This document shows positions 1-64,000 of a stretch of 64,000 nt of DNA, one piece after another (positions within the stretch are counted from its first letter, which is position 1; each line of letters begins with the position of its first letter). Under the pieces are notes generated by a model, which saw only the letters and a list, made by a program, of their open reading frames with translations, was not told the DNA's origin and did no database searches. The stretch covers positions 7,339,001-7,403,000 of the forward strand of contig NZ_JADEXS020000001.1 of NCBI RefSeq assembly GCF_015207005.2, read 5' to 3'. This DNA is from Desmonostoc muscorum LEGE 12446. GTDB lineage: Bacteria > Cyanobacteriota > Cyanobacteriia > Cyanobacteriales > Nostocaceae. The position numbers and the translations under genes are program-made.

Positions 1-1
1 G

Positions 2-298
2 GCAATTCAGCAATGGCAAACTGCTGTTTCACTTGAGAAAAGTAACTCATATTATTCTTTCAATATAGAGCGTTTATATGATTCCGCGCGAGAATATAAG
101 AGAGCAAAGACACAATTATTAGCCCTAGCTGTGGCACTCTATACTAAAGGCGATCGCGAACAAGGTTTGACATTAGGAAAACAGGCGGTAAGTATCGATA
201 AGCGCTATGGCAATATAGAATTTCTCAAAGAAAATCTTTGGGGCGATCGCTTGCTTAAAGATACACAAAAGTTCCTGCAATACTTACAAGTACAGTAA
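2..298 (+). CDS. TPR-containing protein, C-terminal fragment (5' end outside window)
   Basis: An open frame enters from the left edge and ends at TAA 296-298, giving about 98 residues. The visible part is helical, with a TPR-like stretch (LALAVALYTKGDREQGL, then GKQAVSIDKRY) and an ending LKENLWGDRLLKDTQKFL. This type of ending is common at the C-terminus of cyanobacterial TPR proteins, often fused to trypsin-like domains. That fits the trypsin-like gene 110 bp downstream on the same strand. The N-terminal domain is out of view, so the overall role cannot be stated. Confidence 0.75.
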   Translation, partial: AIQQWQTAVSLEKSNSYYSFNIERLYDSAREYKRAKTQLLALAVALYTKGDREQGLTLGKQAVSIDKRYGNIEFLKENLWGDRLLKDTQKFLQYLQVQ

Positions 299-408
299 TG
301 ATATTTATTATTCTTATAATAAATAAACTCAGATAAACTAATTACCCGTTCTAGTATGGCTGTACCGATTAGAAAAGAATTGTTGCAAAATCATCAGGGG
401 AATCAATT

Positions 409-2037
409 ATGAGGGTTGCTGGTGGACTAGCGGCATTATTATTGGGTACAGCGATCGCCATAGTGCAACCAGTAGCCATAGCGTTGACACCGAAAGAAAT
501 TTCTGAAATTGCTCAACAAATTACAGTCCGCATTGATGGTGCAAATACTGGCTCTGGGGTAATTATTGAGCGTCAAGGTGATATTTATATTGTGGTTACC
601 AACTGGCACGTAGTCCAACTCGAAGGTAACTACACAGTACAAACACCAGATGGCAAAAGATATACATTCAATAATAGCCAAGTCAAGCGATTTTCTGGCG
701 TTGATTTGGCGGTGTTTCAGTTTACGAGTAATGCAAATTACCGAGTTGCCGAAAAGGGCAACTCTGACCAAGTAGCATTAGGTACAAATATTTCTGTAGC
801 CGGTTATCCTCAAGGAACATCAGACATCGATTTTCGTAGGGGTGCAATTTCCCGTCTGGTGACAAACCCAAAAGATGGTTATGCCTTTGTGTATGACATC
901 GGTGGTTTTCCGGGGATGAGTGGGGGAGCGATACTTGATGAGCAAGGTAAATTAGTGGGAATTCATGGACGCGCCATAACTCGCCCAGATACGAATGCTA
1001 CTACTGTGTTTGGGATTCCGTTGAAGACTTATTTAAGTTTGACACCAATTAAACCAGCGATCGCAACTGTACCAACTCCTCAGCCATCATCAAATCCACC
1101 AGCCTCAACTCCATCACCAGTCAACACTTCACCACTTGTAAATCCTAACAATTCATCCAGCAAATTTGTTTTAGCGAATACTCTCAACGATCATGATGGT
1201 AATGTTAATTCAGTTGCTATTAGTCGAGATAAAAAAACTTTAGCTAGTGGTGGTGAAGACAATACTATCAAAATCTGGAATCTGACAACTGGAGAAGAAA
1301 TTATTACCCTCAAAGGTCATTCTAGTTTTGTTAAATCAGTTGCTTTTAGTCCAGATAGCAAAACTTTGGCTAGTGGTGGCGATCAAACTGTCAAAATCTG
1401 GAATTTTGCCACTGGGCAAATAATTCGTAACCTCGAAGGTCATGTTTATGGTGTTGAATCAGTCGCCTTTAGTCCAGATGGCAAAACTTTAGCTAGTGGT
1501 AGTAATGACAATACTATTAAAATTTGGAATGTCGCTACTGGAAAAGAAATTCGTACCCTCAAAGGTCATACTTCTGGTGTTGAATCAGTCGCCTTTAGTC
1601 CAGATGGCAAAACTTTAGCTAGTGGTAGTGATGACAATACTATCAAAATTTGGAACCTCGCCACTGGGCAAGCAATTCTTACTTTCAAGGGTCATTCTCA
1701 CGGGCCTAAATTAGTCGCTTTTAATCCAGATGGCAAAACTTTAGCTAGTACTTGGCACAATAGTATCAAAATTTGGGATGTTGCTACTGGGAAATTAATT
1801 CGTACTCTTAATGGTCATTTATTGTGGGTGCGGTCTATTGTTTTTAGTCCAGATGGCAAAACCTTAGCTAGTGGTAGTTATGACAATACTATCAAAATTT
1901 GGAATGTTGCAAATGGACAAGAAATTAGTACCCTCAAAGGTCATTTATTGTGGGTAAGGTCAGTTGCTTTTAGTCCAGATGGCAAAACTTTAGCTAGCAG
2001 TAGCACTGATATCAAAATTTGGCGGTTGTCTGAGTAG
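409..2037 (+). CDS. Secreted trypsin-like serine peptidase with C-terminal WD40 propeller
   Basis: The protein has 542 residues. Residues 1-26 form a signal peptide or anchor. Residues 30-220 are a trypsin-like (S1/S46-like) domain with a visible triad: His in TNWHVV, Asp in GVDLAVFQF, and Ser in GFPGMSGGAIL. A Pro/Ser-rich linker follows (about 225-255). Residues 260-542 hold seven WD40 repeats, each with a SVAFSPDGKTLASGS-type strand and an IKIWN ending, enough for a closed propeller. The repeats are very alike at DNA level, which suggests recent internal duplication. It is probably a periplasmic or membrane-attached protease that uses the propeller to hold partners. Substrate unknown. Confidence 0.85.
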   Translation: MRVAGGLAALLLGTAIAIVQPVAIALTPKEISEIAQQITVRIDGANTGSGVIIERQGDIYIVVTNWHVVQLEGNYTVQTPDGKRYTFNNSQVKRFSGVDLAVFQFTSNANYRVAEKGNSDQVALGTNISVAGYPQGTSDIDFRRGAISRLVTNPKDGYAFVYDIGGFPGMSGGAILDEQGKLVGIHGRAITRPDTNATTVFGIPLKTYLSLTPIKPAIATVPTPQPSSNPPASTPSPVNTSPLVNPNNSSSKFVLANTLNDHDGNVNSVAISRDKKTLASGGEDNTIKIWNLTTGEEIITLKGHSSFVKSVAFSPDSKTLASGGDQTVKIWNFATGQIIRNLEGHVYGVESVAFSPDGKTLASGSNDNTIKIWNVATGKEIRTLKGHTSGVESVAFSPDGKTLASGSDDNTIKIWNLATGQAILTFKGHSHGPKLVAFNPDGKTLASTWHNSIKIWDVATGKLIRTLNGHLLWVRSIVFSPDGKTLASGSYDNTIKIWNVANGQEISTLKGHLLWVRSVAFSPDGKTLASSSTDIKIWRLSE

Positions 2038-2069
2038 CCATTCTCTGTCATTGCCTTGACAACACGCGA

Positions 2070-2252
2070 TTAATTATAAATATCTCGGCGATGTCCAATT
2101 TTGTGAAGCGTGATTAATAAAGCTTCAGTATCGAAAGAATAAATGACCCGATAGTTTCCTACTCTCAATTTGAACAGACCACTCAAATCAGCACTCAAAG
2201 CTTGAGGAGTTAGGTTATCAAAATTTTCAGATAACCAGCGAATTTTATGTAA
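2070..2252 (-). pseudogene. 5'-truncated RelE/ParE-type toxin gene remnant
   Basis: Reverse-strand frame ending at TAA 2072-2070. It reads HKIRWLSENF, then SGLFKLRVGNYRVIYSFD, then TLHKIGHRRDIYN, which is the C-terminal two thirds of a ParE/RelE toxin (the KLRVGNYRVIY block and the HRRDIY tail are hallmarks). A TGA lies immediately upstream in frame (about 2253-2255) and there is no start codon, so the first 25-30 residues are missing. No antitoxin gene is adjacent. The kinase gene ends just 20 bp upstream of the break. It is best read as a dead toxin left after loss of its antitoxin. Confidence 0.7.
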
Positions 2253-2272
2253 TCAACTTTACCTGAAAATTA

Positions 2273-3703
2273 CTATTTTTCTTGAAACGGAATTTCAAAT
2301 GAATTAATCATTGTTTCTGCAAGTTCTAAATACTTATTATATTCTTTTTCTTCAGCCGTATAAGTAATAAAATATGCTTTGCCATTTCTGACTGTGCCAA
2401 TTTCCATCACTTTCATCTGACATTGTTCTTCTTTACGAGTATAAGTTAATTTATAAGCCTTGAGCTTTGATAGCGTTGTTGATGGTTGAGAATCATCTGT
2501 GATTTGGGAATTGGGATTAATATTTTTAATTTTTTGCACAGCTAAATTTTTAGATTCTTCTAAAGATAACAATTGCTGAGATAAGTCATTGACATCAATT
2601 GCGATCGCTACAGGACAAGAATCTGCCTGATTTTGATTTTTAGGGATGAATTTAACTACCTCGGTGTCAAAGTTACTGCTTGGCTCAATTGGTTGCCAGT
2701 CGTTTGAAGGATATTTAATTGTGATGCCAGACTTAGGCTCGTTGTAAGTTTCAAAACTAGGTTGGGGATTAATAATTTTAGATAAAATCCACAAAATTAG
2801 AGGAATAATTACGGCTGCTATACTCACACTTAGCCAAAGTTTCCCCGATCGCACTTTAGGTGATAGTGTTTTGAGAGCTTGCAATACTTCATTTGCTGAC
2901 TGGTAACGCTGGCGGTAGTCATAGCGCACCATTTTATCAATGATATTTGCTAGTTTAGGGCTAACTTGGGTGCGTAGTTTACCGCCGTAGGCATCGCGCC
3001 AAACAATCTCCCCTGTTTTTGAATCTGTCCGTATTCCTCCCGGATAAGGATTTATCCCCGTTAATGCTTGAATAGCAATAATTCCCACTGCATAAATATC
3101 ACTGGCGAAAGTAGGTTGACCTTTTGCCTGTTCGCCAGGCATATAACCAGGAGTCCCAATAGCAACAGTCAAAGTCATCTTTCCTTGAGGATTTACAACC
3201 TGAGTACTAACTTCTTTTACTGCACCAAAATCAATTAAAACAATTTTCCCATCAGAACGACGGCGGCGGATATTCGAGGGTTTGAGATCCCGATGTATTA
3301 AGTTCTGTTGATGAACAAAAGCTAAAACTTCTAAAATCTCTTGTAAAAGTTTAATGACTATAGGTTCACTCAGTTGTTGACCTGAGATTAATTCTTCAGC
3401 TAAATCGTGACCTTCTATATATTCCTGTACTAGATAAAATTCTTGGTTTTCTTGAAAGAACGCCAACAGGCGCGGGATTTGGTCATGATGTCCTAAGCGT
3501 TCTAGCTTTTCTGCTTCGGTGTCAAACAATCTTTTGCCAATTGTCAAAGTATTTGGGTCAGTGGACATTGGTTTAAATTGCTTGACAATACATTGAGGCT
3601 TCCCAGGTCGTCCGGTGTCAATGGCTGTGAAAGTAACTCCAAATCCACCTTTGCCGAGTTGTTCCAGAATTTGGTAGCGTCCACCGAGAATTTGACCTAT
3701 CAT
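2273..3703 (-). CDS. Hanks-type Ser/Thr protein kinase with one membrane segment
   Basis: About 476 residues from the ATG at 3703, which places MIGQILGGRYQ directly before the kinase fold. A TTG eight codons upstream is possible but less likely. Kinase motifs in order: glycine loop GKGGFGVTF, lysine in CIVKQF, catalytic loop HRDLKPSN, DFGAV, and an activation segment ending GTPGYMPGEQ. A transmembrane helix lies near residues 290-315, followed by an outer region of about 160 residues (INPQPSFETYNEP onward) of the kind seen behind PknB-like kinases in Nostocales. It probably phosphorylates Ser/Thr of unknown targets, with the C-terminal part sensing outside the membrane. Nothing in the neighbourhood fixes its pathway. 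Confidence 0.88.
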   Translation of the reverse strand: MIGQILGGRYQILEQLGKGGFGVTFTAIDTGRPGKPQCIVKQFKPMSTDPNTLTIGKRLFDTEAEKLERLGHHDQIPRLLAFFQENQEFYLVQEYIEGHDLAEELISGQQLSEPIVIKLLQEILEVLAFVHQQNLIHRDLKPSNIRRRRSDGKIVLIDFGAVKEVSTQVVNPQGKMTLTVAIGTPGYMPGEQAKGQPTFASDIYAVGIIAIQALTGINPYPGGIRTDSKTGEIVWRDAYGGKLRTQVSPKLANIIDKMVRYDYRQRYQSANEVLQALKTLSPKVRSGKLWLSVSIAAVIIPLILWILSKIINPQPSFETYNEPKSGITIKYPSNDWQPIEPSSNFDTEVVKFIPKNQNQADSCPVAIAIDVNDLSQQLLSLEESKNLAVQKIKNINPNSQITDDSQPSTTLSKLKAYKLTYTRKEEQCQMKVMEIGTVRNGKAYFITYTAEEKEYNKYLELAETMINSFEIPFQEK

Positions 3704-3849
3704 CCCAGTCACCAATGTATCCTGCAATTTTTATACCATTTTCTCGGATTGCGAAAGTGCGATGAACCGTATTGCCCTGTCACTGTGTAAAATGTGCTAT
3801 GAGGCTTCGTTTCCAGTAGATAATTGACAAAACTACTGGTATCCCGTAT

Positions 3850-4158
3850 ATGATAAATGGTGTAGATGACTTTGAATGGGATAATAACAAAGCCATTGCC
3901 AATTGGCAAAAGTATGGTGTTAGTTTTTCTCAGGCAATCAAAGCGTTTAACGACCCCTTTGCCATAGAACGGTTTGATGAGCGTGAAAATGATGAGGAAG
4001 AGCGTATCAACCTGATTGGTATGTGTGATGGAGTACTGTTGCATGTAACCTATACCGAACGGGGGGAGCGTATCCGGTTAATATGAGCCAGAAAGGCACA
4101 GAAACATGAACGAAACGACTATTACCGCGAGAATGCACAAGGATGGGACGGTGGTTGA
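3850..4158 (+). pseudogene. brnT: BrnT-family toxin gene with an in-frame stop codon
   Basis: From ATG 3850 the frame encodes a BrnT (DUF497) ribonuclease-like toxin: FEWDNNKAIANWQKYGVSF, then AFNDPFAIERFD, RINLIGMCDGVLLHVTYTERGERIRLI. It meets TGA at 4084-4086 where the family has Ser of the IISARKA motif. The same frame then continues with the family tail ARKAQKHERNDYYREN up to TGA 4156-4158. One C to G change (TCA to TGA) explains the break. The restored frame overlaps the downstream antitoxin-like gene by about 50 bp, as expected for a coupled toxin-antitoxin pair. A truncated 78-residue product could be made but lacks the conserved basic C-terminus. Confidence 0.75.
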
Positions 4159-4498
4159 AGTATTGCCTGATGGTAGCGAGCGACCATTTCCAGAACAGCT
4201 TATGCGTCACACGACTGAAGAAGAAATTCACGCGGCGGCTGTTAGTGACCCTGATGCTCGTCCGATGACAGAAGCTGAGTTACGCAACGCCAGACGTGTT
4301 CCCCGCACTAAAACCATACGCCGCGCATTGCGATTGACCCAGGAGGAATTTGCAGCGCGTTACCAGATCCCCCTTGGCACGTTGCGGGACTGGGAGCAAG
4401 GACGCAGCGAGCCAGACCAGACTGCAAAGGCATACCTCAAGGTTATTGCTGCCAATCCCGATGCCATCTATCAGGCATTGCAGGTTACTCCCCATTAA
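4106..4498 (+). CDS. HTH antitoxin-like regulator paired with the broken BrnT gene
   Basis: The protein has 130 residues. The N-terminal half is acidic (TARMHKDGTVVEVLPDG, TTEEEIHAAAVSDPDARP). The C-terminal half is an XRE-type helix-turn-helix (LRLTQEEFAARYQIPLGTLRDWEQGRSEPDQTA starts near residue 75). The start ATG lies inside the ancestral 3' end of brnT. This arrangement is that of a BrnT-associated antitoxin/repressor, which binds the toxin and its own promoter. Because the toxin is interrupted, the antitoxin may now be free of selection or may act only as a repressor. It looks full length. Confidence 0.75.
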   Translation: MNETTITARMHKDGTVVEVLPDGSERPFPEQLMRHTTEEEIHAAAVSDPDARPMTEAELRNARRVPRTKTIRRALRLTQEEFAARYQIPLGTLRDWEQGRSEPDQTAKAYLKVIAANPDAIYQALQVTPH

Positions 4499-4550
4499 GA
4501 GTCTTGATCTTTGGCAAATCATGATTTGCCGATCGTAGTAGAATTCAGAA

Positions 4551-4647
4551 TTACAGCAATTTTCAGGTAAATACACCACGTTGTAGGGGCGCCAAGCTTA
4601 GCGCCCCTACCGGGGATTGTGGTTCAAATAGATGAAAAACGCTGTAA
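4551..4647. repeat. 97-bp dispersed palindromic element, copy A (GCGCC core)
   Basis: Starts TTACAGCAATTTTCA and ends TGAAAAACGCTGTAA, imperfect inverted ends. At the centre (4583-4610) is a 28-bp palindrome with outer arms GTAGGG/CCCTAC. An inverted copy at 59880-59976 has the same length and near-identical flanks but a different palindrome at the centre. No coding capacity. Confidence 0.85.
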
Positions 4648-4651
4648 AACA

Positions 4652-4680
4652 GTAGAGACGTTGCATTGCAACGTCTCTAC
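4652..4680. repeat. 29-bp perfect hairpin repeat
   Basis: GTAGAGACGT and ACGTCTCTAC flank a 9-base middle (TGCATTGCA), so the whole is almost one palindrome. It lies four bases after the 97-bp element and about 50 bp beyond the rpaA stop codon. It could serve as a terminator-like structure for rpaA but has no clear T run. Confidence 0.6.
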
Positions 4681-4731
4681 ACATTGGAAAATCCCACCAA
4701 TAACTCACTACTCAGGACTGCTGCGGTAATT

Positions 4732-5475
4732 TTATTCCACCACTGTTACGGAAGCTCCCTCTGCGGCTGGAGGTATACTCGGTAACTCCAGACAGTATCC
4801 AGCACCATACACTGTCTTGATGTAGCGGGGGTGGCGAGGATCTGGTTCTAGCTTGGTTCGTAAGTGACGAATATGGACTCGAATTGTTTCAATGTCGTCA
4901 TCAGGATCGTAGCCCCAAACTTCTCTGAGGATTTCGCTGGGGGAAACTGTTTGACCGTGGCGTTGCAGTAAGCAGTGAAGTAGCTCAAATTCCAAGTGAG
5001 TCAATTTCACTGTCTCGTTGAACCAGATGGCCTCAAATCTTTCGGGAACGAGGGTGAGTGAGCCATAGTTGAGAATCTCACTGTGTTTGGCTGCTTGGGG
5101 AATGCGGTCGGTACGTCGCAAAAGTGCCCGCACCCGCGCTAGCAGTTCTTCAACTTCAAAAGGCTTGGTGAGGTAGTCATCTGCGCCAGCGTTAAAGCCT
5201 TCCACCTTGTCCTGAGTTTGGCTCAACGCCGTCAACATTAACACGGGAATCTCGGCGGTGCGATCGTCGCGGCGCAGGCGTTGGCAAACTGTAAATCCAT
5301 CTACTCTGGGCAGCATCAGATCGAGCATGATCAAGTCTGGTTGTAGCTGGAGAGCCAGCGCTTGACCTTTGATGCCGTCTTCAGCTTGACTAACATCGTA
5401 GCCAGCCATTTCCAAGTTGACGGCAACTAGTTCTGAAATCGCTGGGTCATCGTCTATGACAAGAATCCTCGGCAT
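4732..5475 (-). CDS. rpaA: OmpR-family response regulator RpaA
   Basis: The ATG at 5475 gives [20 protein letters not shown], the usual cyanobacterial RpaA N-terminus; the longer open frame to 5604 has no support. The receiver domain is residues 1-120, with the acidic pair DDD, phospho-acceptor Asp in [14 protein letters not shown] and Lys in DYLTKPFE. A winged-helix DNA-binding domain follows (about 135-235; [49 protein letters not shown]). In cyanobacteria RpaA is the output regulator of the circadian clock through SasA and CikA, and it also affects phycobilisome-photosystem coupling. This role is transferred from the family. Length about 247 residues, as expected. Confidence 0.88.
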
Positions 5476-5632
5476 TCTTAAAAAATTATTACTACTTATT
5501 AAGGATAAATAACAACCTTTGATAGATACAAAGATTTTTGAATCGATTCTAAAAAAGATTTTAAATCTTACATAAATATTAAGATTAAATGACGGTGAAA
5601 TCAAGACTCAATTAAACGAAATCTTATAGTCT

Positions 5633-6697
5633 ATGATGTGTTATACTCCCCCCTACAATCCGTCTTGGTTTTTACAAAATGGTGTGATCATGACTGTACA
5701 CACTGCTTTGTGCGGCAAGCGTTATTGGGAAACTAAAACTCAAGACCCAGAACCTTCTTATCACGAACAAATTTTTATCGGTGCCCAAGGTGTGCCAATT
5801 TTTGGCTTGGTTGCCATCCCGGAAAATGCTCATAGTACGATTATCGGTACTTATGGGATTACAGGAGAGTTAGAAACACAATGGTATTTGAGGGTATTAG
5901 GACGTAAGGCTTTCGCTCAAGGATATGCTGTGGTGTTATTTGATTGGCGTGCCCACGGCAAAACAGCCGAATTGTCGCCGACTCTAACTTCCGATGGTCT
6001 TTACGAGGGGGAAGATTATGTTCGCATCGCTGCGGCTGCTAAGGCAATGGGATGTCCGGGGAAATTTTGGTTTACAGGGTTTTCTTTGGGAGGACAATTG
6101 GCGCTGTGGGGCGTGAAAGTTGCTGGGGAAGTAATTAAGGAGTATGAAGATTTAGGGTTAGAAGATAGCGATATTGGTGGTGGTATGGTGATTTGTCCGA
6201 GTTTGGATTCAGAGCGATCGCTATCTTATCTAGTTGCAAAACCTTTTGGCAGATATTTGGAAGCCGGAATTGCCAGGGATTTAAAAAAACTGGCGTGGCG
6301 ACTACATGATACACATCCCGGAAGCTTTGACGCTGCGGCCATTGAACGGGCGAATAGCATCTGGGGATTTGACAATGAATTGGTAATTAATCGACTAGGT
6401 TTTTCTTCTGTAGAGGCATATTACCAAGCTAGTAGTGCTTTAAAAATATTGCCGCAAATCTCAAAACCAACTTTGATTATTTATGCCGCCGATGACCCAC
6501 TTTTTGACCCAGCTATTATACCGGAATTACAAGTTGCTTGCGATAATAATCCGGCAATAGATTTGTTACTCACTCAGTACGGGGGTCATGTTGGCTATTT
6601 GAGTAGTAAAAAGTGCCAACAACAAATAAAAGACCCTGACATTTGGTGGGCATGGAATCGGATTTTACAGTGGTTGGAACAAAAGCGAACAGAGTAG
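5633..6697 (+). CDS. Alpha/beta hydrolase of the YheT/ABHD type
   Basis: The protein has 354 residues. The N-terminal block YNPSWFLQNGVIMTVHTAL resembles the conserved opening of YheT/ABHD1-3-like hydrolases, which supports the early start at 5633 rather than the ATG at 5690. The fold shows an oxyanion strand (GTYGITGELE), DWRAHGKT, the nucleophile elbow GFSLGGQ (Ser near residue 163), an acid in YAADDPLFDP, and the catalytic His in YGGHVGYL. It is likely a cytosolic esterase or thioesterase. Substrate unknown. Divergent from rpaA across a spacer of about 155 bp. Confidence 0.75.
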   Translation: MMCYTPPYNPSWFLQNGVIMTVHTALCGKRYWETKTQDPEPSYHEQIFIGAQGVPIFGLVAIPENAHSTIIGTYGITGELETQWYLRVLGRKAFAQGYAVVLFDWRAHGKTAELSPTLTSDGLYEGEDYVRIAAAAKAMGCPGKFWFTGFSLGGQLALWGVKVAGEVIKEYEDLGLEDSDIGGGMVICPSLDSERSLSYLVAKPFGRYLEAGIARDLKKLAWRLHDTHPGSFDAAAIERANSIWGFDNELVINRLGFSSVEAYYQASSALKILPQISKPTLIIYAADDPLFDPAIIPELQVACDNNPAIDLLLTQYGGHVGYLSSKKCQQQIKDPDIWWAWNRILQWLEQKRTE

Positions 6698-6851
6698 TAG
6701 GCAAAACAATTTTCCAGTTCAAGACTTACGCAAAAATTGCCAAAAAGCTCAATAATAAAATATTGCAATATAGCAGGCCTAAATCATTCGTGAAAAAAAT
6801 CCATTGCCTATTGCCTGCCTCCACAACTAATTTCACAACTTGACCCAGAAG

Positions 6852-7019
6852 CTACCACAATATACTTGGTATACCAGCAATGACAGAAGCAATACCTGTC
6901 CAGAGAGTAAAGCGTTCAATATCTAGTTCATCCAAAGCAACGCTCATTTGCTTAATTGCTAATAGTAGTGCTGTCAGTAGCAGCACAAAGAATGCAAGGT
7001 ACTCCAAAGTAACAATCAT
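6852..7019 (-). CDS. Small 55-residue membrane protein
   Basis: The reverse-strand frame from ATG 7019 to TAG 6852 encodes MIVTLEYLAFFVLLLTALLL, then AIKQMSVALDELDIERFTLW, then TGIASVIAGIPSILW. It has two hydrophobic segments (about 3-22 and 40-54) separated by a charged loop. A GAGG sequence sits four bases before the start. No family is recognised. The clean amphipathic design and ribosome site support a real gene, but conservation has to be shown. Confidence 0.5.
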   Translation of the reverse strand: MIVTLEYLAFFVLLLTALLLAIKQMSVALDELDIERFTLWTGIASVIAGIPSILW

Positions 7020-7343
7020 TCATCCTCGCTATATCTAAAATAAAGTTGTTCTAATAGGTTTTTAGCAAGCTTTGGCAAGGTTTTTTTGTTCGAGATTTAA
7101 CAGTTTATGAGAAAAATTATTTACCAGTGAAGAAACAAGTTTACTAAAGCTGACGGAAGATTTAAGATAGCAAAGGTGTGATTTTTCGAGCGCGGTTAGT
7201 TGCAACACTGCAAACGGCTGGTAGCCGAGAAAGCTGTGAACATGCGAGGCGATTGCTTTGGCATAGCACATTAGTATAATATTGCGAAAATTGTCGTAAT
7301 TAAAGAAACTACTAGAGTACAACTCCCTTGACTTTCTAACTCA
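7020..7343. other. Spacer upstream of hetI
   Basis: This 324-bp stretch separates the small membrane-protein gene from hetI. It has weak reverse-strand open frames but no recognisable protein, RNA or repeat. The hetI promoter should lie at its right end. Confidence 0.4.
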
Positions 7344-8063
7344 ATGACTGCTATCCATCATCTTTGGCTACCTGCACCGACAGATTTAAGTTTATTACCG
7401 GATGAAATTCATATCTGGCGCATAAATCTTGAGCAACCGGAACCACAGTTGCAACATTTGAGAACAACCCTTTCCAGTGACGAAATTGCTCGTGCTGAAC
7501 GATTTTATTTTGAGGAACATCGCCAGCGTTTCATCGCTGGGCGTGGTATTCTGCGAAGTATATTAGGTCGTTATTTGGGTATTAAGCCATCAGAAGTTCA
7601 GTTTAATTATCAACAGCGTGGCAAACCAATATTAGCAGATAGCTTTGCTGACAGTGGACTAGAGTTTAACTTGTCTCACTCCCAAGAATTAGGTTTGTGT
7701 GCAGTGAATTATAAGCGCGAAATTGGTGTAGATTTAGAATATATTCGTCCGGTTTCAGATTTAGAAGCTCTTGCCAAACGATTCTTTTTAACGAGAGAAT
7801 ATGAAATGTTGCGATCGCTCCCTTCAAACCAACAGCAAGAGGTATTTTTCCGTTACTGGACTTGCAAGGAAGCTTATTTAAAAGCAACTGGAGACGGAAT
7901 ATCCCAGCTAGAGGAAGTTGAAGTGTTCCTCACTCCCACAGAACCAGCCAAGTTACAGATATCAGAAGACTGGAGTCTTTTTGAATTAGTACCTGCCAAT
8001 AATTATGTTGCTGCTGTTGCTGTAGCGAATTTTGGCTGCAACTTAAAATGTTGGCAATATTAA
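7344..8063 (+). CDS. hetI: 4'-phosphopantetheinyl transferase HetI (Sfp type)
   Basis: The protein has 239 residues. Sfp-family motifs are present: GRGILRSILGRYLG, FNLSHSQELGLCAV, the Mg-binding GVDLEYIRPV, and FFRYWTCKEAYLKATGDG with the catalytic Glu and Lys. HetI moves the phosphopantetheine arm from CoA to acyl carrier domains. Here the obvious clients are the two ACPs of the HglE-like synthase and the N-terminal ACP of HglB. The gene is convergent with hetN, as at the Anabaena PCC 7120 hetM-hetN-hetI locus. The intergenic gap of 85 bp carries CTCCCCCTGC decamers. Confidence 0.93.
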   Translation: MTAIHHLWLPAPTDLSLLPDEIHIWRINLEQPEPQLQHLRTTLSSDEIARAERFYFEEHRQRFIAGRGILRSILGRYLGIKPSEVQFNYQQRGKPILADSFADSGLEFNLSHSQELGLCAVNYKREIGVDLEYIRPVSDLEALAKRFFLTREYEMLRSLPSNQQQEVFFRYWTCKEAYLKATGDGISQLEEVEVFLTPTEPAKLQISEDWSLFELVPANNYVAAVAVANFGCNLKCWQY

Positions 8064-8148
8064 TGGGCATTGGGCATTGGTTATTCTTTCTCCCCCTGCC
8101 TCCCCTGCTCCCCCTGCTCCCCCTGCTCTCTTAACTCCCTCATCCCCC

Positions 8149-8952
8149 CTACTTCTCTTCCTGCATATTTCTGACAATTTTCGTCACAATTCTTCTAGGT
8201 ACAAATCTGACACTTTTTGCTAGTAGTTTATTCATGAAACCAGGAATGACAATGGTTTTGCCTCTCATTAGGGCGCGATAACCAATTTCGGCTACTGTTT
8301 GTGCATCCATCATTCTCTTACCCTTGAGCATTTTAGAGTCTGCCATTCCCGTTCTTTGATGAAAGGCTGATTCTGTGGAACCTGGGCAAAGAACTGTCAC
8401 AGTGACGCCTGTACCTTCTAATTCATTGGCGATCGCTTCTGAAAACGATAAAATATAAGCCTTAGTCGCAAAATAAACCGCCATCAAAGGCCCTGGTTGA
8501 AAAGCAGCAGCCGAGGCGACGTTTAATATTTTTCCTTCACCTTGCTTAACCATATCCTGGAGAAATAGCTTAGTTAAATGGGTGAGACACACCAAATTTA
8601 CCTGTAGCATTTCTAACTCAGCAGCTAGATTGGTTTCCTGAAATAATCCATAAATACCAAATCCAGCATTATTTACCAATACATCAACCTTAATATTGGC
8701 TTGTTGCAATTCCGTGAAAATTTCTTCTGGAGAGGTTGATATCGATAAATCTTTAACAATACCTTTGACGAAATTTCCGAATTTCGACTGAAATTTATCT
8801 GCAATTTCTCCTAGCTTTAGCCCATTTTTATCTACCAAGACAAGATTGTAATCATCAGCAGCAAAAATACACGCTAATTCGTAACCAATTCCACTTGCTG
8901 CTCCAGTAATAAGAGCAGTTTTTTTGCTCTGTGCTTGATGTGTTGTGTTCAT
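8149..8952 (-). CDS. hetN: Short-chain dehydrogenase HetN
   Basis: The protein has 267 residues and a classical SDR layout: cofactor loop TGAASGIG (residues 16-23), NNAG (about 94-97), catalytic Ser in NVASAAAF, and YFATK (Tyr/Lys pair near 160). The position beside hglB and convergent with hetI identifies it as hetN. In Anabaena PCC 7120, HetN carries an internal RGSGR pentapeptide needed to maintain the heterocyst pattern. At the matching place just before ILNVAS this protein has KQGEGK (residues 136-141), so the pentapeptide is not present here. A ketoreductase role in glycolipid synthesis is also possible from context. Confidence 0.85.
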   Translation of the reverse strand: MNTTHQAQSKKTALITGAASGIGYELACIFAADDYNLVLVDKNGLKLGEIADKFQSKFGNFVKGIVKDLSISTSPEEIFTELQQANIKVDVLVNNAGFGIYGLFQETNLAAELEMLQVNLVCLTHLTKLFLQDMVKQGEGKILNVASAAAFQPGPLMAVYFATKAYILSFSEAIANELEGTGVTVTVLCPGSTESAFHQRTGMADSKMLKGKRMMDAQTVAEIGYRALMRGKTIVIPGFMNKLLAKSVRFVPRRIVTKIVRNMQEEK

Positions 8953-9464
8953 GTAAGAATGTTGGTGAATTCAACTGAATGAAACTGCTTTGCATTGACA
9001 GTGGTTATTGTTCTACAATTAAGTATGCGTAATATCTCAATCTACGATAAACGTCTTGAGTCAAAATAATTTGTAATTTGCTTTGGAATTACCAATTAAG
9101 CGTTGATGTACAAGGGAAAATCAAGAGACACCCTCTACATACACATATTGATTAAGAAACAAAAATCGGTAAATTCAAAGTTTAATGTCCTACATCAACC
9201 ATTGTATACTGTTTTTTTTGTCAAGATGTTAATTTTAAAATTTACATTTATAGAACAGGAGTCAAAATGGGCTACGCCCCGCTGCGCTAACAGAATTAGC
9301 GAAAACTCTACCCTTTTATGGATAGAGTTTGGCAATGGTAATATTTCATACTTATTCTTCAAGCTTCAGAGTATAAATTCGCTTCTGATCATACATTTTT
9401 AAATTTTGGATTTTGAATATTAAATCCAAAATCCAAAACCTAAAATCTAAAATTGCCTGGGTTT
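8953..9464. other. hglB-hetN spacer with repeats
   Basis: 512 bp between the hglB stop and the hetN start. It contains a copy of the TGGGCTACGCCCCGCTGCGC repeat (about 9268-9287), an imperfect hairpin AACTCTACCC/GGATAGAGTT (about 9304-9332) and alternating ATCCAAAAT/ATCTAAAAT units near 9420-9452. The open frame at 9103-9402 runs through these repeats and has no recognisable protein. The hetN promoter is expected at the left part. Confidence 0.5.
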
Positions 9465-10979
9465 CTAAGCGATATTCAAGAAACCTGTTTGAATCAAATA
9501 GGCAGTATAAGTCATAAACAATTGAGAGTCAATGGTTGGACAAACAATAGAACTTCCTGCTAGTGCATGGAGGGTATCTTGGCAGCTAATATGGGGTCTT
9601 CTAGCTTGCAAGTATAAATCAGGAATAGTCAGTTGTTCATCAGACCAGCGTTCCAGTAAAAAGGGTCGCAGAGTGTATAAAGGATTGTCTACAGAAGACA
9701 CATTATTGACTAACTCTGATTGCCATTTTTCGTAGGGAATCATCTCAACGGAATAACCAAAAGAACGTATCCAGTCAACTAAGATTTTCAAAGGTGCAGG
9801 TTGGGGATGTTGTAGATGGAAAGCCTTACCTATGGATTCTTTTTGGCGTGATAGATAGACAATGGCTTTACTAACATAGTCTACGGGAGACATATCTAAC
9901 ATATATTCTACATCGGGAAAACTTCCCATTTGTAGACAACCTTTGGCCATCAAATTGATAAAGTCATGGGTGTTACAAATGCCTGTTTTACTGTCTCCAG
10001 AAATCAGAGGTGGGCGATAGATAGTTACAGGAAGTCCTCGGTCACCAGCGATTTTAACTAACTTTTCAGCTACCCATTTAGTTTGAGAGTAACCGAGATA
10101 AATACCTTCCCAATGACTAAATTCATCCTGTTCTTTGACAACCTGACCAGCATAAGCAGGTGATTCAAAAACAGCAACACTAGAAACGTAATGTACAGGC
10201 TTGACTTTAACTTGACATGCTAATCTTAAAACTTCTTGAGTTCCCAGAACGTTAGCAGCCTTCAATGCCGAGTAGGGGTAAACATAATTCAGCAAAGCAC
10301 CGCTATGATAGATACTATCAATTTTGGCAGCTAAGACTTGAAATTGTTCTAAGCCAAGACCTAATAATGGTAGAGATAAATCGCCGACAACAGGAATAAT
10401 TCTAGAATTAAACTCTTCCTGCCAAATTGCATATTGTTGCAGATTATTTTGCAGTTTAGTCTTACCGGCTTCAGCATTATCAGCACGGACTAAACAATAG
10501 ATATCCGCGTTGGTTTCTTGTAGTAATTCCCGGATGACAAAAGCTCCTAAAAAGCCTGTTCCTCCAGTTAAAAAGATGTTTTTAGGTTCACCTACAGGTA
10601 GATTAGAAGCAGCACCAGGATGAATGGTGGGGTCGAGAACAGCCTCGGCACCTAAATCTAAAAACACGGGGGCAGTATTAGCGTTAGAAGATGCCACCTT
10701 TGTATCTTGAATCCCTGAATCTTCTTGCACTTCTTCAGCTAAACGCTGTGAAAGTGCAGCAATACTTGGGTAATGCCATAACAGTAGGGGAGATGGTTGA
10801 AATCCGAGCAATTTTTCTAATTTACCTACTAGAATCATTGCCTGGGCAGAATCTAAACCATAGTTTTCTAAATTTTCTTCGATATCTATTTCAGCAGTTT
10901 CTACTCCTAGCAACTGGGCTAAGTTAGATACTAAAAAAATCTGAATATCTGCTGCGCTCAAAGACTGTTTTAAAGTCAT
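9465..10979 (-). CDS. hglB: ACP-thioester reductase HglB (HetM), releases the glycolipid alcohol chain
   Basis: The protein has 504 residues. Residues 1-90 form an acyl carrier domain with the phosphopantetheine site in [12 protein letters not shown]. Residues about 130-500 form an NAD(P)H-dependent thioester reductase: Rossmann loop [39 protein letters not shown], and catalytic [11 protein letters not shown]. The family role is reductive release of the finished polyketide chain from the carrier as an aldehyde or alcohol, which becomes the aglycone of heterocyst glycolipids. The start lies two bases after the stop of the PfaD-like gene, so translation is coupled. Confidence 0.9.
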
Positions 10980-10981
10980 TT

Positions 10982-12655
10982 TTAAATCTCCATTAATGTA
11001 GAACGAACTGGGTGATACTGACTGTAATAATCAGAGACTTGCAGCCCTTGAATTTTCAAACTTTGGATGCGATATAAAAAGGCTGCGCCAGTCATCATTT
11101 GCTCAGCAACATCAACTACCCGGCGATTATTTGGGTCAGACAGGTAAGTACCTCGTACCCAGTCATTGAAGCTACCCATTGCCGGCCCACACCAAATTTG
11201 ATAATCGACTTCTCGACCTTTTTCACCAGAATTAGACCACCGAGAAGATAATCCTAAATACCAGCGGAAAATCAATGCCATTTTTAGCTTCGGATTATTG
11301 ACTGCTTTGCCCAATTTTTCTGGATTTCTTTGGGACAAATAAGCCGCTGTTCCTTCCCAAACTTCAGCAAGAGTTTTGCGAAAAACTTGTTTTTCTAATT
11401 TCTCTCTTTCTGCAAGAGGAATGTCTTCAATTGAGTTATAAGCGCGATAGAGTTCAAATAATTTTTGCGCTCGCATGGGGAACATTGTACCCCGTTTGAG
11501 GACTTGCAATTTGACTCCCATTTCAAACATATCTGCGGCTGGCGCCATTATCATATCAGCCATTTCTGCTTGGGCTAGTAATTTTTTGGTATGTTCACAA
11601 GCCCCAGATTCAACACATGACTGATTAATAGAACCAGTTACCACATAAGCAGCACCCATCATGAAACCGGCTAATGCTGATTCTGGCGTACCAATTCCAC
11701 CCGCTACTCCCACTCGAATAGGTATTTGGTAATGATTTTGGGCTTGAATTTCATCCCGCAAAGCAACAATAGAAGGTAGCAAACAAACCAAGGGACGGTT
11801 ATCTGTATGACCACCAGAATCAGCTTCGACGGTAATATCATCAGCCATGGGAACTTTAGCCGCGAGAGTGGCTTGCAACTCAGTAATTAACCCTTGTTCT
11901 AGAAGTTCTTTAAGAATTCTAGGTGGTGCTGGTTGCATGAATTTAGTAGCAACTTCTCGCCGAGAAATTTTAGCAATGACTTTATTTCTGATTTCAATTT
12001 GATTGGCGTTATTTAATCCCAAGCCAGCTACACGATAGTAGACAATGTTGGGAGTCAAATCAAGAAATGCAGATGCTTCTACTGTTTTTACCTGATATTT
12101 CAGGTATAAATCTACAGCACGGCGTTCAATTGCGGGTTCGCTGGGACTGTGAATTAAATTAAATGCGTAAGGGCCTTGGGGTAAGGCTTGTTGAATTTTG
12201 TTAATGGCTGCTTCTAAACGGTCTGGACTTAAACCACCTGCGCCAAAGGAACTCAAGATTTGCGCTTTTCCCAGTGCAATAACCATTTCTTCCGAAGCGA
12301 TACCACCAGCCATTGCACCAGTAGTATAGGCATATTTCACTCCATGAAATGAGAGGAAATTAGGATCTCCTAACTGTTGAATTCTGACTGGTGGCGCAAA
12401 TGTCAACAGTTCTATTTGTGTTGTTGTAGTATTATCAGTTGGGGACAAATACCCCTCGTTTGTGACACCGATTTTTCCAGCAACTTTCACGACGTAGCAA
12501 GGTTTATCTAATACCATCAATTTATTTTTGATGGCTTCTTGCTCAAAAGATATAGATTCTAAAGAACCTTTCCAAACTTGGTTTTGGTTATGAAACCAAG
12601 TAGAGAAGTTCAGTCCGTTATCGTGTTTACTTAGTACCGTATCTACGGTTGTCAC
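10982..12655 (-). CDS. hglA: PfaD-type FMN enoyl reductase of the heterocyst glycolipid synthase
   Basis: The protein has 557 residues. The first 90 are a leader typical of PfaD. The rest is a nitronate-monooxygenase-like TIM barrel: [27 protein letters not shown], a phosphate-binding [20 protein letters not shown], then [15 protein letters not shown]. In PfaD systems this trans-acting enzyme reduces enoyl-ACP intermediates, here to give a saturated chain. The start is GTG at 12655 with GAGGGA about eight bases upstream. It is the fourth gene of the synthase run and nearly touches hglB. The symbol hglA follows the E-G-D-C-A-B order recalled from the literature, so function is surer than symbol. 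Confidence 0.82.
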
Positions 12656-12762
12656 AGCAGTTGTCCCTCAAATTATAAGCGTTATAAAAGAAGAGGAAGA
12701 GGAAACAAGAAGGGGAAAGAAAATTTTTCTTTTATCCTTGAAGTTTTCCCCCAGCGAACGGT

Positions 12763-12883
12763 ACTAGTCTGTCAAGGTGATTTTTAGAGATAAATAAATT
12801 TTTGATTCTCTTCTTTTCTTTGCGCTCTTTGCGCCCTTTGTGGTTCGTTTATTTATCTCACAAAACTAAGTTGACAGACTAGT
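12763..12883. repeat. 121-bp MITE-like element with about 36-bp inverted ends
   Basis: The left end ACTAGTCTGTCAAGGTGATT and the right end, read in reverse as ACTAGTCTGTCAACTTAGTT, match, and the match continues to AGATAAATAAA on both sides. The centre carries the purine/pyrimidine-biased TTTGCGCTCTTTGCGCCCTT motif also seen near 17790. It fills the 256-bp gap between the PfaD-like gene and the KS-CLF-AT gene. Confidence 0.8.
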
Positions 12884-12911
12884 ATTGATACTTAAAGTAT
12901 GTAGGCTCCTG

Positions 12912-15900
12912 TTAGGATTCTTCGTCGAGTAAGTTTTGGGCACAAGCTAATTGCAGTTGAATAATCTCACTCATTTGCTTGCTAAATTCTTGTCTAGCTT
13001 GCAGAAAAGCTGTGTGTGCTTTAGTTATCTTGGAGTTGTTAGCGTTGAGTTTTTGATACTGAGACTTATTTAAATCAGACATGTGGATGATTTTACGAAA
13101 CTTTCGAGTGATTGTCTGCTCAATTGCGGTTGACTCAGAAGATTGTAATTGTTCTCTCGGTTCAAAACCGTTATCAATGATATTTTTCAGATGAAGTTCT
13201 TCTGGTTGAGTGGAGAATGACGAAATGTTATGGGAAGAACTTTCTGTTTGGATTATCTCGTTGGAAGTGTTAAGATAATCTATGATTTCGGATTCTGGGA
13301 TATTAGGTATATGTTGATGCTGTTTTTTGAAGGCATCGCTCCTAAGATCCCCGGCAAAATCTTCAACAAGTTTGCGATTTTCTTCACTCAAAATTGTAGC
13401 AGCAATTACTTTCCCACCCAAGGTAACTGTTCTCAAGGTGGCTTTACTTTTATTAGTCGTTTCTTGGTGTTTGCTGTACAGTGGTGATAAATCTACGTTC
13501 ACTTGATGACTGAGTAATTTTGCTAATGCTTTGACCATTGCAGCATGGTCATCCATCCCTCTACGATTTAGAGATACTGTGATGTATTCTTTGTTGCTGA
13601 GAATTTTATCAATCCACCGCGAACAAACACTACCGGCGCCTGCTTCTAGAAATATTCGCACTCCATCGTCGTAGATGCGGTTCACTAATCGCGGAAAATC
13701 AAGTTCTTGGCACAATCCTTTAGCGATGTTGTGAGCAATGGCATCACTTTCAAGTGCAATTGGTTGATAATCGGCGGCTGAATAAAAAACAATGCCGGGA
13801 AGATTTTGGGATGGTAAGGTGTTTACCTTCTTAATTTCTTCGTACTGCGATCGCATTGCTTCACAATGTATCACATGGTCGAAGGGAGCGGGGAAAGCGT
13901 TGCAACCTAAAGTTTCAATTACTCGCTTACAGGCTGCATCTTCACCAGCAATTAATACTTCTTCGGGTGTGTTGATTTGAGTTAGATAAACACGATTCTC
14001 ATGTTTCAGGCATTCTCTTACTTGGGATGGAGTCGCCATGAGAACATAAGTATTCCAAAAATTGTTGTTTGGTGAATCTGTTAATGCCCAATATTCCCGT
14101 ACAGCATTTTTCGGCCCGGATAATTTATCGCCAAATAAAGGCGATGAATTCAAGGTGTTACTTCCGCCCTCAAAATCACTCCAAACTCCTTGGGCAACCA
14201 TCATACTAGTTTCACCCAAACTATACCCAAAAACACATTGCGGCTTGACTTGAAAATCATCTCGAAAAATTGCCGTCATGTATCTGGCAAAGGCAATTTC
14301 ACTTTCAAACATTGCCAGTGAATCATCTAACAATTGCTTTTCGAGTGTTTCTAATTGTCTGGTTGTCAATTTAGGTAAGCTTCTGGGATAAACCAGTTTT
14401 TCCACATCAGCAGCTCGGTTATAGAGGTTGTTACTTTTTAAGTCCTCAAATACTTTGGGAAATAAACGAAAGACACTGCGACCAATGCCGATATAAGAAT
14501 TGACTGCTGCGGGATAAACATAAGCTAATGAGCCAGTTTTACCCAATGGTTTGGCGGTGAAATAACTTCCTATTGGTGTTTGCCAATCTGTCCCTTTCTC
14601 AAAAGCATTATTTACACCTTTGCGGGCAGATTCAATTTCTTTGAGTAGTTCTTTTTTGTTACGTCCTATGATTGATAAGACGTATTTTCCATGAGAATGC
14701 TGTTGAAAGGTAGCGAATGTTTGACTGGCGGTAGCTGATAAAGAAGAACTAGCTTCGATGGATTGTTGGAGATGGTTAAGCAAATCTGGTATTGTAGAGC
14801 GATGGCTAACTGCTATGGGAAACAGATGAAAAGGCATTTGCTGCAAATATCTGTTGTCCCGCTCCTCTTGGCTGGGTTCCTCCGATAAGATTAAATGGGC
14901 GTAACTGCCATCTATCCCCATGCTATTAATTGCTGCTATTCTGCGTGTGGCGCCTTTATCGACAAACCAAGGTCTTGATTCCATTGCCACATAGAAGGGG
15001 CTACCTTCCCATACTTGCGGTGTTTTGACACCAGACCATTTCGGAGTGGCGGGAATATACCTGTAATAAAGACACAGAGCAGTTTTGATTAAGCTAGCAA
15101 TTCCCGATGCGGTATAGGTGTGGCCGATATTGGCTTTGACGCTGCCCAATGCACAATGCAAACCATTGCCCACTTTCGGATAAGCTTGCAGTAAACCCGT
15201 GATTTCGGCTTCATCCTCCTGGGGAACGCCACTACCAAAGACTTCTACATAGTTAACATCTGTGGGTTGAATATCTGCCATCTCGAAGGCTTGTTTGCAG
15301 ACATTACTGATAGCTGAAGCATCAGGTTTGACCACAGCGTTACTCAAAGTAGAATTACCTTGGGCGAAACTCATGGCATCAATAACTGCATAGATGCGTT
15401 CGTTGTCTTCCTTAGCAGCTTCGTAGCGCTTGAGGACAATTGCACCAGCACCCTCGCCAACCGTCCAGCCATTGGCTTGTTGGTCAAAACTCAAGGTATT
15501 GACACCCGTATTAATTGGTGCAAATTGGTTGCGGAACAAGACATTTTCCACACCACCCGCCAAATCCACCGCACCAACAACCACCGCGTCTACTTCTCCA
15601 GTGGCGAGTAGCATTTGTGCAACTTCCAACGCCTTGAAGGTAGAATTTTCGCCGGCGCTGATGGTGAATGCAGGGCCAGTGAAATTCCATAAAGCCGAAA
15701 TTCGACTCGCCATAATGTTGGCGATGTGACTCACATATTCGCCGATTTCTACTGGTTGGTGAATGCTATCTTTGACGATGGTTTCCAGTTGCGTCAGTTG
15801 TTCAGCAGGCAAAGAAATTCCTTGGTTGGATAAGCCGTCCTTAACCTGCCAAGACAAATTCCATCTTTGCTGTAGCTGATGCACAGAGAATTCTGTCTCA

Positions 15901-17681
15901 GCAGCGACAATAACTGCCACATTGCCGCCCTCCTGTAGTTTCGCATCTTTGGCGGCGCGATCGCTAACCTTGAGGAGCAATAATTGTTGTGGGTTTAATT
16001 TTTCAATTTCATTCGGTGGGATTTTGCACGATAAAGTATCGATTTCAAAATCTTTGATATATGCTCCTATCGGTGCTTTCCCATCTGCTAAACCGTACTC
16101 TTTCAGGACGCTTTCTTGATTTTCTATACCGTGCCATCTTTGAGGCGGTAGAGAAGTAAAGTGCTGGGTTCCATCATAAATACTCCGTTCAAAAGCATCT
16201 AACCCATTGCAATTACCAAAAAAGGCATCCATGCCGACAATAGCAATTTTGGCAGGTGGAACAGGTGGAGTTGATTCAACTGATTGTGTTGTATTTCCTT
16301 GTTCTAAAATCAGATGAGAATTAGTACCGCCAAAACCAAAAGCGCTGATAGCTGCCCGTTTAATTGGTGCGTTATTATTAGGCCATGCTGTAGCTGTTCT
16401 AACAATTTTATCGGCGGAAATTGTACTATTTTCTGATGCTAAAGGCTCGTAAACATTCATGGTCGCTGGAATTACACCATGCGACATACTCAAAATCACC
16501 TTAGTCAAGCCAACCATGCCAGCAGCAGTTAGCAAGTGACCAGTATTTGCTTTAGCAGAACCTACCAGAGGTGCCGCTTGATTTTGACCAAAAAATGTTT
16601 CGATGGAGTTGAATTCGGTTGTATCTCCCAGTAATGTGCCGGTGGCGTGACACTCTAAATAATCGATGGTTTTTGGACTAAATTTTGCCTCATTGTAGGC
16701 TCGTTCAAAAGCTAAGGTTTGTCCTTTAGGATTCGGACTGAGTAAATGTTTACCTTTGCCATCATTTGAAAGTCCATTACCGCAGATGGTAGCGAGAATA
16801 TTATCACCATCTCTGATGGCATCTGAATATCTTTTCAGCATCACCATCCCCACACCATCGGCGGGAATTAATCCTCTAGAGGACTTATCTAAGGGGCGAC
16901 TGATGCCGTTTTCTGGATATCCTTGAACACCGGAAAATAACATCCGCACAAATAGCGAATCTGCACAACTGATGGCTCCAGCTAACATGACATCAGCTTT
17001 GTGTGACCATAAGTAATGAGATGCTAGTTTAATAGCATAAAATGATGACGAACAAGCAGCATCCAGACATAAATTAATCTGCGATAAAGATAGAGCTTGA
17101 GCAATAATAGATGCTGGTAACCCAGATATTAGAGCATTGTATAAAGACGCTTTAGTTGCTGTTGGCAGAGCAGCTAAATCAAAGTCTTCATATTGCAAAA
17201 GTTCTCTGACAGCAGGGGTAATAACTTGTTGGTAAATTGGAGAGAATAAGTCATTAGATAATTTTGTTGGGAATGACAAATTACCTAAAATTACGCCGCA
17301 TTTTGAGAGGACAGTTTGATTACCCCAATAACCACTATGCAAAATTGCTTGCTTAGCTGCATACAATGACCATTTGAAGGTATTATCTAAACTAGTAAGA
17401 AATTCTGGTGGGAGATTGTATTCAGATGGATTAAACTGAAAGTTGCGGATGTATCCGCCTTTGAGGGAATAGGTTTTGTCTGGTGTACCTTTGACTGGAT
17501 TGTGAAAGATTGTCGGATCTACTCCGATTTCTTCGATTGTTGCAGAGGATGTGGAATCTTTTTGATTAACGATGTTATTCCAGAATTCTTCAGGGTTTTT
17601 CGCATCTGGGAATAGGCATGATAATCCGATGATGGCTATTTTTTCCACTGCTGATATGCTCCGAGTTTGGGTATTAGGCAA
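12912..17681 (-). CDS. hglDC: Heterocyst glycolipid synthase: fused KS, chain-length-factor-like KS and acyltransferase
   Basis: The protein has 1589 residues. Ketosynthase 1 is at about 12-465, with active Cys210 in LDAACSSSFY, His345 in ECHATGT and His382 in ANTGHLL. A second KS-like domain (about 475-955) starts AKIAIVGMDAFFG. Its nucleophile position reads ISAGENSTF, with Glu678 in place of Cys, so it is a chain-length-factor partner. An acyltransferase-like domain follows (about 1020-1400) with elbow CVFGYSLGET. The last 190 residues are helical and unassigned. The layout is that of PfaC-like KS-CLF. In Anabaena PCC 7120, as I recall, these parts are split as HglD and HglC. The start is a TTG at 17681; a GTG at 17648 with GGAG upstream is an alternative. 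Confidence 0.82.
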   Translation of the reverse strand: MPNTQTRSISAVEKIAIIGLSCLFPDAKNPEEFWNNIVNQKDSTSSATIEEIGVDPTIFHNPVKGTPDKTYSLKGGYIRNFQFNPSEYNLPPEFLTSLDNTFKWSLYAAKQAILHSGYWGNQTVLSKCGVILGNLSFPTKLSNDLFSPIYQQVITPAVRELLQYEDFDLAALPTATKASLYNALISGLPASIIAQALSLSQINLCLDAACSSSFYAIKLASHYLWSHKADVMLAGAISCADSLFVRMLFSGVQGYPENGISRPLDKSSRGLIPADGVGMVMLKRYSDAIRDGDNILATICGNGLSNDGKGKHLLSPNPKGQTLAFERAYNEAKFSPKTIDYLECHATGTLLGDTTEFNSIETFFGQNQAAPLVGSAKANTGHLLTAAGMVGLTKVILSMSHGVIPATMNVYEPLASENSTISADKIVRTATAWPNNNAPIKRAAISAFGFGGTNSHLILEQGNTTQSVESTPPVPPAKIAIVGMDAFFGNCNGLDAFERSIYDGTQHFTSLPPQRWHGIENQESVLKEYGLADGKAPIGAYIKDFEIDTLSCKIPPNEIEKLNPQQLLLLKVSDRAAKDAKLQEGGNVAVIVAAETEFSVHQLQQRWNLSWQVKDGLSNQGISLPAEQLTQLETIVKDSIHQPVEIGEYVSHIANIMASRISALWNFTGPAFTISAGENSTFKALEVAQMLLATGEVDAVVVGAVDLAGGVENVLFRNQFAPINTGVNTLSFDQQANGWTVGEGAGAIVLKRYEAAKEDNERIYAVIDAMSFAQGNSTLSNAVVKPDASAISNVCKQAFEMADIQPTDVNYVEVFGSGVPQEDEAEITGLLQAYPKVGNGLHCALGSVKANIGHTYTASGIASLIKTALCLYYRYIPATPKWSGVKTPQVWEGSPFYVAMESRPWFVDKGATRRIAAINSMGIDGSYAHLILSEEPSQEERDNRYLQQMPFHLFPIAVSHRSTIPDLLNHLQQSIEASSSLSATASQTFATFQQHSHGKYVLSIIGRNKKELLKEIESARKGVNNAFEKGTDWQTPIGSYFTAKPLGKTGSLAYVYPAAVNSYIGIGRSVFRLFPKVFEDLKSNNLYNRAADVEKLVYPRSLPKLTTRQLETLEKQLLDDSLAMFESEIAFARYMTAIFRDDFQVKPQCVFGYSLGETSMMVAQGVWSDFEGGSNTLNSSPLFGDKLSGPKNAVREYWALTDSPNNNFWNTYVLMATPSQVRECLKHENRVYLTQINTPEEVLIAGEDAACKRVIETLGCNAFPAPFDHVIHCEAMRSQYEEIKKVNTLPSQNLPGIVFYSAADYQPIALESDAIAHNIAKGLCQELDFPRLVNRIYDDGVRIFLEAGAGSVCSRWIDKILSNKEYITVSLNRRGMDDHAAMVKALAKLLSHQVNVDLSPLYSKHQETTNKSKATLRTVTLGGKVIAATILSEENRKLVEDFAGDLRSDAFKKQHQHIPNIPESEIIDYLNTSNEIIQTESSSHNISSFSTQPEELHLKNIIDNGFEPREQLQSSESTAIEQTITRKFRKIIHMSDLNKSQYQKLNANNSKITKAHTAFLQARQEFSKQMSEIIQLQLACAQNLLDEES

Positions 17682-18019
<338 letters not shown>

Positions 18020-19735
18020 TTAGCTTCTGAGTAGTTTCATTGACCAAATTATGGCGTGGGCGTTGAGCATTTGTGAATATATTTTTCCGTGGCGATCGTG
18101 TATGATGAAGTTGGCGATCGCACTACTTGGTGTTTTAGCTTTTACTTCACAAGAAACGTAAAAAGTTTCGTTATGTGGTATGGCTGCAAATTGTTGAAAT
18201 TTTTCTACTTTTCCAGGTAAACAACCTTCTTGATGAAAGTGTTGTGTCCAAACCCATAAGGCGTGCATACTCAAGTCAGTTGTATAAGGATTCACCCATT
18301 GGACGGGGAATTGTCCTTGTTGCTCTGGACTGAGTTCTGGCCAAAGACATTCTGTGGTGATTTTTTCAGGAGTGATGTTTAAAACTCTTTTGATTTCTTG
18401 AAAAGCTGGGCCATGAAATAATGTGGCTCCCCCATTTTGGTAAAAAGCTTTTCCTGTGGCGGTGATGAGATTATCTGGTTCGATATTGAGAGATTCATAG
18501 GTGGGTGCAATTGGGATTTCTCGCTGGAGATTCAGTTGAGCGCTAAAATGGTAATGGATTTTACCTTCTGGGTTTTTACTCCAGATTTTTGCTTTCAATT
18601 CGATTTTTTCATGGTTAATTTTGGAAATTTCTTCTATTTCTAAAATGTGTTCTTTCGCCAAGCTTTCATTGAAAGTAATCCCCTTTAAAACTTTGAAATC
18701 TTGGTAATTGAATAATCTATAACCTGGATATAATTGTTCGCAAGCATTGATAATCCAAGTCATGGCACAAGTCGCAGGCAAAACTGGAGAACCAGCAATA
18801 GTATGATCGTGTAAAAATGGATTAGCCTCCAATGTCATTTGGCGACGGATACGATAGGTTTGTAGTTCTGAATCTAGCTCTGTAGCCAGTGGAATCAGTG
18901 GGCTACCAATGACAACTTGTGCAGTTGCATGATTGGCACGATCCATTTCTTTAACGAGCATTTGTGCCCCGACTGCAATGGGAATTATTTCGATTTGTCG
19001 CTCTTGAAAAACCTTCTTTAATTCTGCTGTCACCATCCCACTATCCCAAGCTCCCCAATTAATTGCCACTACATGACATGAGGGATATTGTTGCTTGAAA
19101 ATATGGGCTGATTTATTCAAAATTTCATTAGCGATCGCGTAATCAGATTGACCAATATTTCCATAGAATCCCGTGACGGAAGAAAACAAAACTAAATGCT
19201 GAAGTTCATTAGGATTGACACAATTCAGCAGGTTCTCTAATCCTTGAACTTTGGCAGCGTAAACTTTTTCAAAATCCTCTTCTGTTTTCTTTTCAATTAA
19301 TTTATCGGCTAAGTTACCAGCACCATGTATAATGCCTGTTATTGACCCAATCTTAGCCAATTTTTCTTGTAAAGCCTGTTTATTTGTAACATCAACACTA
19401 ATATATTCGGCTTTCGCTCCTGTTTTTTCAATTGCGGCGATAGTATTTTTAATTTCGCGGCTGGAGGTAATTTTGTTATATATTTTTTGCACATTCATGG
19501 GTGTGGGTTTCTCTCCTTGAGCAAGAAGATTTTCCATGATGCGTTTTTTCAAGGCTGATTCTTCACAATCTTGAGCAAAATCTGGCTCAGTTTCTAATAG
19601 TTCAGAACGACCGAGAAGAATAAATTTGCCGGGTTGCTGCTGTGCTAATTTGATAGTACACTCAGCCGTAATCCCTTTTGCACCGCCGCTAACGACAAAA
19701 ACAGATGATGGACTAAGCTGGGCTGTTTGGGTCAT
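18020..19735 (-). CDS. hglG: Heterocyst glycolipid synthase subunit: ketoreductase catalytic part plus dehydratase
   Basis: The protein has 571 residues. Residues 10-240 are the catalytic half of a PKS ketoreductase: VVSGGAKGITAE cofactor loop, HGAGNLADKLI, LFSSVTGFYGNIGQSDYAIAN with Ser, Tyr and Asn. Residues about 295-570 form a hot-dog dehydratase with HDHTIAGSPVLPATCA (HxxxGxxxxP motif). It reduces and dehydrates the growing chain held on the HglE carrier domains. The structural half of the ketoreductase lies at the end of the upstream HglE protein, so KR function probably needs both proteins. GAGGA precedes ATG 19735. The symbol follows the E-G-D-C-A-B order and is less sure than the domains. 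Confidence 0.8.
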   Translation of the reverse strand: MTQTAQLSPSSVFVVSGGAKGITAECTIKLAQQQPGKFILLGRSELLETEPDFAQDCEESALKKRIMENLLAQGEKPTPMNVQKIYNKITSSREIKNTIAAIEKTGAKAEYISVDVTNKQALQEKLAKIGSITGIIHGAGNLADKLIEKKTEEDFEKVYAAKVQGLENLLNCVNPNELQHLVLFSSVTGFYGNIGQSDYAIANEILNKSAHIFKQQYPSCHVVAINWGAWDSGMVTAELKKVFQERQIEIIPIAVGAQMLVKEMDRANHATAQVVIGSPLIPLATELDSELQTYRIRRQMTLEANPFLHDHTIAGSPVLPATCAMTWIINACEQLYPGYRLFNYQDFKVLKGITFNESLAKEHILEIEEISKINHEKIELKAKIWSKNPEGKIHYHFSAQLNLQREIPIAPTYESLNIEPDNLITATGKAFYQNGGATLFHGPAFQEIKRVLNITPEKITTECLWPELSPEQQGQFPVQWVNPYTTDLSMHALWVWTQHFHQEGCLPGKVEKFQQFAAIPHNETFYVSCEVKAKTPSSAIANFIIHDRHGKIYSQMLNAHAIIWSMKLLRS

Positions 19736-19833
19736 AAATCCTCTGATTTAATTCGTAATTCGTAATTCGTAATTCGTAATTGAGAGATGCTGTAGAAACC
19801 TGGTTAAAAATTTTTTTATCTTTTTCTCTATCT

Positions 19834-19868
19834 CCTCTGCGGTTATTTAAAAAAACGAACCGCAGAGG
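19834..19868. repeat. Stem-loop in the hglE-hglG gap
   Basis: Arms CCTCTGCGGTT (19834-19844) and AACCGCAGAGG (19858-19868) pair perfectly around an A-rich loop. Beside it, at about 19750-19780, are five TAATTCG heptamers. The hairpin lies 21 bp beyond the hglE stop and could slow transcription or protect the transcript end. No U run follows, so a classical terminator is not supported. Confidence 0.6.
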
Positions 19869-19888
19869 GGACAGATGCAGGGATTAGA

Positions 19889-22800
19889 CTAGTTTTTTGG
19901 ATCGGCAATTAAAGTGACTCGTCCTTGTGAACCATACCCAACTTCACTGATATAAAGATTGGGGTCGTGAAGCTCGGCAATAATGTGATTTACTGACTGT
20001 TTAGCGTCAAGTCTGGGACTTAAATCGATCGCTCTACTAAATACCTTTGGCCATTCCCATCTCAGAGTTTTGGTTAATCCAAATAAACCAGCAGCGATCG
20101 CTCCGAAGTTGACTTTGTAATCTAAACCGAAGGCGCCATCAAGATGAGCTACTGTGCAGAAACAACTACGTCCATGATGTGCGGCTTCATTTAAAGAGGG
20201 TTTGAGGTGTTTCGCCATCAAAAATACATGCTTGACGATCGCCTTTTCCTGTTCGATATAGGGAATTGTCCCGGTGTTATTTGCTACAAAAATAGGATGT
20301 AGATGGATGAAAGCCCCAACCTTACCGCAGTGAGTGGCGATCGCTTGTAGTTGTTGTTGGAGATGTTCTTCACTCAAGTTTGCCAAGGTGACGCGGGTTA
20401 CTCCTGCGGGTAAGGGCGATTGCTGGGGAATCAGCGATTGGGGAAAACTGATGACTACTACTTTCCAGCCTTGGGCGATTAAGGATTCAGTTAATTTGTA
20501 AGTAGTGAGGGAACCATCATCGGTGATTAAACTGATGTGTCCCTCTGGTAACGTGAAATCCAAATAATCTGGGTGTGGTAGCGTTCTGAGTTTGGCGGGA
20601 CGGCGCTGGATATTATGCTCTAATTCCGGCGGCTGTTGGACAAACTCAGGCTCAGACTTTTTTTTTTCACCTCCAGCTAGCTGCTGTAGGTAATCAACTA
20701 TTTGACCGATGGTGCGGAGTTCTCCTAGTTCCTCGATATTCGGTTTGGGTAAGTTGGGGTACATTTCCTGCATCGCCCCTAAGATTTCTACCCGTTTGAT
20801 GGAGTCAATCCCCAAGTCGGCTTCCATGTCCATTTCTAGTTCCAGCATTTCTACCGGGTAGCCGGTTTTATCGCTGGTGATGGCTAGTAGAGTTTCACCC
20901 AAGTTTGAAAATTCATTAGTTGCTGCGGGTTCTGGTTCTGGTTGCGGGGTGAATGCAACAACTACGCTCACTTCAGGGATAACTTCTGCTGGAGTCTCTA
21001 CTGCTTGTTGTACTTCGTGAATTGCAATTTCTACAGAAACACTTTTAGAAGCATGGGATTGCAGATATTCTACAACTTGACCGATGGTGCGTTTTTCTGC
21101 CAGTTCTTCTAAATTGGGCTTGGGTAAGTTGGGATACATTTCCTGTAACGCCCCCAAGATTTCTACCCGTTTGATGGAGTCAATCCCCAAGTCTGCTTCC
21201 ATGTCCATATCCATTTCCAGCATTTCGACTGGGTAGCCGGTCTTGTCGCTGGTGATGGCTAGGAGGTTTTTATCCAGGTCAACAATGTCGATGGTTGCGC
21301 TGGGGACTGGGGATTGGGGACTGGGGACTGGGGATTGGGGACTGGGGACTGGGGACTGGGGACTGGGGACTGGGGGAGTTTCGACTACAGGCTGTACTAT
21401 TTGGGGAAGTACAGGGGTTTCGACTACAGGCTCAACTACCTTGGGAGCGGGGAGGGGTGCTTGGATGACTGTTGAGATGTTTTTCGCTACTGGCTCAGTT
21501 ACAGGTGAAGGTAAAGCTTCTACTATTTTGGTAGCCAGGGGTACTGGTGCCTCTTCGGTGACAGTGGTTTCTGTGGTGAAGGGGATGAAATGATGTCCTA
21601 CGCCGTTGCTGAGTTTCTCACTCAGTAGAGCCGCTCCGTCATCTGAGATGATTTGAGCATACTCTTGCTGTATGAGTTGGAAAAAGTTTTTGGTATATTC
21701 CAGTTGCTCTTGGAGATATTGCTCATGGATGCGTAGGGTTTCACCTTGTTGGGAGTGAAACTGCATCATGCTGCGTTCCAAGCTTTCCATGACAACTAGC
21801 TTTAACTTGGTGGTTTCAGCTGTAGATTTGCTTTCACTCAACAGGGAATTTTGTTGTTGCATCAGTTGGAAAAACGCTTTGGCGTATTCCATTTGATGGT
21901 TGAGATAACTTCCGTGAACTTGTAAATTCTCGGCTTGATTTTGCTGAAACTGTGTCAGGAGGTATTCTAAACTTTCTAAAAGTTGTTGGTAATTTGCAAG
22001 TTTTTCTGGTGTTGGTTGCATCTTAGATTCCTGGGCTGGTTGACTTAAAAGGGTCACAGGATTCATTTGTTGCTGTGGTTGGGTGGTGATATGAGGTGTC
22101 ACACCGTTCATTGATAGGGGTGTTTTTTTATGCCCGTTTGTCTCTCTGACTGCGAGAGTTGGAGCCACAGTTTCAGAGGGGATGGGCTGGTTTGGTTTCA
22201 CTGAATTCTCAGATAAAACAGTAGGTAATGTAACTTTGTGCCCGTTTTGTAAAGCTTCAGCGAAGGCGTTTTTCGTTTTTTCGGATCTGTAGTTGATGCC
22301 GTTCAAACGTACATTTAAAGCCTTTTTCTGCTCAATTGCAGGTATGGTTTGGGGAACTTGGTAGGGGTCGAGGTTACTCAAAGCCATACCGATTACCCGC
22401 AACTGCACAACTGCTTCCCGCAAGGAGCGATCGCTATTCTTTTGGGCGCTGGGGTTCAAAGATACGGTAAGGTGGGGGCGATCGCCAAGAATTTCTTTTA
22501 CCAAGTTGGTGAGAATTCTCCGAGGCCCAAATTCCACAAAGCAAGTACCACCGGCTGCATAGATGTTTTCAATTTCCTGCTTAAACAGCACTGAGTTGGA
22601 AAGGTGCGTTTCGAGGATTTTTTGAATCGCCTGGGGTTCCTTGGGATACTGCTTGCTGGTAACGTTGCTGTAAACTGGGATTTTGGGATTTTGGAATTGG
22701 ACGGACTTAGTAGCGATCGCAAAGGATTTTTGAGCAAAGGCAATCAGCGGTGTGTGGAATGCTGCTGATACGGGTAACAATACAGCCGTATATCCTTTGT

Positions 22801-25246
22801 CCTGTAAAGCCTGACGGACTTTGGCGATTTCTGCGGTGGGGCCAGCTAAGACAAATTGACTGGGAGAATTCTGATTGGCGATCGCAACTTGGGGAAAATG
22901 TCTCAGTACTGCTTCGACTTTGCTGATATCTTCTTTGACAGCCAGCATACTACCTGCATCGTGGTCTGGGTCTTCGGGTGCCGCCATTGCTTGACCCCTA
23001 GCTTTCACCAAGAACAGGTAATCTTCAGTACTCAAAACCCCCGCAGCCCACAACGCTGTGATTTCTCCAAAGCTGTGACCAGCAACAAAATCTGACCGGA
23101 ATCCAGCTTGTTGCAATATGGTGTACATCCCTGCACTCAACACCCCGATGGCTGGTTGAGCGTATTCTGTGCGTTGTAAGGCGGCAATTTGGGCATTTTT
23201 TTCTGCCTCTTCAAACACAGGATGGGGAAAAACGATTTCCGATAGCGGCTGCAAGTTATCTTTGAGCAACAAGCTATCCATATAGCCATGCAAACGCTGC
23301 ATCATCGGGAAATTCATTACTAATTCCCGTCCCATTTCCAAGTATTGGGAACCTTGACCGGAAAATAAGGCGACAACTTTACCACCCAATTCCACACCAG
23401 AAGCGCGGTAATAAATTCCTTGGGGATGTTCCCAAGATGTAGCTGAGCCTTTATTTTTCAGCAAGTCAATGCTAACTTGCAGTAACTTGCAAGTTTCTTC
23501 GAGGTTCTGTGCCACAAATCCAAATCTGGCAGCAGAGAGGGGAATTTCTAAAGATTTGCACTCATTGACTAATTTTGCGTAGTGTGGTTTGGCTTCTGGC
23601 GAGCGCAATTTCGCTAAAATATCTTCGGCTTTAGCCAGCAATTGGGACGGAGTAGAAGCAAACACCAACACTTCATTAGCCCCACTGTGTAAGCGGTAGC
23701 CGTGGTTTTGGTCAGCTTGATATTCTTCTAAGACGACGTGATAGTTGGTACCGCCAAAGCCAAAGGAACTGACACCTGCACGTCTTGGTGCTTCACCTTC
23801 AGCACGAATCCAAGGTCTGGTTTCGGTATTCAAATAAAAGGCGGAATTTTTAATATTAAGTTTGGGGTTCGGTTCAGTAATGTTAATTGTCGGCGGTAAT
23901 ACTTTGTGATGTAGCGCCAAAGCCGTTTTAATCAAACTTGCCGCACCCGCAGCCGCTTTGGTATGTCCGATTTGGGATTTCACACTACCCAAAGCGATAT
24001 GCTGCTTTTTCGAGTCATGCTGAGCAAAGTAGTCATGTAAAGAACCGAATTCTGTGGGATCTCCAGCCATTGTGCCGGTGCCGTGTGCTTCCATCAAACC
24101 AACGGTGGCGGGAGAAAAGCCTGCATCTTCATAAGCACGTTCTAAGGCTTTGACTTGGCCTTCTTTGCGGGGAGCATAAATACTCTTGTAGCGTCCATCG
24201 CTGGAGGTACCAATGCCTTTGATAACGGCATAGATTTTATCGTTCTCCCGTTCCGCATCTTCCAGACGCTTCAGGACAATCATGCAGATACCTTCACCCA
24301 GCATCATCCCATCAGATTTAGCATCGAAAGGTTTGACATTCTCACTGGGAGAAACGGCTGGTGTTTTGCTGAAGGAGATGTAAGCCATGATGGTGTTATC
24401 GGTGTCAACGCCACCAGTCAACATCATGTCAGAACGATGTTCGACTAGTTCGCTAATTGCCATTTTTAAAGCACCGAAGGAACTAGCACAAGCAGCATCA
24501 ACTACACAATTCATCCCACCAAAGTTGAGACGATTGGCAATTCTACCCGCGACTACGTTAGCTAACATTCCGGGGAAGGCGTTTTCGTCCCATTTCACAT
24601 AGGCACTTTTGATTTTCTCAACGATTTTTTGTGTATCTTCGTCAGATAAACCACTACTTTTAAGGGCTTTTTCCCAAATCGGATATTCCAACCTGGCAGA
24701 AAGTGGCATTCCTAACTGCTTAGCCATAGCTACGCCTAAAATTACCCCAACCATTTCGCGGTTAAATTCGCGTTGGTCGCCATAGCCAGCATCTTCCATT
24801 GCCTCTTTTGCAACCACTAAACTTAATAGTTGCGATACATCTGTAACTTCTAAAATGCTGGGGGGAATGCCGAATTCCATCGGGTTAAAATCCACCTCTG
24901 GAATAAATCCACCTCTTTTACAGTAAGTTTTATCCTCAGGCGTTCTGGGATTTGGATCGTAATAATCTTCGACACTCCAGTGAGTGGAGGGAACATCAGT
25001 AATACAGTCAATTTTGTTTACTATATTTTGCCAGTATTCCCGTAAAGTTCTGGCTTGAGGTAATAGAGAAGCCATACCAACAATGGCTATAGGATTGTGT
25101 TGTAATTGTCTGTTAATTTTGTGAATTGACGCTGGTTTATCTGAACTCATGTTTTTTTCCTCTATAGACCTAATCACAGCCTGTTCACAATTTTTAATCA
25201 GGCTTTCTAACTCTGCTAAGGCAGTATCAATTGAATGAGCAGACAT
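19889..25246 (-). CDS. hglE: Heterocyst glycolipid synthase HglE: KS-AT-ACP-ACP-structural KR
   Basis: The protein has 1785 residues. KS is at about 50-510, with Cys253 in VDAACASSF, His388 in EAHGTGT and His428 in SQIGHTK. AT is at about 620-930, with FSGQGSQY and Ser725 in GHSFGE. A linker holds two copies of a helical module (about 1090-1140 and 1150-1200: FQQNQAENLQVHGSYL and FHSQQGETLRIHEQYL). A Pro/Ser/Gln repeat (about 1292-1315) is written by an STRR in the DNA. Two ACPs have DLGIDSIKRVEIL, Ser1357 and Ser1482. The end (about 1560-1785) is the non-catalytic subdomain of a ketoreductase. This is a PfaA-like iterative synthase that builds the long-chain aglycone on HetI-activated ACPs. 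Confidence 0.9.
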   Translation of the reverse strand: MSAHSIDTALAELESLIKNCEQAVIRSIEEKNMSSDKPASIHKINRQLQHNPIAIVGMASLLPQARTLREYWQNIVNKIDCITDVPSTHWSVEDYYDPNPRTPEDKTYCKRGGFIPEVDFNPMEFGIPPSILEVTDVSQLLSLVVAKEAMEDAGYGDQREFNREMVGVILGVAMAKQLGMPLSARLEYPIWEKALKSSGLSDEDTQKIVEKIKSAYVKWDENAFPGMLANVVAGRIANRLNFGGMNCVVDAACASSFGALKMAISELVEHRSDMMLTGGVDTDNTIMAYISFSKTPAVSPSENVKPFDAKSDGMMLGEGICMIVLKRLEDAERENDKIYAVIKGIGTSSDGRYKSIYAPRKEGQVKALERAYEDAGFSPATVGLMEAHGTGTMAGDPTEFGSLHDYFAQHDSKKQHIALGSVKSQIGHTKAAAGAASLIKTALALHHKVLPPTINITEPNPKLNIKNSAFYLNTETRPWIRAEGEAPRRAGVSSFGFGGTNYHVVLEEYQADQNHGYRLHSGANEVLVFASTPSQLLAKAEDILAKLRSPEAKPHYAKLVNECKSLEIPLSAARFGFVAQNLEETCKLLQVSIDLLKNKGSATSWEHPQGIYYRASGVELGGKVVALFSGQGSQYLEMGRELVMNFPMMQRLHGYMDSLLLKDNLQPLSEIVFPHPVFEEAEKNAQIAALQRTEYAQPAIGVLSAGMYTILQQAGFRSDFVAGHSFGEITALWAAGVLSTEDYLFLVKARGQAMAAPEDPDHDAGSMLAVKEDISKVEAVLRHFPQVAIANQNSPSQFVLAGPTAEIAKVRQALQDKGYTAVLLPVSAAFHTPLIAFAQKSFAIATKSVQFQNPKIPVYSNVTSKQYPKEPQAIQKILETHLSNSVLFKQEIENIYAAGGTCFVEFGPRRILTNLVKEILGDRPHLTVSLNPSAQKNSDRSLREAVVQLRVIGMALSNLDPYQVPQTIPAIEQKKALNVRLNGINYRSEKTKNAFAEALQNGHKVTLPTVLSENSVKPNQPIPSETVAPTLAVRETNGHKKTPLSMNGVTPHITTQPQQQMNPVTLLSQPAQESKMQPTPEKLANYQQLLESLEYLLTQFQQNQAENLQVHGSYLNHQMEYAKAFFQLMQQQNSLLSESKSTAETTKLKLVVMESLERSMMQFHSQQGETLRIHEQYLQEQLEYTKNFFQLIQQEYAQIISDDGAALLSEKLSNGVGHHFIPFTTETTVTEEAPVPLATKIVEALPSPVTEPVAKNISTVIQAPLPAPKVVEPVVETPVLPQIVQPVVETPPVPSPQSPVPSPQSPVPSPQSPVPSATIDIVDLDKNLLAITSDKTGYPVEMLEMDMDMEADLGIDSIKRVEILGALQEMYPNLPKPNLEELAEKRTIGQVVEYLQSHASKSVSVEIAIHEVQQAVETPAEVIPEVSVVVAFTPQPEPEPAATNEFSNLGETLLAITSDKTGYPVEMLELEMDMEADLGIDSIKRVEILGAMQEMYPNLPKPNIEELGELRTIGQIVDYLQQLAGGEKKKSEPEFVQQPPELEHNIQRRPAKLRTLPHPDYLDFTLPEGHISLITDDGSLTTYKLTESLIAQGWKVVVISFPQSLIPQQSPLPAGVTRVTLANLSEEHLQQQLQAIATHCGKVGAFIHLHPIFVANNTGTIPYIEQEKAIVKHVFLMAKHLKPSLNEAAHHGRSCFCTVAHLDGAFGLDYKVNFGAIAAGLFGLTKTLRWEWPKVFSRAIDLSPRLDAKQSVNHIIAELHDPNLYISEVGYGSQGRVTLIADPKN
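21300..21374. repeat. In-frame STRR heptamer array inside hglE
   Basis: Alternating GGGGACT and GGGGATT heptamers run for about 75 bp. Because 3 x 7 = 21, every three heptamers encode seven residues, giving repeats of VPSPQSP on the reverse strand. The same heptamers occur between genes at about 33115-33205 and 54784-54855. Confidence 0.9.
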
Positions 25247-25537
25247 AGGGCATAGTGAGTACTGTGGATTGCGTAGATACAGTAATTTCTGTTGCCTACT
25301 AAATTAATGAAAATCTCTTTTCTGGTCAGCAGTTAGCTATCTTATCTGCGCTAAATGCTTTTCTCCAAATCAACACCACACGACACATACTGCCCTAATA
25401 AAGCCTTAGGTTTACAGGCAATTTTGGCACACAGCGATCGTGTAAAAATGTTATGCAACGCTTGATTCTTGAAATTGTGGCAATCAACCAATTTTGGATT
25501 TTAGATTTTGGATTTTAGATTTAAAATTTGAGATTTT

Positions 25538-25774
25538 TTATACCCCAAATAAGTCAGACATTAATCCAAAAAATAATCCACAATCCAAAATTCCAGTGAT
25601 GGTTAATATTTTGAACAATGGTATCCTGCTGAACAGTAGAAATTGAAGAGTAGCTAAGAGAACAGAAACGCTTTTTTCGTCCGCAATAGTTTCATTATCA
25701 AGTCTAAGCGCAACAATGTAGTTGGTATTAATGACAGCGTTCTGTGTCTTGATAAATGTCATAGCCAGTTTCAA
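25538..25774 (-). CDS. Possible small protein of 78 residues or gene remnant
   Basis: The frame opens FIKTQNAVINTNYIVALRLDN, ETIADEKSVSVLLATLQF, a pattern that looks protein-like (alternating strand residues), then becomes hydrophobic and runs into the ATCTAAAAT-type repeat. It may be a short cyanobacterial protein whose C-terminus has been replaced, or chance. No family can be named. Confidence 0.25.
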   Translation of the reverse strand: MKLAMTFIKTQNAVINTNYIVALRLDNETIADEKSVSVLLATLQFLLFSRIPLFKILTITGILDCGLFFGLMSDLFGV

Positions 25775-26143
25775 CGTCCAGGATAATACATTTTAGGGGA
25801 TTCGACCCAGGAAAGTTGACAAGTTCGTTACAGAAAACATCACCTTTAATCCGAATTTATGCAATGTGAAAAACTAATTAAACCTTCACAAGGTGATTAC
25901 CAAGCAGTTAGATTTAGTTATTTTTACCTTCAAAATCTTAATTAAATAACTAATTGACCTCACAACTTTTAAGCGTTGAATTAATAAAAAGACTAACATA
26001 CTTTATATAAACTAAATGATTACTTTAAACTTTTTTTATAAAGAACTAGATTATTGTTGATATCTATTGTGTTTAAAATTTGGCATTTTAGTATAATTCG
26101 CAACTCCCAAAAATGTATAAATAACAGAATTATCTTAGTAGAT

Positions 26144-26218
26144 GTAGGGTGTGTTGTCGCCAAATGCCGCACCTTGAATTGTTGACGGTGCGTTAGCCTA
26201 CGGCATAACGCACCCTAC
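26144..26218. repeat. 75-bp compound hairpin
   Basis: Outer arms GTAGGGTG and CACCCTAC enclose further paired segments (GGTGCGTTA with TAACGCACC). It has the style of the GTAGGG...CCCTAC cores found elsewhere in the window but with a longer interior. It lies about 900 bp upstream of hglE and 1.1 kb upstream of hgdB. Confidence 0.6.
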
Positions 26219-26891
26219 ATTTAAGCGCCGAATTACTTAACATAATTATCTCATCTGTCAATAAAAATTAGCTCTAAAAGTAACAGTATCAATTTATTGG
26301 CTGTTAAGTAATCATTACATGAACACATTTATAGATGGGATAGACATAAGTATTTTGGTAAGGAAAATATCATAATTAAACTAATGTTTTTGATGATTCT
26401 TTAATATAAATGTAAATAAAAAGCAAAATAGTTATCTATAAAGCAATTGTCAATTTTGAATATGTTGCATGGTAAACATAATCCAATAGGCTTCGCTTGT
26501 GCTAAAGAGCGGGAACGTTTAACCCAATCTACGTTGAAGGTTGGAAAACACGCCTGAGTGCGATCGCATTAGGATGTTGTTAACAAAATTGATGATAATG
26601 TCCGATCTGACACAACATCGCTAATAATAATTTGTTACTAATTTTAGTGTGTAACCACTATTAAGTGATGCTATAAACCTTAATAATCAGGCATTTTGTA
26701 GTCTATACCTACGAGGATTGGAACTAAAAACGAAAATTGTTTTGACGAGCAAATCAGGATTTGTACAAAGTTAAATGGTTGACAAATGAAAAATTTTTCG
26801 TCATACTTAAGAACAAGCTTATTCAAGTTTTTTAGTTAATTTTTCGGCGCTTCATTATTCTTGAGAGCTAAATTTTGTGGCTAACGCTATT

Positions 26892-26933
26892 GTATTTTAC
26901 GCTACTGGATTCGAGGACAAATGACGATATAAC
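26892..26933 (+). promoter_or_regulatory. NtcA-like box with spaced -10-like hexamer upstream of hgdB
   Basis: GTATTTTACGCTAC matches GTA-N8-TAC. A TATAAC hexamer starts 22 bases after the box, in the spacing range of NtcA-activated promoters, but the final base differs from TAN3T. It is 360-400 bp upstream of the hgdB start. A six-base match in 2 kb is not rare by chance, so this is only a candidate. Confidence 0.3.
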
Positions 26934-27291
26934 TAAAGAAGCTTTCCAGTAACATAACCATAAAAATTCAGTAGTCAGGAGTCAGAATTCAGTAGTCAGA
27001 ATTCACAGAGAATTCTTAGCGGCATTTTCCGCTATTGGCGCAGTTCACCGCAGCGAAAAGTTAGATCGGAGGAAACCTCCGCTCTGAAATTTTTAAGACA
27101 AACATCAGAACTTCAAAGAATCAAAAAAGTTAAAGAATCGGGAAAACATTTGATTAATCAATATAGCAACCATACTAAACTCTTTCTGAATTCTGAATTC
27201 TGAGTTCTGAATTCTGAGTTCTGAATTCTTATTCGTTATCGACTAAATATAGCCATTTCAGCTATCCCCTAGTAAGAATTGGAATCAAAAT

Positions 27292-28497
27292 ATGGCAGTA
27301 AATAAAGAAAGCCGATTATTCACAAAATCCGTTGTTCGATCGCGGATAATTTTAGCAGCTTCTCTCACCTTAGCGGCCGGATTAATCGCTTTATATAGTT
27401 TGGCATCGTTTTGGCCGAAAGCTAAAGTTGAGATATCACCAGCAACCCCGACAAAAACCACCCCGACAAAAGTTGCTGTCACAGCCTTAGGACGTTTGCA
27501 GCCAGATGGTGAAGTTACTTCTTTGAATGCTCCCAATGCTAATAATGGTGTGCGAGTCGAAAAACTGTTAATCAAAGAAGGAGATGCAGTTAAAGCTGGG
27601 CAATTACTAGCATATCTAGAAAATTATGGTCGGGCTAAAACAGCTTTGCAACAGGCTGTAGACCAACTGCAAGTTGCTAAAGCTAAATTAGCACAGGTGA
27701 AATCTGGGGCGAAAACCGGAGACATCGATGCTCAAAAAGCAGCGATCGCCAGTTTAGAGTCACAATATAAAGGGGACATTGCTACCCAAGAAGCGACAAT
27801 CGCCCGTGTCCAGGCTGAAGTAGACAATGCACAAGCCGAGAACAATCGCTATCAGCAATTATATAAACAAGGTGCGATCGCAGCTTCCGTAGCAGACAGC
27901 AAAGCTTTACAACTCAAAACCACACAACAGCAACTCGCAGAAGCCCAAGCCAGCAAACAACGCACTCAAGGCACATACCAAGAACAACTCAAGCAATCAC
28001 AAGCCCAACTCAAGAGTATTAGCGAAGTGCGTAGCGTAGATGTTCAAGTCGCACAAACTGAAGTCAACAGTGCAACAACTTCCGTTCAACAAGCAAAAGC
28101 AGACTTGGATTTAAGTTACATTAAATCTCCCATCAATGGCAAAATCTTGAAAATTCATGCCAAAACCGGAGAAGTAATTAGCACCAGCACAGGATTTGCT
28201 GAGATAGGTAAGACATCACAAATGTATGTGATTGCAGAGGTGTATCAAACCGACGTTCAAAAAGTGCGTATCGGACAAAAAGCCACCATCACCAGCACTG
28301 CATTTAATGGAACATTAAAGGGAACCGTCAAAGAAATTGGTTGGCAAGTTGACAAACAAAACATCTTCAGTCTTAACCCAGGTTCAGATACAGACCGCAG
28401 AATAGTTGAGGTGAAAATCTCCATCGATAACCCCGCAGATAGCGAACGGGTGGCGCGTTTAACCAACTTACAAGTAGATGTTGCCATTCAGATTTAG
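27292..28497 (+). CDS. hgdB: Membrane-fusion (HlyD-type) subunit HgdB of the glycolipid exporter
   Basis: The protein has 401 residues. One membrane anchor is at about 22-42, followed by a biotinyl-lipoyl half (VTALGRLQPDGEVTSLNAP), a long Gln/Ala-rich coiled coil (about 110-265), and the second lipoyl/beta-barrel part (DLSYIKSPINGKILKIHAKTGEVIS). It closely follows the DevB plan. The DevB-like protein of the Anabaena HgdBC transporter works with the TolC-like HgdD in depositing heterocyst glycolipids. It is the first gene of the forward run, followed by the permease gene after 264 bp of repeats. Confidence 0.85.
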   Translation: MAVNKESRLFTKSVVRSRIILAASLTLAAGLIALYSLASFWPKAKVEISPATPTKTTPTKVAVTALGRLQPDGEVTSLNAPNANNGVRVEKLLIKEGDAVKAGQLLAYLENYGRAKTALQQAVDQLQVAKAKLAQVKSGAKTGDIDAQKAAIASLESQYKGDIATQEATIARVQAEVDNAQAENNRYQQLYKQGAIAASVADSKALQLKTTQQQLAEAQASKQRTQGTYQEQLKQSQAQLKSISEVRSVDVQVAQTEVNSATTSVQQAKADLDLSYIKSPINGKILKIHAKTGEVISTSTGFAEIGKTSQMYVIAEVYQTDVQKVRIGQKATITSTAFNGTLKGTVKEIGWQVDKQNIFSLNPGSDTDRRIVEVKISIDNPADSERVARLTNLQVDVAIQI

Positions 28498-28761
28498 TCT
28501 GGGCATTAGTTATTAGTCATTTACAAATAACTAATGATCAAATTTTAGATTTTAAATTTTGGATTTTGGATTGAAGATTAAAAATCCAAAATTTAAAAAA
28601 GCTTTAGAGCAAAGGAATTCATACTCGCTCTACGAGAAGCAAGCTACGTGGAACAAATCTAAAATCTAAAATTGTTTATTCAGAGCAATGAACAGGGTAT
28701 GGGTCAATCTAAAATCTAAAATCCAAAATCTAAAATTTCTTGACAAATAACAAATAAATCC
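28498..28761. repeat. ATCTAAAAT/ATCCAAAAT repeats between hgdB and hgdC
   Basis: The gap is largely low-complexity A/T repeats in both orientations (about 28540-28600 and 28658-28740), able to pair with each other over the spacer. No coding frame is seen. It may have expanded after the operon formed. Confidence 0.6.
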
Positions 28762-29940
28762 ATGAATTTTAAAATTCCTTTAGCATGGCTACAGCTAGCC
28801 CAGCAAAAAGTTCGTTTAGTAATAGCTGTAGCCGGGATTGGTTTTATTGTGCTGTTGATGTTTGTGCAACTTGGTTTTCAAGATGCTCTTTATTCTAGTG
28901 CAACAGCAGTGCATCAAAATCTCAAGGGAGATTTATTTTTAGTTAGTTCGCAATATAAATCTTTGACCTCAAATCAAAGCTTTTCGCGGACTCGTTTGTA
29001 TCAAACTTTGGGGTTTAATGGCGTAGAGTCAGTTAGCCCCATGTATTTGCAATTTGCCAAACTAAAAAACCCGGCTACTGGTGAGAAATATTCCATATAT
29101 GTTATTGGTTTCGACCCAGGCAGACCCGTGATGAACATCGCAGAAATTGAGAACAACTTAGATAAACTCAAAATTCCCGATGTCATGCTTTTTGACAGAA
29201 GTTCTCGCACAGAATTTGGCCCGATAGCAGAACAATTTGATGCCGGAGATACAAGCCAGACAATTGAAATATTTCCCTATAATTCATTAATTGGCTATAA
29301 AGTCAGGATTGGTGGCTTATTCAGTTTAGGACCTTCCTTTGGGGTAGATGGCAACTTAGTTGTGAGTGACTCAACCTTCCTGAGGATAAATCCTAATACT
29401 CGTCCGGCAGATATGATAGATGTCGGTTTGATAACCCTCAAACCTGGTATTGATGCACAAACAGTGCTAAAAGATTTGCAGGCAAGTTTGCCAAATGATG
29501 TCCAGGTTTTTACACGCCAAGGCTTTATTGATTTTGAGAAGAAATATTGGTCTGTCAGAACGCCTATTGGTTTTATACTTAACCTGATGTTGACAATGGC
29601 TTCTGTTGTTGGTGTAGTAATTGTCTATCAAATCCTTTATAGCAATATTGCTACACAGTTCGTTGCTTATGCCACATTAAAAGCCATAGGATATGCCAAT
29701 AGATATCTGTTGAATGTGGTATTTCAACAAGCTTTAATTTTAGCGCTTTTAGGTTATATTCCAGGATTTATTACTTCCATATTGTTATACGATTTTGCAA
29801 TGGAAGCAACTAAATTGCCAATAGTTATGACCACTAACAATGCACTACTGGTCTTAACATCAACAGTTTTAATGTGTATAACTTCCGGAGGACTCGCCAT
29901 CAATAAACTCCGTTCCGCAGACCCAGGAGATATTTTCTAA
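28762..29940 (+). CDS. hgdC: DevC-like FtsX-family permease HgdC
   Basis: The protein has 392 residues. A membrane helix lies at about 18-38. A large periplasmic domain follows (NLKGDLFLVSSQYKSL and VYVIGFDP-like region to about residue 260). Three C-terminal helices complete an FtsX/MacB-type permease (about 270-292, 320-345, 360-380). Family members pair with a separate ABC ATPase such as DevA. No ATPase gene lies in this run, so the energy source must be encoded elsewhere. Together with HgdB it should move heterocyst glycolipids across the envelope. Confidence 0.82.
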   Translation: MNFKIPLAWLQLAQQKVRLVIAVAGIGFIVLLMFVQLGFQDALYSSATAVHQNLKGDLFLVSSQYKSLTSNQSFSRTRLYQTLGFNGVESVSPMYLQFAKLKNPATGEKYSIYVIGFDPGRPVMNIAEIENNLDKLKIPDVMLFDRSSRTEFGPIAEQFDAGDTSQTIEIFPYNSLIGYKVRIGGLFSLGPSFGVDGNLVVSDSTFLRINPNTRPADMIDVGLITLKPGIDAQTVLKDLQASLPNDVQVFTRQGFIDFEKKYWSVRTPIGFILNLMLTMASVVGVVIVYQILYSNIATQFVAYATLKAIGYANRYLLNVVFQQALILALLGYIPGFITSILLYDFAMEATKLPIVMTTNNALLVLTSTVLMCITSGGLAINKLRSADPGDIF

Positions 29941-30034
29941 ACAATTACTCCCTTCTTCTGGACGCCTGGGTGTGACATCAAACCAAAACTTGAATCCAAA
30001 ATCCAAAATCTAAAATTCGTATAACTTTTCCTCT

Positions 30035-31039
30035 ATGAACCTCCAAAACCAAACTCTCCTGATTACCGGAATTAATGAATTTGTCGGCTTGCGTGCAGCC
30101 GAATTAGCCATAGCCCAGGGAATGAAAGTCCGTGGATTACAAACTTCCACAGAACAGAATAAAAAAGCTCAAGATTTAGGTGTTGAAGTCATTACTGGTA
30201 CTATCACCGATCCCAATGTTGCCCAGAAAGCTTGTCAGGGAATAGACATCGTTTTCCATACAGAGCAAATTGCTCAAGAAGCTGGTTCAATTAACCATTT
30301 TCGTGATGTCAATGTTAGCGGTGCTGTTAACATCGCTAAAGCCGCTAAGCAAGCAGGCGTTAAAACTTTTGTGCATCTATCCAGTGTAATGGTCTATGGT
30401 TTCAACTATTCTGATGGTGTTACAGAAACCGGACTACTTTCTGGTGAAAATAATCCGTACTGCCAAACAAAAATAGAAGCAGAAGCAGCACTTTTAGAAT
30501 TAAATAATCCGCCAAATTTTGGTATTATTATCATTCGAGCCGGTGATATTTACGGACCTGGAAGTATTCCTTGGATAGTCAAACCAATTGTGATGATGCG
30601 CCAAAAATTATTCGCCTATGCCAACGATGGTAAAGGAGTAATCAATCATGTATATATAGACAACCTGATTGATGGCATCTTTCTAGCGATAGAAAAACAG
30701 ACTTACGGAGAAATATTTAATATCACCGACGGACAAGAAACTTCTTGGAAAGAGTACTTCATGCGTTTAGCAGCAATGGAAGGTTTACCAGCACCTCTTT
30801 CATTACCAAAAGATGAAATGAAATTGTTTCTCAAACTACGCGCTCAAGGACAAAAACTTTTTCGGAAAAAAGCCGATATTTTACCGGAATCTGTAGATTT
30901 TATGAGTCGTCCCTATGCGTGTTCCATTGCTAAAGCCCAAAACCTGTTAAATTATAAACCAACAATTGACCTAGAAGAAGGTATGCAGCGTACACATGAA
31001 TGGCTGCAAAAAACGGAGATTGAAAATTTGATTAAGTAG
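30035..31039 (+). CDS. hgdA: NAD-dependent epimerase/dehydratase HgdA
   Basis: The protein has 334 residues and an extended-SDR fold. Cofactor loop at residues 9-16 reads TGINEFVG (a variant of GxxGxxG). Ser lies in FVHLSSVMVYGF. The catalytic pair is in YCQTKIEAE. Substrate side: RAGDIYGPGSIPWI, INHVYIDNLIDGIFLAIE. In Anabaena PCC 7120 the putative epimerase gene next to hgdBC is needed for a normal glycolipid layer, and the gene order here agrees. The sugar or chain substrate is not clear from sequence. Confidence 0.8.
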   Translation: MNLQNQTLLITGINEFVGLRAAELAIAQGMKVRGLQTSTEQNKKAQDLGVEVITGTITDPNVAQKACQGIDIVFHTEQIAQEAGSINHFRDVNVSGAVNIAKAAKQAGVKTFVHLSSVMVYGFNYSDGVTETGLLSGENNPYCQTKIEAEAALLELNNPPNFGIIIIRAGDIYGPGSIPWIVKPIVMMRQKLFAYANDGKGVINHVYIDNLIDGIFLAIEKQTYGEIFNITDGQETSWKEYFMRLAAMEGLPAPLSLPKDEMKLFLKLRAQGQKLFRKKADILPESVDFMSRPYACSIAKAQNLLNYKPTIDLEEGMQRTHEWLQKTEIENLIK

Positions 31040-31371
<332 letters not shown>

Positions 31372-32373
31372 ATGAGTAGCAATCAGCCACGGTTGAGTGT
31401 TGGATTACCAGTTTACAATGGTGAAAAATTTCTTCAACAAGCCATAGATTCACTCTTGGCTCAAACTTTTGAAGATTTTGAACTAATTATTTCAGATAAT
31501 GCATCTACAGATAAAACTGAGGAAATTTGTAGAGCATACGCTAAGCAAGACCAACGTGTTCGTTACTACCGTAATGACCATAATATTGGTTGCGCTGGTA
31601 ACTTTAATCGTGTCTTGGAATTGTCTTCGGGTGAGTATTTTAAATGGGCAGCTTATGATGATCTACATGCTCCTGATTTTATCAGCAAATGCATTGAGGT
31701 ACTCGAACAAGACCCTACCATTATTTTGTGCCACACCCAGGTATATTTTATTGACGAACAAGGAAAGTTTCTCCAAAACTACGACATCAAACTCAAGACA
31801 GATTCTCTAAAACCACACGATCGCTTTCACGAATTACTGACTAAACATTTATGCTATCAATGTTATGGCGTAATTCGCGCTAGCGCTCTGAAAAAAATAC
31901 CACCTATGGGTGGTTACGGTAATGCAGATGGAATTTTATTGTCAAGGCTTGGTCTTCTGGGTAGATTTTATGAAATACCCGAATACTTGTTCTTTGCTAG
32001 AAGCCATCCGCAACAATCAATGAGTATGTTTTTTCCCAATTATTTGTTGTTGACAAACAACAATCAAGCATCCTCATTCAGTGTATTACCTGATTTTTAT
32101 GCCTATGCAGTGTGGTTTGATTCAGCAAATAAAGGGAAAATTTTATTCCCACATTGGAGAATATTATGGGAGTATTTCCTCTCCATATGGCGTAGTCCCT
32201 TGAGTTTGTATGAGCGGTTATCTTGTCATAGAAGTCTACAACAGAAGTTGAAAGGCACAGAATATCTGTTACTGAAAGATTTGCTAAAAGTTTTGCAAAT
32301 ACTTGCAATAGATTGGCAACGAGGATTACAGCAGAATTCAGGAGTCAGAATGGGCTACACCCCGCTGCGCTAA
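31372..32373 (+). CDS. Family 2 glycosyltransferase with a repeat-derived C-terminus
   Basis: About 333 residues from ATG 31372 (MSSNQPRLSVGLPVYNG); the frame could open earlier at a TTG. GT2 motifs: SVGLPVYNGEKFL, DFELIISDNASTDKT, and YFKWAAYDDLHAP with the metal-binding Asp residues. The last 15 codons (from 32326: LQQNSGVRMGYTPLR) and the stop codon are written by an inverted-repeat element, so the original C-terminus is lost or altered. It lies in the heterocyst glycolipid run and may add or modify the sugar head, but its exact acceptor is unknown. Confidence 0.78.
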   Translation: MSSNQPRLSVGLPVYNGEKFLQQAIDSLLAQTFEDFELIISDNASTDKTEEICRAYAKQDQRVRYYRNDHNIGCAGNFNRVLELSSGEYFKWAAYDDLHAPDFISKCIEVLEQDPTIILCHTQVYFIDEQGKFLQNYDIKLKTDSLKPHDRFHELLTKHLCYQCYGVIRASALKKIPPMGGYGNADGILLSRLGLLGRFYEIPEYLFFARSHPQQSMSMFFPNYLLLTNNNQASSFSVLPDFYAYAVWFDSANKGKILFPHWRILWEYFLSIWRSPLSLYERLSCHRSLQQKLKGTEYLLLKDLLKVLQILAIDWQRGLQQNSGVRMGYTPLR

Positions 32374-32454
32374 CAGAATTCAGAATTATAATAGGCTATG
32401 TGCCTAGTTTTGAAACTTAAATAGTGTAGTTCATGTACTTGAATTCTGCTGTAA
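32326..32454. repeat. 129-bp MITE with perfect 15-bp ends, copy 1
   Basis: Ends TTACAGCAGAATTCA and TGAATTCTGCTGTAA are exact inverted copies. The interior has a GAGTCAG heptamer, the TGGGCTACACCCCGCTGCGC repeat and ATAATAGGCT. The GT2 frame reads through the left half to TAA 32371-32373. Confidence 0.88.
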
Positions 32455-32646
32455 TTACAGAGCAGAAAATCAGACTTTGAATCAATATTTTGCAGTCAAG
32501 TCAAAAGTTAAAAATCAAACAATATAAGCAGAATAGTTAATAACTATTCTCCAAATTCAATAAATCTGTTTTGACTTGTAAATTTTGACTTTTGACTTCA
32601 TGCAATTTTGTTCAGTGTCCAAATTACCTATTTCTACTACAAAATT

Positions 32647-33114
32647 ATGCTGAAACTATCTCAATTATCTTACTTTTTGCTTGCTAGTTTACTAAGCATC
32701 AGCTTTGCCAAAACAGTGAATGCTGAGCCAGGAACAAAACTTAGTGTTGTAGTAAATGGAATTCGTCACCAAAAAGGCGAGATTTGCTTCCGAGTTTTTG
32801 GAGGTGAAAAAGGATTTCCCACGAGTAATACTAGTGAAGTTAAAAGTGGCTGCGCTAAGATTACAGGCACTTCTGTAACAAAAGAATTCTCTGGTTTAAA
32901 ACCAGGAACTTATGCTGTTGCTGTAGTTGACGATCAAAATGGCGATCGCAAACTCAACAAAGACTTTTTCGGTATTCCCACAGAAGGTTTTGGTATTTCT
33001 AAAAATCCAACTGTGTCCATACAAACAGGTACACCCAAGTTCCGTGATGCCAGTTTTGTGGTGAATAAAAATACCACAGTCAACATTATTATGAAATACT
33101 CGTTGGATTCATAA
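32647..33114 (+). CDS. Secreted DUF2141 protein
   Basis: The protein has 155 residues. ATG 32647 is chosen because it starts a clean signal peptide (MLKLSQLSYFLLASLLSIS, cut after VNA near residue 26). The mature part is a small beta-sandwich: LSVVVNGIRHQKGEICFRVF, then FSGLKPGTYAVAVVDDQNGD, GIPTEGFGISKNP, characteristic of DUF2141. The function of the family is not known. Its place between two glycosyltransferases of the heterocyst glycolipid run suggests a periplasmic role in assembly or deposition of the layer. Confidence 0.82.
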   Translation: MLKLSQLSYFLLASLLSISFAKTVNAEPGTKLSVVVNGIRHQKGEICFRVFGGEKGFPTSNTSEVKSGCAKITGTSVTKEFSGLKPGTYAVAVVDDQNGDRKLNKDFFGIPTEGFGISKNPTVSIQTGTPKFRDASFVVNKNTTVNIIMKYSLDS

Positions 33115-33230
33115 AAGGGACTGGGGACTGGGGACTAGGGACTGGGGAAGAATTTTCAAATACCAATCCCCAATCCCCAATACCCAATCCCCAATCCCCA
33201 TTCCCCTATTCTCCGGAGACTAAAAATTTA
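33115..33230. repeat. STRR GGGACTG / CCCCAAT heptamers in both orientations
   Basis: GGGGACT units at about 33119-33147 face CCAATCC/CCCAATA units at about 33165-33205, so the transcript can fold into a long hairpin just before the next gene. Confidence 0.65.
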
Positions 33231-34490
33231 ATGGAAGATTTGGCAATATTTCTGTCTAAGTCTTTGATGGGTTGGCTGGTTATTCAGGTGTGTTTAACGC
33301 TAATCTTTCTTTGGTATCTGCGCTCATCTCGAAAAAATTTATTACCAGATGAGCAGTTGCCTAAAACAGCTGTGATTCTTTGTCTGCGGGGAGCCGATCC
33401 GTTTTTGCCTAGTTGTTTGCGATCGCTCCTAAATCAGAACTATCCACAGTATGATTTAAAGTTAGTTATTGATAGTCAAGAAGATCCTGCTTGGAAAATT
33501 GCCAGCGAAACTATCACAGAGCAGGAAGCAACTAATGTTCAAATCAGTCCTTTGAGAATAGTACGCAATAATTGTAGTCTCAAATGCAGTTCTCTAGTGC
33601 AGGCTGTCCGTGAATTAGACGATTCCTATAAGGTAGTTGCTTTAGTAGATGCTGATACTATAGTTCATCGCAATTGGCTGCGAGAATTAGTCAGTCCTCT
33701 AGGTGATGCTAATGTCGGCGCAACAACTGGTAACCGTTGGTATATGCCAACCGGTAAGAATTGGGGATCTTTAGTGCGATACATAGGCAATGTATCCACA
33801 GTAGTCCAAATGTTTCTCTTCCAAATTCCTTGGGGCGGAACTTTGGCTATGAAAACAGAAGTGCTTCACAAAACTGAACTTTTAGATAAGTGGGCACAAG
33901 CTTTAAGCGAAGATTTCATGATTCACGATGTTCTTAAAATACATGGGTTACAGGTTAAGTTTGTACCTACTTTATTAACAGTTAATCGTGAAGAAATTGA
34001 TTTAGTAGGCTTACTAGACTCTCTCAAACGCTTGATACTTTGTTCTCGACTTTATCATCCACGTTGGTTGGCTATAGTTAGTGAAGCTGTTTCTAGCATT
34101 TTGTTTCCGACTACAGTCATTATGTTAGTTTTAGAGTCATTGTTAGAAGCAAAATGGGAAGCCGCATCTCTATTGTTTGGCTGCTATACCGTCTATGTTG
34201 TAGGATTACTTTTGCTGATGCTCGTTTTGGAGTTAGGTATACAGCAAGTAGTTCGCTCGAATGACCAGCCAATAGCCAAATTATCAGCTCCCACTATCAT
34301 TAAAATGTTGATTGGGATTCCGCTAACACAATGGGTTTATGGCTTAGCAATGCTATCATCTCTGTGGATTTCAACAGTCACCTGGCGCGGTGTCAGCTAT
34401 CGGGTTCGAGGGGCTTGGAATATCCGCCTAGTGGAATATCGCCCTTATCAATGGTTGGATCAACCTATTAATAGCAAGGTTTCTCTTTGA
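33231..34490 (+). CDS. Membrane-bound family 2 glycosyltransferase
   Basis: The protein has 419 residues. An N-terminal helix (about 12-30) anchors a GT2 domain: TAVILCLRGADPFLPSCL, VVALVDADTIVHRNWL (DAD metal site), PWGGTLAMK, and SEDFMIHDVLK (catalytic acidic pair). Several C-terminal helices follow (about 285-345 and 360-385). It resembles ceramide-glucosyltransferase-like enzymes that act on lipid acceptors in the membrane. Context suggests it glycosylates or extends a heterocyst lipid or an isomer. The acceptor is inferred. Confidence 0.78.
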   Translation: MEDLAIFLSKSLMGWLVIQVCLTLIFLWYLRSSRKNLLPDEQLPKTAVILCLRGADPFLPSCLRSLLNQNYPQYDLKLVIDSQEDPAWKIASETITEQEATNVQISPLRIVRNNCSLKCSSLVQAVRELDDSYKVVALVDADTIVHRNWLRELVSPLGDANVGATTGNRWYMPTGKNWGSLVRYIGNVSTVVQMFLFQIPWGGTLAMKTEVLHKTELLDKWAQALSEDFMIHDVLKIHGLQVKFVPTLLTVNREEIDLVGLLDSLKRLILCSRLYHPRWLAIVSEAVSSILFPTTVIMLVLESLLEAKWEAASLLFGCYTVYVVGLLLLMLVLELGIQQVVRSNDQPIAKLSAPTIIKMLIGIPLTQWVYGLAMLSSLWISTVTWRGVSYRVRGAWNIRLVEYRPYQWLDQPINSKVSL

Positions 34491-34493
34491 ACT

Positions 34494-34642
34494 GATTACT
34501 ATGGCAGAATTCAGGAGTCAGAATGGGCTACGCCCCGCTGCGCTAACAGGAGTCAGAATTCAGGAATCAGAATTATAATAGGCTCTCTGTGTAGCTATCA
34601 GACCTAGATACTGTACTTCACTTTCCTTAAAATCTGCTGTAA
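34494..34642. repeat. MITE of the TTACAGC family, copy 2 (degenerate left end)
   Basis: GGCAGAATTCAGGAGTCAGA at the left and TACTTCACTTTCCTTAAAAT followed by CTGCTGTAA at the right. It carries the TGGGCTACGCCCCGCTGCGC insert plus extra heptamers. Confidence 0.7.
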
Positions 34643-35036
34643 ATATCAACTAGGGCATGAAACTTATCAGACTAAACATTCCCTAGTAATGAATTTATAT
34701 TATCTTGTTTTTAGTAAACTATATTAACTACAACCTTTCTAGAAATACATTTTTTTGTATTAAAGCCAAGGTTGTAGAAAATATATTCAGGGGAATTTAG
34801 ACTGAGAATTTCGAGTGTATTTATAATTTCTGATAGAGGATCGTAAACATTTTTTCACAATCTAAAATTGAGATTGCTTGGAAAAGTGTAAATCCTAAAT
34901 CTAACTGGATTGCCGGGAATTGCTGAGCCAAATAATCAGGATGTTAATGGTAAGAATAAAGGCGTCATTTTCATGATTCAGGATTATTGATCAATGAGAC
35001 TTAGTAGAAATTAATATTTTTAAATATTAATTTTCG

Positions 35037-35360
35037 ATATAGCGATTCTCATTCAGATGCGGTACAAAATTATATGGCAAGGTGTAAGGGCACGGCAGTG
35101 CCCATTGGTGTCAACTTAAGCTCAAATGCTTGTCCCACAGACGTTTTACCCCCCTTAATCCCCCCTTATAAAGGGGGGAAAAAGAAATCCAGTTCCCTCC
35201 CCAATACATACGGGGAGGGTTAGGGTGGGGTGACGCGGTGAGTAATGCTAAGAGAGAGAACTGAATATCACGTCTTGACAAGGGTTTCGCGTTAAGTTGA
35301 CACGTATGGGCACTACCGTGCCCCTACGGGCGTACTTCACCAGACTGGGAAACGCTATAT
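35037..35360. repeat. 324-bp element with nested inverted ends
   Basis: Outer ends ATATAGCGATTCTCA and TGGGAAACGCTATAT are imperfect inverted copies. Inside them, 35084-35119 and 35292-35327 are 36-bp arms matching at 32 positions (GGGCACGG, AGTGCCCAT, GTGTCAACTTAA). The middle has the CCCCCCTTATAAAGGGGGG hairpin (about 35163-35181). A single arm recurs at 39768-39803. Confidence 0.82.
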
Positions 35361-35473
35361 AAAAGTCTTCTAGATTCTGAATTCTGAATTCTGAATTCTT
35401 ACCAGTCATGAAACATTGCTGCGTAAGTCCTAAATCCAAAACCAGCATTTTCGTGAAGTAATTCTTTTTTTAT

Positions 35474-36721
35474 ATGACTAAGCAAAAACTACGCATTGCC
35501 TTATTTACGGGATTGTATGCTCCTTTTTTAACTGGAGTTTCTGTAGCAGTACATCAACGAGTTCGTTGGTTGCTGGAACAGGGACATGAGGTTTTTTTGA
35601 TCCATCCACAAATTAGCGATCGCTACCCAAAAAATGTTGGCGATCGCCCCATGCCAGGATTAAATGAAATTCAATCCTTTCCTAACTTATCTACTTACGC
35701 ATTCCCCACAAAACCACTAATATTTTACAAATCTCTTCCCCAACCATTGCACTATCGCCATTGGAGTGATACCAAGCTGCTGGAGAAATTTAAACCCGAC
35801 ATTATAGTGGTTGAAGAAGCCGCACAAATGAGAGGTTTATACTCATTTTTCTTGCAAGGTTACGGCCGCGCTGTGGGCACGCAATACGCAAAACGAACAG
35901 GTACGCCAATAATATCGCTTTTCCACACTGATATTGTTGCCTACATCAAATATTACTTTGGAAATAAATTCTTCAGTTTTATTCGTCCAATCATTCCCAT
36001 TTTGGTCAAACAGTTTAGCAACTCTTATGACTTCAATTTCTTTTCTTCTCAAGAACAACTCAATAAATACAAAGACCTCAAATGCCAACGTGCTGAATAT
36101 CTCCCTTATCAAGGTATAGATTGCGAAAAATTTCACCCGCGAAATATTTCTTATGACCCGATTCCCAACGACCATCGACCAACTTTGCTGTTTGTTGGAC
36201 GCATCACCCCCGAAAAGAATGTCAACCAACTAATTGATATATTTCCACTCATTGCTGCCAAAATTCCCGATGTCCATCTGGTGATTGTTGGAAGTGGCCC
36301 CCAGGATAGAGAAATCCGTGAGCGTGCCCAAAAGTTTGCATCCGGTATTACCATCTGGGGTGAGTCCCACGGTACAGAACTTTTAGGTTGGTTTGCCAGA
36401 GCAGATGTTTTTGTTAACCCTTCTATCACTGAAAACTTCTGCACTACAAATAACGAAGCCCTAGCTTCTGGAACCCCTGTGATTGCCGTTATTGCACCAT
36501 CAACCTCAGAACAAGTATTTCCTGGTCGCAACGGCTTTCTTGCTCAACCCAACAACCCAACAGACTTTGCCCAAAAGGCGATCGCAATTCTAGAAAATCC
36601 CGAATTAAAGGCAGACATGACTACACAGGCTCGCCCCTCCATAATCGATTTCGATTGGTCGGCATGTATGGAAAAATTTGAAGACAAACTCTACCAAATT
36701 GTTAACGGTGCCAGGAAGTAG
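35474..36721 (+). CDS. hglT: GT4 glycosyltransferase, probable heterocyst glycolipid glucosyltransferase HglT
   Basis: The protein has 415 residues with a GT-B fold. N-terminal domain: RIALFTGLYAPFLTGVSVAV, then FHTDIVAYIKYYFG. C-terminal nucleotide-sugar domain: LFVGRITPEKNVNQLID, VHLVIVGSGPQDREI, and the EX7E-type NPSITENFCTTNNEALASG. In Anabaena PCC 7120 the glucosyltransferase HglT lies at the end of the hgdBCA-linked run. The same position here, with a GT4 fold, supports the name. It would transfer glucose to the long-chain alcohol on the cytosolic membrane face before HgdBC export. Confidence 0.7.
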   Translation: MTKQKLRIALFTGLYAPFLTGVSVAVHQRVRWLLEQGHEVFLIHPQISDRYPKNVGDRPMPGLNEIQSFPNLSTYAFPTKPLIFYKSLPQPLHYRHWSDTKLLEKFKPDIIVVEEAAQMRGLYSFFLQGYGRAVGTQYAKRTGTPIISLFHTDIVAYIKYYFGNKFFSFIRPIIPILVKQFSNSYDFNFFSSQEQLNKYKDLKCQRAEYLPYQGIDCEKFHPRNISYDPIPNDHRPTLLFVGRITPEKNVNQLIDIFPLIAAKIPDVHLVIVGSGPQDREIRERAQKFASGITIWGESHGTELLGWFARADVFVNPSITENFCTTNNEALASGTPVIAVIAPSTSEQVFPGRNGFLAQPNNPTDFAQKAIAILENPELKADMTTQARPSIIDFDWSACMEKFEDKLYQIVNGARK

Positions 36722-37528
36722 GGATTAGGGCATGGGGGTAGCGAAGCGATCGCACACCAAGCAAGAACGTTGTCTACTGGTAACAGGCTCCCTACTTCTG
36801 GTCGAAGAAAGAAAACTCAGTAATAAACGGTGACTTTCTAAAGGCTGAAAATCACTTAGATATATACCTTACAACCCTGGATAAATTGCAATGTCTCAAA
36901 GTTGCCATCTATCCAGGCTTTTTTATGCTTATCTAAATCAATACCTTTGCCAAAAAAAGAGGTAGTCTAGTTTTTGTCGAAATAGACCAACACAAGAGGG
37001 GGCTTGATTCTTAGAAGATGTTTGAAATTTTATTGGCTCAGTTTTTTGCCTTCTAGGAAAAATCAGCGTTAAAATATTAGATTTGCTCTATGTCAATACT
37101 CGGAAATTGGCGAAGTATTGAATTTACAGTTAATTATTTATATCAACAATAATATACTAAGATTATGATTTCAAGATTTTTATCAGAATGTTTTTTATAT
37201 TACAAGTTCAAAAAATAACTTTGCTCTCTATGTAGTAATTTGGTAAATCGTATGGTAGTTAAAAATTTCAAAAAAATAATTAATTTTTTATCAAGATTTT
37301 TATTCTTTAAATAAAGATTTATTGAAAAAATGTTCTTCTAGTACGGATTGAAAATTTTTATGCATGAATTGATGAATATGAAACAGTTAGTTGACATAAT
37401 CTTATCCCAAGTGGTTTGATTATTGGGACAATAATTAAGTATTGTGTTGTAGTTCTAGGTGTAAAAAAATAATTTAAAACAATGTTTATCACAATCTTCC
37501 AAATATATTCTTTCGATATTCAAGGAGT
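36722..37528. other. A/T-rich spacer upstream of the Wzc-like gene
   Basis: About 800 bp, very A/T rich from about 37010 on, with no recognised gene, RNA or repeat family. An AAGGAG ribosome site at 37522-37527 sits at its end. Probably holds a long 5' leader or promoter. Confidence 0.4.
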
Positions 37529-37534
37529 TTGATA

Positions 37535-39703
37535 ATGGTTAAGACTAGTCTGAATCAAGAGCAACAAATTACGACCTCAGCACAAAGCAGGGTTGGTATC
37601 AGACAACTACCTACTCTTTTGTTTCGTCAACGCTTTGTGATTTTGGGGGTTTCTTGTATAGTCATGTCAGTTGCCAGCTTCTTTGCTGTCAGTGCAAAAT
37701 CTAGTTACCAAAGCGACATGCAGATACTGGTAAGTTCCAATTTATCTCAAGAGGCAAAGTCAAATAATATTCCAGAACAGACAGATGCCAAAGTTGTTGA
37801 TTACAGTACTCAGATGAAACTCATGCTGAGTTCTAAGCTGCTTCAGAAAGCTGTAGATTTACTTCATTCTGATTATCCTGATATTACTTTAGAATATATT
37901 AAAGGTCAAAAACAATACAACAAAAAAGCACCTTTGAAAATCAATCAAGAACAAGCAAATACAGAAGCTAATGAGGTTTTTAACCAAGTATTTGAAGTTT
38001 CCTTTAATGATGACGATCCAGTTAAAGCCCAAAGAGTACTTCAAGCTTTACAGAAAGTCTATGAAAACTACAATACAGAACAACAGAAAGAGCGTTTAGA
38101 TCGGGGACTGGCTTTTGTCAATACGCGCCTACCCCAAATCAAAAAAGAGGTCAGTCAAGCTGAGAAAAATTTAGAACAGTTTCGCAAGAAGCATAATTTA
38201 GTCGATCCCGAAGCACAAAGTAAAATCCTGCTACAATCTTTGGCTGAGATTCAACAACAGTTGCAAACCACTCGCGCCCAACTTCAAGATGTAAACGCTC
38301 GTTACGATAGCCTGGAACAACAAATAGCATCTTCTTCCCAACAAAATGCCAAAATCTCTTCTCGTTTAAATCAGTCAAGCCGCTATCAAATACTATTAAA
38401 TGAAATTCAAAAAACTGAGCTAGCGCTGGCTAAGGAACGGTTGCGTTATACAGATGATTATCCATCAGTAGAAAAACTCAAACAACAACGCCAAAATCAA
38501 TTAACATTATTACGTCAAGAAGTAAAAAATATTACTAATGGCAGTAAGGGAGAAGAACTCTTAAAAGCGCAGACAGTGGCAGTTGATCCGAACCTAGTAG
38601 ACGAATTAATTCTGCTACAGACAAATGTTTTAGGACTAACTGCCAATGAAAAAAGTTTAGTGCAATCAGAACAGCGACTTCGTTCTGAATTAAGCAAATA
38701 TCCGAACCTGACAGCTGAATATAATCGTCTGCGGCAAAAGATAGAAACTACTCATAAAGCTCTGGAACAACTGGTTGAAGCACAACAATCCTTAGGAATG
38801 AAAATTTCTCAGGAAGGATATAACTGGCAAGTTTTGGAAGAACCTGGTTTGGGTACTTATGCAGGGGATAGCAGATTATTATATTTGCTGGGGGGAGGAG
38901 TTATTGGACCGATTTTAGGCATTTTAATAGCCTTGATTTTGTCAAAATTTAATGAAACTATTTATAATACGGCAGATTTAAAAAAGCTGACAAATCTGCG
39001 TGTACTGGGAACGGTACCAAAATTGCGATCGCCTCATAGTCAAAAGCGTCTTTTAAATCTGTCTGGTAATGGGCAACGAAGTTTAGCTCCTGCTATGGTA
39101 GAACCTGGCGCCAAGTTGCCTGTCCATGAAACTTTGGACATGATCTACCAAAACATTAAAATATTAAAATATCCATTTCCTTTCAAGTCATTGATGTTGA
39201 CTTCAGCACTACCAGGGGAAGGAAAGACAACCCTAGTATTAGGGCTAGTGGCTAGTGCTATCCGGATGCATCGACGGGTGTTAGTAATTGATGCTAATTT
39301 GCAAAATCCTAACCTGCACAAAGTATTAGAACTTTCTAATGATTGGGGACTATCTCTGTTATTAGTTGATGAGACAACTACCAATTTTCAAGATTACATT
39401 CAGCCGATTCACCCCTTCATTGATATTTTGACTGCTGGGCCTGTTCCAGAAGATAGAGTGAAGCTGCTGAGTTCTCAGAGAATGAAAGAACTAATAGAGT
39501 TATTTGAAGAAAATTATGATTTAGTATTGATAGATGCTCCATCAATTTTAGCCACCGTTGATGCCAGGATTATCGCATCTTTTTGCAATGCGATCGTCAT
39601 GGTAGAGCGGATGGGTAAAGTGAAGCGAACTCAATTGATTCAAGCGATTGAAATTTTGAGTAAGTTAAATTTAATTGGAATTATCGCTAATGAAGTGAAA
39701 TAG
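37535..39703 (+). CDS. Wzc-like polysaccharide co-polymerase with BY-kinase-type ATPase domain
   Basis: The ATG at 37535 is preceded by AAGGAG at 37522-37527, giving 722 residues. A first membrane helix lies near residues 34-54, followed by a Wzz-like region and a long coiled coil (about 185-400), and a second helix (about 450-470). The cytosolic ATPase has Walker A SALPGEGKTTLVLGL, Walker A' VIDANLQNPNL (Asn where Asp is usual) and Walker B LVLIDAPSI. The protein stops soon after the ATPase with no Tyr-rich tail. It should control chain length or export of an envelope polysaccharide. Its place after the HGL island suggests heterocyst polysaccharide, which is only inference. Confidence 0.82.
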   Translation: MVKTSLNQEQQITTSAQSRVGIRQLPTLLFRQRFVILGVSCIVMSVASFFAVSAKSSYQSDMQILVSSNLSQEAKSNNIPEQTDAKVVDYSTQMKLMLSSKLLQKAVDLLHSDYPDITLEYIKGQKQYNKKAPLKINQEQANTEANEVFNQVFEVSFNDDDPVKAQRVLQALQKVYENYNTEQQKERLDRGLAFVNTRLPQIKKEVSQAEKNLEQFRKKHNLVDPEAQSKILLQSLAEIQQQLQTTRAQLQDVNARYDSLEQQIASSSQQNAKISSRLNQSSRYQILLNEIQKTELALAKERLRYTDDYPSVEKLKQQRQNQLTLLRQEVKNITNGSKGEELLKAQTVAVDPNLVDELILLQTNVLGLTANEKSLVQSEQRLRSELSKYPNLTAEYNRLRQKIETTHKALEQLVEAQQSLGMKISQEGYNWQVLEEPGLGTYAGDSRLLYLLGGGVIGPILGILIALILSKFNETIYNTADLKKLTNLRVLGTVPKLRSPHSQKRLLNLSGNGQRSLAPAMVEPGAKLPVHETLDMIYQNIKILKYPFPFKSLMLTSALPGEGKTTLVLGLVASAIRMHRRVLVIDANLQNPNLHKVLELSNDWGLSLLLVDETTTNFQDYIQPIHPFIDILTAGPVPEDRVKLLSSQRMKELIELFEENYDLVLIDAPSILATVDARIIASFCNAIVMVERMGKVKRTQLIQAIEILSKLNLIGIIANEVK

Positions 39704-39767
39704 GATATAGCAATCCTAAATCATTCGTCAAAAGTCATAGCGTTTCCTGACCTAATAAGGTACACCT

Positions 39768-39803
39768 GTAGGGGCACGTCAGTGCCCATTGGTGTCAACT
39801 TAA
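39768..39803. repeat. Single arm of the 36-bp GGGCACG...GTGTCAACTTAA repeat
   Basis: Nearly identical to the arms of the 35037-35360 element. It is followed by CCCCTCCCCGATGCTTTGGGG (hairpin, about 39897-39918) and GGGGTAAAACGT, which matches in reverse the inner part of the other element. No opposing arm is seen. Confidence 0.7.
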
Positions 39804-40024
39804 CGTGAAACCTTTGTCAACACGTGATGCATGAATTCACTCACTGCCCATCACGACTCGCATTACCCCACCCCGGTTTTGTCTAAAGCCAAAACCTCCC
39901 CTCCCCGATGCTTTGGGGAGGGGTTGGGGGTGGGGTAAAACGTATGTCGGGTAATCCGCCCAACACACTGACTCTAAATCTAAAATCTAAAATCCACAAT
40001 GGTATTACATTTGGGGAAACTGTT

Positions 40025-40660
40025 GTGGACACAATCCGGGTGATGGTAGTTGCTACTTCTCTTGTGGTGCGGGTAGGATTGTCTGCTGTGGTGAGTAATA
40101 ATCCGCAGTTGACGGTTGTCGGGAGTGTCTCGGATTTGGATGTATTAGCAGCAGAGGTTGAGGAGTTACAACCTGATGTGGTGCTAGTAGATATGGGCGG
40201 TAATTTTCAACAATCAGCGTGGGAAAAACTGCTGCTGATTCCAGAAGAACAATACCCATTAATACTTGTTATTGTTGACGAACTCGACAGCATCGACTTG
40301 GAAAAGGCTTTACGTTCTGGTATTCGGGGTATATTGCTCAGTAGTAGCACAGAGTCAGAAATAGTCGTGGCTGTGCAGGCGATCGCTGTTGGTTTGGTAG
40401 TACTGCACCCAAATGCTGTAGAATTACTGCATCTGGTCTCAAAAGCAGTAGCAAATCCTGTGCAAAGCTTGACACCACGGGAGATAGAAGTTTTAACAAT
40501 GCTTGGGTCTGGATTAGGTAATAAAGCGATCGCTAAACGTTTGCACATCTCTGAGCATACCGTCAAATTTCATCTTTCATCGATTTTTCAAAAGCTCAGT
40601 GTCTCCACCCGCACCGAAGCGGTGACTGCGGCTGTAAGAATTGGTTTAATTATGCTGTAA
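40025..40660 (+). CDS. NarL/LuxR-type response regulator
   Basis: About 211 residues from GTG 40025, chosen because GGGGAA lies about eight bases before it. The longer frame from 39908 translates repeat DNA. The receiver-like domain (IRVMVVATSLVVRVGLSAVV, then VVLVDMGG) keeps one likely phospho-Asp but the usual N-terminal acidic pair is absent (VVATS). The C-terminal LuxR HTH is intact: LTPREIEVLTMLGSGLGNKA, IAKRLHISEHTVKFHLSSIF. It may be an atypical, phosphorylation-independent regulator. Target genes unknown. Confidence 0.8.
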   Translation: MDTIRVMVVATSLVVRVGLSAVVSNNPQLTVVGSVSDLDVLAAEVEELQPDVVLVDMGGNFQQSAWEKLLLIPEEQYPLILVIVDELDSIDLEKALRSGIRGILLSSSTESEIVVAVQAIAVGLVVLHPNAVELLHLVSKAVANPVQSLTPREIEVLTMLGSGLGNKAIAKRLHISEHTVKFHLSSIFQKLSVSTRTEAVTAAVRIGLIML

Positions 40661-40690
40661 TCGGTGCTAAAGTAGCACATCTGTATGTCA

Positions 40691-40809
40691 ATACAGTAGA
40701 ATTGAGAATTCAGAATTCAGAAGTCAGAATTCAGAAGTAGAATGAGCTTTATACTTGGCTTTGAGAGTGAAATTGTCCACTTCACGCTTCTTGAAATCCC
40801 CTGTAAATA
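40691..40809. repeat. MITE of the TTACAGC family, copy 3
   Basis: Left part ATACAGTAGAATT, right part CCCCTGTAAATAT. The middle has GAATTCA/GAAGTCA heptamers, GAGCTTTATACTTGGCT and TCCACTTCACGCTTCTTGAA, aligned with copies at 32326 and 34494. Confidence 0.6.
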
Positions 40810-40863
40810 TTACCATTTTCAAACTCTATGTCTTTGTCAGTAGAGTATTCACCAATTCTGACT

Positions 40864-40960
40864 CCATTTCACGAAATACCTGGTACAGATAAATATGTAG
40901 GGGCGTACAGCTGTACGCCCCTACAACCGATTGATATGTTGCAAAGATTTTGGGAAATGG
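40864..40960. repeat. 97-bp element with CCATTTC ends and a 28-bp palindromic core
   Basis: Ends CCATTTCACGAAAT and ATTTTGGGAAATGG are imperfect inverted copies. The core 40897-40924 (GTAGGGGCGTACAG then CTGTACGCCCCTAC) is a perfect 28-bp palindrome. Core length and total length equal those of the elements at 4551 and 59880, whose ends differ. Confidence 0.8.
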
Positions 40961-40975
40961 TATGACTCCTGAATT

Positions 40976-41007
<32 letters not shown>

Positions 41008-41015
41008 ATTCTATT

Positions 41016-42464
41016 TCACTTTATGTCCTTAAAAGACACTTTAGCCATTGGCGCGTTTAAATCTTTACTAGCAAAGGCGCAATATGATTCTGGATTGATT
41101 TGGCCGTAAGTTTTGAGGAAGTTAATACAGCTGGAACGGTCTTTAAAGGTGGCTACATAAACTATAAATAAATTTTTTTGATCTGATAAATTCGGATAAT
41201 CTGGTATCCAGAATACTCCTGATTGACTAATTCCTTGGGATTGTAAAATTTTCACTTGTTTGATGGCAGTTTGCAGATTTGGCAAACTAGAATTGGCTAC
41301 AAAATAAAAAGAATTAGGTAGATTAGCGCCGTTTGTAATTGGTGATTCACGGGTTGTCCCTATTTGATAATTTGCCGTTCCAGGTGGAAGAGATAACGAA
41401 GAATTTTCTTCAACTTCTGTTTTTGGTAGGAGCGAAGATGTAGCTTCTTTATATGTCCCAGATTGCGGAGAGTGTGCTAACAAAAGACCAATAATCACGC
41501 ACCCACCGATTAATCCGCCGCCGACTAAAGTACTACCAATAAAAATAGCGTTTTGTTTACTGTTCTGAGCAGCTGGCAAGCGGATCACAGAATTAGTGAA
41601 AGCAGACAGTTGACTATACATTGGCACTTTTGGTGCAGTTGAATTGGCAATAGTCTGCAAAGCATCCAGCATTTCTTTTGCAGTAGAATAGCGCTCCCTG
41701 ACATCAAACTGAGTTGCTTTTTTTAACACTTCCATCAAATTCGGACTGATGGCATCCCTATTCCATAAATGCTCTCCGGTGTGGGAGTCTGTCATCAATT
41801 CTTGGGGCGATTTTCCCATCAACAAAAAAATCGCTGTTAACGCCAAACTATACAAATCACTGGCAAAAACTGGACGGCCTGCTGCTTGTTCGCTAGGCAT
41901 GAAACCTGGTGTACCAATAATAATTGAATTACTAACAGTGCCTTCTGAATGCATGACTGTTGCCATCGTTTCTCGCACTGCACCAAAATCAATTAAAATT
42001 GGTTTGCCATCAGATGAACGCAGAATAATATTGTCTGGTTTAATATCGCGGTGGATGATGCCTTTGCCATGTACAAAGTCCAGCAATTTCAACAGACTAA
42101 TTAAAATTGGGATTACTTCACTTTCGCTAAAACAACCGTTTTGTTTTACTTCTTGATTAAGGGTTTGTCCAGAAATCCATTCCTGTACGAGGTAAAATTG
42201 CCCATCTGCTTGAAAGTAGGCGTATAGAGTGGGAATTTGATTGCTAGATCCTCCTAGTTCTTCTAAAATTGCGGCTTCTCTTTGAAATCGCCTTTGTACC
42301 AACTGATAAACTTCTGGGTTGTCGGTAACTGGTTTGAGTTGCTTAATTACACAACGTCGTCCCGAAGGCATTTGGGTATCTTCGGCTAAGAATGTTTCAC
42401 AAAATCCACCAGTTCCAAGTACGCTAATAATACGATAGCGATCGTTCAAAAGTGTTGATATCAT
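41016..42464 (-). CDS. Hanks-type Ser/Thr kinase with one membrane helix
   Basis: The protein has 482 residues. Kinase motifs: GTGGFCETFLAED, lysine in CVIKQLKP, HRDIKPDN, DFGAVRETM, GTPGFMPSEQ. A membrane helix lies at about 306-330 (AIFIGSTLVGGGLIGGCVII). The outer C-terminal region (about 335-482) ends in a compact domain: NSFYFVANSSLPNLQTAIKQ, FIVYVATFKDRSSCINFLKT, which recalls SPOR-like folds without a clear match. It is related in plan to the kinase at 2273. Partners are unknown. Confidence 0.86.
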   Translation of the reverse strand: MISTLLNDRYRIISVLGTGGFCETFLAEDTQMPSGRRCVIKQLKPVTDNPEVYQLVQRRFQREAAILEELGGSSNQIPTLYAYFQADGQFYLVQEWISGQTLNQEVKQNGCFSESEVIPILISLLKLLDFVHGKGIIHRDIKPDNIILRSSDGKPILIDFGAVRETMATVMHSEGTVSNSIIIGTPGFMPSEQAAGRPVFASDLYSLALTAIFLLMGKSPQELMTDSHTGEHLWNRDAISPNLMEVLKKATQFDVRERYSTAKEMLDALQTIANSTAPKVPMYSQLSAFTNSVIRLPAAQNSKQNAIFIGSTLVGGGLIGGCVIIGLLLAHSPQSGTYKEATSSLLPKTEVEENSSLSLPPGTANYQIGTTRESPITNGANLPNSFYFVANSSLPNLQTAIKQVKILQSQGISQSGVFWIPDYPNLSDQKNLFIVYVATFKDRSSCINFLKTYGQINPESYCAFASKDLNAPMAKVSFKDIK

Positions 42465-43038
42465 TTTGTTTTCTTGACTCGGGTTTGTTTGGAAGCACTC
42501 TGTACAATTAACAAGCTATAACCGCCTGTTTTTACAACTTTGGCAGTGCATAGTTTTTCGTATAAATTATTAATTTATCCCAACAAAATCTAGAATGCAT
42601 TAACTGCATACTGATTTTTAGTATCTAAGTATGAGAATATCATGAATTGCTCTTTTCATTAAGATACTGAAACATCTATGGACAGTAGTACACCTATGTG
42701 TAATTTGTAATTCTTATAGGGCATAGGGCATGGGGCATTGGGGGAGCAACGCAAAAAAGTGAGATCATCGTCCAATGAGCAGGGGGAGCAGGGGGAGCAG
42801 GGGGAGCAGGGGAAGCAGGGGGAGTAAAGAGAAAATCTTAGTAATGTTTACTACCAAGTATATAATAAATACACTTAATTTATTTCTCTTCCCCTGCCTC
42901 CCCTGCTTACCCATCTCACAAAATCGCGTTGCTCCCGGCATTGTATTCCCCGCGTAAGAGCGTCTCCCTCATCTCCCAGATGCCCCATAAAGTGATAAAA
43001 AAAGAAAGCATAAGCTCCACCTGAGGTTCCAAGCAGAT
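42465..43038. other. Spacer with decamer repeats
   Basis: 570 bp with AGCAGGGGGAGCAGGG units at about 42779-42830 and CCTCCCCTGC units at about 42893-42907. The 60-codon frame through them (SRGSRG repeats) is not a real gene. The forward receptor gene promoter should lie at the right end. Confidence 0.5.
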
Positions 43039-45723
43039 ATGGCTATGAGTAGCATCTACGACCTACGGCTGATAACCCTTTCAATTGCGATCGCAGTTCT
43101 CGCCTCATATACTGCTCTTGATTTGGCTGGACGGGTAACAGCAGCCAAAGCATCGGCTCAAGTCGCTTGGTTAATTGGCGGCGCAATGGTTATGGGAATC
43201 GGTATCTGGTCGATGCACTTTGTCGCCATGTTAGCCTTCTGTCTGCCGATACCAATAACCTATGATATGTTGACTGTGCTGGTTTCTATGCTACCTGCGG
43301 TGATTGCTTCAGGAGGCGCACTTTTCCTGGCAAGTCGCCCAGTGTTGAGCATTTGGCAATTGCTGGTTGGCGGAACCTTAATGGGTATTGGTATCGCCTC
43401 CATGCACTACATTGGAATGCTGGCGATGCGAATACAAGCAACCGCCACATACAACCCAGTACTGTTTATACTTTCCATAGCGATCGCCATCGGCGCATCA
43501 ATTCTAGGGCTAAATATTGCGTTTCAATTACGTACACAAACGAATACAACTCCCTGGTGGGCGAAGGTTAGCGGTGCGCTTTTTATCGGGGGAGCGATCG
43601 CTGGGATGCATTACACAGGGATGGGGGCTATGAGATTGACCCCGACTAACCCAACAGCAATATCTGGGCTAGCAAAAACGAACGATTCCCTAACTTTGCT
43701 GGGTGTCTCTATTGGTATTGCCACATTAGTGATTCTCGGTTTTGCGCTGCTGACTTCGTTTATAGATCGGCGTTTGTCTGCCCAAACAAAGCTTTTAGCA
43801 GAGCAAGAAGCCCAAGCCAAACTTTCACAATTATTTACAGAGATTACCCTACAAATTCGGCGATCGCTGAAGTTAGATGATGTAATCAACACAACTGTCC
43901 ATGAAGTTCGTCTAGCATTAAAAACAGACCGTGTGGTTATGTATCGTTTCAATAGTGACTGGAGTGGCATTATTATCGCCGAGTCCATTGCTCAAGGTTG
44001 GACGAAAACCTTAGGAAAAACGGTCAATGACCCATTCCGGGAAAATTATATTGAAATGTACAAAAATGGCCGAGTCCGAGCTACCAATGATATTTATGAA
44101 GCTGGTTTTACAGAATGTCACCGGGAAATTCTCGAAGGTTTTCAAATTAAGGCGAATTTGATTGCACCGATTATCCATAATAATCAACTTGTCGGTTTAT
44201 TGTGTGCCCACGAATGTTCTAGACCTCGGTATTGGCAAAAGTATGAAATTAATTTATTTAGACAATTAGCAATTCAAGTCGGCATCGCTTTAGAACAAGC
44301 GAGTCTACTAGATGAGCTTGAGCAAGCACAGAAAGTTTTGCGGCTTCGCGATCGGGCGATCGCTTCAGCCAGTAACGCCATATTCATTACCGATCCACGT
44401 CAGCCAACAAATCCAATTATATTTTGCAATGCTGCGTTGGAAAAAATTACAGGTTATTCATCTGGTGAGTTACTAGGATGTAACTACCAATTTCTTCAAG
44501 GGGCTGACACAGATCCAGACATTATTACAGAATTAGACGACGCAATCAAGGCTTCGAGAGAATGCCAAGTTGTGCTGAAAAGTTATCGCAAAGATAGAAC
44601 TTTCTTCTGGTGTGAATTAACAATTTCTCCTGTGCTAGACGCATTTGGACAAATAATCAATTTTATTGGCGTGCTAGTTGAAATTACTTCGCGCAAGGAA
44701 ACAGAAGAAGAATTAAGGCGTAGTCAAGAAGTTCTCCAAGAGCAGCTGCTACAACTTATCTATGATGTTAATGAGGTATCCCAAGGAGATTTAACTGTTC
44801 GCTCTCAAGTTACAGCCGGGGAAGTTGGAATCTTAGCTGATGCGATTAATACCATCATTTATACCCTGTGGCAAATTGTCACTCAAATCCACCAAACTGC
44901 CTACCAAATGAATGTTTCTCTTGGCGAAAACTCTGGTTTCATCCAGCAAGTGGGAGATGAAGCACTCAAACAAATTGAACAGATTACTTACGCCCTTCAA
45001 GAACTAAATAATCTGAATTTCTGGATGCAAAAGGTGGTAGATAGTGCAGGGCAGCTACAGGAAGTAGGCGTCACTACTACTAACACAGTAGAAACAGCCA
45101 AGGGAACAATAGATTTTACTGTGGAAAGCATCTTGAATTTGCAGCAGACGATTTCACAAATAGCTAACAAAGTCAATAATCTGAGCGAATCTTCTCAAAA
45201 AATTTCCCATGTTGCATCAACGATTGGGCAAATCGCCACCCAAACTAATTTGTTAGCCAGCGATGCTAGTATTGAAGCCACATGGATGGGCGATCGCGGT
45301 CGAGGCTTTGCGAAAGTAGTAGAACAAATTACTCAATTAGCTGTGCAGTCTGGCGAAGCCACCCAAGAAATTCAAGGCGTTTTAACTAACATGGAATTGG
45401 AAACTACCGCATTAGTTAAAGCCATAGAATCGGGAACGAGTGAGATAGTAGAAAGAGCAAATCTTGTGCAAAATGCCAAGTTGAAACTGGAAGATATTTT
45501 AGAAGTATCTGATCAGATGAATCATTTAGTACAATCGATTTTTGCGGTAACAGGATCTCAAGCAGAAGCTTCCCAAGCGATCGCATCTTTAATCGAGCAG
45601 ATTACCGAAACCTTAAAATACACCGCAGATTCGTCTAGCACTGTATCTAACTCCCTACAACAAGCAAGAGAAGTGGCACAGCAATTACAAGCCTATGTCA
45701 GTGGATTTAAAACTGGGGAGTAG
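43039..45723 (+). CDS. Photoreceptor-like chemotaxis transducer: MHYT-GAF(CBCR)-PAS-HAMP-MCP
   Basis: The protein has 894 residues. Residues 1-240 form a seven-helix MHYT sensor with three signature repeats (SMHFVAML, SMHYIGML, GMHYTGMG). A GAF domain (about 265-425) has TDRVVMYRF, Cys360-His361 in ECHREILEGFQIKANLIAPI, and AHECSRPRYWQ, the pattern of bilin-binding cyanobacteriochrome GAFs. A PAS domain (about 437-552) is LOV-like, but the flavin-adduct Cys is Tyr483 (GCNYQFLQ). HAMP (about 565-625) and an MCP signalling rod follow, with a degenerate tip (QTNLLASDASIEATW). It probably feeds light and other signals to a CheA-type kinase for pilus motility. Confidence 0.85.
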   Translation: MAMSSIYDLRLITLSIAIAVLASYTALDLAGRVTAAKASAQVAWLIGGAMVMGIGIWSMHFVAMLAFCLPIPITYDMLTVLVSMLPAVIASGGALFLASRPVLSIWQLLVGGTLMGIGIASMHYIGMLAMRIQATATYNPVLFILSIAIAIGASILGLNIAFQLRTQTNTTPWWAKVSGALFIGGAIAGMHYTGMGAMRLTPTNPTAISGLAKTNDSLTLLGVSIGIATLVILGFALLTSFIDRRLSAQTKLLAEQEAQAKLSQLFTEITLQIRRSLKLDDVINTTVHEVRLALKTDRVVMYRFNSDWSGIIIAESIAQGWTKTLGKTVNDPFRENYIEMYKNGRVRATNDIYEAGFTECHREILEGFQIKANLIAPIIHNNQLVGLLCAHECSRPRYWQKYEINLFRQLAIQVGIALEQASLLDELEQAQKVLRLRDRAIASASNAIFITDPRQPTNPIIFCNAALEKITGYSSGELLGCNYQFLQGADTDPDIITELDDAIKASRECQVVLKSYRKDRTFFWCELTISPVLDAFGQIINFIGVLVEITSRKETEEELRRSQEVLQEQLLQLIYDVNEVSQGDLTVRSQVTAGEVGILADAINTIIYTLWQIVTQIHQTAYQMNVSLGENSGFIQQVGDEALKQIEQITYALQELNNLNFWMQKVVDSAGQLQEVGVTTTNTVETAKGTIDFTVESILNLQQTISQIANKVNNLSESSQKISHVASTIGQIATQTNLLASDASIEATWMGDRGRGFAKVVEQITQLAVQSGEATQEIQGVLTNMELETTALVKAIESGTSEIVERANLVQNAKLKLEDILEVSDQMNHLVQSIFAVTGSQAEASQAIASLIEQITETLKYTADSSSTVSNSLQQAREVAQQLQAYVSGFKTGE

Positions 45724-45800
45724 GAAAAATATCATTGCCACAAACATAAGCATTCTAGTGACGTACCTACACTTCCTGAGTACAGGTAAGTGTAGGCTTC

Positions 45801-46916
45801 TCAAAGACTCCTCAATGAGGACATAATTTGAGCTTTTAGATCGTGCGTCCCACGATTCTTTATGTTGATCGCTGCATTCAAATCTCTGCACAAACTTGCT
45901 TTACAATTAGAGCAATTATGCATTCTTTGAGATAACAGCTTTTTGACCTTTTGACCGCAGTTAGAACATTCTTGACTAGTACCATTTGGATTTACAGCTA
46001 TTACTTTCAGCCCAGCATTTTCGGCTTTGGTAGTAAGTATAGAAATAAATTGTCCCCATCCGGCATCGTTTACACTTTTAGCCAATCTTGATTTAGCGAG
46101 TCCTTTAATATTTAGTTTTTCTACTGCAATAACATCATACTTTTTGAGCAAATTGTTAGCAGTTTTGAAATGGAAATCTTTACGACTATCCGCAACTCTT
46201 TTGTGCTGGATACCTAGCTTTTTGATTGCTTTATTCCGACGGTTTGAGTCTTTTTTTCTACGAGAAATTTTGCGTTGTGCTGATTTTAATTTACGTTCAG
46301 CTTTACGTAATAACTTTGGAGCAGCAATTATTTCATTATCTGAAGTGACAATGAAATCAACCAATCCTACGTCAATGCCGACAATATTATTGGTATCAAA
46401 ATCAGGCTTGATTGTTGGAACAGTCTTATCTTCTAAACTCAGGGTGACATAGTAACCATCTGACTTTTTGGTTACAGACACCGTTTTAATATCAAATCCG
46501 TCAGGTATTTGACGATGAACAATTACTTTGATAGTGCCTATTTTTGAGAGTGTTATTTTATCGTTGCTAAAATGCTCTTTTTTGAATTGTGGATATGTAA
46601 AAGTTTTGTATTGACCTTTAGCCTTGAATCTCGGCTTACCGCTACGCTTGCCATTACTATCACCTTTTAACAATCGGTCAAAAGCTATTTCAACCTTTTT
46701 TGGTACTTCTTGTAACACTTGAGAGTGAATACATTTGTACCAGCTTCGGTCTTTTTTCAGTTGAGTTAGGGATGCCTGCTGGCTAAAGCGATTTGGCTTA
46801 TCTTTTAACTCTGGAAGGTGGCAAACAACAAGTGAGCATCTATCAATAGAACAACGATTTTGCTCCAACCACTCAAACCTTTGTCCAAGCTGATAATTAT
46901 ACTGACAGCGCAACAT
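45801..46916 (-). CDS. tnpB: TnpB (OrfB) RNA-guided nuclease of the IS605 element
   Basis: 371 residues from ATG 46916. RuvC parts: NIVGIDVGLVDFIVTSD (first Asp), AVEKLNIKGLAKSRL (Glu), LCRDLNAAINIKNRG (last Asp). A zinc ribbon (CSNCGQKV, HNCSNC) lies between. The conserved N-terminus SYQYRLKPTKEQAKIIDNTL continues in frame upstream, back to a CTG at 46988 with a stop just before it. So the natural start is either CTG or lost by mutation. TnpB uses a short guide RNA from the element end to cut DNA. All catalytic residues seem present. Confidence 0.85.
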   Translation of the reverse strand: MLRCQYNYQLGQRFEWLEQNRCSIDRCSLVVCHLPELKDKPNRFSQQASLTQLKKDRSWYKCIHSQVLQEVPKKVEIAFDRLLKGDSNGKRSGKPRFKAKGQYKTFTYPQFKKEHFSNDKITLSKIGTIKVIVHRQIPDGFDIKTVSVTKKSDGYYVTLSLEDKTVPTIKPDFDTNNIVGIDVGLVDFIVTSDNEIIAAPKLLRKAERKLKSAQRKISRRKKDSNRRNKAIKKLGIQHKRVADSRKDFHFKTANNLLKKYDVIAVEKLNIKGLAKSRLAKSVNDAGWGQFISILTTKAENAGLKVIAVNPNGTSQECSNCGQKVKKLLSQRMHNCSNCKASLCRDLNAAINIKNRGTHDLKAQIMSSLRSL

Positions 46917-47052
46917 ATTTAGCGTGTTGTCAATTATTTTAGCTTGCTCTTTCGTAGGCTTTAATCGGTACTGATAGGATGTTTTCAGTTGTTCGACTTT
47001 TTAAGTGTTACTTTTTTTAGCATACACTGATATTTAGATAAATTCCAGAAAA

Positions 47053-47310
47053 ATGAAAAACGATTTTGTTTCAAAAGGCAGGTCGGTTAGTGATCTAAAA
47101 GTTCACCTAGTATTAGTAACTAAATATCGGCGTAAAGCTTTCACCGTGGAAATGTTAGCCAAGCTCAATACTGTAACGGAAGAACTATTAGAAAAATGGG
47201 ATTGTAAACTGATAGAGTTCAATGGGTAAGAGGATCATCTACACCTGCTTTTTCAGTACCATCCAGACCTTGAGTTGAGCAAGCTCGTCAATAATTTGAA
47301 GTCTATATAG
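47053..47310 (+). pseudogene. tnpA: IS200-type TnpA transposase, broken and truncated
   Basis: From ATG 47053: KGRSVSDLKVHLVLVTKYRRK, AFTVEMLAKL, WDCKLIEFNG, then TAA at 47227-47229 where the family has Glu. The frame continues EDHLHLLFQYHPDLELSKLV, containing the HxH metal motif, and ends at TAG 47308-47310. The C-terminal part with the catalytic Tyr is missing. The transposase is therefore inactive twice over. Confidence 0.85.
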
Positions 47311-47417
47311 ACGGGTTTCCCGTCGCAGGCGACTGGCGTCCCCACACTCCGTCTAATGAGATGTGGGACTTCTGCTGAAACAGTTAAAAATGAGAAATCA
47401 AATTTAGTTTTTGGCTT

Positions 47418-49649
47418 ATGTTCAACTTCTTGTCTGTATTCAAACTTTTTTCTCTCAAGTCACCCCTTGGCCATGAATCGCTCAAAAAAACATCACTGAC
47501 ACGCAAAACTCTACTGAATATGACACTGCGAGTAGCCGGAGTTGTATTAATTTCTACAAGCGTAAGTTACTTCCACGTCATTTCTAATTTGGAAGCACAG
47601 ACCAAGAAGCAATTAGAGAAATACATTACCGAACGGGGACAGCGAGAAAGCAATGCTTTCAAACTAGCACAAGACAATCTCATATTTCTGAAGCAACAAA
47701 TTTTAGAACAACTCAAGCGACCGAGCGAGGAGGATTTAGCAGCAAAGTTTGATCGCGTCCACTTTAGCTGGTCTGATGGAACTCAACGCAATGCACCGCA
47801 AAATCAACCCATCTCGCAGTTTGACATAGCTCGATATCCTACATCCTACATCAGTCGGGATGCGAAAATGGATGCGAGGCGCAAACGGGTATTTATGATA
47901 ACTTACGCCTTAATTCAAGCTTACGGGCCTGCATGGAGCGTGCGCTTTCCAGATACCTATTTCGATACGCCTGACAAGAATAGCGTACTTTACTGGAAAG
48001 ACGTGCCTGTTAATCTCATAGGGCCTCCTGGTTTCGATCTGACAAAACAAGAATTTTACTACGTAGCCGATCCAATCCATAACCCAACCCGCAAACCTGC
48101 ATGGACGGGCGTTTATTTCGATCCGAATATCAAAGATTGGATGGTGTCTGCGATCGTTCCTGTATATGAAGGCGATTGGTTTTTAGGTTCTGTCGGACAC
48201 GATATCATTCTCAAAGATTTGATAGAGCAAACGATCAAAAATCAGTTACCGGGAACTTACAATTTAATTTTTAGAGCCGATGGTCGGTTGATCGCTCATC
48301 CTCATTACATGGATAAAATTCAACAGACCCAAGGTAAAATTAATATCGCCGATCTCAATGATTCACATTTACAACAAATTTGGCAATTAGCTCAAAACCT
48401 GCGGACAGGCGTCATCGAAAATGTCCAAAACAATGAATTTTTGGCAGTTACGCGATTAGATGGTCCCGACTGGTATTTCGTCACAGTTTATCCCAAGTCT
48501 TTGCTATCGGGAGCCGCGTTTGACACCGCTCGATTTGTGCTGGTGGCTGGTGCTTTGGCATTGCTTGTAGAAGTCATACTCTTGTTTTCAGTGCTGCAAC
48601 AACAGGTTGCCAAACCACTCCAGAAATTAACACTTGCTAGCGATCAACTCACAAACGGTAATTTTGAGATTAACCTTGATGACACTCGACAAGATGAATT
48701 AGGACAACTAGCTAATTCATTTAACAGTATGGCAAGTCAATTGAAAACTTCATTTACGCAACTTGAACAAGCGAATGCTGAATTAGAACAACGGGTGACA
48801 CAACGGACGACCGAGTTACAAAATACAGTAAAAGAACTACACCGCACCCAAGCGCAGATGGTACAAAGTGAAAAAATGTCGGCTTTGGGACAAATGGTAG
48901 CGGGCGTTGCTCACGAAATCAATAATCCCATCAATTTTATTCACGGTAATCTCAGCCATGTCACCCACTACACCCAAGATTTACTCGAATTAACCCAACT
49001 TTATCACGAACATTTCCTGAGTCCACCACCGGAAATCGAAGAAAGACGGGCAGAACTCGACCTTGATTTTTTAGCAGAAGATTTGACGAAAATTCTCCAA
49101 TCAATGGCAAATGGAACTGGGCGGATTCGGGAGATTGTTTTATCACTGCGTAACTTTTCCCGTCTCGATGAAGCAGACTGCAAAACCGTTAATATTCATG
49201 AAGGCATTGATAGTACGCTCATGATTTTGCAGTATCGTCTCAATGCTACTAATCAACGCCCAGAAATTCAAGTAATCAGAGACTATGGGAGTTTGCCTCA
49301 AGTCGAATGCTATGCGGGGGAATTTAATCAAGCGTTGATGAATGTGTTGGCGAATGCAATTGATGCATTAGAAGCATCATCTACACCCAAAATTATCATA
49401 CGCACCCAGGCAATTGAGCGTTCAATTATCATCGCCATTGCAGATAATGGAGTCGGAATGACTCAAGCAGTGCGATCGCGTATTTTTGATCCGTTCTTCA
49501 CAACCAAACCTGTGGGTAAAGGTACAGGTTTAGGACTGTCTATCAGCTATCAAATCATTACCGAACTGCATGGCGGTAAGCTATATTGTGATTCTGTTGT
49601 TGGAGAAGGTTCGGAATTTGTCATTGAAATTCCAATGCAACAAATGTAA
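47418..49649 (+). CDS. Cache-HAMP sensor histidine kinase
   Basis: The protein has 743 residues. Membrane helices lie at about 38-58 and 373-395 and enclose a periplasmic double-Cache sensor (SYISRDAKMDARRKRVFMIT, PAWTGVYFDPNIKDWMVS, IVPVYEGDWFLGSVGHDI). HAMP covers about 397-450, then a coiled coil. HisKA has the phospho-His in VAGVAHEINNPINF. The ATPase boxes are NQALMNVLANAIDA, IADNGVGMT and GKGTGLGLSI. It signals to an unlinked response regulator, as none is adjacent. It may have been next to the MHYT receptor gene before the IS605 insertion. Confidence 0.87.
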   Translation: MFNFLSVFKLFSLKSPLGHESLKKTSLTRKTLLNMTLRVAGVVLISTSVSYFHVISNLEAQTKKQLEKYITERGQRESNAFKLAQDNLIFLKQQILEQLKRPSEEDLAAKFDRVHFSWSDGTQRNAPQNQPISQFDIARYPTSYISRDAKMDARRKRVFMITYALIQAYGPAWSVRFPDTYFDTPDKNSVLYWKDVPVNLIGPPGFDLTKQEFYYVADPIHNPTRKPAWTGVYFDPNIKDWMVSAIVPVYEGDWFLGSVGHDIILKDLIEQTIKNQLPGTYNLIFRADGRLIAHPHYMDKIQQTQGKINIADLNDSHLQQIWQLAQNLRTGVIENVQNNEFLAVTRLDGPDWYFVTVYPKSLLSGAAFDTARFVLVAGALALLVEVILLFSVLQQQVAKPLQKLTLASDQLTNGNFEINLDDTRQDELGQLANSFNSMASQLKTSFTQLEQANAELEQRVTQRTTELQNTVKELHRTQAQMVQSEKMSALGQMVAGVAHEINNPINFIHGNLSHVTHYTQDLLELTQLYHEHFLSPPPEIEERRAELDLDFLAEDLTKILQSMANGTGRIREIVLSLRNFSRLDEADCKTVNIHEGIDSTLMILQYRLNATNQRPEIQVIRDYGSLPQVECYAGEFNQALMNVLANAIDALEASSTPKIIIRTQAIERSIIIAIADNGVGMTQAVRSRIFDPFFTTKPVGKGTGLGLSISYQIITELHGGKLYCDSVVGEGSEFVIEIPMQQM

Positions 49650-49773
49650 TTAAATGTTAATCATGCATAAACTATATCATGTTGAAATCTTCTTTAGTTC
49701 TTATTAGTAAATAAGATGCGTTTCCTCTGGGGGAGATGGGGGAAAGAATTTCATCCCACTCCCCTTTGTAAAT

Positions 49774-51369
49774 TTAAAAATCGAAGGTTGTGCGAATTAC
49801 TCCCACATATTGAGTATTATTTTCGCTGTTGTTTTCTGGGTTGAGAATCACCCAAAAACCAGGAGTCACGGAGATATGGTCGTTCATTCGTAAGCGATAG
49901 AATGCTTCGATGTGGTAAGCGTTGTCCGGTTCTTCACGGACATCACTGTTAGAGATACGCGGTGGCAAACCAACGAGAATTCCTGGCAGGTTACCTTTAC
50001 CGCCCACATCTGGAAACGACAAGCCGATCGCCCCAAACCAGGCATTAGCATTATCGCCATTGTTCACAAACAAAGAATCTGTTGCACCCCTACCATTAGA
50101 AACATCACTCAAACCAGAGTTCTCGGCAGTTGCCCAGATATATCCACCCCAACCGTGGATTTGGAAATTTGGCGAAAAGCGATAGTATCCCTGGGCACCG
50201 ACAATGCTGTTGGAAGTAGCAATATTGTTGCCAAAGGGAGAGCTTGATAGGGCGCTACCTCTGCCGCCTGTGATATCAACAGTGCCAGCAGGATTATAGC
50301 CATGAGAGTAGGCGACACCGATCGCTCCTTGTTTGGCGTAATACACAAGATGGGCAAGAGCGTTGTAACCGCCATCAAATAACCCATTGCTCTGTGTTGG
50401 GTTATTAGGAGTATTTGCTAAATAGCCCACAGTCAGAACCAAGTCTTTGCTGATATTCCAGTTAGCGGCTGCACCACCGCCACCCCGCTCGAAGAGAAAA
50501 CTGTTCTTGCCAAATAGTGAGGGAATCCCGTTGCCATCATCGGCGATCGTAGCAGGGGTTACGTTGTCTGTGATGTCGTTGTAACCAATACCTACAGGGC
50601 CGACAACAAAGGAAAGGGAACTACTCACTGGGAAGTAGTAACGAATGTGGGGAACGAAGAGTGAATTGTTGTTGTCATTGTCGAAGTTTAGCCGCGTCAT
50701 CCCGGTACCGCTGGCTGCGGCAATTTGGCTTGAGCCATTGGAATTGGCAAAGTTGCCAAACTCCAGTCGAACTCGCAACAAATCTTTACCTGTGAAGCTA
50801 CTCTCCAAATTTAGACGGCCGCGAGTAGCAAAGATGGCATTGGATTCATCCCTATTCCCTCCTACCTTATCACCAAAGGTATCGGTAATCGCAGTGATAA
50901 TTTGAGCGTTGAGCTTGGTAGTAGTGGAAAACTGCTGCGCTTCTAGTGTTGCTGTACGTGCCTCCAAGCTATCCACCCGCCCGCGCAGAGTAGCCAGTTC
51001 TGCGGCAAAGTCTTCTTGTAACTTTTGCAGCACTACCAAGTCTTGCTTATTGACCAAATCGCCAGTAGCTGTAGCAATTAATTCATTAACTCGATCTAAA
51101 CAAGCATTCAAACCTGCGGCAAATTCGTAACGAGTTAAAGCACGGTTACCGCGATAGGTGGAATTGGGATAACCTGCAATGCAACCGTAGCGTTCCACCA
51201 GCGATTGTAGTGCTTGAAATGCCCAATCAGTGGGCTGGACATCAGAAAACTGAGAGACTGAGGTAACTTGTCCCTGCAAGGTGCCAAAGTTAGCATCCAA
51301 AGGAGTCGCCCAAACTGCTGGGCATGAGAATAAAAGCAGTGGAAAACTGTATAAAAGATTTTTCAGCAT
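49774..51369 (-). CDS. SLH-domain OprB-type carbohydrate porin
   Basis: About 531 residues from ATG 51369, which starts a signal peptide (MLKNLLYSFPLLLFSCPAVWA). An SLH domain (about 35-100: FSDVQPTDWAFQALQSLVER, YPNSTYRGNRALTRYEFAAG) tethers it to the wall. A short coiled coil follows, then an OprB beta-barrel ending VGVIRTTFDF with a terminal Phe. Cyanobacterial porins of this type let small solutes, including sugars, cross the outer membrane. It lies 840 bp downstream of the sugar ABC importer on the same strand, consistent with shared substrate uptake. The longer frame to 51516 adds a piece of another gene. Confidence 0.86.
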   Translation of the reverse strand: MLKNLLYSFPLLLFSCPAVWATPLDANFGTLQGQVTSVSQFSDVQPTDWAFQALQSLVERYGCIAGYPNSTYRGNRALTRYEFAAGLNACLDRVNELIATATGDLVNKQDLVVLQKLQEDFAAELATLRGRVDSLEARTATLEAQQFSTTTKLNAQIITAITDTFGDKVGGNRDESNAIFATRGRLNLESSFTGKDLLRVRLEFGNFANSNGSSQIAAASGTGMTRLNFDNDNNNSLFVPHIRYYFPVSSSLSFVVGPVGIGYNDITDNVTPATIADDGNGIPSLFGKNSFLFERGGGGAAANWNISKDLVLTVGYLANTPNNPTQSNGLFDGGYNALAHLVYYAKQGAIGVAYSHGYNPAGTVDITGGRGSALSSSPFGNNIATSNSIVGAQGYYRFSPNFQIHGWGGYIWATAENSGLSDVSNGRGATDSLFVNNGDNANAWFGAIGLSFPDVGGKGNLPGILVGLPPRISNSDVREEPDNAYHIEAFYRLRMNDHISVTPGFWVILNPENNSENNTQYVGVIRTTFDF

Positions 51370-51516
51370 TGGGTGTAGTATGGTTTCCTGTATTAGCTTT
51401 TTACTTCTTTCCCAAGAACCGATTAGTTGAAATCCAGGATGCAGATTTATAAATGGTGCATGAAATACTTTACTGGACAATCCATAAGAGCAAAGAGCGG
51501 TATTGATAATTTCCAT
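51370..51516 (-). pseudogene. N-terminal remnant of a Gfo/Idh/MocA-type oxidoreductase fused in frame to the porin gene
   Basis: The first 49 codons of the long porin frame read INTALCSYGLSSKVFHAPF, then LHPGFQLIGSWERSKKLIQE. This is the start of a YdgJ-like Gfo/Idh NAD(P)-dependent oxidoreductase (SYG...GKVFHAPF and WERSK are typical). The match stops at the porin start. It is a remnant joined by deletion, or the breakpoint of a rearrangement, and may still carry the porin promoter. Confidence 0.7.
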
Positions 51517-51626
51517 CTTGTTACTGATTTACTGAAGCGAAAATTTATAAAGAAGAATTCAGAACTCAGGAGTCAGAATTCATGCTGAATTCTGTACGAC
51601 CTCCTTTTTATATTTGGTTGTTGTAT

Positions 51627-51783
51627 GGATCTCTTGCATAAATTTTTTTCTCACGCAGAGACGCAGAGGCAAGGCAGCACGGTCTTCTCCCAAGGGGAGA
51701 CGCCAAGGGCGATGGGGGTTTCCCCATGAGCGACTGCCGCGCAGAAAAGAGAACGCAAAGAAGGAGTTTTGCAAGAAGTTTTA
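51627..51783. repeat. Cyanobacterial CTTGCATAAA...TTTTGCAAGAAG element, copy 1
   Basis: Begins CTCTTGCATAAATTTTTTTC and ends GTTTTGCAAGAAGTTTT. The inside has CACGCAGAGACGCAGAGGC, AGGCAGCACGGTCTTC and ATGAGCGACTGCCGCGCAGA, which pair with each other. Confidence 0.7.
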
Positions 51784-51795
51784 TGATTATTAGAC

Positions 51796-51921
51796 CTCTT
51801 GCATAAATAAGTTTTTATCTCACGCAAAGGCGCAAAGGCAAGGCAGCGCGGTCTTGGGGGTCTCCCCCATGAGCGACTGCCGCACAAAGAATAAGGTAAA
51901 AATAAGGACTTTTGCAAGAAG
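51796..51921. repeat. CTTGCATAAA...TTTTGCAAGAAG element, copy 2, in tandem
   Basis: Same orientation and same ends as the copy 13 bp to its left. The inside is shorter (GGTCTTGGGGGTCTCCCCCA hairpin). The two share AGGCAGC(A/G)CGGTCTT and ATGAGCGACTGCCGC. Confidence 0.7.
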
Positions 51922-52210
51922 TTTATTGATCTGCCGAATGTAGGCTTGTAGATTAAAATGCAGATTTATGAGGGTAATTGGTGAAATATTGTGTTTTTTA
52001 ATTTATTGAATTGTCAAAGTGGAAATAACGAGAAAGGCAAAATCAAGAATAAATAACAAGGGTTTTGAAGCGCCTAAATTTATTTATGGGGTTTTAATTT
52101 TGATGTAAGAATTCAGAATCTAGAATCTATAAGGCTTAGATACACAAGCTTGATAATTCTAACAAAATCAAGTAGCTATTCTGACTCCTGAATTCTTACC
52201 TTTTATTTTT

Positions 52211-53212
52211 TTACCGTCTGGAACGTCTGCGGATTCGGTCAATCATCACGGCAGCGATAATTACTAGTCCTTTAACAACTAGTTGCCAGAAGAAAGACAT
52301 GTTCAACAGAGTTAAACCATTGTTGAGGACAGCAATGATTAATGCACCAAGAAGTGTACCGCCAATTGTACCAATCCCGCCTGTAAAACTAGTTCCACCT
52401 AAAATTACAGCAGCGATCGCATCTAATTCATAGCCTTGACCCAATAAACCGCTAGCACTATAGAGACGGCTGGCACTCATGATGCCTGCCAAACCTGATA
52501 GCAATCCACTCACGCCATAAACAAACAGCAACACTCGATTAACTTTAATCCCTGTTAATCTTGCTGCCCGTTCGTTACCACCCACAGCGTAGATTTGCAC
52601 TCCTAAAACAGTCTGTCGCAGTACAAACCAACTACCTGCCACAGTTAGTAAGGCAATGATCACCAACCACGGAAGAGGACCGATATAGCTATTACCGATC
52701 CAAGCAAAGTTGATATCACGGTTAATAATTGTTGTTCCCTTGGCAATCAAATAGGCAACACCGCGCAACGCAGTCAGTGAACCCAAGGTGACAATAAAAG
52801 GTGGCACATCCAAAAAGGTGATCAAAGCGCCGTTGACTAAGCCCAAAAGCAATCCTGCCAACAAGCCAGCAGGCAAAGCCGCCCAACCTATAGCCGGAAG
52901 TAGCGATACGAGTAACGCAACTACGGCAGAAACAGCTAACATTGACCCCACAGACAAATCAATGCCTCCGGTGAGAATCACGAAGGTCATGCCTGTAGCT
53001 AGGACAATGTTAATGGATGCCTGCCGTAATATATTGACGAGGTTACCGCCTGTGAGGAAGTTGGGAGAAAGGAAGGTAAATAAGATACAGATAAGTATGA
53101 GAATTGGTAAAATACCTGCAACTTCCAGCAAGGTGGCGATGGATCTCGGTTGGCGGGCGTTTGGATTGTTGCCGACTTTATTTCTATTGGTAGGTCTTAC
53201 TGTTTGACTCAT
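52211..53212 (-). CDS. CUT2-family sugar ABC transporter permease
   Basis: The protein has 333 residues and about eight to ten membrane helices. RbsC-like features: [40 protein letters not shown], and the EAA-like loop [20 protein letters not shown]. Its ATG overlaps the TGA of the ATPase gene by four bases (ATGA), so the two are coupled. It forms the membrane channel of a ribose/inositol-type importer. The neighbourhood (inositol oxygenase, uronate enzymes) points to myo-inositol or a related polyol or sugar acid as substrate. Confidence 0.9.
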
Positions 53213-54762
53213 GATTCTAGTACCCCCGATGCTCCTGTTGCATAATGCATAATCTTTTCTTGGGTAATTTCTTTACCGGGACTGTCGTCGAGTTCACCCA
53301 CTAGCTGTCCTTCTCGCATTACCAAAACGCGATCGCTCATGCCAACGATTTCTGGTAATTCGCTGGAAACCATTAAAATAGCCACGCCTTGGGCTGCTAA
53401 TTCGCTGATAATCCGGTAAATCTCGCTCTTGGCGCCGATATCTACGCCCCGTGTCGGCTCATCCAGCATGATGACTCTTGGTTTAATGGCTAGCCAACGC
53501 GCTAGGAGTAGCTTCTGCTGATTCCCACCAGAAAGATCCACCGCCCTGATTTCCAAGTTAGCCAATCGGATATTGAAGTTTTCCACCGCTTCCGTTGCCA
53601 AGCGATTGACTGAACCCCAGTTGACAACCCCAGCCCTGGCATCCTGTTTGAGTGTGTTCAGGGCAATATTCTTGCGAGAACTCATCTCCAGAAATAAACC
53701 TTGGTCTTTGCGGTCTTCCGGGACGTAGCCGATACCGGCAGCAATGGCATCACTGGGGCTATTAATATGCAGTTTCACGCCATTGAGGAAGACTTCACCA
53801 CTGGTTTTGCGATCGGCACCAAAAATCAGTCGGGATACTTCTGTACGTCCAGCACCCACCAGTCCTGCTAAACCAAGGATTTCACCAGCGCGAATTTGAA
53901 AACTAGCCGGTTCAATCTTGCGTCCGTCGCTGATATTTCGGACTTCCAACACCACCGGGCCGGGATTGGTTTGGCGTTGATGTTCGTAAAAGTCTTGCAT
54001 CGAACGACCAACCATCATCTGCACTAACCGCTGGGCAGAAATTTCATCCCGTGTGAGACTGCCGATGTATTGACCATCGCGCAGCACGCTAATCCGGTCA
54101 GCCAATGCATATATTTCCTCCATGCGGTGACTGATGTAGATAATGGCAATGCCATCGTCTCGTAGTCTGCGAATGACTTCAAACAAACACTCAGTCTCGC
54201 GGTCAGATAGGGCTGCTGTTGGCTCATCCATCACCAAAACCCGACTGTTGTCTTTCAGCGCCCTGGCAATTTCTACCTGCTGCTGTTCGGCAATGGATAA
54301 GGTGCCAACTATGGTATTGGCTGTAAAATTTGCTCCCAAGCTTTGGAGTACTAGCTTTGCTTCGTCTTCCATAGCTTTGCGGTCTAAGAACTGACCCCGC
54401 TGTAACTCGCTACCCATGAAAATATTTTCGGTAACGGTTAAGTTGGGTGCAACATTCAGTTCTTGATAAATCAGGTTAATCCCCGCTTTGCGTGCTGAAG
54501 CCGGATCGGTAATTTTCACCGGGGTACCGTTGATGCGAATCTCGCCTTCATCGGCAATGTAAGCCCCGGCGAGGATTTTCATCAATGTACTCTTGCCTGC
54601 TCCGTTCTCGCCCATGAGAGCATGAACTTCTCCGGGATAAATTGTCAGATTGACATTTTGCAGTGCAGGTACACCATGAAATCGTTTGGCAATCCCTTGC
54701 ATTTCTAATACAGGGGCGGCAGTTGGTGCTTCAGGAAAGGAGGTTTCAATACTTGTGGTCAT
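53209..54762 (-). CDS. CUT2-family sugar ABC transporter ATPase (two ABC domains)
   Basis: About 517 residues from ATG 54762, which has CAGGAG six bases upstream. The longer frame to 54846 is STRR translation. Domain 1: Walker [15 protein letters not shown], signature [15 protein letters not shown], Walker [12 protein letters not shown]. Domain 2: degenerate Walker [15 protein letters not shown], signature [15 protein letters not shown], Walker [16 protein letters not shown]. This is the RbsA/MglA/IatA layout, where two fused ATPase halves drive one permease. It is coupled to the permease gene downstream. Confidence 0.92.
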
Positions 54763-54769
54763 GAGCAAC

Positions 54770-54860
54770 TCCTGTAAAAATAATGGGGACTGGGGATTGG
54801 GGATTGGGGATTGGGGATTGGGCATTGGGGATTGGGCATTGGGCATTGGGCATTGCTAAG
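54770..54860. repeat. STRR GGGGATT/GGGCATT array in the ABC operon
   Basis: Heptamers GGGGACT, GGGGATT and GGGCATT cover about 54784-54856, with matching CCCCAGT/CCCCAAT units at about 54916-54954 on the other side, so the 193-bp operon gap can fold on itself. Confidence 0.75.
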
Positions 54861-54955
54861 TGCTAAGTGAGGAGTTAGGAGTTATTCTTCTTGTCTCCCT
54901 TGTCTCCCTCATCTCCCCAGTCCCCAATCCCCAGTCCCCAGTCCCCAGTCCCCAT

Positions 54956-55990
54956 TCACCAACCTTTCTCCGTGCTGACGTTATCTTTGGTGATCAGCTT
55001 GACTGGAATCAAAATGGTGGGGTTACTGGGTTTTTTACCGTTCAAAATGTCGTTGCCAACTTCGACTGCTTTTGCTGCCATGCCTCGCGGATTTTGAGTC
55101 GCTGTTGCTGCATATATACTATCTTTGACAGCGATCGCTTTAATGGCTTCTGGCGCACCATCAACGCCAACAATAAAGAAGTCTTTACGTTGTGCTTGGT
55201 TGGCTGCTAGTTCTGCTCCCACTCCACTCGGATCGTTGATCGCAAAAACAGCATCAATTTTGGGAAAGGTTGTCAGCAAATCTGTCATAACTCTCAATCC
55301 GCCATCCCTACTGCCTTCTCCGTTCTGGTCTTTGGAGAGGAGTTTGAGATCGGGATATTTGGCCAATACTTTCTCGCAACCACTGACTCGCTGAATCACC
55401 GAGTCCACCTGAGGCCCATTGAGAATTACTACACTACCTTTGCCTTTGAGACGGTCAGCAATATATTGACAACCAACTTCTCCCGCTTGCACATTATTAG
55501 TTGTAACCGTGGCATCTACACCGCCTTCAGCACCTGTATCTACCGCAATCACAATTCTGCCTGCTTCTTTAGCTTTTTCCACTGCTGGCTTAATGCCACT
55601 TTTATCAGCAGCATTCAGGATAATAATGTCAGTATTCGACGCCGTGAAGTTTTCAATTTGGTTGGCTTGTTGGTTGAGGTCATAGGCACTGGAAACTACG
55701 GTTGTCCTGACATCATTCCCGCCGATTTTCTTGGCTGTGGCTTCAATTTCCTGTCCCATCAAGACGAAGAAGGGGTTACTTAAATCGCCAGCCGTGAAAG
55801 CTACCGATCGCAATTTCCCATCACCACTACCTGGCTTACCCTGGGCGCTAGTATTAGTAGCTGTATTACCAGCAGCGTTGGTATCAGGATTACTAGCAGT
55901 ACCATTTTCAGAGCCATTTGAGCAACCAATCACAGTACCACCAACCAGACTTATTAAACTAGCTGCGATCGCAATTTTTCTTAAATTCAT
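54956..55990 (-). CDS. Sugar-binding lipoprotein of the ABC importer, paralogue 1
   Basis: About 344 residues from ATG 55990 with AGAGGAGA just upstream. The longer frame to 56128 translates decamer repeats. Lipoprotein signal ends LVGGTVIGCS (lipobox Cys near 22), then a Thr/Asn-rich linker and a periplasmic-binding-protein type I fold: FTAGDLSNPFFVLMGQE, YDLNQQANQIENF, DTGAEGGVDATVTTNN, NDPSGVGAELAANQ. It is close in sequence to the next gene upstream. It should hand a sugar or polyol to the RbsA/RbsC-like pair. Confidence 0.9.
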   Translation of the reverse strand: MNLRKIAIAASLISLVGGTVIGCSNGSENGTASNPDTNAAGNTATNTSAQGKPGSGDGKLRSVAFTAGDLSNPFFVLMGQEIEATAKKIGGNDVRTTVVSSAYDLNQQANQIENFTASNTDIIILNAADKSGIKPAVEKAKEAGRIVIAVDTGAEGGVDATVTTNNVQAGEVGCQYIADRLKGKGSVVILNGPQVDSVIQRVSGCEKVLAKYPDLKLLSKDQNGEGSRDGGLRVMTDLLTTFPKIDAVFAINDPSGVGAELAANQAQRKDFFIVGVDGAPEAIKAIAVKDSIYAATATQNPRGMAAKAVEVGNDILNGKKPSNPTILIPVKLITKDNVSTEKGW

Positions 55991-56121
55991 ATATCTCCTC
56001 TTAAAAAAAATCTGAATCGGGCATAGGGCATAGGGCATGGGGCATTGGTTATTCTCCCCCTGCCTCCCCTGCCTCCCCTGCCTCCCCTGCCTCCCCTGCC
56101 TCCCCTGCCCCTCTGCCCCCA

Positions 56122-57120
56122 CTACCACCCTTTGTAGCTACCAAGGTTATCACGGGTAACCAACTTGACTGGAACGAGAATCTGAGAATTACTCAGTTTT
56201 TTGCCTTGGATGACATCGTTGCCAACCTCGACGGCTTTTTGCGCCATGCCTGCGGGATCTTGGGCAGCAGTTGCAACAAATACACCGTCTTTGTCTTCCA
56301 TTGCTTTGGTTGCATCTGGTGAACCATCAACCCCAACAATAAAAAGTTCTTTACGTCTTGCTTGTCTGGCTGCTAAATCTGCGCCGACGCCGCTTTGGTC
56401 GTTGGTGGCAAAAACGGCATCGATTTTGGGGAAGGTTGTCAGCACGTCACTCATAACTCTCAGTCCGCCATCCCTTGTCCCTTCTGCGTTCTGGTCTGAG
56501 ATGATTTTGATATCTGGATATTTGGCTAAGGAATTCCTACAGCCACTGACTCGCTGATTGATTGAGTCCATCGGTGTACCGTTCAGAATAACTACATTAC
56601 CTTTGCCGTTGAGGCGATCGCCAATATATTTGCAAGCAATCTCTCCAGCTTGGATATTGTTAGAGCTAATCATGGCATCCACGTCTGCATCAACGGCTGA
56701 ATCTACCGCAATCACAATCCTACCTGCGCTCCTCGCTTGATCGATCGCTGGTTTAACTCCTTTTTTGTCAACCGCACTGAGGATAATTAAGTCAGTATTC
56801 GCCGCCGTGAAATTTTCGATTTGGTTGCTTTGTTGGTTCAAATCGAAGCCACTGGAAACTGTATTAACTCTGATCTCATCCCCAATTTTTTTTGCTTTTT
56901 CTTCAGCCCCCCTCTGCACTGCTACATAAAAGGGATTACCTAAATCACCCAAGGTAATGCCGATTGTTTGCAATGCTTTATTTTTTAAACTAGCGTTAGT
57001 AGCAGTATTAGTAGTAGTATTGGTAGCGGTGTTGCTATTTGGAGTGCCGTTGCAACCCACAACTGCAATGCCAACGAAACTTAATATGCTAGCTAAAAAC
57101 AAAACTTTCTTCATATTCAT
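56122..57120 (-). CDS. Sugar-binding lipoprotein of the ABC importer, paralogue 2
   Basis: The protein has 332 residues. Lipobox SFVGIAVVGCNG (Cys near 23), an Asn/Thr linker (NTATNTTTNTATNAS), then a binding-protein fold matching paralogue 1 nearly block for block: GITLGDLGNPFYVAVQRG, FDLNQQSNQIENF, NDQSGVGADLAARQ, ending LGSYKGW versus VSTEKGW. The pair arose by tandem duplication, and one importer may serve two related ligands. First gene of the reverse transport run. ATG 57120 or the ATG two codons later could be the start. Confidence 0.9.
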   Translation of the reverse strand: MNMKKVLFLASILSFVGIAVVGCNGTPNSNTATNTTTNTATNASLKNKALQTIGITLGDLGNPFYVAVQRGAEEKAKKIGDEIRVNTVSSGFDLNQQSNQIENFTAANTDLIILSAVDKKGVKPAIDQARSAGRIVIAVDSAVDADVDAMISSNNIQAGEIACKYIGDRLNGKGNVVILNGTPMDSINQRVSGCRNSLAKYPDIKIISDQNAEGTRDGGLRVMSDVLTTFPKIDAVFATNDQSGVGADLAARQARRKELFIVGVDGSPDATKAMEDKDGVFVATAAQDPAGMAQKAVEVGNDVIQGKKLSNSQILVPVKLVTRDNLGSYKGW

Positions 57121-57862
57121 CTATATCCCAAAATGCATTTGAATTTGAGGAAAATTAGCAGAATATAAATCCGCAATATTATACAATCTTGATAACTTGA
57201 TATTTAGTCTAGTGGCACTTCTAGCTTGGGCAATTGCAATTTTTATCAAATATGTTGCAATCTGACGACATTTTAATTGCTGTTATTAGTTACACTAAAT
57301 TATTTTTTTGCTGTTTCCAGCAAAAAATGAGCGTTGCAATACATCCAAAAATGAGGTTTTTTGTGTTTTGGAAAATTGTATTTGAAAGTGCTGAGGTTGA
57401 AAAAAGTTGTTTCCTTAAGATTTAGAAAATCTTAGTTGATTAAACGTTTGACTTTCTGTGTTATTTGACTTTTTATTCTATCCTGGATTCTGGACACAAA
57501 TGAATTTCCTTTATCGAAGTTTACAAAATGAAGAAGTATTTTTCATTTCAATGTAATATCATGTCAGATGAGTGACTTTTGATAACTTATGATGTGCAGA
57601 TACAGCGGATTTCAAAGAAAGTGAAGTACACAACGATTCGTCTGGTACTCAGGTATAGAGGCTGTTTGACTTCAGAATTCTGCTGTATCTACACAGTTTT
57701 TCTCGTTTTACAGACACAAGTTATGCCATTGAAATTGGAAAAATATTCCGGTTGGTTGAGGCTTGGCGAAAAATTTTTGCCGATAATGATCAATAAAAAA
57801 TCATTGCAATCTTGAGAAACTCAATCAGGAACCAAAATCTTTGGTTTGGTGACGCCAGAAAT
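57121..57862. other. Promoter-side spacer of the transport operon
   Basis: 742 bp, A/T rich. It holds one TTACAGC-family element (57598-57690). No copy of the TGCACACGTGTGCA operator was found here, so the transport operon may be controlled separately. Forward frames at 57234-57425 and 57579-57815 are not recognisable proteins. Confidence 0.5.
57598..57690. repeat. 93-bp MITE of the TTACAGC family, copy 4 (no STRR insert)
   Basis: Ends AGATACAGCGGATTTC and GAATTCTGCTGTATCT are inverted copies with two mismatches. The interior AAAGTGAAGTAC pairs by alignment with TACTTCACTTTC of copy 2 in reverse. It lacks the heptamer array and may show the ancestral form. Confidence 0.75.
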
Positions 57863-58759
57863 TTAGAATTTTAAGGTTGGCGGTAAATATTTAGCTACTA
57901 AGTCTTCGTAGTATGGCTTGAGGTTTTGCCAATCAGGAGGATTGGGGTTTTTGGAATACAAATCGTAGGGATTGAATAACTTGACCCATTTAAACATTTC
58001 TTCATCGTGTTTATCCATCAAATGTTCGTAGGCGTTCTCACGATGTTGGGGATAAAATGAGTGATAGCGAAGGATGTACAATGCAGGTTCGGGCAAGTAA
58101 GGTTTCATCATACTATAGAAATACTCATCGTGTCCCCATGACATGTGTACATTACTTAATCCACAATTTGGCTCATATATACCATATTTAGTGTTATATT
58201 TCGGGTTATTGCGTTCGGGATTATCTTTGAAAAATTCCGAGAAAACAATTCTATCAGAAAATGCACAACCTACAGGATAGGTATCGCCTACACTCGCCCA
58301 TTGGGGTTCACCAAATAAGCAAAGTACTTTCCCCATATCGTGAAAGAAACCTGTCAGTACCATCCAATCAGGATGACCATCAGCGCGAATAGCTTCTGAT
58401 GTTTGCAACAAATGTTGTAATTGGTCTAAGTCTGTATCGGGATCTGAATCATCAACTAGTTGATTCAAAAATTCTACCGCATCCCAAACGGTCATTTCTT
58501 TTTTGTCAAACTTGAGAAACTCTGCTTTTTTCTGTAGTACAAAATCATATGTTTGATTAATATGATTTAATCGGTAGAATTCTTTGACTGTATCTCTAGT
58601 AGTCGTTTCGTAATTTCTGTACGTTTCAACAGTTTTACCTTCTTTAAGTATGCTGTTCGGATCGGGATAGCGATTGAGTAAATCTTCTTCCCATTCTTCT
58701 AATGAATGTAAAGGATTGTTTTGAGGTTGTTTGATGGGATGATTTAGAGTTTGAGACAT
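57863..58759 (-). CDS. myo-Inositol oxygenase
   Basis: The protein has 298 residues, the usual MIOX length. Metal-binding residues of the di-iron HD-type fold are visible: His in LLQTSEAIRADGHPDWMVLT, GFFHDMGKVL (HD pair), MSWGHDEYFYSM (His), RYHSFYP (His), and Asp in KLFNPYDLYSK. The enzyme cleaves myo-inositol with O2 to D-glucuronate. Downstream enzymes for glucuronate (UxaC and an SDR) lie 2.5-5 kb away. Three LacI-type operator palindromes sit 31-121 bp upstream of the start, so expression is probably repressed without inducer. Confidence 0.92.
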   Translation of the reverse strand: MSQTLNHPIKQPQNNPLHSLEEWEEDLLNRYPDPNSILKEGKTVETYRNYETTTRDTVKEFYRLNHINQTYDFVLQKKAEFLKFDKKEMTVWDAVEFLNQLVDDSDPDTDLDQLQHLLQTSEAIRADGHPDWMVLTGFFHDMGKVLCLFGEPQWASVGDTYPVGCAFSDRIVFSEFFKDNPERNNPKYNTKYGIYEPNCGLSNVHMSWGHDEYFYSMMKPYLPEPALYILRYHSFYPQHRENAYEHLMDKHDEEMFKWVKLFNPYDLYSKNPNPPDWQNLKPYYEDLVAKYLPPTLKF

Positions 58760-58789
58760 ATCTTCCTATTAATGATGATTAAAATTTTT

Positions 58790-58803
58790 TGCACACGTGT
58801 GCA
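58790..58803. promoter_or_regulatory. LacI-family operator O1 before inositol oxygenase
   Basis: Perfect palindrome TGCACACGTGTGCA, with the central CG typical of LacI-family sites, 31 bp upstream of the inositol oxygenase start codon. Confidence 0.85.
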
Positions 58804-58822
58804 TAAACTCTATATTTTTATT

Positions 58823-58840
58823 CTTGCACACGTGTGCAAG
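58823..58840. promoter_or_regulatory. LacI-family operator O2 before inositol oxygenase
   Basis: Perfect 18-bp palindrome CTTGCACACGTGTGCAAG, 35 bp centre to centre from O1. Confidence 0.87.
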
Positions 58841-58866
58841 AATGTCTGTTAAGTTTCTTATCTATT

Positions 58867-58880
58867 TGCACAAGCGTGCA
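58867..58880. promoter_or_regulatory. LacI-family operator O3 (degenerate)
   Basis: TGCACAAGCGTGCA, with mismatches at the inner positions, 42 bp from O2, about four helix turns. Confidence 0.75.
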
Positions 58881-58902
58881 TTTTCTCTTCAGCAAACATT
58901 CT

Positions 58903-59259
58903 TTACTTTACAAAGTGAATTTTTTGTTGTGGATGTTTAGCAATGTCAATTTTGTGCTGTGGATACTTGACAATATTAGCCAACTCCTGCAATTGATTGA
59001 TTGCTTCTGCACCCTCTAACTTCATTAATTCGCGGTCATCCCAAATTTCCATCCAAGTAATACCGTAATCGGACACTAAAAAGCGAATCAGGTGCTTTTC
59101 TTCCAGGCTGACCATAAATGAAGCACTCTTGATTTGGTCGCCACATGTATAACAAGATGTAAGATAACCACGCTGCTCAAGTACAATTGACAAAGCTTGC
59201 AGATTGATTACCAAGTCTTGGACGACTTGCTGATGTTGTTGCGCTAATCTGAGAAACAT
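58903..59259 (-). CDS. Conserved-looking small protein of unknown function
   Basis: The protein has 118 residues from ATG 59259, with GGAGGAAAATA directly upstream. No family is named. Visible features: N-terminal helix (QQHQQVVQDLVINLQALSIV), a CYTCG pair of cysteines (near 36-39), SASFMVSLEEKHLIRFLVSD, and YGITWMEIWDDRELMKLEGA. The tail repeats KYPQHKIDIAK / KHPQQKIHFVK. Encoded between gntK and the inositol oxygenase gene on the same strand, so it may be co-transcribed with gntK. Confidence 0.65.
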   Translation of the reverse strand: MFLRLAQQHQQVVQDLVINLQALSIVLEQRGYLTSCYTCGDQIKSASFMVSLEEKHLIRFLVSDYGITWMEIWDDRELMKLEGAEAINQLQELANIVKYPQHKIDIAKHPQQKIHFVK

Positions 59260-59329
59260 TATTTTCCTCCTACGTTACAGTGATGCGATCGCTTTATATT
59301 TGTTTAAGATCAGTTTTCCCACAGAGATG

Positions 59330-59830
59330 CTAAATTCCTAAAGCTGTTCTGATGTCTTGGACAATTACCTGGGGTGTCTCGATAACATCTATATATAGAG
59401 TGTCTGATGGTTCTTCCAGAGTATTAAACTGGCTATTGAGGAGTTTTTCGCTCATGTAGTGATTATGACGCTCTTGCAAGCGCTGTTGAATTAACTCATA
59501 AGAGCCTTTGAGGTAAACTAGTTTGATGCGTTCGCTATCCACCACCAGAAATTGCCGATAGCTTTCTTTGAGAGCCGAACACGCCAGCACCATATTTTTA
59601 TTTTCTTGCAGCCAGTTTTTAATCGCTGCTTGCAAATCTTGTAACCAAGGTGTTCTATCGGCTTCAGTCAAAGGTATACCGCACCGCATTTTTTCAACAT
59701 TCTCCAGCGAGTGAAAAGCATCGGCGTCGCTAAATTCCCAGTTTAAAGAGTCTGCTAGCAGTTTTCCTATGGTGGTTTTGCCCGCTCCGGAAACGCCCAT
59801 CATGATGATAATCATTGATTTTTCGATCAT
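59330..59830 (-). CDS. gntK: Gluconokinase (GntK family)
   Basis: The protein has 166 residues. P-loop MMGVSGAGKTTIGKLLADSL, then FSDADAFHSLENVEKMRCGI (substrate side), LTEADRTPWLQDL, LACSALKESYRQFL, VYLKGSYELIQQRLQERHNH. This is the full GntK pattern. It phosphorylates D-gluconate to 6-phosphogluconate with ATP. In this locus it would feed gluconate-type sugar acids into the oxidative pentose phosphate or Entner-Doudoroff routes. Divergent from the lacI-type gene. Confidence 0.88.
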   Translation of the reverse strand: MIEKSMIIIMMGVSGAGKTTIGKLLADSLNWEFSDADAFHSLENVEKMRCGIPLTEADRTPWLQDLQAAIKNWLQENKNMVLACSALKESYRQFLVVDSERIKLVYLKGSYELIQQRLQERHNHYMSEKLLNSQFNTLEEPSDTLYIDVIETPQVIVQDIRTALGI

Positions 59831-59879
59831 AGTTTTGCAAAAAAGTTAAATTATATCAAGTTTGCTTAATCACCGCTGA

Positions 59880-59976
59880 TTACAGCGTTTTTCATCTATT
59901 TGAACCACAATCCTCGGTAGGGTAGCACAGCTGTGCTACCCTACAACGTGGTGTATTTACCTGAAAATTGCTGTAA
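59880..59976. repeat. 97-bp dispersed palindromic element, copy B (TAGCAC core)
   Basis: Inverted relative to copy A at 4551-4647. The flanks match at all but one position, but the 16 inner bases of the 28-bp palindrome are different (TAGCACAGCTGTGCTA) while still self-complementary. Confidence 0.87.
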
Positions 59977-60131
59977 AATCTCCCCCTGTCCCAATACGCT
60001 TGGGTTAAGCCTTTTTCTTCTTCCCCTGCCTCCCCTGCCTTCCCCCTGTCCCTTTTTCCGAAGTTTTATGCTTTGTTAATGGGTGAATCCATTGACAGAT
60101 GACTCAACTTTGCTAATAATTAAAATTATAA

Positions 60132-60145
60132 TGCACACGTTTGCA
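60132..60145. promoter_or_regulatory. LacI-family operator O4, probable autoregulation site
   Basis: TGCACACGTTTGCA, one mismatch from the perfect palindrome, 18 bp upstream of the regulator start codon, placed to block its own transcription. Confidence 0.82.
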
Positions 60146-60162
60146 TTACTTACAGTAAAATC

Positions 60163-61197
60163 ATGAAGAAACGAAAAGTTTCAATTGAAGATATTGCCCG
60201 CAGAGCAGGCGTTTCTCATTCTACAGTTTCGCGTGCTTTGCGAGATAACTCTCTAATTAGCCCGAAGGTGCGAGAGGAAATTAAGAAAATAGCGCGGGAG
60301 ATGAACTACGTACCCAATGCCATCGCTCAAAGCTTGCAAAATCAACGGACTAATACCGTTGGGGTAGTGGTGACTTCCATCGCAGATCCTTTTTACGCTG
60401 AGGTAGTAGAGGGAATTGAACAGGTAGCTAGAACAGCTGGTTTGAGTGTTTTGTTAACTGCTTCACACCGTGATTTCGAGCAGGAAATCGCAGCTATTGA
60501 TAATTTTCATCGCCGCAGAGTGGACGGCATATTAGTCACTGATTCACGAATTAATAAAAACAATACTGACAGACTAAGTGAAATTTCTGTGCCAACAGTT
60601 TTGATTAATAGTCAGACAGAAGATCAACCTGAAACATTTCACACAGTGACAGTGGATGACTTTTTAGGTGGTCGATTGGCAGTAGAGCATTTGATCGATT
60701 TGGGACACACGGCTATTGGCTATTTGGGCGTGGGCGATCGCAGTAAGTCAAATCAACTGCGCCAAGAAGGATATAGCAAGGCTTTGAGCGCAGCTGGGTT
60801 ACCACAAAACAGTGATTGGGTGGCAATTAGTGACGAAGACAATATCAGAATCAGCGATGTTGATACGGGAAAAAAGATGCTACCTCAACTATTTGCCGCT
60901 GGTGTAACTGGCATCTTTTGTTACAACGACATGGTGGCAGTTGGCGCTCTCTTAGCCTGCCAAGAACTAAATATTTTGATACCGCAAACTTTAAGTTTGG
61001 TAGGATTTGACGATGTTGCTCTTTGTCGTTACGTAACGCCGTCACTGACGACAGTTTGCCAACCAATGTTGGAAATTGGTCGCTCGGCGATGGAAATGTT
61101 ACTCGATTTACTAGAGGAAAAAACCGTAGAAAACCGCGTTTTCTCTCCTTTTCTAGTAAAGCGGGGTAGTACTGCGGCATTTGGGGGAGGGGGATGA
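60163..61197 (+). CDS. LacI-family repressor of the inositol/glucuronate genes
   Basis: The protein has 344 residues. The HTH is at residues 4-52: VSIEDIARRAGVSHSTVSRA, hinge YVPNAIAQSLQNQRTN. The ligand domain is of the periplasmic-binding type: VVVTSIADPFYAEVVEGIEQ, VDDFLGGRLAVEHLIDLGHT, FDDVALCRYVTPSLTTV. The end GGGG is written by GGGATGAGGG repeats, so the last residues have drifted. The operator O4 overlaps its promoter, and O1-O3 match it upstream of the inositol oxygenase gene. Inducer could be inositol, glucuronate or a later product. LacI regulators are rare in cyanobacteria, in my knowledge. Confidence 0.9.
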   Translation: MKKRKVSIEDIARRAGVSHSTVSRALRDNSLISPKVREEIKKIAREMNYVPNAIAQSLQNQRTNTVGVVVTSIADPFYAEVVEGIEQVARTAGLSVLLTASHRDFEQEIAAIDNFHRRRVDGILVTDSRINKNNTDRLSEISVPTVLINSQTEDQPETFHTVTVDDFLGGRLAVEHLIDLGHTAIGYLGVGDRSKSNQLRQEGYSKALSAAGLPQNSDWVAISDEDNIRISDVDTGKKMLPQLFAAGVTGIFCYNDMVAVGALLACQELNILIPQTLSLVGFDDVALCRYVTPSLTTVCQPMLEIGRSAMEMLLDLLEEKTVENRVFSPFLVKRGSTAAFGGGG

Positions 61198-61300
61198 GGG
61201 GGATGAGGGGGATGAGGGGGATGAGGGGGATGAGGGAGATGAGGGAGATGAGGGGACGCGGAGAAAAACTAATGACCAATGACAAATGACAAATGACAAA
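61190..61300. repeat. GGGGATGAGG decamers and AATGACA heptamers
   Basis: About seven GATGAGGGGG/GATGAGGGAG units (61194-61255) and then TGACAAA heptamers (about 61277-61312) fill the gap and reach the uxaC start codon. Confidence 0.8.
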
Positions 61301-61306
61301 TAACTA

Positions 61307-62746
61307 ATGACAAAAATTATGTTAGCGAAAAAATGGAGTTTATCTGGCGATCGCTGTTTCGCTCCAGAACCAATTCAAAGACAACTAGCTCGTCAATTTT
61401 TTGACAGCATATCTACTCTACCCCTGGTCTGTCCCCACGGACACGTAGACCCAGCCTTATTAGCTAATCCAGCAGCCCGTTTTGGTTCGCCAACGGAATT
61501 ATTGATTATTCCTGACCATTACATTTTCCGTATGCTTTATAGTCGGGGCGTACCTTTGTCAGCTCTCGGCATACCTACCCGTGATGGTTCAGCAGTAGAA
61601 ACCGACCACCGCAAGATTTGGCAGCTTTTCGCCGACCATTTTTACTTATTCCAAGGTACTCCCTCTGGGTTGTGGCTGAAAGACGAACTCACTAACGTCT
61701 TTGGGGTGGATGAGCCTTTAAACTCTCGCAACGCCGCACATATCTATGATTACCTGGAAAAACTGTTATTGTTACCTGAATTCTCACCTCGTGCTTTATT
61801 CAAAAAGTTTAATATTCAAGTGCTTTGTACTACCGATGCGGCTAGCGATGCTCTTGAGTACCATCAATCATTACACCAAGAAGGTTTTACTCAGATCAAA
61901 CCTACTTTTCGACCAGATGCAGTAGTCAACCTGGATACTCCTGGTTGGCGGGAAAATCTCAGCAAGCTGGAAATCACTGTTGGGCGAGAAATTAGTACTT
62001 ACGCTACTTTCGTGCAAACTCTAGAAGAACGTCGAGCCTTCTTTAAAAAAATGGGCGCCACAGCTACCGACCATAGTGCAGCAACACCTTATACCGAACG
62101 CCTTACCCACCAGGAAGCAGAAGCCATCTTTGCTAGAGCATTAGCTAATAAGCTAAATCCCGGTGATGCAGAGCGTTTTACTGGGCATATGTTCACGGAA
62201 ATGGCTCGAATGAGTGTAGAAGATGGTCTGGTGATGCAAATGCATTGCGGTATTATGCGTAATCATAATTCGTCTGTCTTTGAGCAGTTTGGGTCAGATA
62301 AAGGTGCTGATATTCCCTTGAAGATAGAGTGGACGGAAAATTTGCATCCGTTGTTGACAGCCTACGGTAATCACCAAAACTTTCACTTAATCCTGTTTGG
62401 ATTAGATGAAAGCACTTATAGCCGCGAACTAGCTCCCTTAGCCGGTCATTATCCCGCAGTACTGCTGGGGCCGCCCTGGTGGTTTCACGACAGCATCAAT
62501 GGCATGGAACGATACTTCAATCAGGTGATGGAAACCGCTGGACTTTATAATACCGCCGGCTTTAATGATGATACACGGGCTTTTGTTTCCATTCCTGCCC
62601 GCCACACTGTTTGGCGACGTGTAGCTTGTAACTGGTTAGCGGGATTGGTAACACGCGGGTTAATTGAGGAAGAAGAAGGCTATGAAATGGCTCATGCTTT
62701 AGCTTACGACCTCGCCAAGGTTGCTTACAAATTAGACGTTTCTTGA
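61307..62746 (+). CDS. uxaC: Glucuronate isomerase UxaC
   Basis: The protein has 479 residues, the family's usual length. Amidohydrolase-type fold with VCPHGHVDPALL (metal His pair), DHYIFRMLYSRGV, TTDAASDALEYHQ, RPDAVVNLD, MQMHCGIMRNHNSSVFEQFG, and PPWWFHDSINGMERYF. It converts D-glucuronate to D-fructuronate (and galacturonate to tagaturonate). It follows the lacI-type gene and precedes the SDR gene. The start is ATG 61307, with another ATG four codons later; no ribosome site is clear because repeats reach the start. The stop codon lies at the edge of a 21-bp tandem repeat. Confidence 0.92.
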   Translation: MTKIMLAKKWSLSGDRCFAPEPIQRQLARQFFDSISTLPLVCPHGHVDPALLANPAARFGSPTELLIIPDHYIFRMLYSRGVPLSALGIPTRDGSAVETDHRKIWQLFADHFYLFQGTPSGLWLKDELTNVFGVDEPLNSRNAAHIYDYLEKLLLLPEFSPRALFKKFNIQVLCTTDAASDALEYHQSLHQEGFTQIKPTFRPDAVVNLDTPGWRENLSKLEITVGREISTYATFVQTLEERRAFFKKMGATATDHSAATPYTERLTHQEAEAIFARALANKLNPGDAERFTGHMFTEMARMSVEDGLVMQMHCGIMRNHNSSVFEQFGSDKGADIPLKIEWTENLHPLLTAYGNHQNFHLILFGLDESTYSRELAPLAGHYPAVLLGPPWWFHDSINGMERYFNQVMETAGLYNTAGFNDDTRAFVSIPARHTVWRRVACNWLAGLVTRGLIEEEEGYEMAHALAYDLAKVAYKLDVS

Positions 62747-62920
62747 CCTGCACCTTAGTTGCATTGACCTGCACCTTTGATGCATCGACCTGCACCTTAG
62801 TTGCATCGACCTGCACCTTAGTTGCATCGACCTGCACCTTAGTTGCATCGACCTGCACCTTAGTTGCATCGACCTGCACCTTAGTTGCATCGACCTGCAC
62901 CTTAGTTGCATCGACCTGCA
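62744..62920. repeat. 21-bp tandem repeat, eight units plus a partial
   Basis: Units of 21 bp built on GACCTGCACCTTAGTTGCAT, starting every 21 bases from 62745 to 62913. The second unit has TTTGAT in place of TTAGTT. The first unit includes the uxaC stop codon. Both strands stay open through it (VQVDATK repeats on one, CTLVAST on the other) with no recognised product. Confidence 0.93.
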
Positions 62921-62987
62921 AAAATTAACCCACCGTTGATGAAATCAAGATTGTGTCTTAACAAAGTACTAAACAGAGGAATTATCA

Positions 62988-63842
62988 ATGCCAAACTTAT
63001 TGAATAAATCAGATTTGATTTTGCATCAACTTTTTAGCCTCAAAGACCAAGTAGCAGTAGTCACCGGTGGTTCTGGTGTGCTTGGTGGGGCGATGGCGCG
63101 GGGTTTAGCCCTTGCGGGAGCGCGAATAGTGGTTCTCGGCCGCAATGAAGCACGGGCGGATGCAGTTGTAGCTGATATTACCGCTAATGGTGGGGAAAGT
63201 ATGGTGGTGCTGGCAGATGTTGGCGATCGCTCCCAATTAGAAATAGCCAGACACGCTATTTTAAAGCATTGGGGTAAGATAGACATCCTGGTAAACGCCG
63301 CTGGTGGTAATATTCCAGCTGCCACAATTACAGCTGACGCTACTTTTTTTGATATGCCGCACGTAGCATTTGAGCAAGTAGTTAGTCTCAATTTGGTGGG
63401 TACTTTACTACCCAGCCAGGTTTTTGGTCAAGCGATGGTGGAAAGAAATCAACCCCAAGGTTGCATTGTGAATATTTCTTCCATGTCTGCTATCCGGGCG
63501 ATTAGTCGGGTGGTTGGTTACTCAGCGGCGAAAGCAGCCATAGATAACTTTACTCGTTGGCTAGCAGTGGAACTCGCTCAAAAATATGGGGACGGGTTGC
63601 GAGTAAATGCGATCGCCCCAGGTTTTTTTATTGGCGAACAAAATCGAGATTTACTTTTAAATCCAGATGGTAGTTTAAGCGATCGTGGACAAAAAATCAT
63701 TGCTCATACCCCAGCTGGGCGTTTTGGAGAACCCCAGGAATTACTTAGTACCTTGATTTGGTTATGCAGTTCTGGTTCTAGTTTCGTCAACGGGGTAGTT
63801 GTACCAGTAGACGGTGGATTTAGCATCTACAGCGGAGTTTAG
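62988..63842 (+). CDS. SDR oxidoreductase, probable D-mannonate/fructuronate reductase
   Basis: The protein has 284 residues. GAGGAATTATCA precedes ATG 62988. Classical SDR motifs: VVTGGSGVLGGAMARGLALA, DVGDRSQLE, NAAGGNIPA, Ser in VNISSMSAI, YSAAKAAID, and APGFFIGEQNRDLL. This length and the PGFFIGEQNR segment are usual in SDR-type mannonate (fructuronate) oxidoreductases. It would follow UxaC by reducing D-fructuronate to D-mannonate. The role rests on family resemblance and context. A mannonate dehydratase is not in the window. Confidence 0.82.
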   Translation: MPNLLNKSDLILHQLFSLKDQVAVVTGGSGVLGGAMARGLALAGARIVVLGRNEARADAVVADITANGGESMVVLADVGDRSQLEIARHAILKHWGKIDILVNAAGGNIPAATITADATFFDMPHVAFEQVVSLNLVGTLLPSQVFGQAMVERNQPQGCIVNISSMSAIRAISRVVGYSAAKAAIDNFTRWLAVELAQKYGDGLRVNAIAPGFFIGEQNRDLLLNPDGSLSDRGQKIIAHTPAGRFGEPQELLSTLIWLCSSGSSFVNGVVVPVDGGFSIYSGV

Positions 63843-63844
63843 AA

Positions 63845-64000
63845 ATGTATTCATTAGCCGTAACTAAAAATGGCACCCTTGCAGATGAGGAAGTTTGCCA
63901 ACTCGTTCATCAAGCTTTAGCAGATTCTAGATTTGATGGACAGCGCATCTTAGTATTAATTCCAGATGGAACCCGCACTGCTCCCATCCCGCAAATGTTT
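63845..64000 (+). CDS. LarA/DUF2088-like lactate racemase-family protein, N-terminal part (runs off window)
   Basis: ATG 63845 is two bases after the SDR stop codon; 52 codons are visible and the frame is open at the edge. It ends in LVLIPDGTRTAPIPQMF. The IPDGTRTAP motif matches the N-terminal IPDxTR block of LarA-like nickel-dependent racemases (DUF2088). Relatives are found with sugar-acid genes, where they may epimerise a hydroxy acid. Tight linkage to the SDR gene suggests one transcript. Confidence 0.7.
   Translation, partial: MYSLAVTKNGTLADEEVCQLVHQALADSRFDGQRILVLIPDGTRTAPIPQMF

Follow-up and report, generated by a model that had tools for sequence, protein, structure and literature searches.

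Which product does the hormogonium-regulating (hrm) locus of Nostoc form, and to which signal does it respond? The locus makes plant-associated Nostoc stop producing motile filaments, and since 1997 it has been linked with the switch that plants use to keep their cyanobacterial partners fixing nitrogen. In the excerpts of the literature available, its metabolite has hitherto been hypothetical. The window analysed here is a stretch of 64,000 nucleotides, in which the original prediction had described a candidate island for inositol and glucuronate use. Each gene that it named (OprB porin, CUT2 importer, MIOX, gluconokinase, regulator, UxaC, SDR and LarA-like gene) was found by profile at the place given, and the genes are contiguous (Table 1). 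The island, however, is not new. The genes hrmE and hrmK and the operon hrmRIUA occur together as in the published gene names and order, which identifies the cluster as hrm of Nostoc; in the available parts of PMC5987646 and PMC8074062, N. punctiforme has the same genes in the same order beside a porin and frtA1A2BC.

Table 1. Genes and predicted operators of the locus, with positions in the window.
Feature	Position	Strand	Basis or sequence
OprB carbohydrate porin with SLH domain	49774-51516	-	PF04966 + PF00395; corresponds to porin of published map
CUT2 permease	52211-53212	-	profile match
CUT2 importer ATPase	53209-54846	-	profile match
Importer binding protein, one of two	54956-56128	-	profile match
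Importer binding protein, other of two	56122-57120	-	profile match
Whole CUT2 importer, corresponds to frtA1A2BC (fructose)	52211-57120	-	profiles; published map and genetics (excerpts)
hrmE, myo-inositol oxygenase (MIOX)	57863-58759	-	PF05153, 367 bits; name from PMC5987646 (excerpt)
Predicted HrmR operator 1, upstream of hrmE	58790-58803		TGCACACGTGTGCA
Predicted HrmR operator 2, upstream of hrmE	58825-58838		TGCACACGTGTGCA
Predicted HrmR operator 3, upstream of hrmE	58867-58880		TGCACAAGCGTGCA
DUF1815 gene between hrmE and hrmK	58903-59259	-	PF08844, 168.8 bits
hrmK, GntK/IdnK-type gluconokinase	59330-59830	-	TIGR01313, 156.2 bits (cut-off 113.75)
Predicted HrmR operator, upstream of hrmR	60132-60145		TGCACACGTTTGCA
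hrmR, LacI-type regulator	60163-61197	+	PF00356 + Peripla_BP_3; name from PMC5987646 (excerpt)
hrmI, uronate isomerase (UxaC)	61307-62746	+	NF002794, 498.5 bits (cut-off 387)
hrmU, SDR fructuronate reductase / D-mannonate oxidoreductase	62988-63842	+	NF006132, 390.4 bits (cut-off 281)
hrmA, LarA-superfamily protein	ATG at 63845; 156 bases to 64000 in window	+	PF09861

The likeness of the hrm genes to uronate metabolism is already in print (PMC5987646, PMC8074062, both in excerpt). In the same excerpts hrmA is labelled as unknown in the former (2018), and as peculiar to cyanobacteria and without homologues in the latter (2021). We take HrmA of N. punctiforme to be the LarA-like protein found here, judging from its position after hrmU in the published operon order. 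In contrast to those accounts, HrmA can now be assigned to an enzyme family, many members of which come from other phyla, and a closed pathway with a proposed end point and a candidate operator with four exact genomic sites are added. The question of what the locus makes and senses thereby becomes reducible to simple assays.

The reading that we prefer, to which we give a probability of roughly 0.7, is that the hrm genes specify every step from myo-inositol, or from imported glucuronate, to 6-phosphogluconate by way of the epimerase HrmA; we infer the activities, the direction of flux and the binding of HrmR. HrmE would convert myo-inositol and O2 to D-glucuronate, HrmI would turn this into D-fructuronate and HrmU would reduce it to D-mannonate. 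HrmA would then invert C2 to give D-gluconate, and HrmK would convert D-gluconate to 6-phosphogluconate. From there housekeeping Gnd, which is assumed for this genome from general knowledge of cyanobacteria, would yield ribulose 5-phosphate, CO2 and NADPH. HrmR would be a LacI-type repressor that occupies TGCACACGTGTGCA-like palindromes in front of hrmE and hrmR until a uronate releases it.

The first part of this route had been anticipated in the original prediction, which joined MIOX, UxaC and the SDR into a chain from inositol to mannonate. Matches to PF05153, NF002794 and NF006132 support the view that a single conserved cluster, which includes one regulator, encodes the steps from inositol through glucuronate and fructuronate to mannonate. 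HrmE scored 272.6 and 263.9 bits against the mammalian MIOX structures 2huo and 2ibn, and its motifs HxxQT, HDxGK, WGHDEY, RxHSFY and FNxxDLY, which we take to carry the iron ligands of MIOX (di-iron His/Asp), align to 2huo. HrmI reached 449.6 bits against the uronate isomerase 2q01, and the best PDB chains for HrmK were 4eun ('thermoresistant glucokinase'), 1knq (gluconate kinase) and 3t61 (gluconokinase).

The full hrmA gene runs beyond the window end (L002:845-2107, 420 aa). On the combined evidence of domain, fold, residues and cofactor genes, HrmA is assigned to the LarA superfamily of nickel-pincer nucleotide (NPN) racemases and epimerases. Its LarA-type N-terminal domain matched PF09861 at 83.4 bits (cut-off 23.3). 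The closest solved relative by sequence was 4nar, GntE2 of T. maritima, at 226 bits and 37.7% identity (143 of 379 aligned positions), and the next LarA-type chain reached 38.8 bits. A fold search likewise ranked 4nar first (E 7.2e-36, TM 0.82; next 9eid, 0.72), and all 19 matches with E <= 0.001 were LarA-type. In the alignment, the NPN-binding and catalytic residues of GntE2 recur in HrmA as D41, R44, H75, H160, K170, H186 and K285, and all seven are invariant across 16 aligned sequences. Among the reference residues of GntE2, R41, K164 and H180 are named in the available text of PMC7583248, H154 and K287 were derived from its E155 and G286, and D38 and H73 were placed through the alignment. 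LarB (288.9 bits), LarC and LarE (325 bits) are all encoded in the same genome, although the cofactor genes give non-specific support, because LarC also occurs in all 18 genomes of the genus without LarA.

Within this superfamily we propose that HrmA is a putative nickel-pincer D-mannonate/D-gluconate 2-epimerase. Conversion of D-mannonate to D-gluconate has been measured for GntE2, and the signature of D-gluconate 2-epimerases (GntE, groups 18-20) is E-V/S after the catalytic His, W in alpha-11 and A/V in alpha-14 (PMC7583248, excerpt). H160-E161-V162 and W281 of HrmA match the first two of these three parts, and at two substrate-side positions G286 and N348 of GntE2 correspond to A284 and G342. 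The NCBIfam model NF052594 ('putative hexonate epimerase') was the best LarA-type model at 195 bits, which is still under its cut-off of 500; an equivalog call is therefore unjustified and we term HrmA GntE-like. The true substrate could also be another hexonate, since GntE1, a relative that carries this type of signature, has a KM of 120 mM for mannonate (PMC7583248, excerpt).

The comparison across Nostocales proposed with the original prediction confirmed a conserved cluster, but not MIOX as a constant member. In the genus, hrm gene order is conserved and the genes are co-lost: counting fragments, 34 of 53 genomes hold both LarA and MIOX, 1 LarA alone, 5 MIOX alone and 13 neither, and the two genes lie 4.3-8.1 kb apart in 28 of the 34 with both. 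MIOX is not an obligatory partner of the remaining genes, which counts against the proposed route. Two Nostocales loci (L076, L079) carry hrmK-R-I-U-A without MIOX nearby, no MIOX accompanies LarA in G391 (72% complete), and in G395, where LarA is kept, the MIOX match is broken off by a stop at residue 254. Conversely, MIOX and GntK are kept in stretches without I, U and A in G167 and G432, and with mere remnants of these in G422 and G125.

Related clusters of UxaC, SDR, LarA and Gnd occur in Chloroflexota and other phyla, with LarA 53-71% identical in 67 of 67 loci, SDR homologues 31-56% identical in 44 of 67, and UxaC at 55-63% in 13 loci and 29% in 2. All four genes, with gnd adjacent, were found in 8 loci. 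Among 60 non-cyanobacterial loci with enough sequence, the start of gnd (6-phosphogluconate dehydrogenase) falls no more than 800 bp downstream of LarA in 23 and does not in 37; anywhere in the locus it was present in 38 of 67, and six downstream proteins were confirmed as Gnd. A search for gnd in the clusters of 13 Nostocales loci gave no match. The pairing of LarA with Gnd speaks for the HrmA route, whereas its lack in Nostoc and in the 37 loci speaks against it. Unlike hrm, none of the 67 loci had a MIOX or GntK-type match, and some carry UxaE, IolG, IolN or IolO. The GntE route of Thermotoga maritima resembles hrm, as far as its accessible description goes, in its uronate isomerase, mannonate formed by reduction, NPN-dependent 2-epimerase, gluconokinase and entry into the pentose phosphate pathway. 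Thermotoga, however, is an anaerobe with another inositol route, reportedly that of Rodionova 2013, whereas Nostoc has an O2-dependent MIOX together with a GntK-type kinase and an SDR, in a locus tied to cell differentiation. The sequence from mannonate through gluconate to 6-phosphogluconate in T. maritima is a proposal of Rodionova 2012, as cited in the available part of PMC6978723.

The candidate operator is the palindrome pattern TGCACAMGYKTGCA, whose only exact sites in 9.6 Mb are four in the hrm locus, confined to the promoters of hrmE (three) and hrmR (one). On the other side, when one mismatch was allowed it occurred at 4 further places outside the locus and was thus no rarer there than a reversed control pattern (4 rows). 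Just upstream of the hrmR operator lies a promoter-like site, TTGACA-17-AATAAT (60092-60120, 11/12 match), the best-scoring of 15 such sites, against 11.1 +/- 3.3 in shuffled sequence.

For the hrm genes, the excerpts of PMC5987646 favour a signalling metabolite over catabolism. On this published account the gene products form a metabolite resembling a uronate, which inhibits the differentiation of hormogonia and acts back on HrmR, catabolism is secondary, and flux may even run from gluconate to glucuronate; taken as a replacement for our route, we regard it as rather unlikely. The two are compatible, as one of the intermediates could serve as the signal. The isomerase, reductase and epimerase reactions are reversible, which favours this account. 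The MIOX reaction, however, is irreversible in practice, and three of the four predicted operators precede hrmE; moreover the cluster has its own kinase, and the homologous sets of other phyla often adjoin gnd and so look catabolic.

More doubtful still is a route in which phosphorylation comes first, with HrmK as a mannonate kinase and HrmA epimerising 6-phosphomannonate to 6-phosphogluconate, so that the end product is unchanged. This order has been demonstrated in cell extracts of Lactobacillus suebicus, where the mannonate kinase is suspected to be a gluconokinase homologue (PMC6978723, excerpt), and both gene types are present in the hrm cluster. Against it, GntE2, the closest characterised relative of HrmA, acts on unphosphorylated D-mannonate (in the available text), HrmK matches GntK-type gluconokinases, and the structural genes of the key L. 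suebicus enzymes are still to be identified according to the same excerpt of PMC6978723.

A classical catabolic route with UxuA, KdgK and Eda, encoded elsewhere, as its last enzymes is very improbable: HrmI and HrmU belong to it and KDPG aldolase (Eda) is indeed encoded elsewhere in the genome, but UxuA (PF03786) was found neither in the whole genome nor in any of 53 genomes of the genus (the positive control matched in 5 of 14 known genomes), no ManD-type enolase exceeded its model cut-off in this genome, and hrmA and hrmK would be left without a role. The enolase-superfamily matches over cut-off were MenC and an L-Ala-D/L-Glu-epimerase/DgcA-like protein, and an E. coli UxuA query against 80 loci gave no match. 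The original prediction had noted mannonate dehydratase, KDG kinase and aldolase as missing from view and expected this tail, which is not supported; as a different exit we propose the LarA-like gene with the putative gluconokinase.

If the HrmA route is true, HrmA would allow inositol or glucuronate to be burnt via the pentose phosphate pathway, and an oxygenic phototroph would employ the nickel-pincer cofactor in its central metabolism. A further possibility, which we advance tentatively and would sooner bet against, is that HrmA completes an O2-dependent, redox-neutral shunt from inositol to ribulose 5-phosphate and that the hormogonium-repressing signal of the plant is metabolic. Host inositol or uronate would enter, a uronate intermediate would free HrmR from its four operators, and shunt flux into the pentose phosphate pathway, the NADPH route of heterocysts, would end the motile state.

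The original prediction had placed the neighbouring importer in the family that includes bacterial inositol transporters; a role in inositol import is not supported. By map and description the porin and importer genes correspond to oprB and frtA1A2BC, a published fructose system (known to us in excerpt), and the TGCACAMGYKTGCA palindrome of hrmE and hrmR was not found before the importer genes. Ekman 2013 is said to hold the genetics behind the fructose assignment. The excerpts of PMC10515406 and PMC8261047 relate that this assignment of frtA1A2BC and the porin is genetic. In their accessible descriptions, frtABC of Anabaena variabilis and frtA1A2BC of N. punctiforme likewise place a CUT2 importer beside a porin gene, and the doubled binding protein here corresponds to frtA1A2, a likeness of map and description. 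The best chains for the two binding proteins were 4rwe (338.5 and 329 bits) and 2ioy; 4irx, which we take to be the Caulobacter inositol-binding protein, scored 71.5 and 75.3 bits.

Inside the cluster lies a DUF1815 gene that was absent from the gene list of the original prediction. It is kept in 10 of the 11 Nostocales loci that hold the region, and is perhaps a candidate for the 'unk' of the published map.

The locus in the window is already known: it is the hrm locus. The genes named in the original prediction, including those for myo-inositol oxygenase (MIOX, hrmE), gluconokinase (hrmK), a LacI-type regulator (hrmR), UxaC (hrmI) and an SDR (hrmU), are present, as Pfam and NCBIfam confirm; NCBIfam itself returned no model match for MIOX, whose match (PF05153) comes from Pfam. 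The contig that holds the window measures 8.86 Mb, in a genome of 9.6 Mb that is estimated to be 100% complete. The LarA-like gene starts 2 bases past the SDR stop, and the order LacI-UxaC-SDR-LarA is exactly that published for the hrmRIUA operon (PMC8074062, accessible text); its place in this order marks the LarA-like gene as hrmA. In its accessible text the same paper describes HrmA as without homology, and the accessible portions of PMC5987646, PMC10095879, PMC6702271, PMC12825409, PMC8386757, PMC9620832 and PMC8074062 give no enzyme for hrmA. Within open-licence PMC text, no paper joins 'hormogonium' with 'racemase', and hormogonium, glucuronate and Nostoc occur together only in PMC5987646. 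In our view the locus most likely serves to turn inositol or imported uronate, as a carbon source that the cell senses, into 6-phosphogluconate.

Positions of features in the window, in L002 (its continuation) and in L117 (a LarA locus from another record)
Feature	Sequence	Position	Remark
LarA-like gene (hrmA)	window	from 63845	extends beyond window end
LarA-like gene (hrmA)	L002	845-2107	
DUF1815 gene	window	58903-59259	between hrmE and hrmK
Perfect 20-base palindrome GGTAGCACAGCTGTGCTACC	window	59921-59940	hrmK-hrmR intergenic region
21-base tandem repeats	window	62745-62920	8.4 copies, between hrmI and hrmU within the operon
Second 21-base tandem array, other unit	L002	2280-2655	17.9 copies, directly past hrmA
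GFO/IDH/MocA oxidoreductase	L002	11345-12442	about 9 kb past hrmA
PfkB-family kinase	L117	3772-4869	one representative scanned

The proposed role of HrmA is that of a nickel-pincer D-mannonate/D-gluconate 2-epimerase. Among solved structures its best sequence match, at 226 bits, is 4nar (the LarA-type chain ranked after it has 38.8 bits), which is T. maritima GntE2, for which the accessible text of PMC7583248 reports a measured conversion of D-mannonate to D-gluconate. Residue mapping gave 37.7% identity between the two proteins (143/379) and showed that the cofactor-binding and catalytic residues of GntE2 are kept in HrmA. HrmA likewise has the E-V and W elements of the signature ascribed to hexonate groups 18-20 (PMC7583248, accessible text); two substrate-side positions differ from GntE2. 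A fold search with the predicted HrmA structure (mean pLDDT 79.8, with residues 313-362 below 50) placed 4nar first at a TM score of 0.82, followed by lactate and malate racemases at no more than 0.73. The best NCBIfam model was 'putative hexonate epimerase', at a score well under its cut-off. HrmK is a GntK-type gluconokinase, and the cofactor genes larB, larC and larE are present in the genome.

LarC was rejected as specific support for HrmA, since it occurs in all 53 genomes of the genus, with or without LarA; this LarA homologue is found in 35 of them. Synechococcus elongatus is one of the named controls that match in the LarC search. The alternatives are that the nickel-pincer cofactor serves a further client in cyanobacteria or that LarC has another role.

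The original prediction looked beyond the window for the classical glucuronate tail (UxuA, KdgK and Eda). A UxuA or ManD tail was rejected: UxuA (PF03786) was found in none of the 53 genus genomes, in a search whose control was positive in 5 of 14 known genomes, and the window's own genome holds no ManD over cut-off. Its two enolase-superfamily matches over cut-off are an o-succinylbenzoate synthase and an L-Ala-D/L-Glu-epimerase/DgcA-like protein, the latter reaching 51.6 bits on the ManD model against a cut-off of 550, and a third match lies below cut-off. Judged from these sequence searches, mannonate could not be taken to KDG by the known enzymes searched for, UxuA and ManD. Eda is present in the genome, suggesting that use of 6-phosphogluconate through KDPG is also possible, provided that a dehydratase exists.

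To place HrmA among its relatives, genome contigs were scanned with the HrmA alignment, giving at least 584 relatives, and the best 80 of these were kept. Thirteen come from Nostocales (L074-L086); among the remaining 67, many bear titles that name Chloroflexota or Acidobacteriota. The loci so selected represent the nearest relatives rather than a random sample. The comparison across Nostocales that had been proposed gave GntK, LacI, UxaC, SDR and LarA together in 11 of the 13 loci, the remaining two having too little flank, and MIOX in 9 of those 11. Of the non-cyanobacterial loci, 53 extend over 3 kb upstream; the SDR (>130 bits) is present in 34 of these and a close UxaC (>300 bits) in 13. 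The gene for 6-phosphogluconate dehydrogenase (gnd) starts within 800 bp downstream of LarA on the same strand in 23 of the 60 non-cyanobacterial loci with at least 1.6 kb downstream (37 lack it there). At any place in the locus, 38 of the 67 have it, and eight combine an adjacent gnd with the SDR and a close UxaC. All six directly downstream proteins that were scanned are decarboxylating 6-phosphogluconate dehydrogenases over cut-off. An E. coli UxuA query matched in none of the 80 loci.

Long reading frames lying elsewhere than directly after LarA in three loci include no Gnd: that of L102 is UxaE, that of L116 is ProA, and that of L106 matched nothing over the E-value used. Among the representatives scanned, some non-cyanobacterial LarA loci carry UxaE and some IolG, IolN or IolO, the last three over NCBIfam cut-offs near the LarA-like gene in L092, L095 and L120. 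Given the pathway roles of these four enzymes, which are general knowledge, a different inositol front end may join the same back end there. A PfkB-family kinase turns up in 13 of the 67 non-cyanobacterial loci, with a median distance of 2.7 kb downstream from the start of LarA, and might act there on gluconate or another hexonate.

A palindrome, TGCACACGTGTGCA, is common to the regions upstream of hrmE and hrmR. Across the genome, TGCACAMGYKTGCA is matched exactly at four places, of which three lie upstream of hrmE and the fourth upstream of hrmR; allowing one mismatch gave 11 rows, including four places outside the locus, against four rows for a reversed control pattern. We then scanned upstream stretches (L042-L070, L074-L086 and L158-L177, not all from different strains), requiring at least 11 matching positions out of 14 and keeping those with at least 300 bases upstream and a match beginning near the protein start. 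The site occurs in 35/35 distinct hrmE stretches, 22/22 hrmR stretches and 19/27 hrmK stretches, these last sharing the hrmK-hrmR intergenic region. It was seen in none of the 52 stretches upstream of binding-protein matches, both paralogues included. The predicted regulon is thus hrmE plus hrmR-I-U-A; hrmK has its intergenic region in common with hrmR. The operator distribution agrees with published statements on HrmR. The 20-base palindrome GGTAGCACAGCTGTGCTACC differs from the HrmR site. The DUF1815 gene, present in 10 of 11 named Nostocales loci, has an HrmR-type site in 0 of 34 upstream stretches.

The accessible text of PMC5987646 holds that a galacturonate-like compound is thought to lift HrmR off the promoters of hrmR and hrmE. 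The same text hypothesizes that the locus makes a metabolite inhibitor rather than serving catabolism. The suggestion that the adjacent importer carries inositol was dropped as unsupported: its binding proteins are nearest to 4rwe and 2ioy, not 4irx, and its genes lack the operator. The importer corresponds to frtA1A2BC, which is reported to be required for growth on fructose and apparently not to be under HrmR control (PMC10515406 and PMC8261047, accessible text). The oxidoreductase past hrmA scores 107 bits against an iolG cut-off of 355; an 'mviM' inositol-2-dehydrogenase stands near the hrm locus on a published map (PMC5987646, accessible part).

Within the genus, LarA and MIOX tend to occur together. 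Counting fragments, 34 of the 53 genomes have both, one has LarA only (a genome 72% complete), five have MIOX only and 13 lack both (Fisher p = 1.3e-7); for intact genes only, the counts are 30, 2, 6 and 15 (p = 8.5e-7), both p values being uncorrected for kinship. The pair lies on one contig within 12 kb, 4.3-8.1 kb apart, in 28 of the 34 genomes; of the other six pairs, four are split between contigs, and the last two are separated by 35 kb and by 1.4 Mb. Where loci have decayed, among 20 stretches, hrmI, hrmU and hrmA are lost together: G125 (this and the following G-handles being genomes of the genus) retains remnants of all three, G422 pieces of UxaC only, the block is gone from G428 and G415, and the stretches of G167 and G432 gave no match to it. 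G125, G422, G167 and G432 keep MIOX and GntK, which argues against a strict dependence.

A wide spread of MIOX in cyanobacteria was not seen. An even sample of 386 genomes of the phylum gave four with MIOX over cut-off, all from the window's genus, and five further matches below cut-off. A protein search also lists MIOX in Brasilonema, Scytonema hofmannii and Nostocaceae CENA369, showing that it is not limited to one genus. The nearest named non-cyanobacterial MIOX proteins are from Bacteroidota (Pontibacter, 78-79%) and the nearest named HrmA relatives from Chloroflexota (72%); from these similarities, the locus looks to have been assembled from separate sources.
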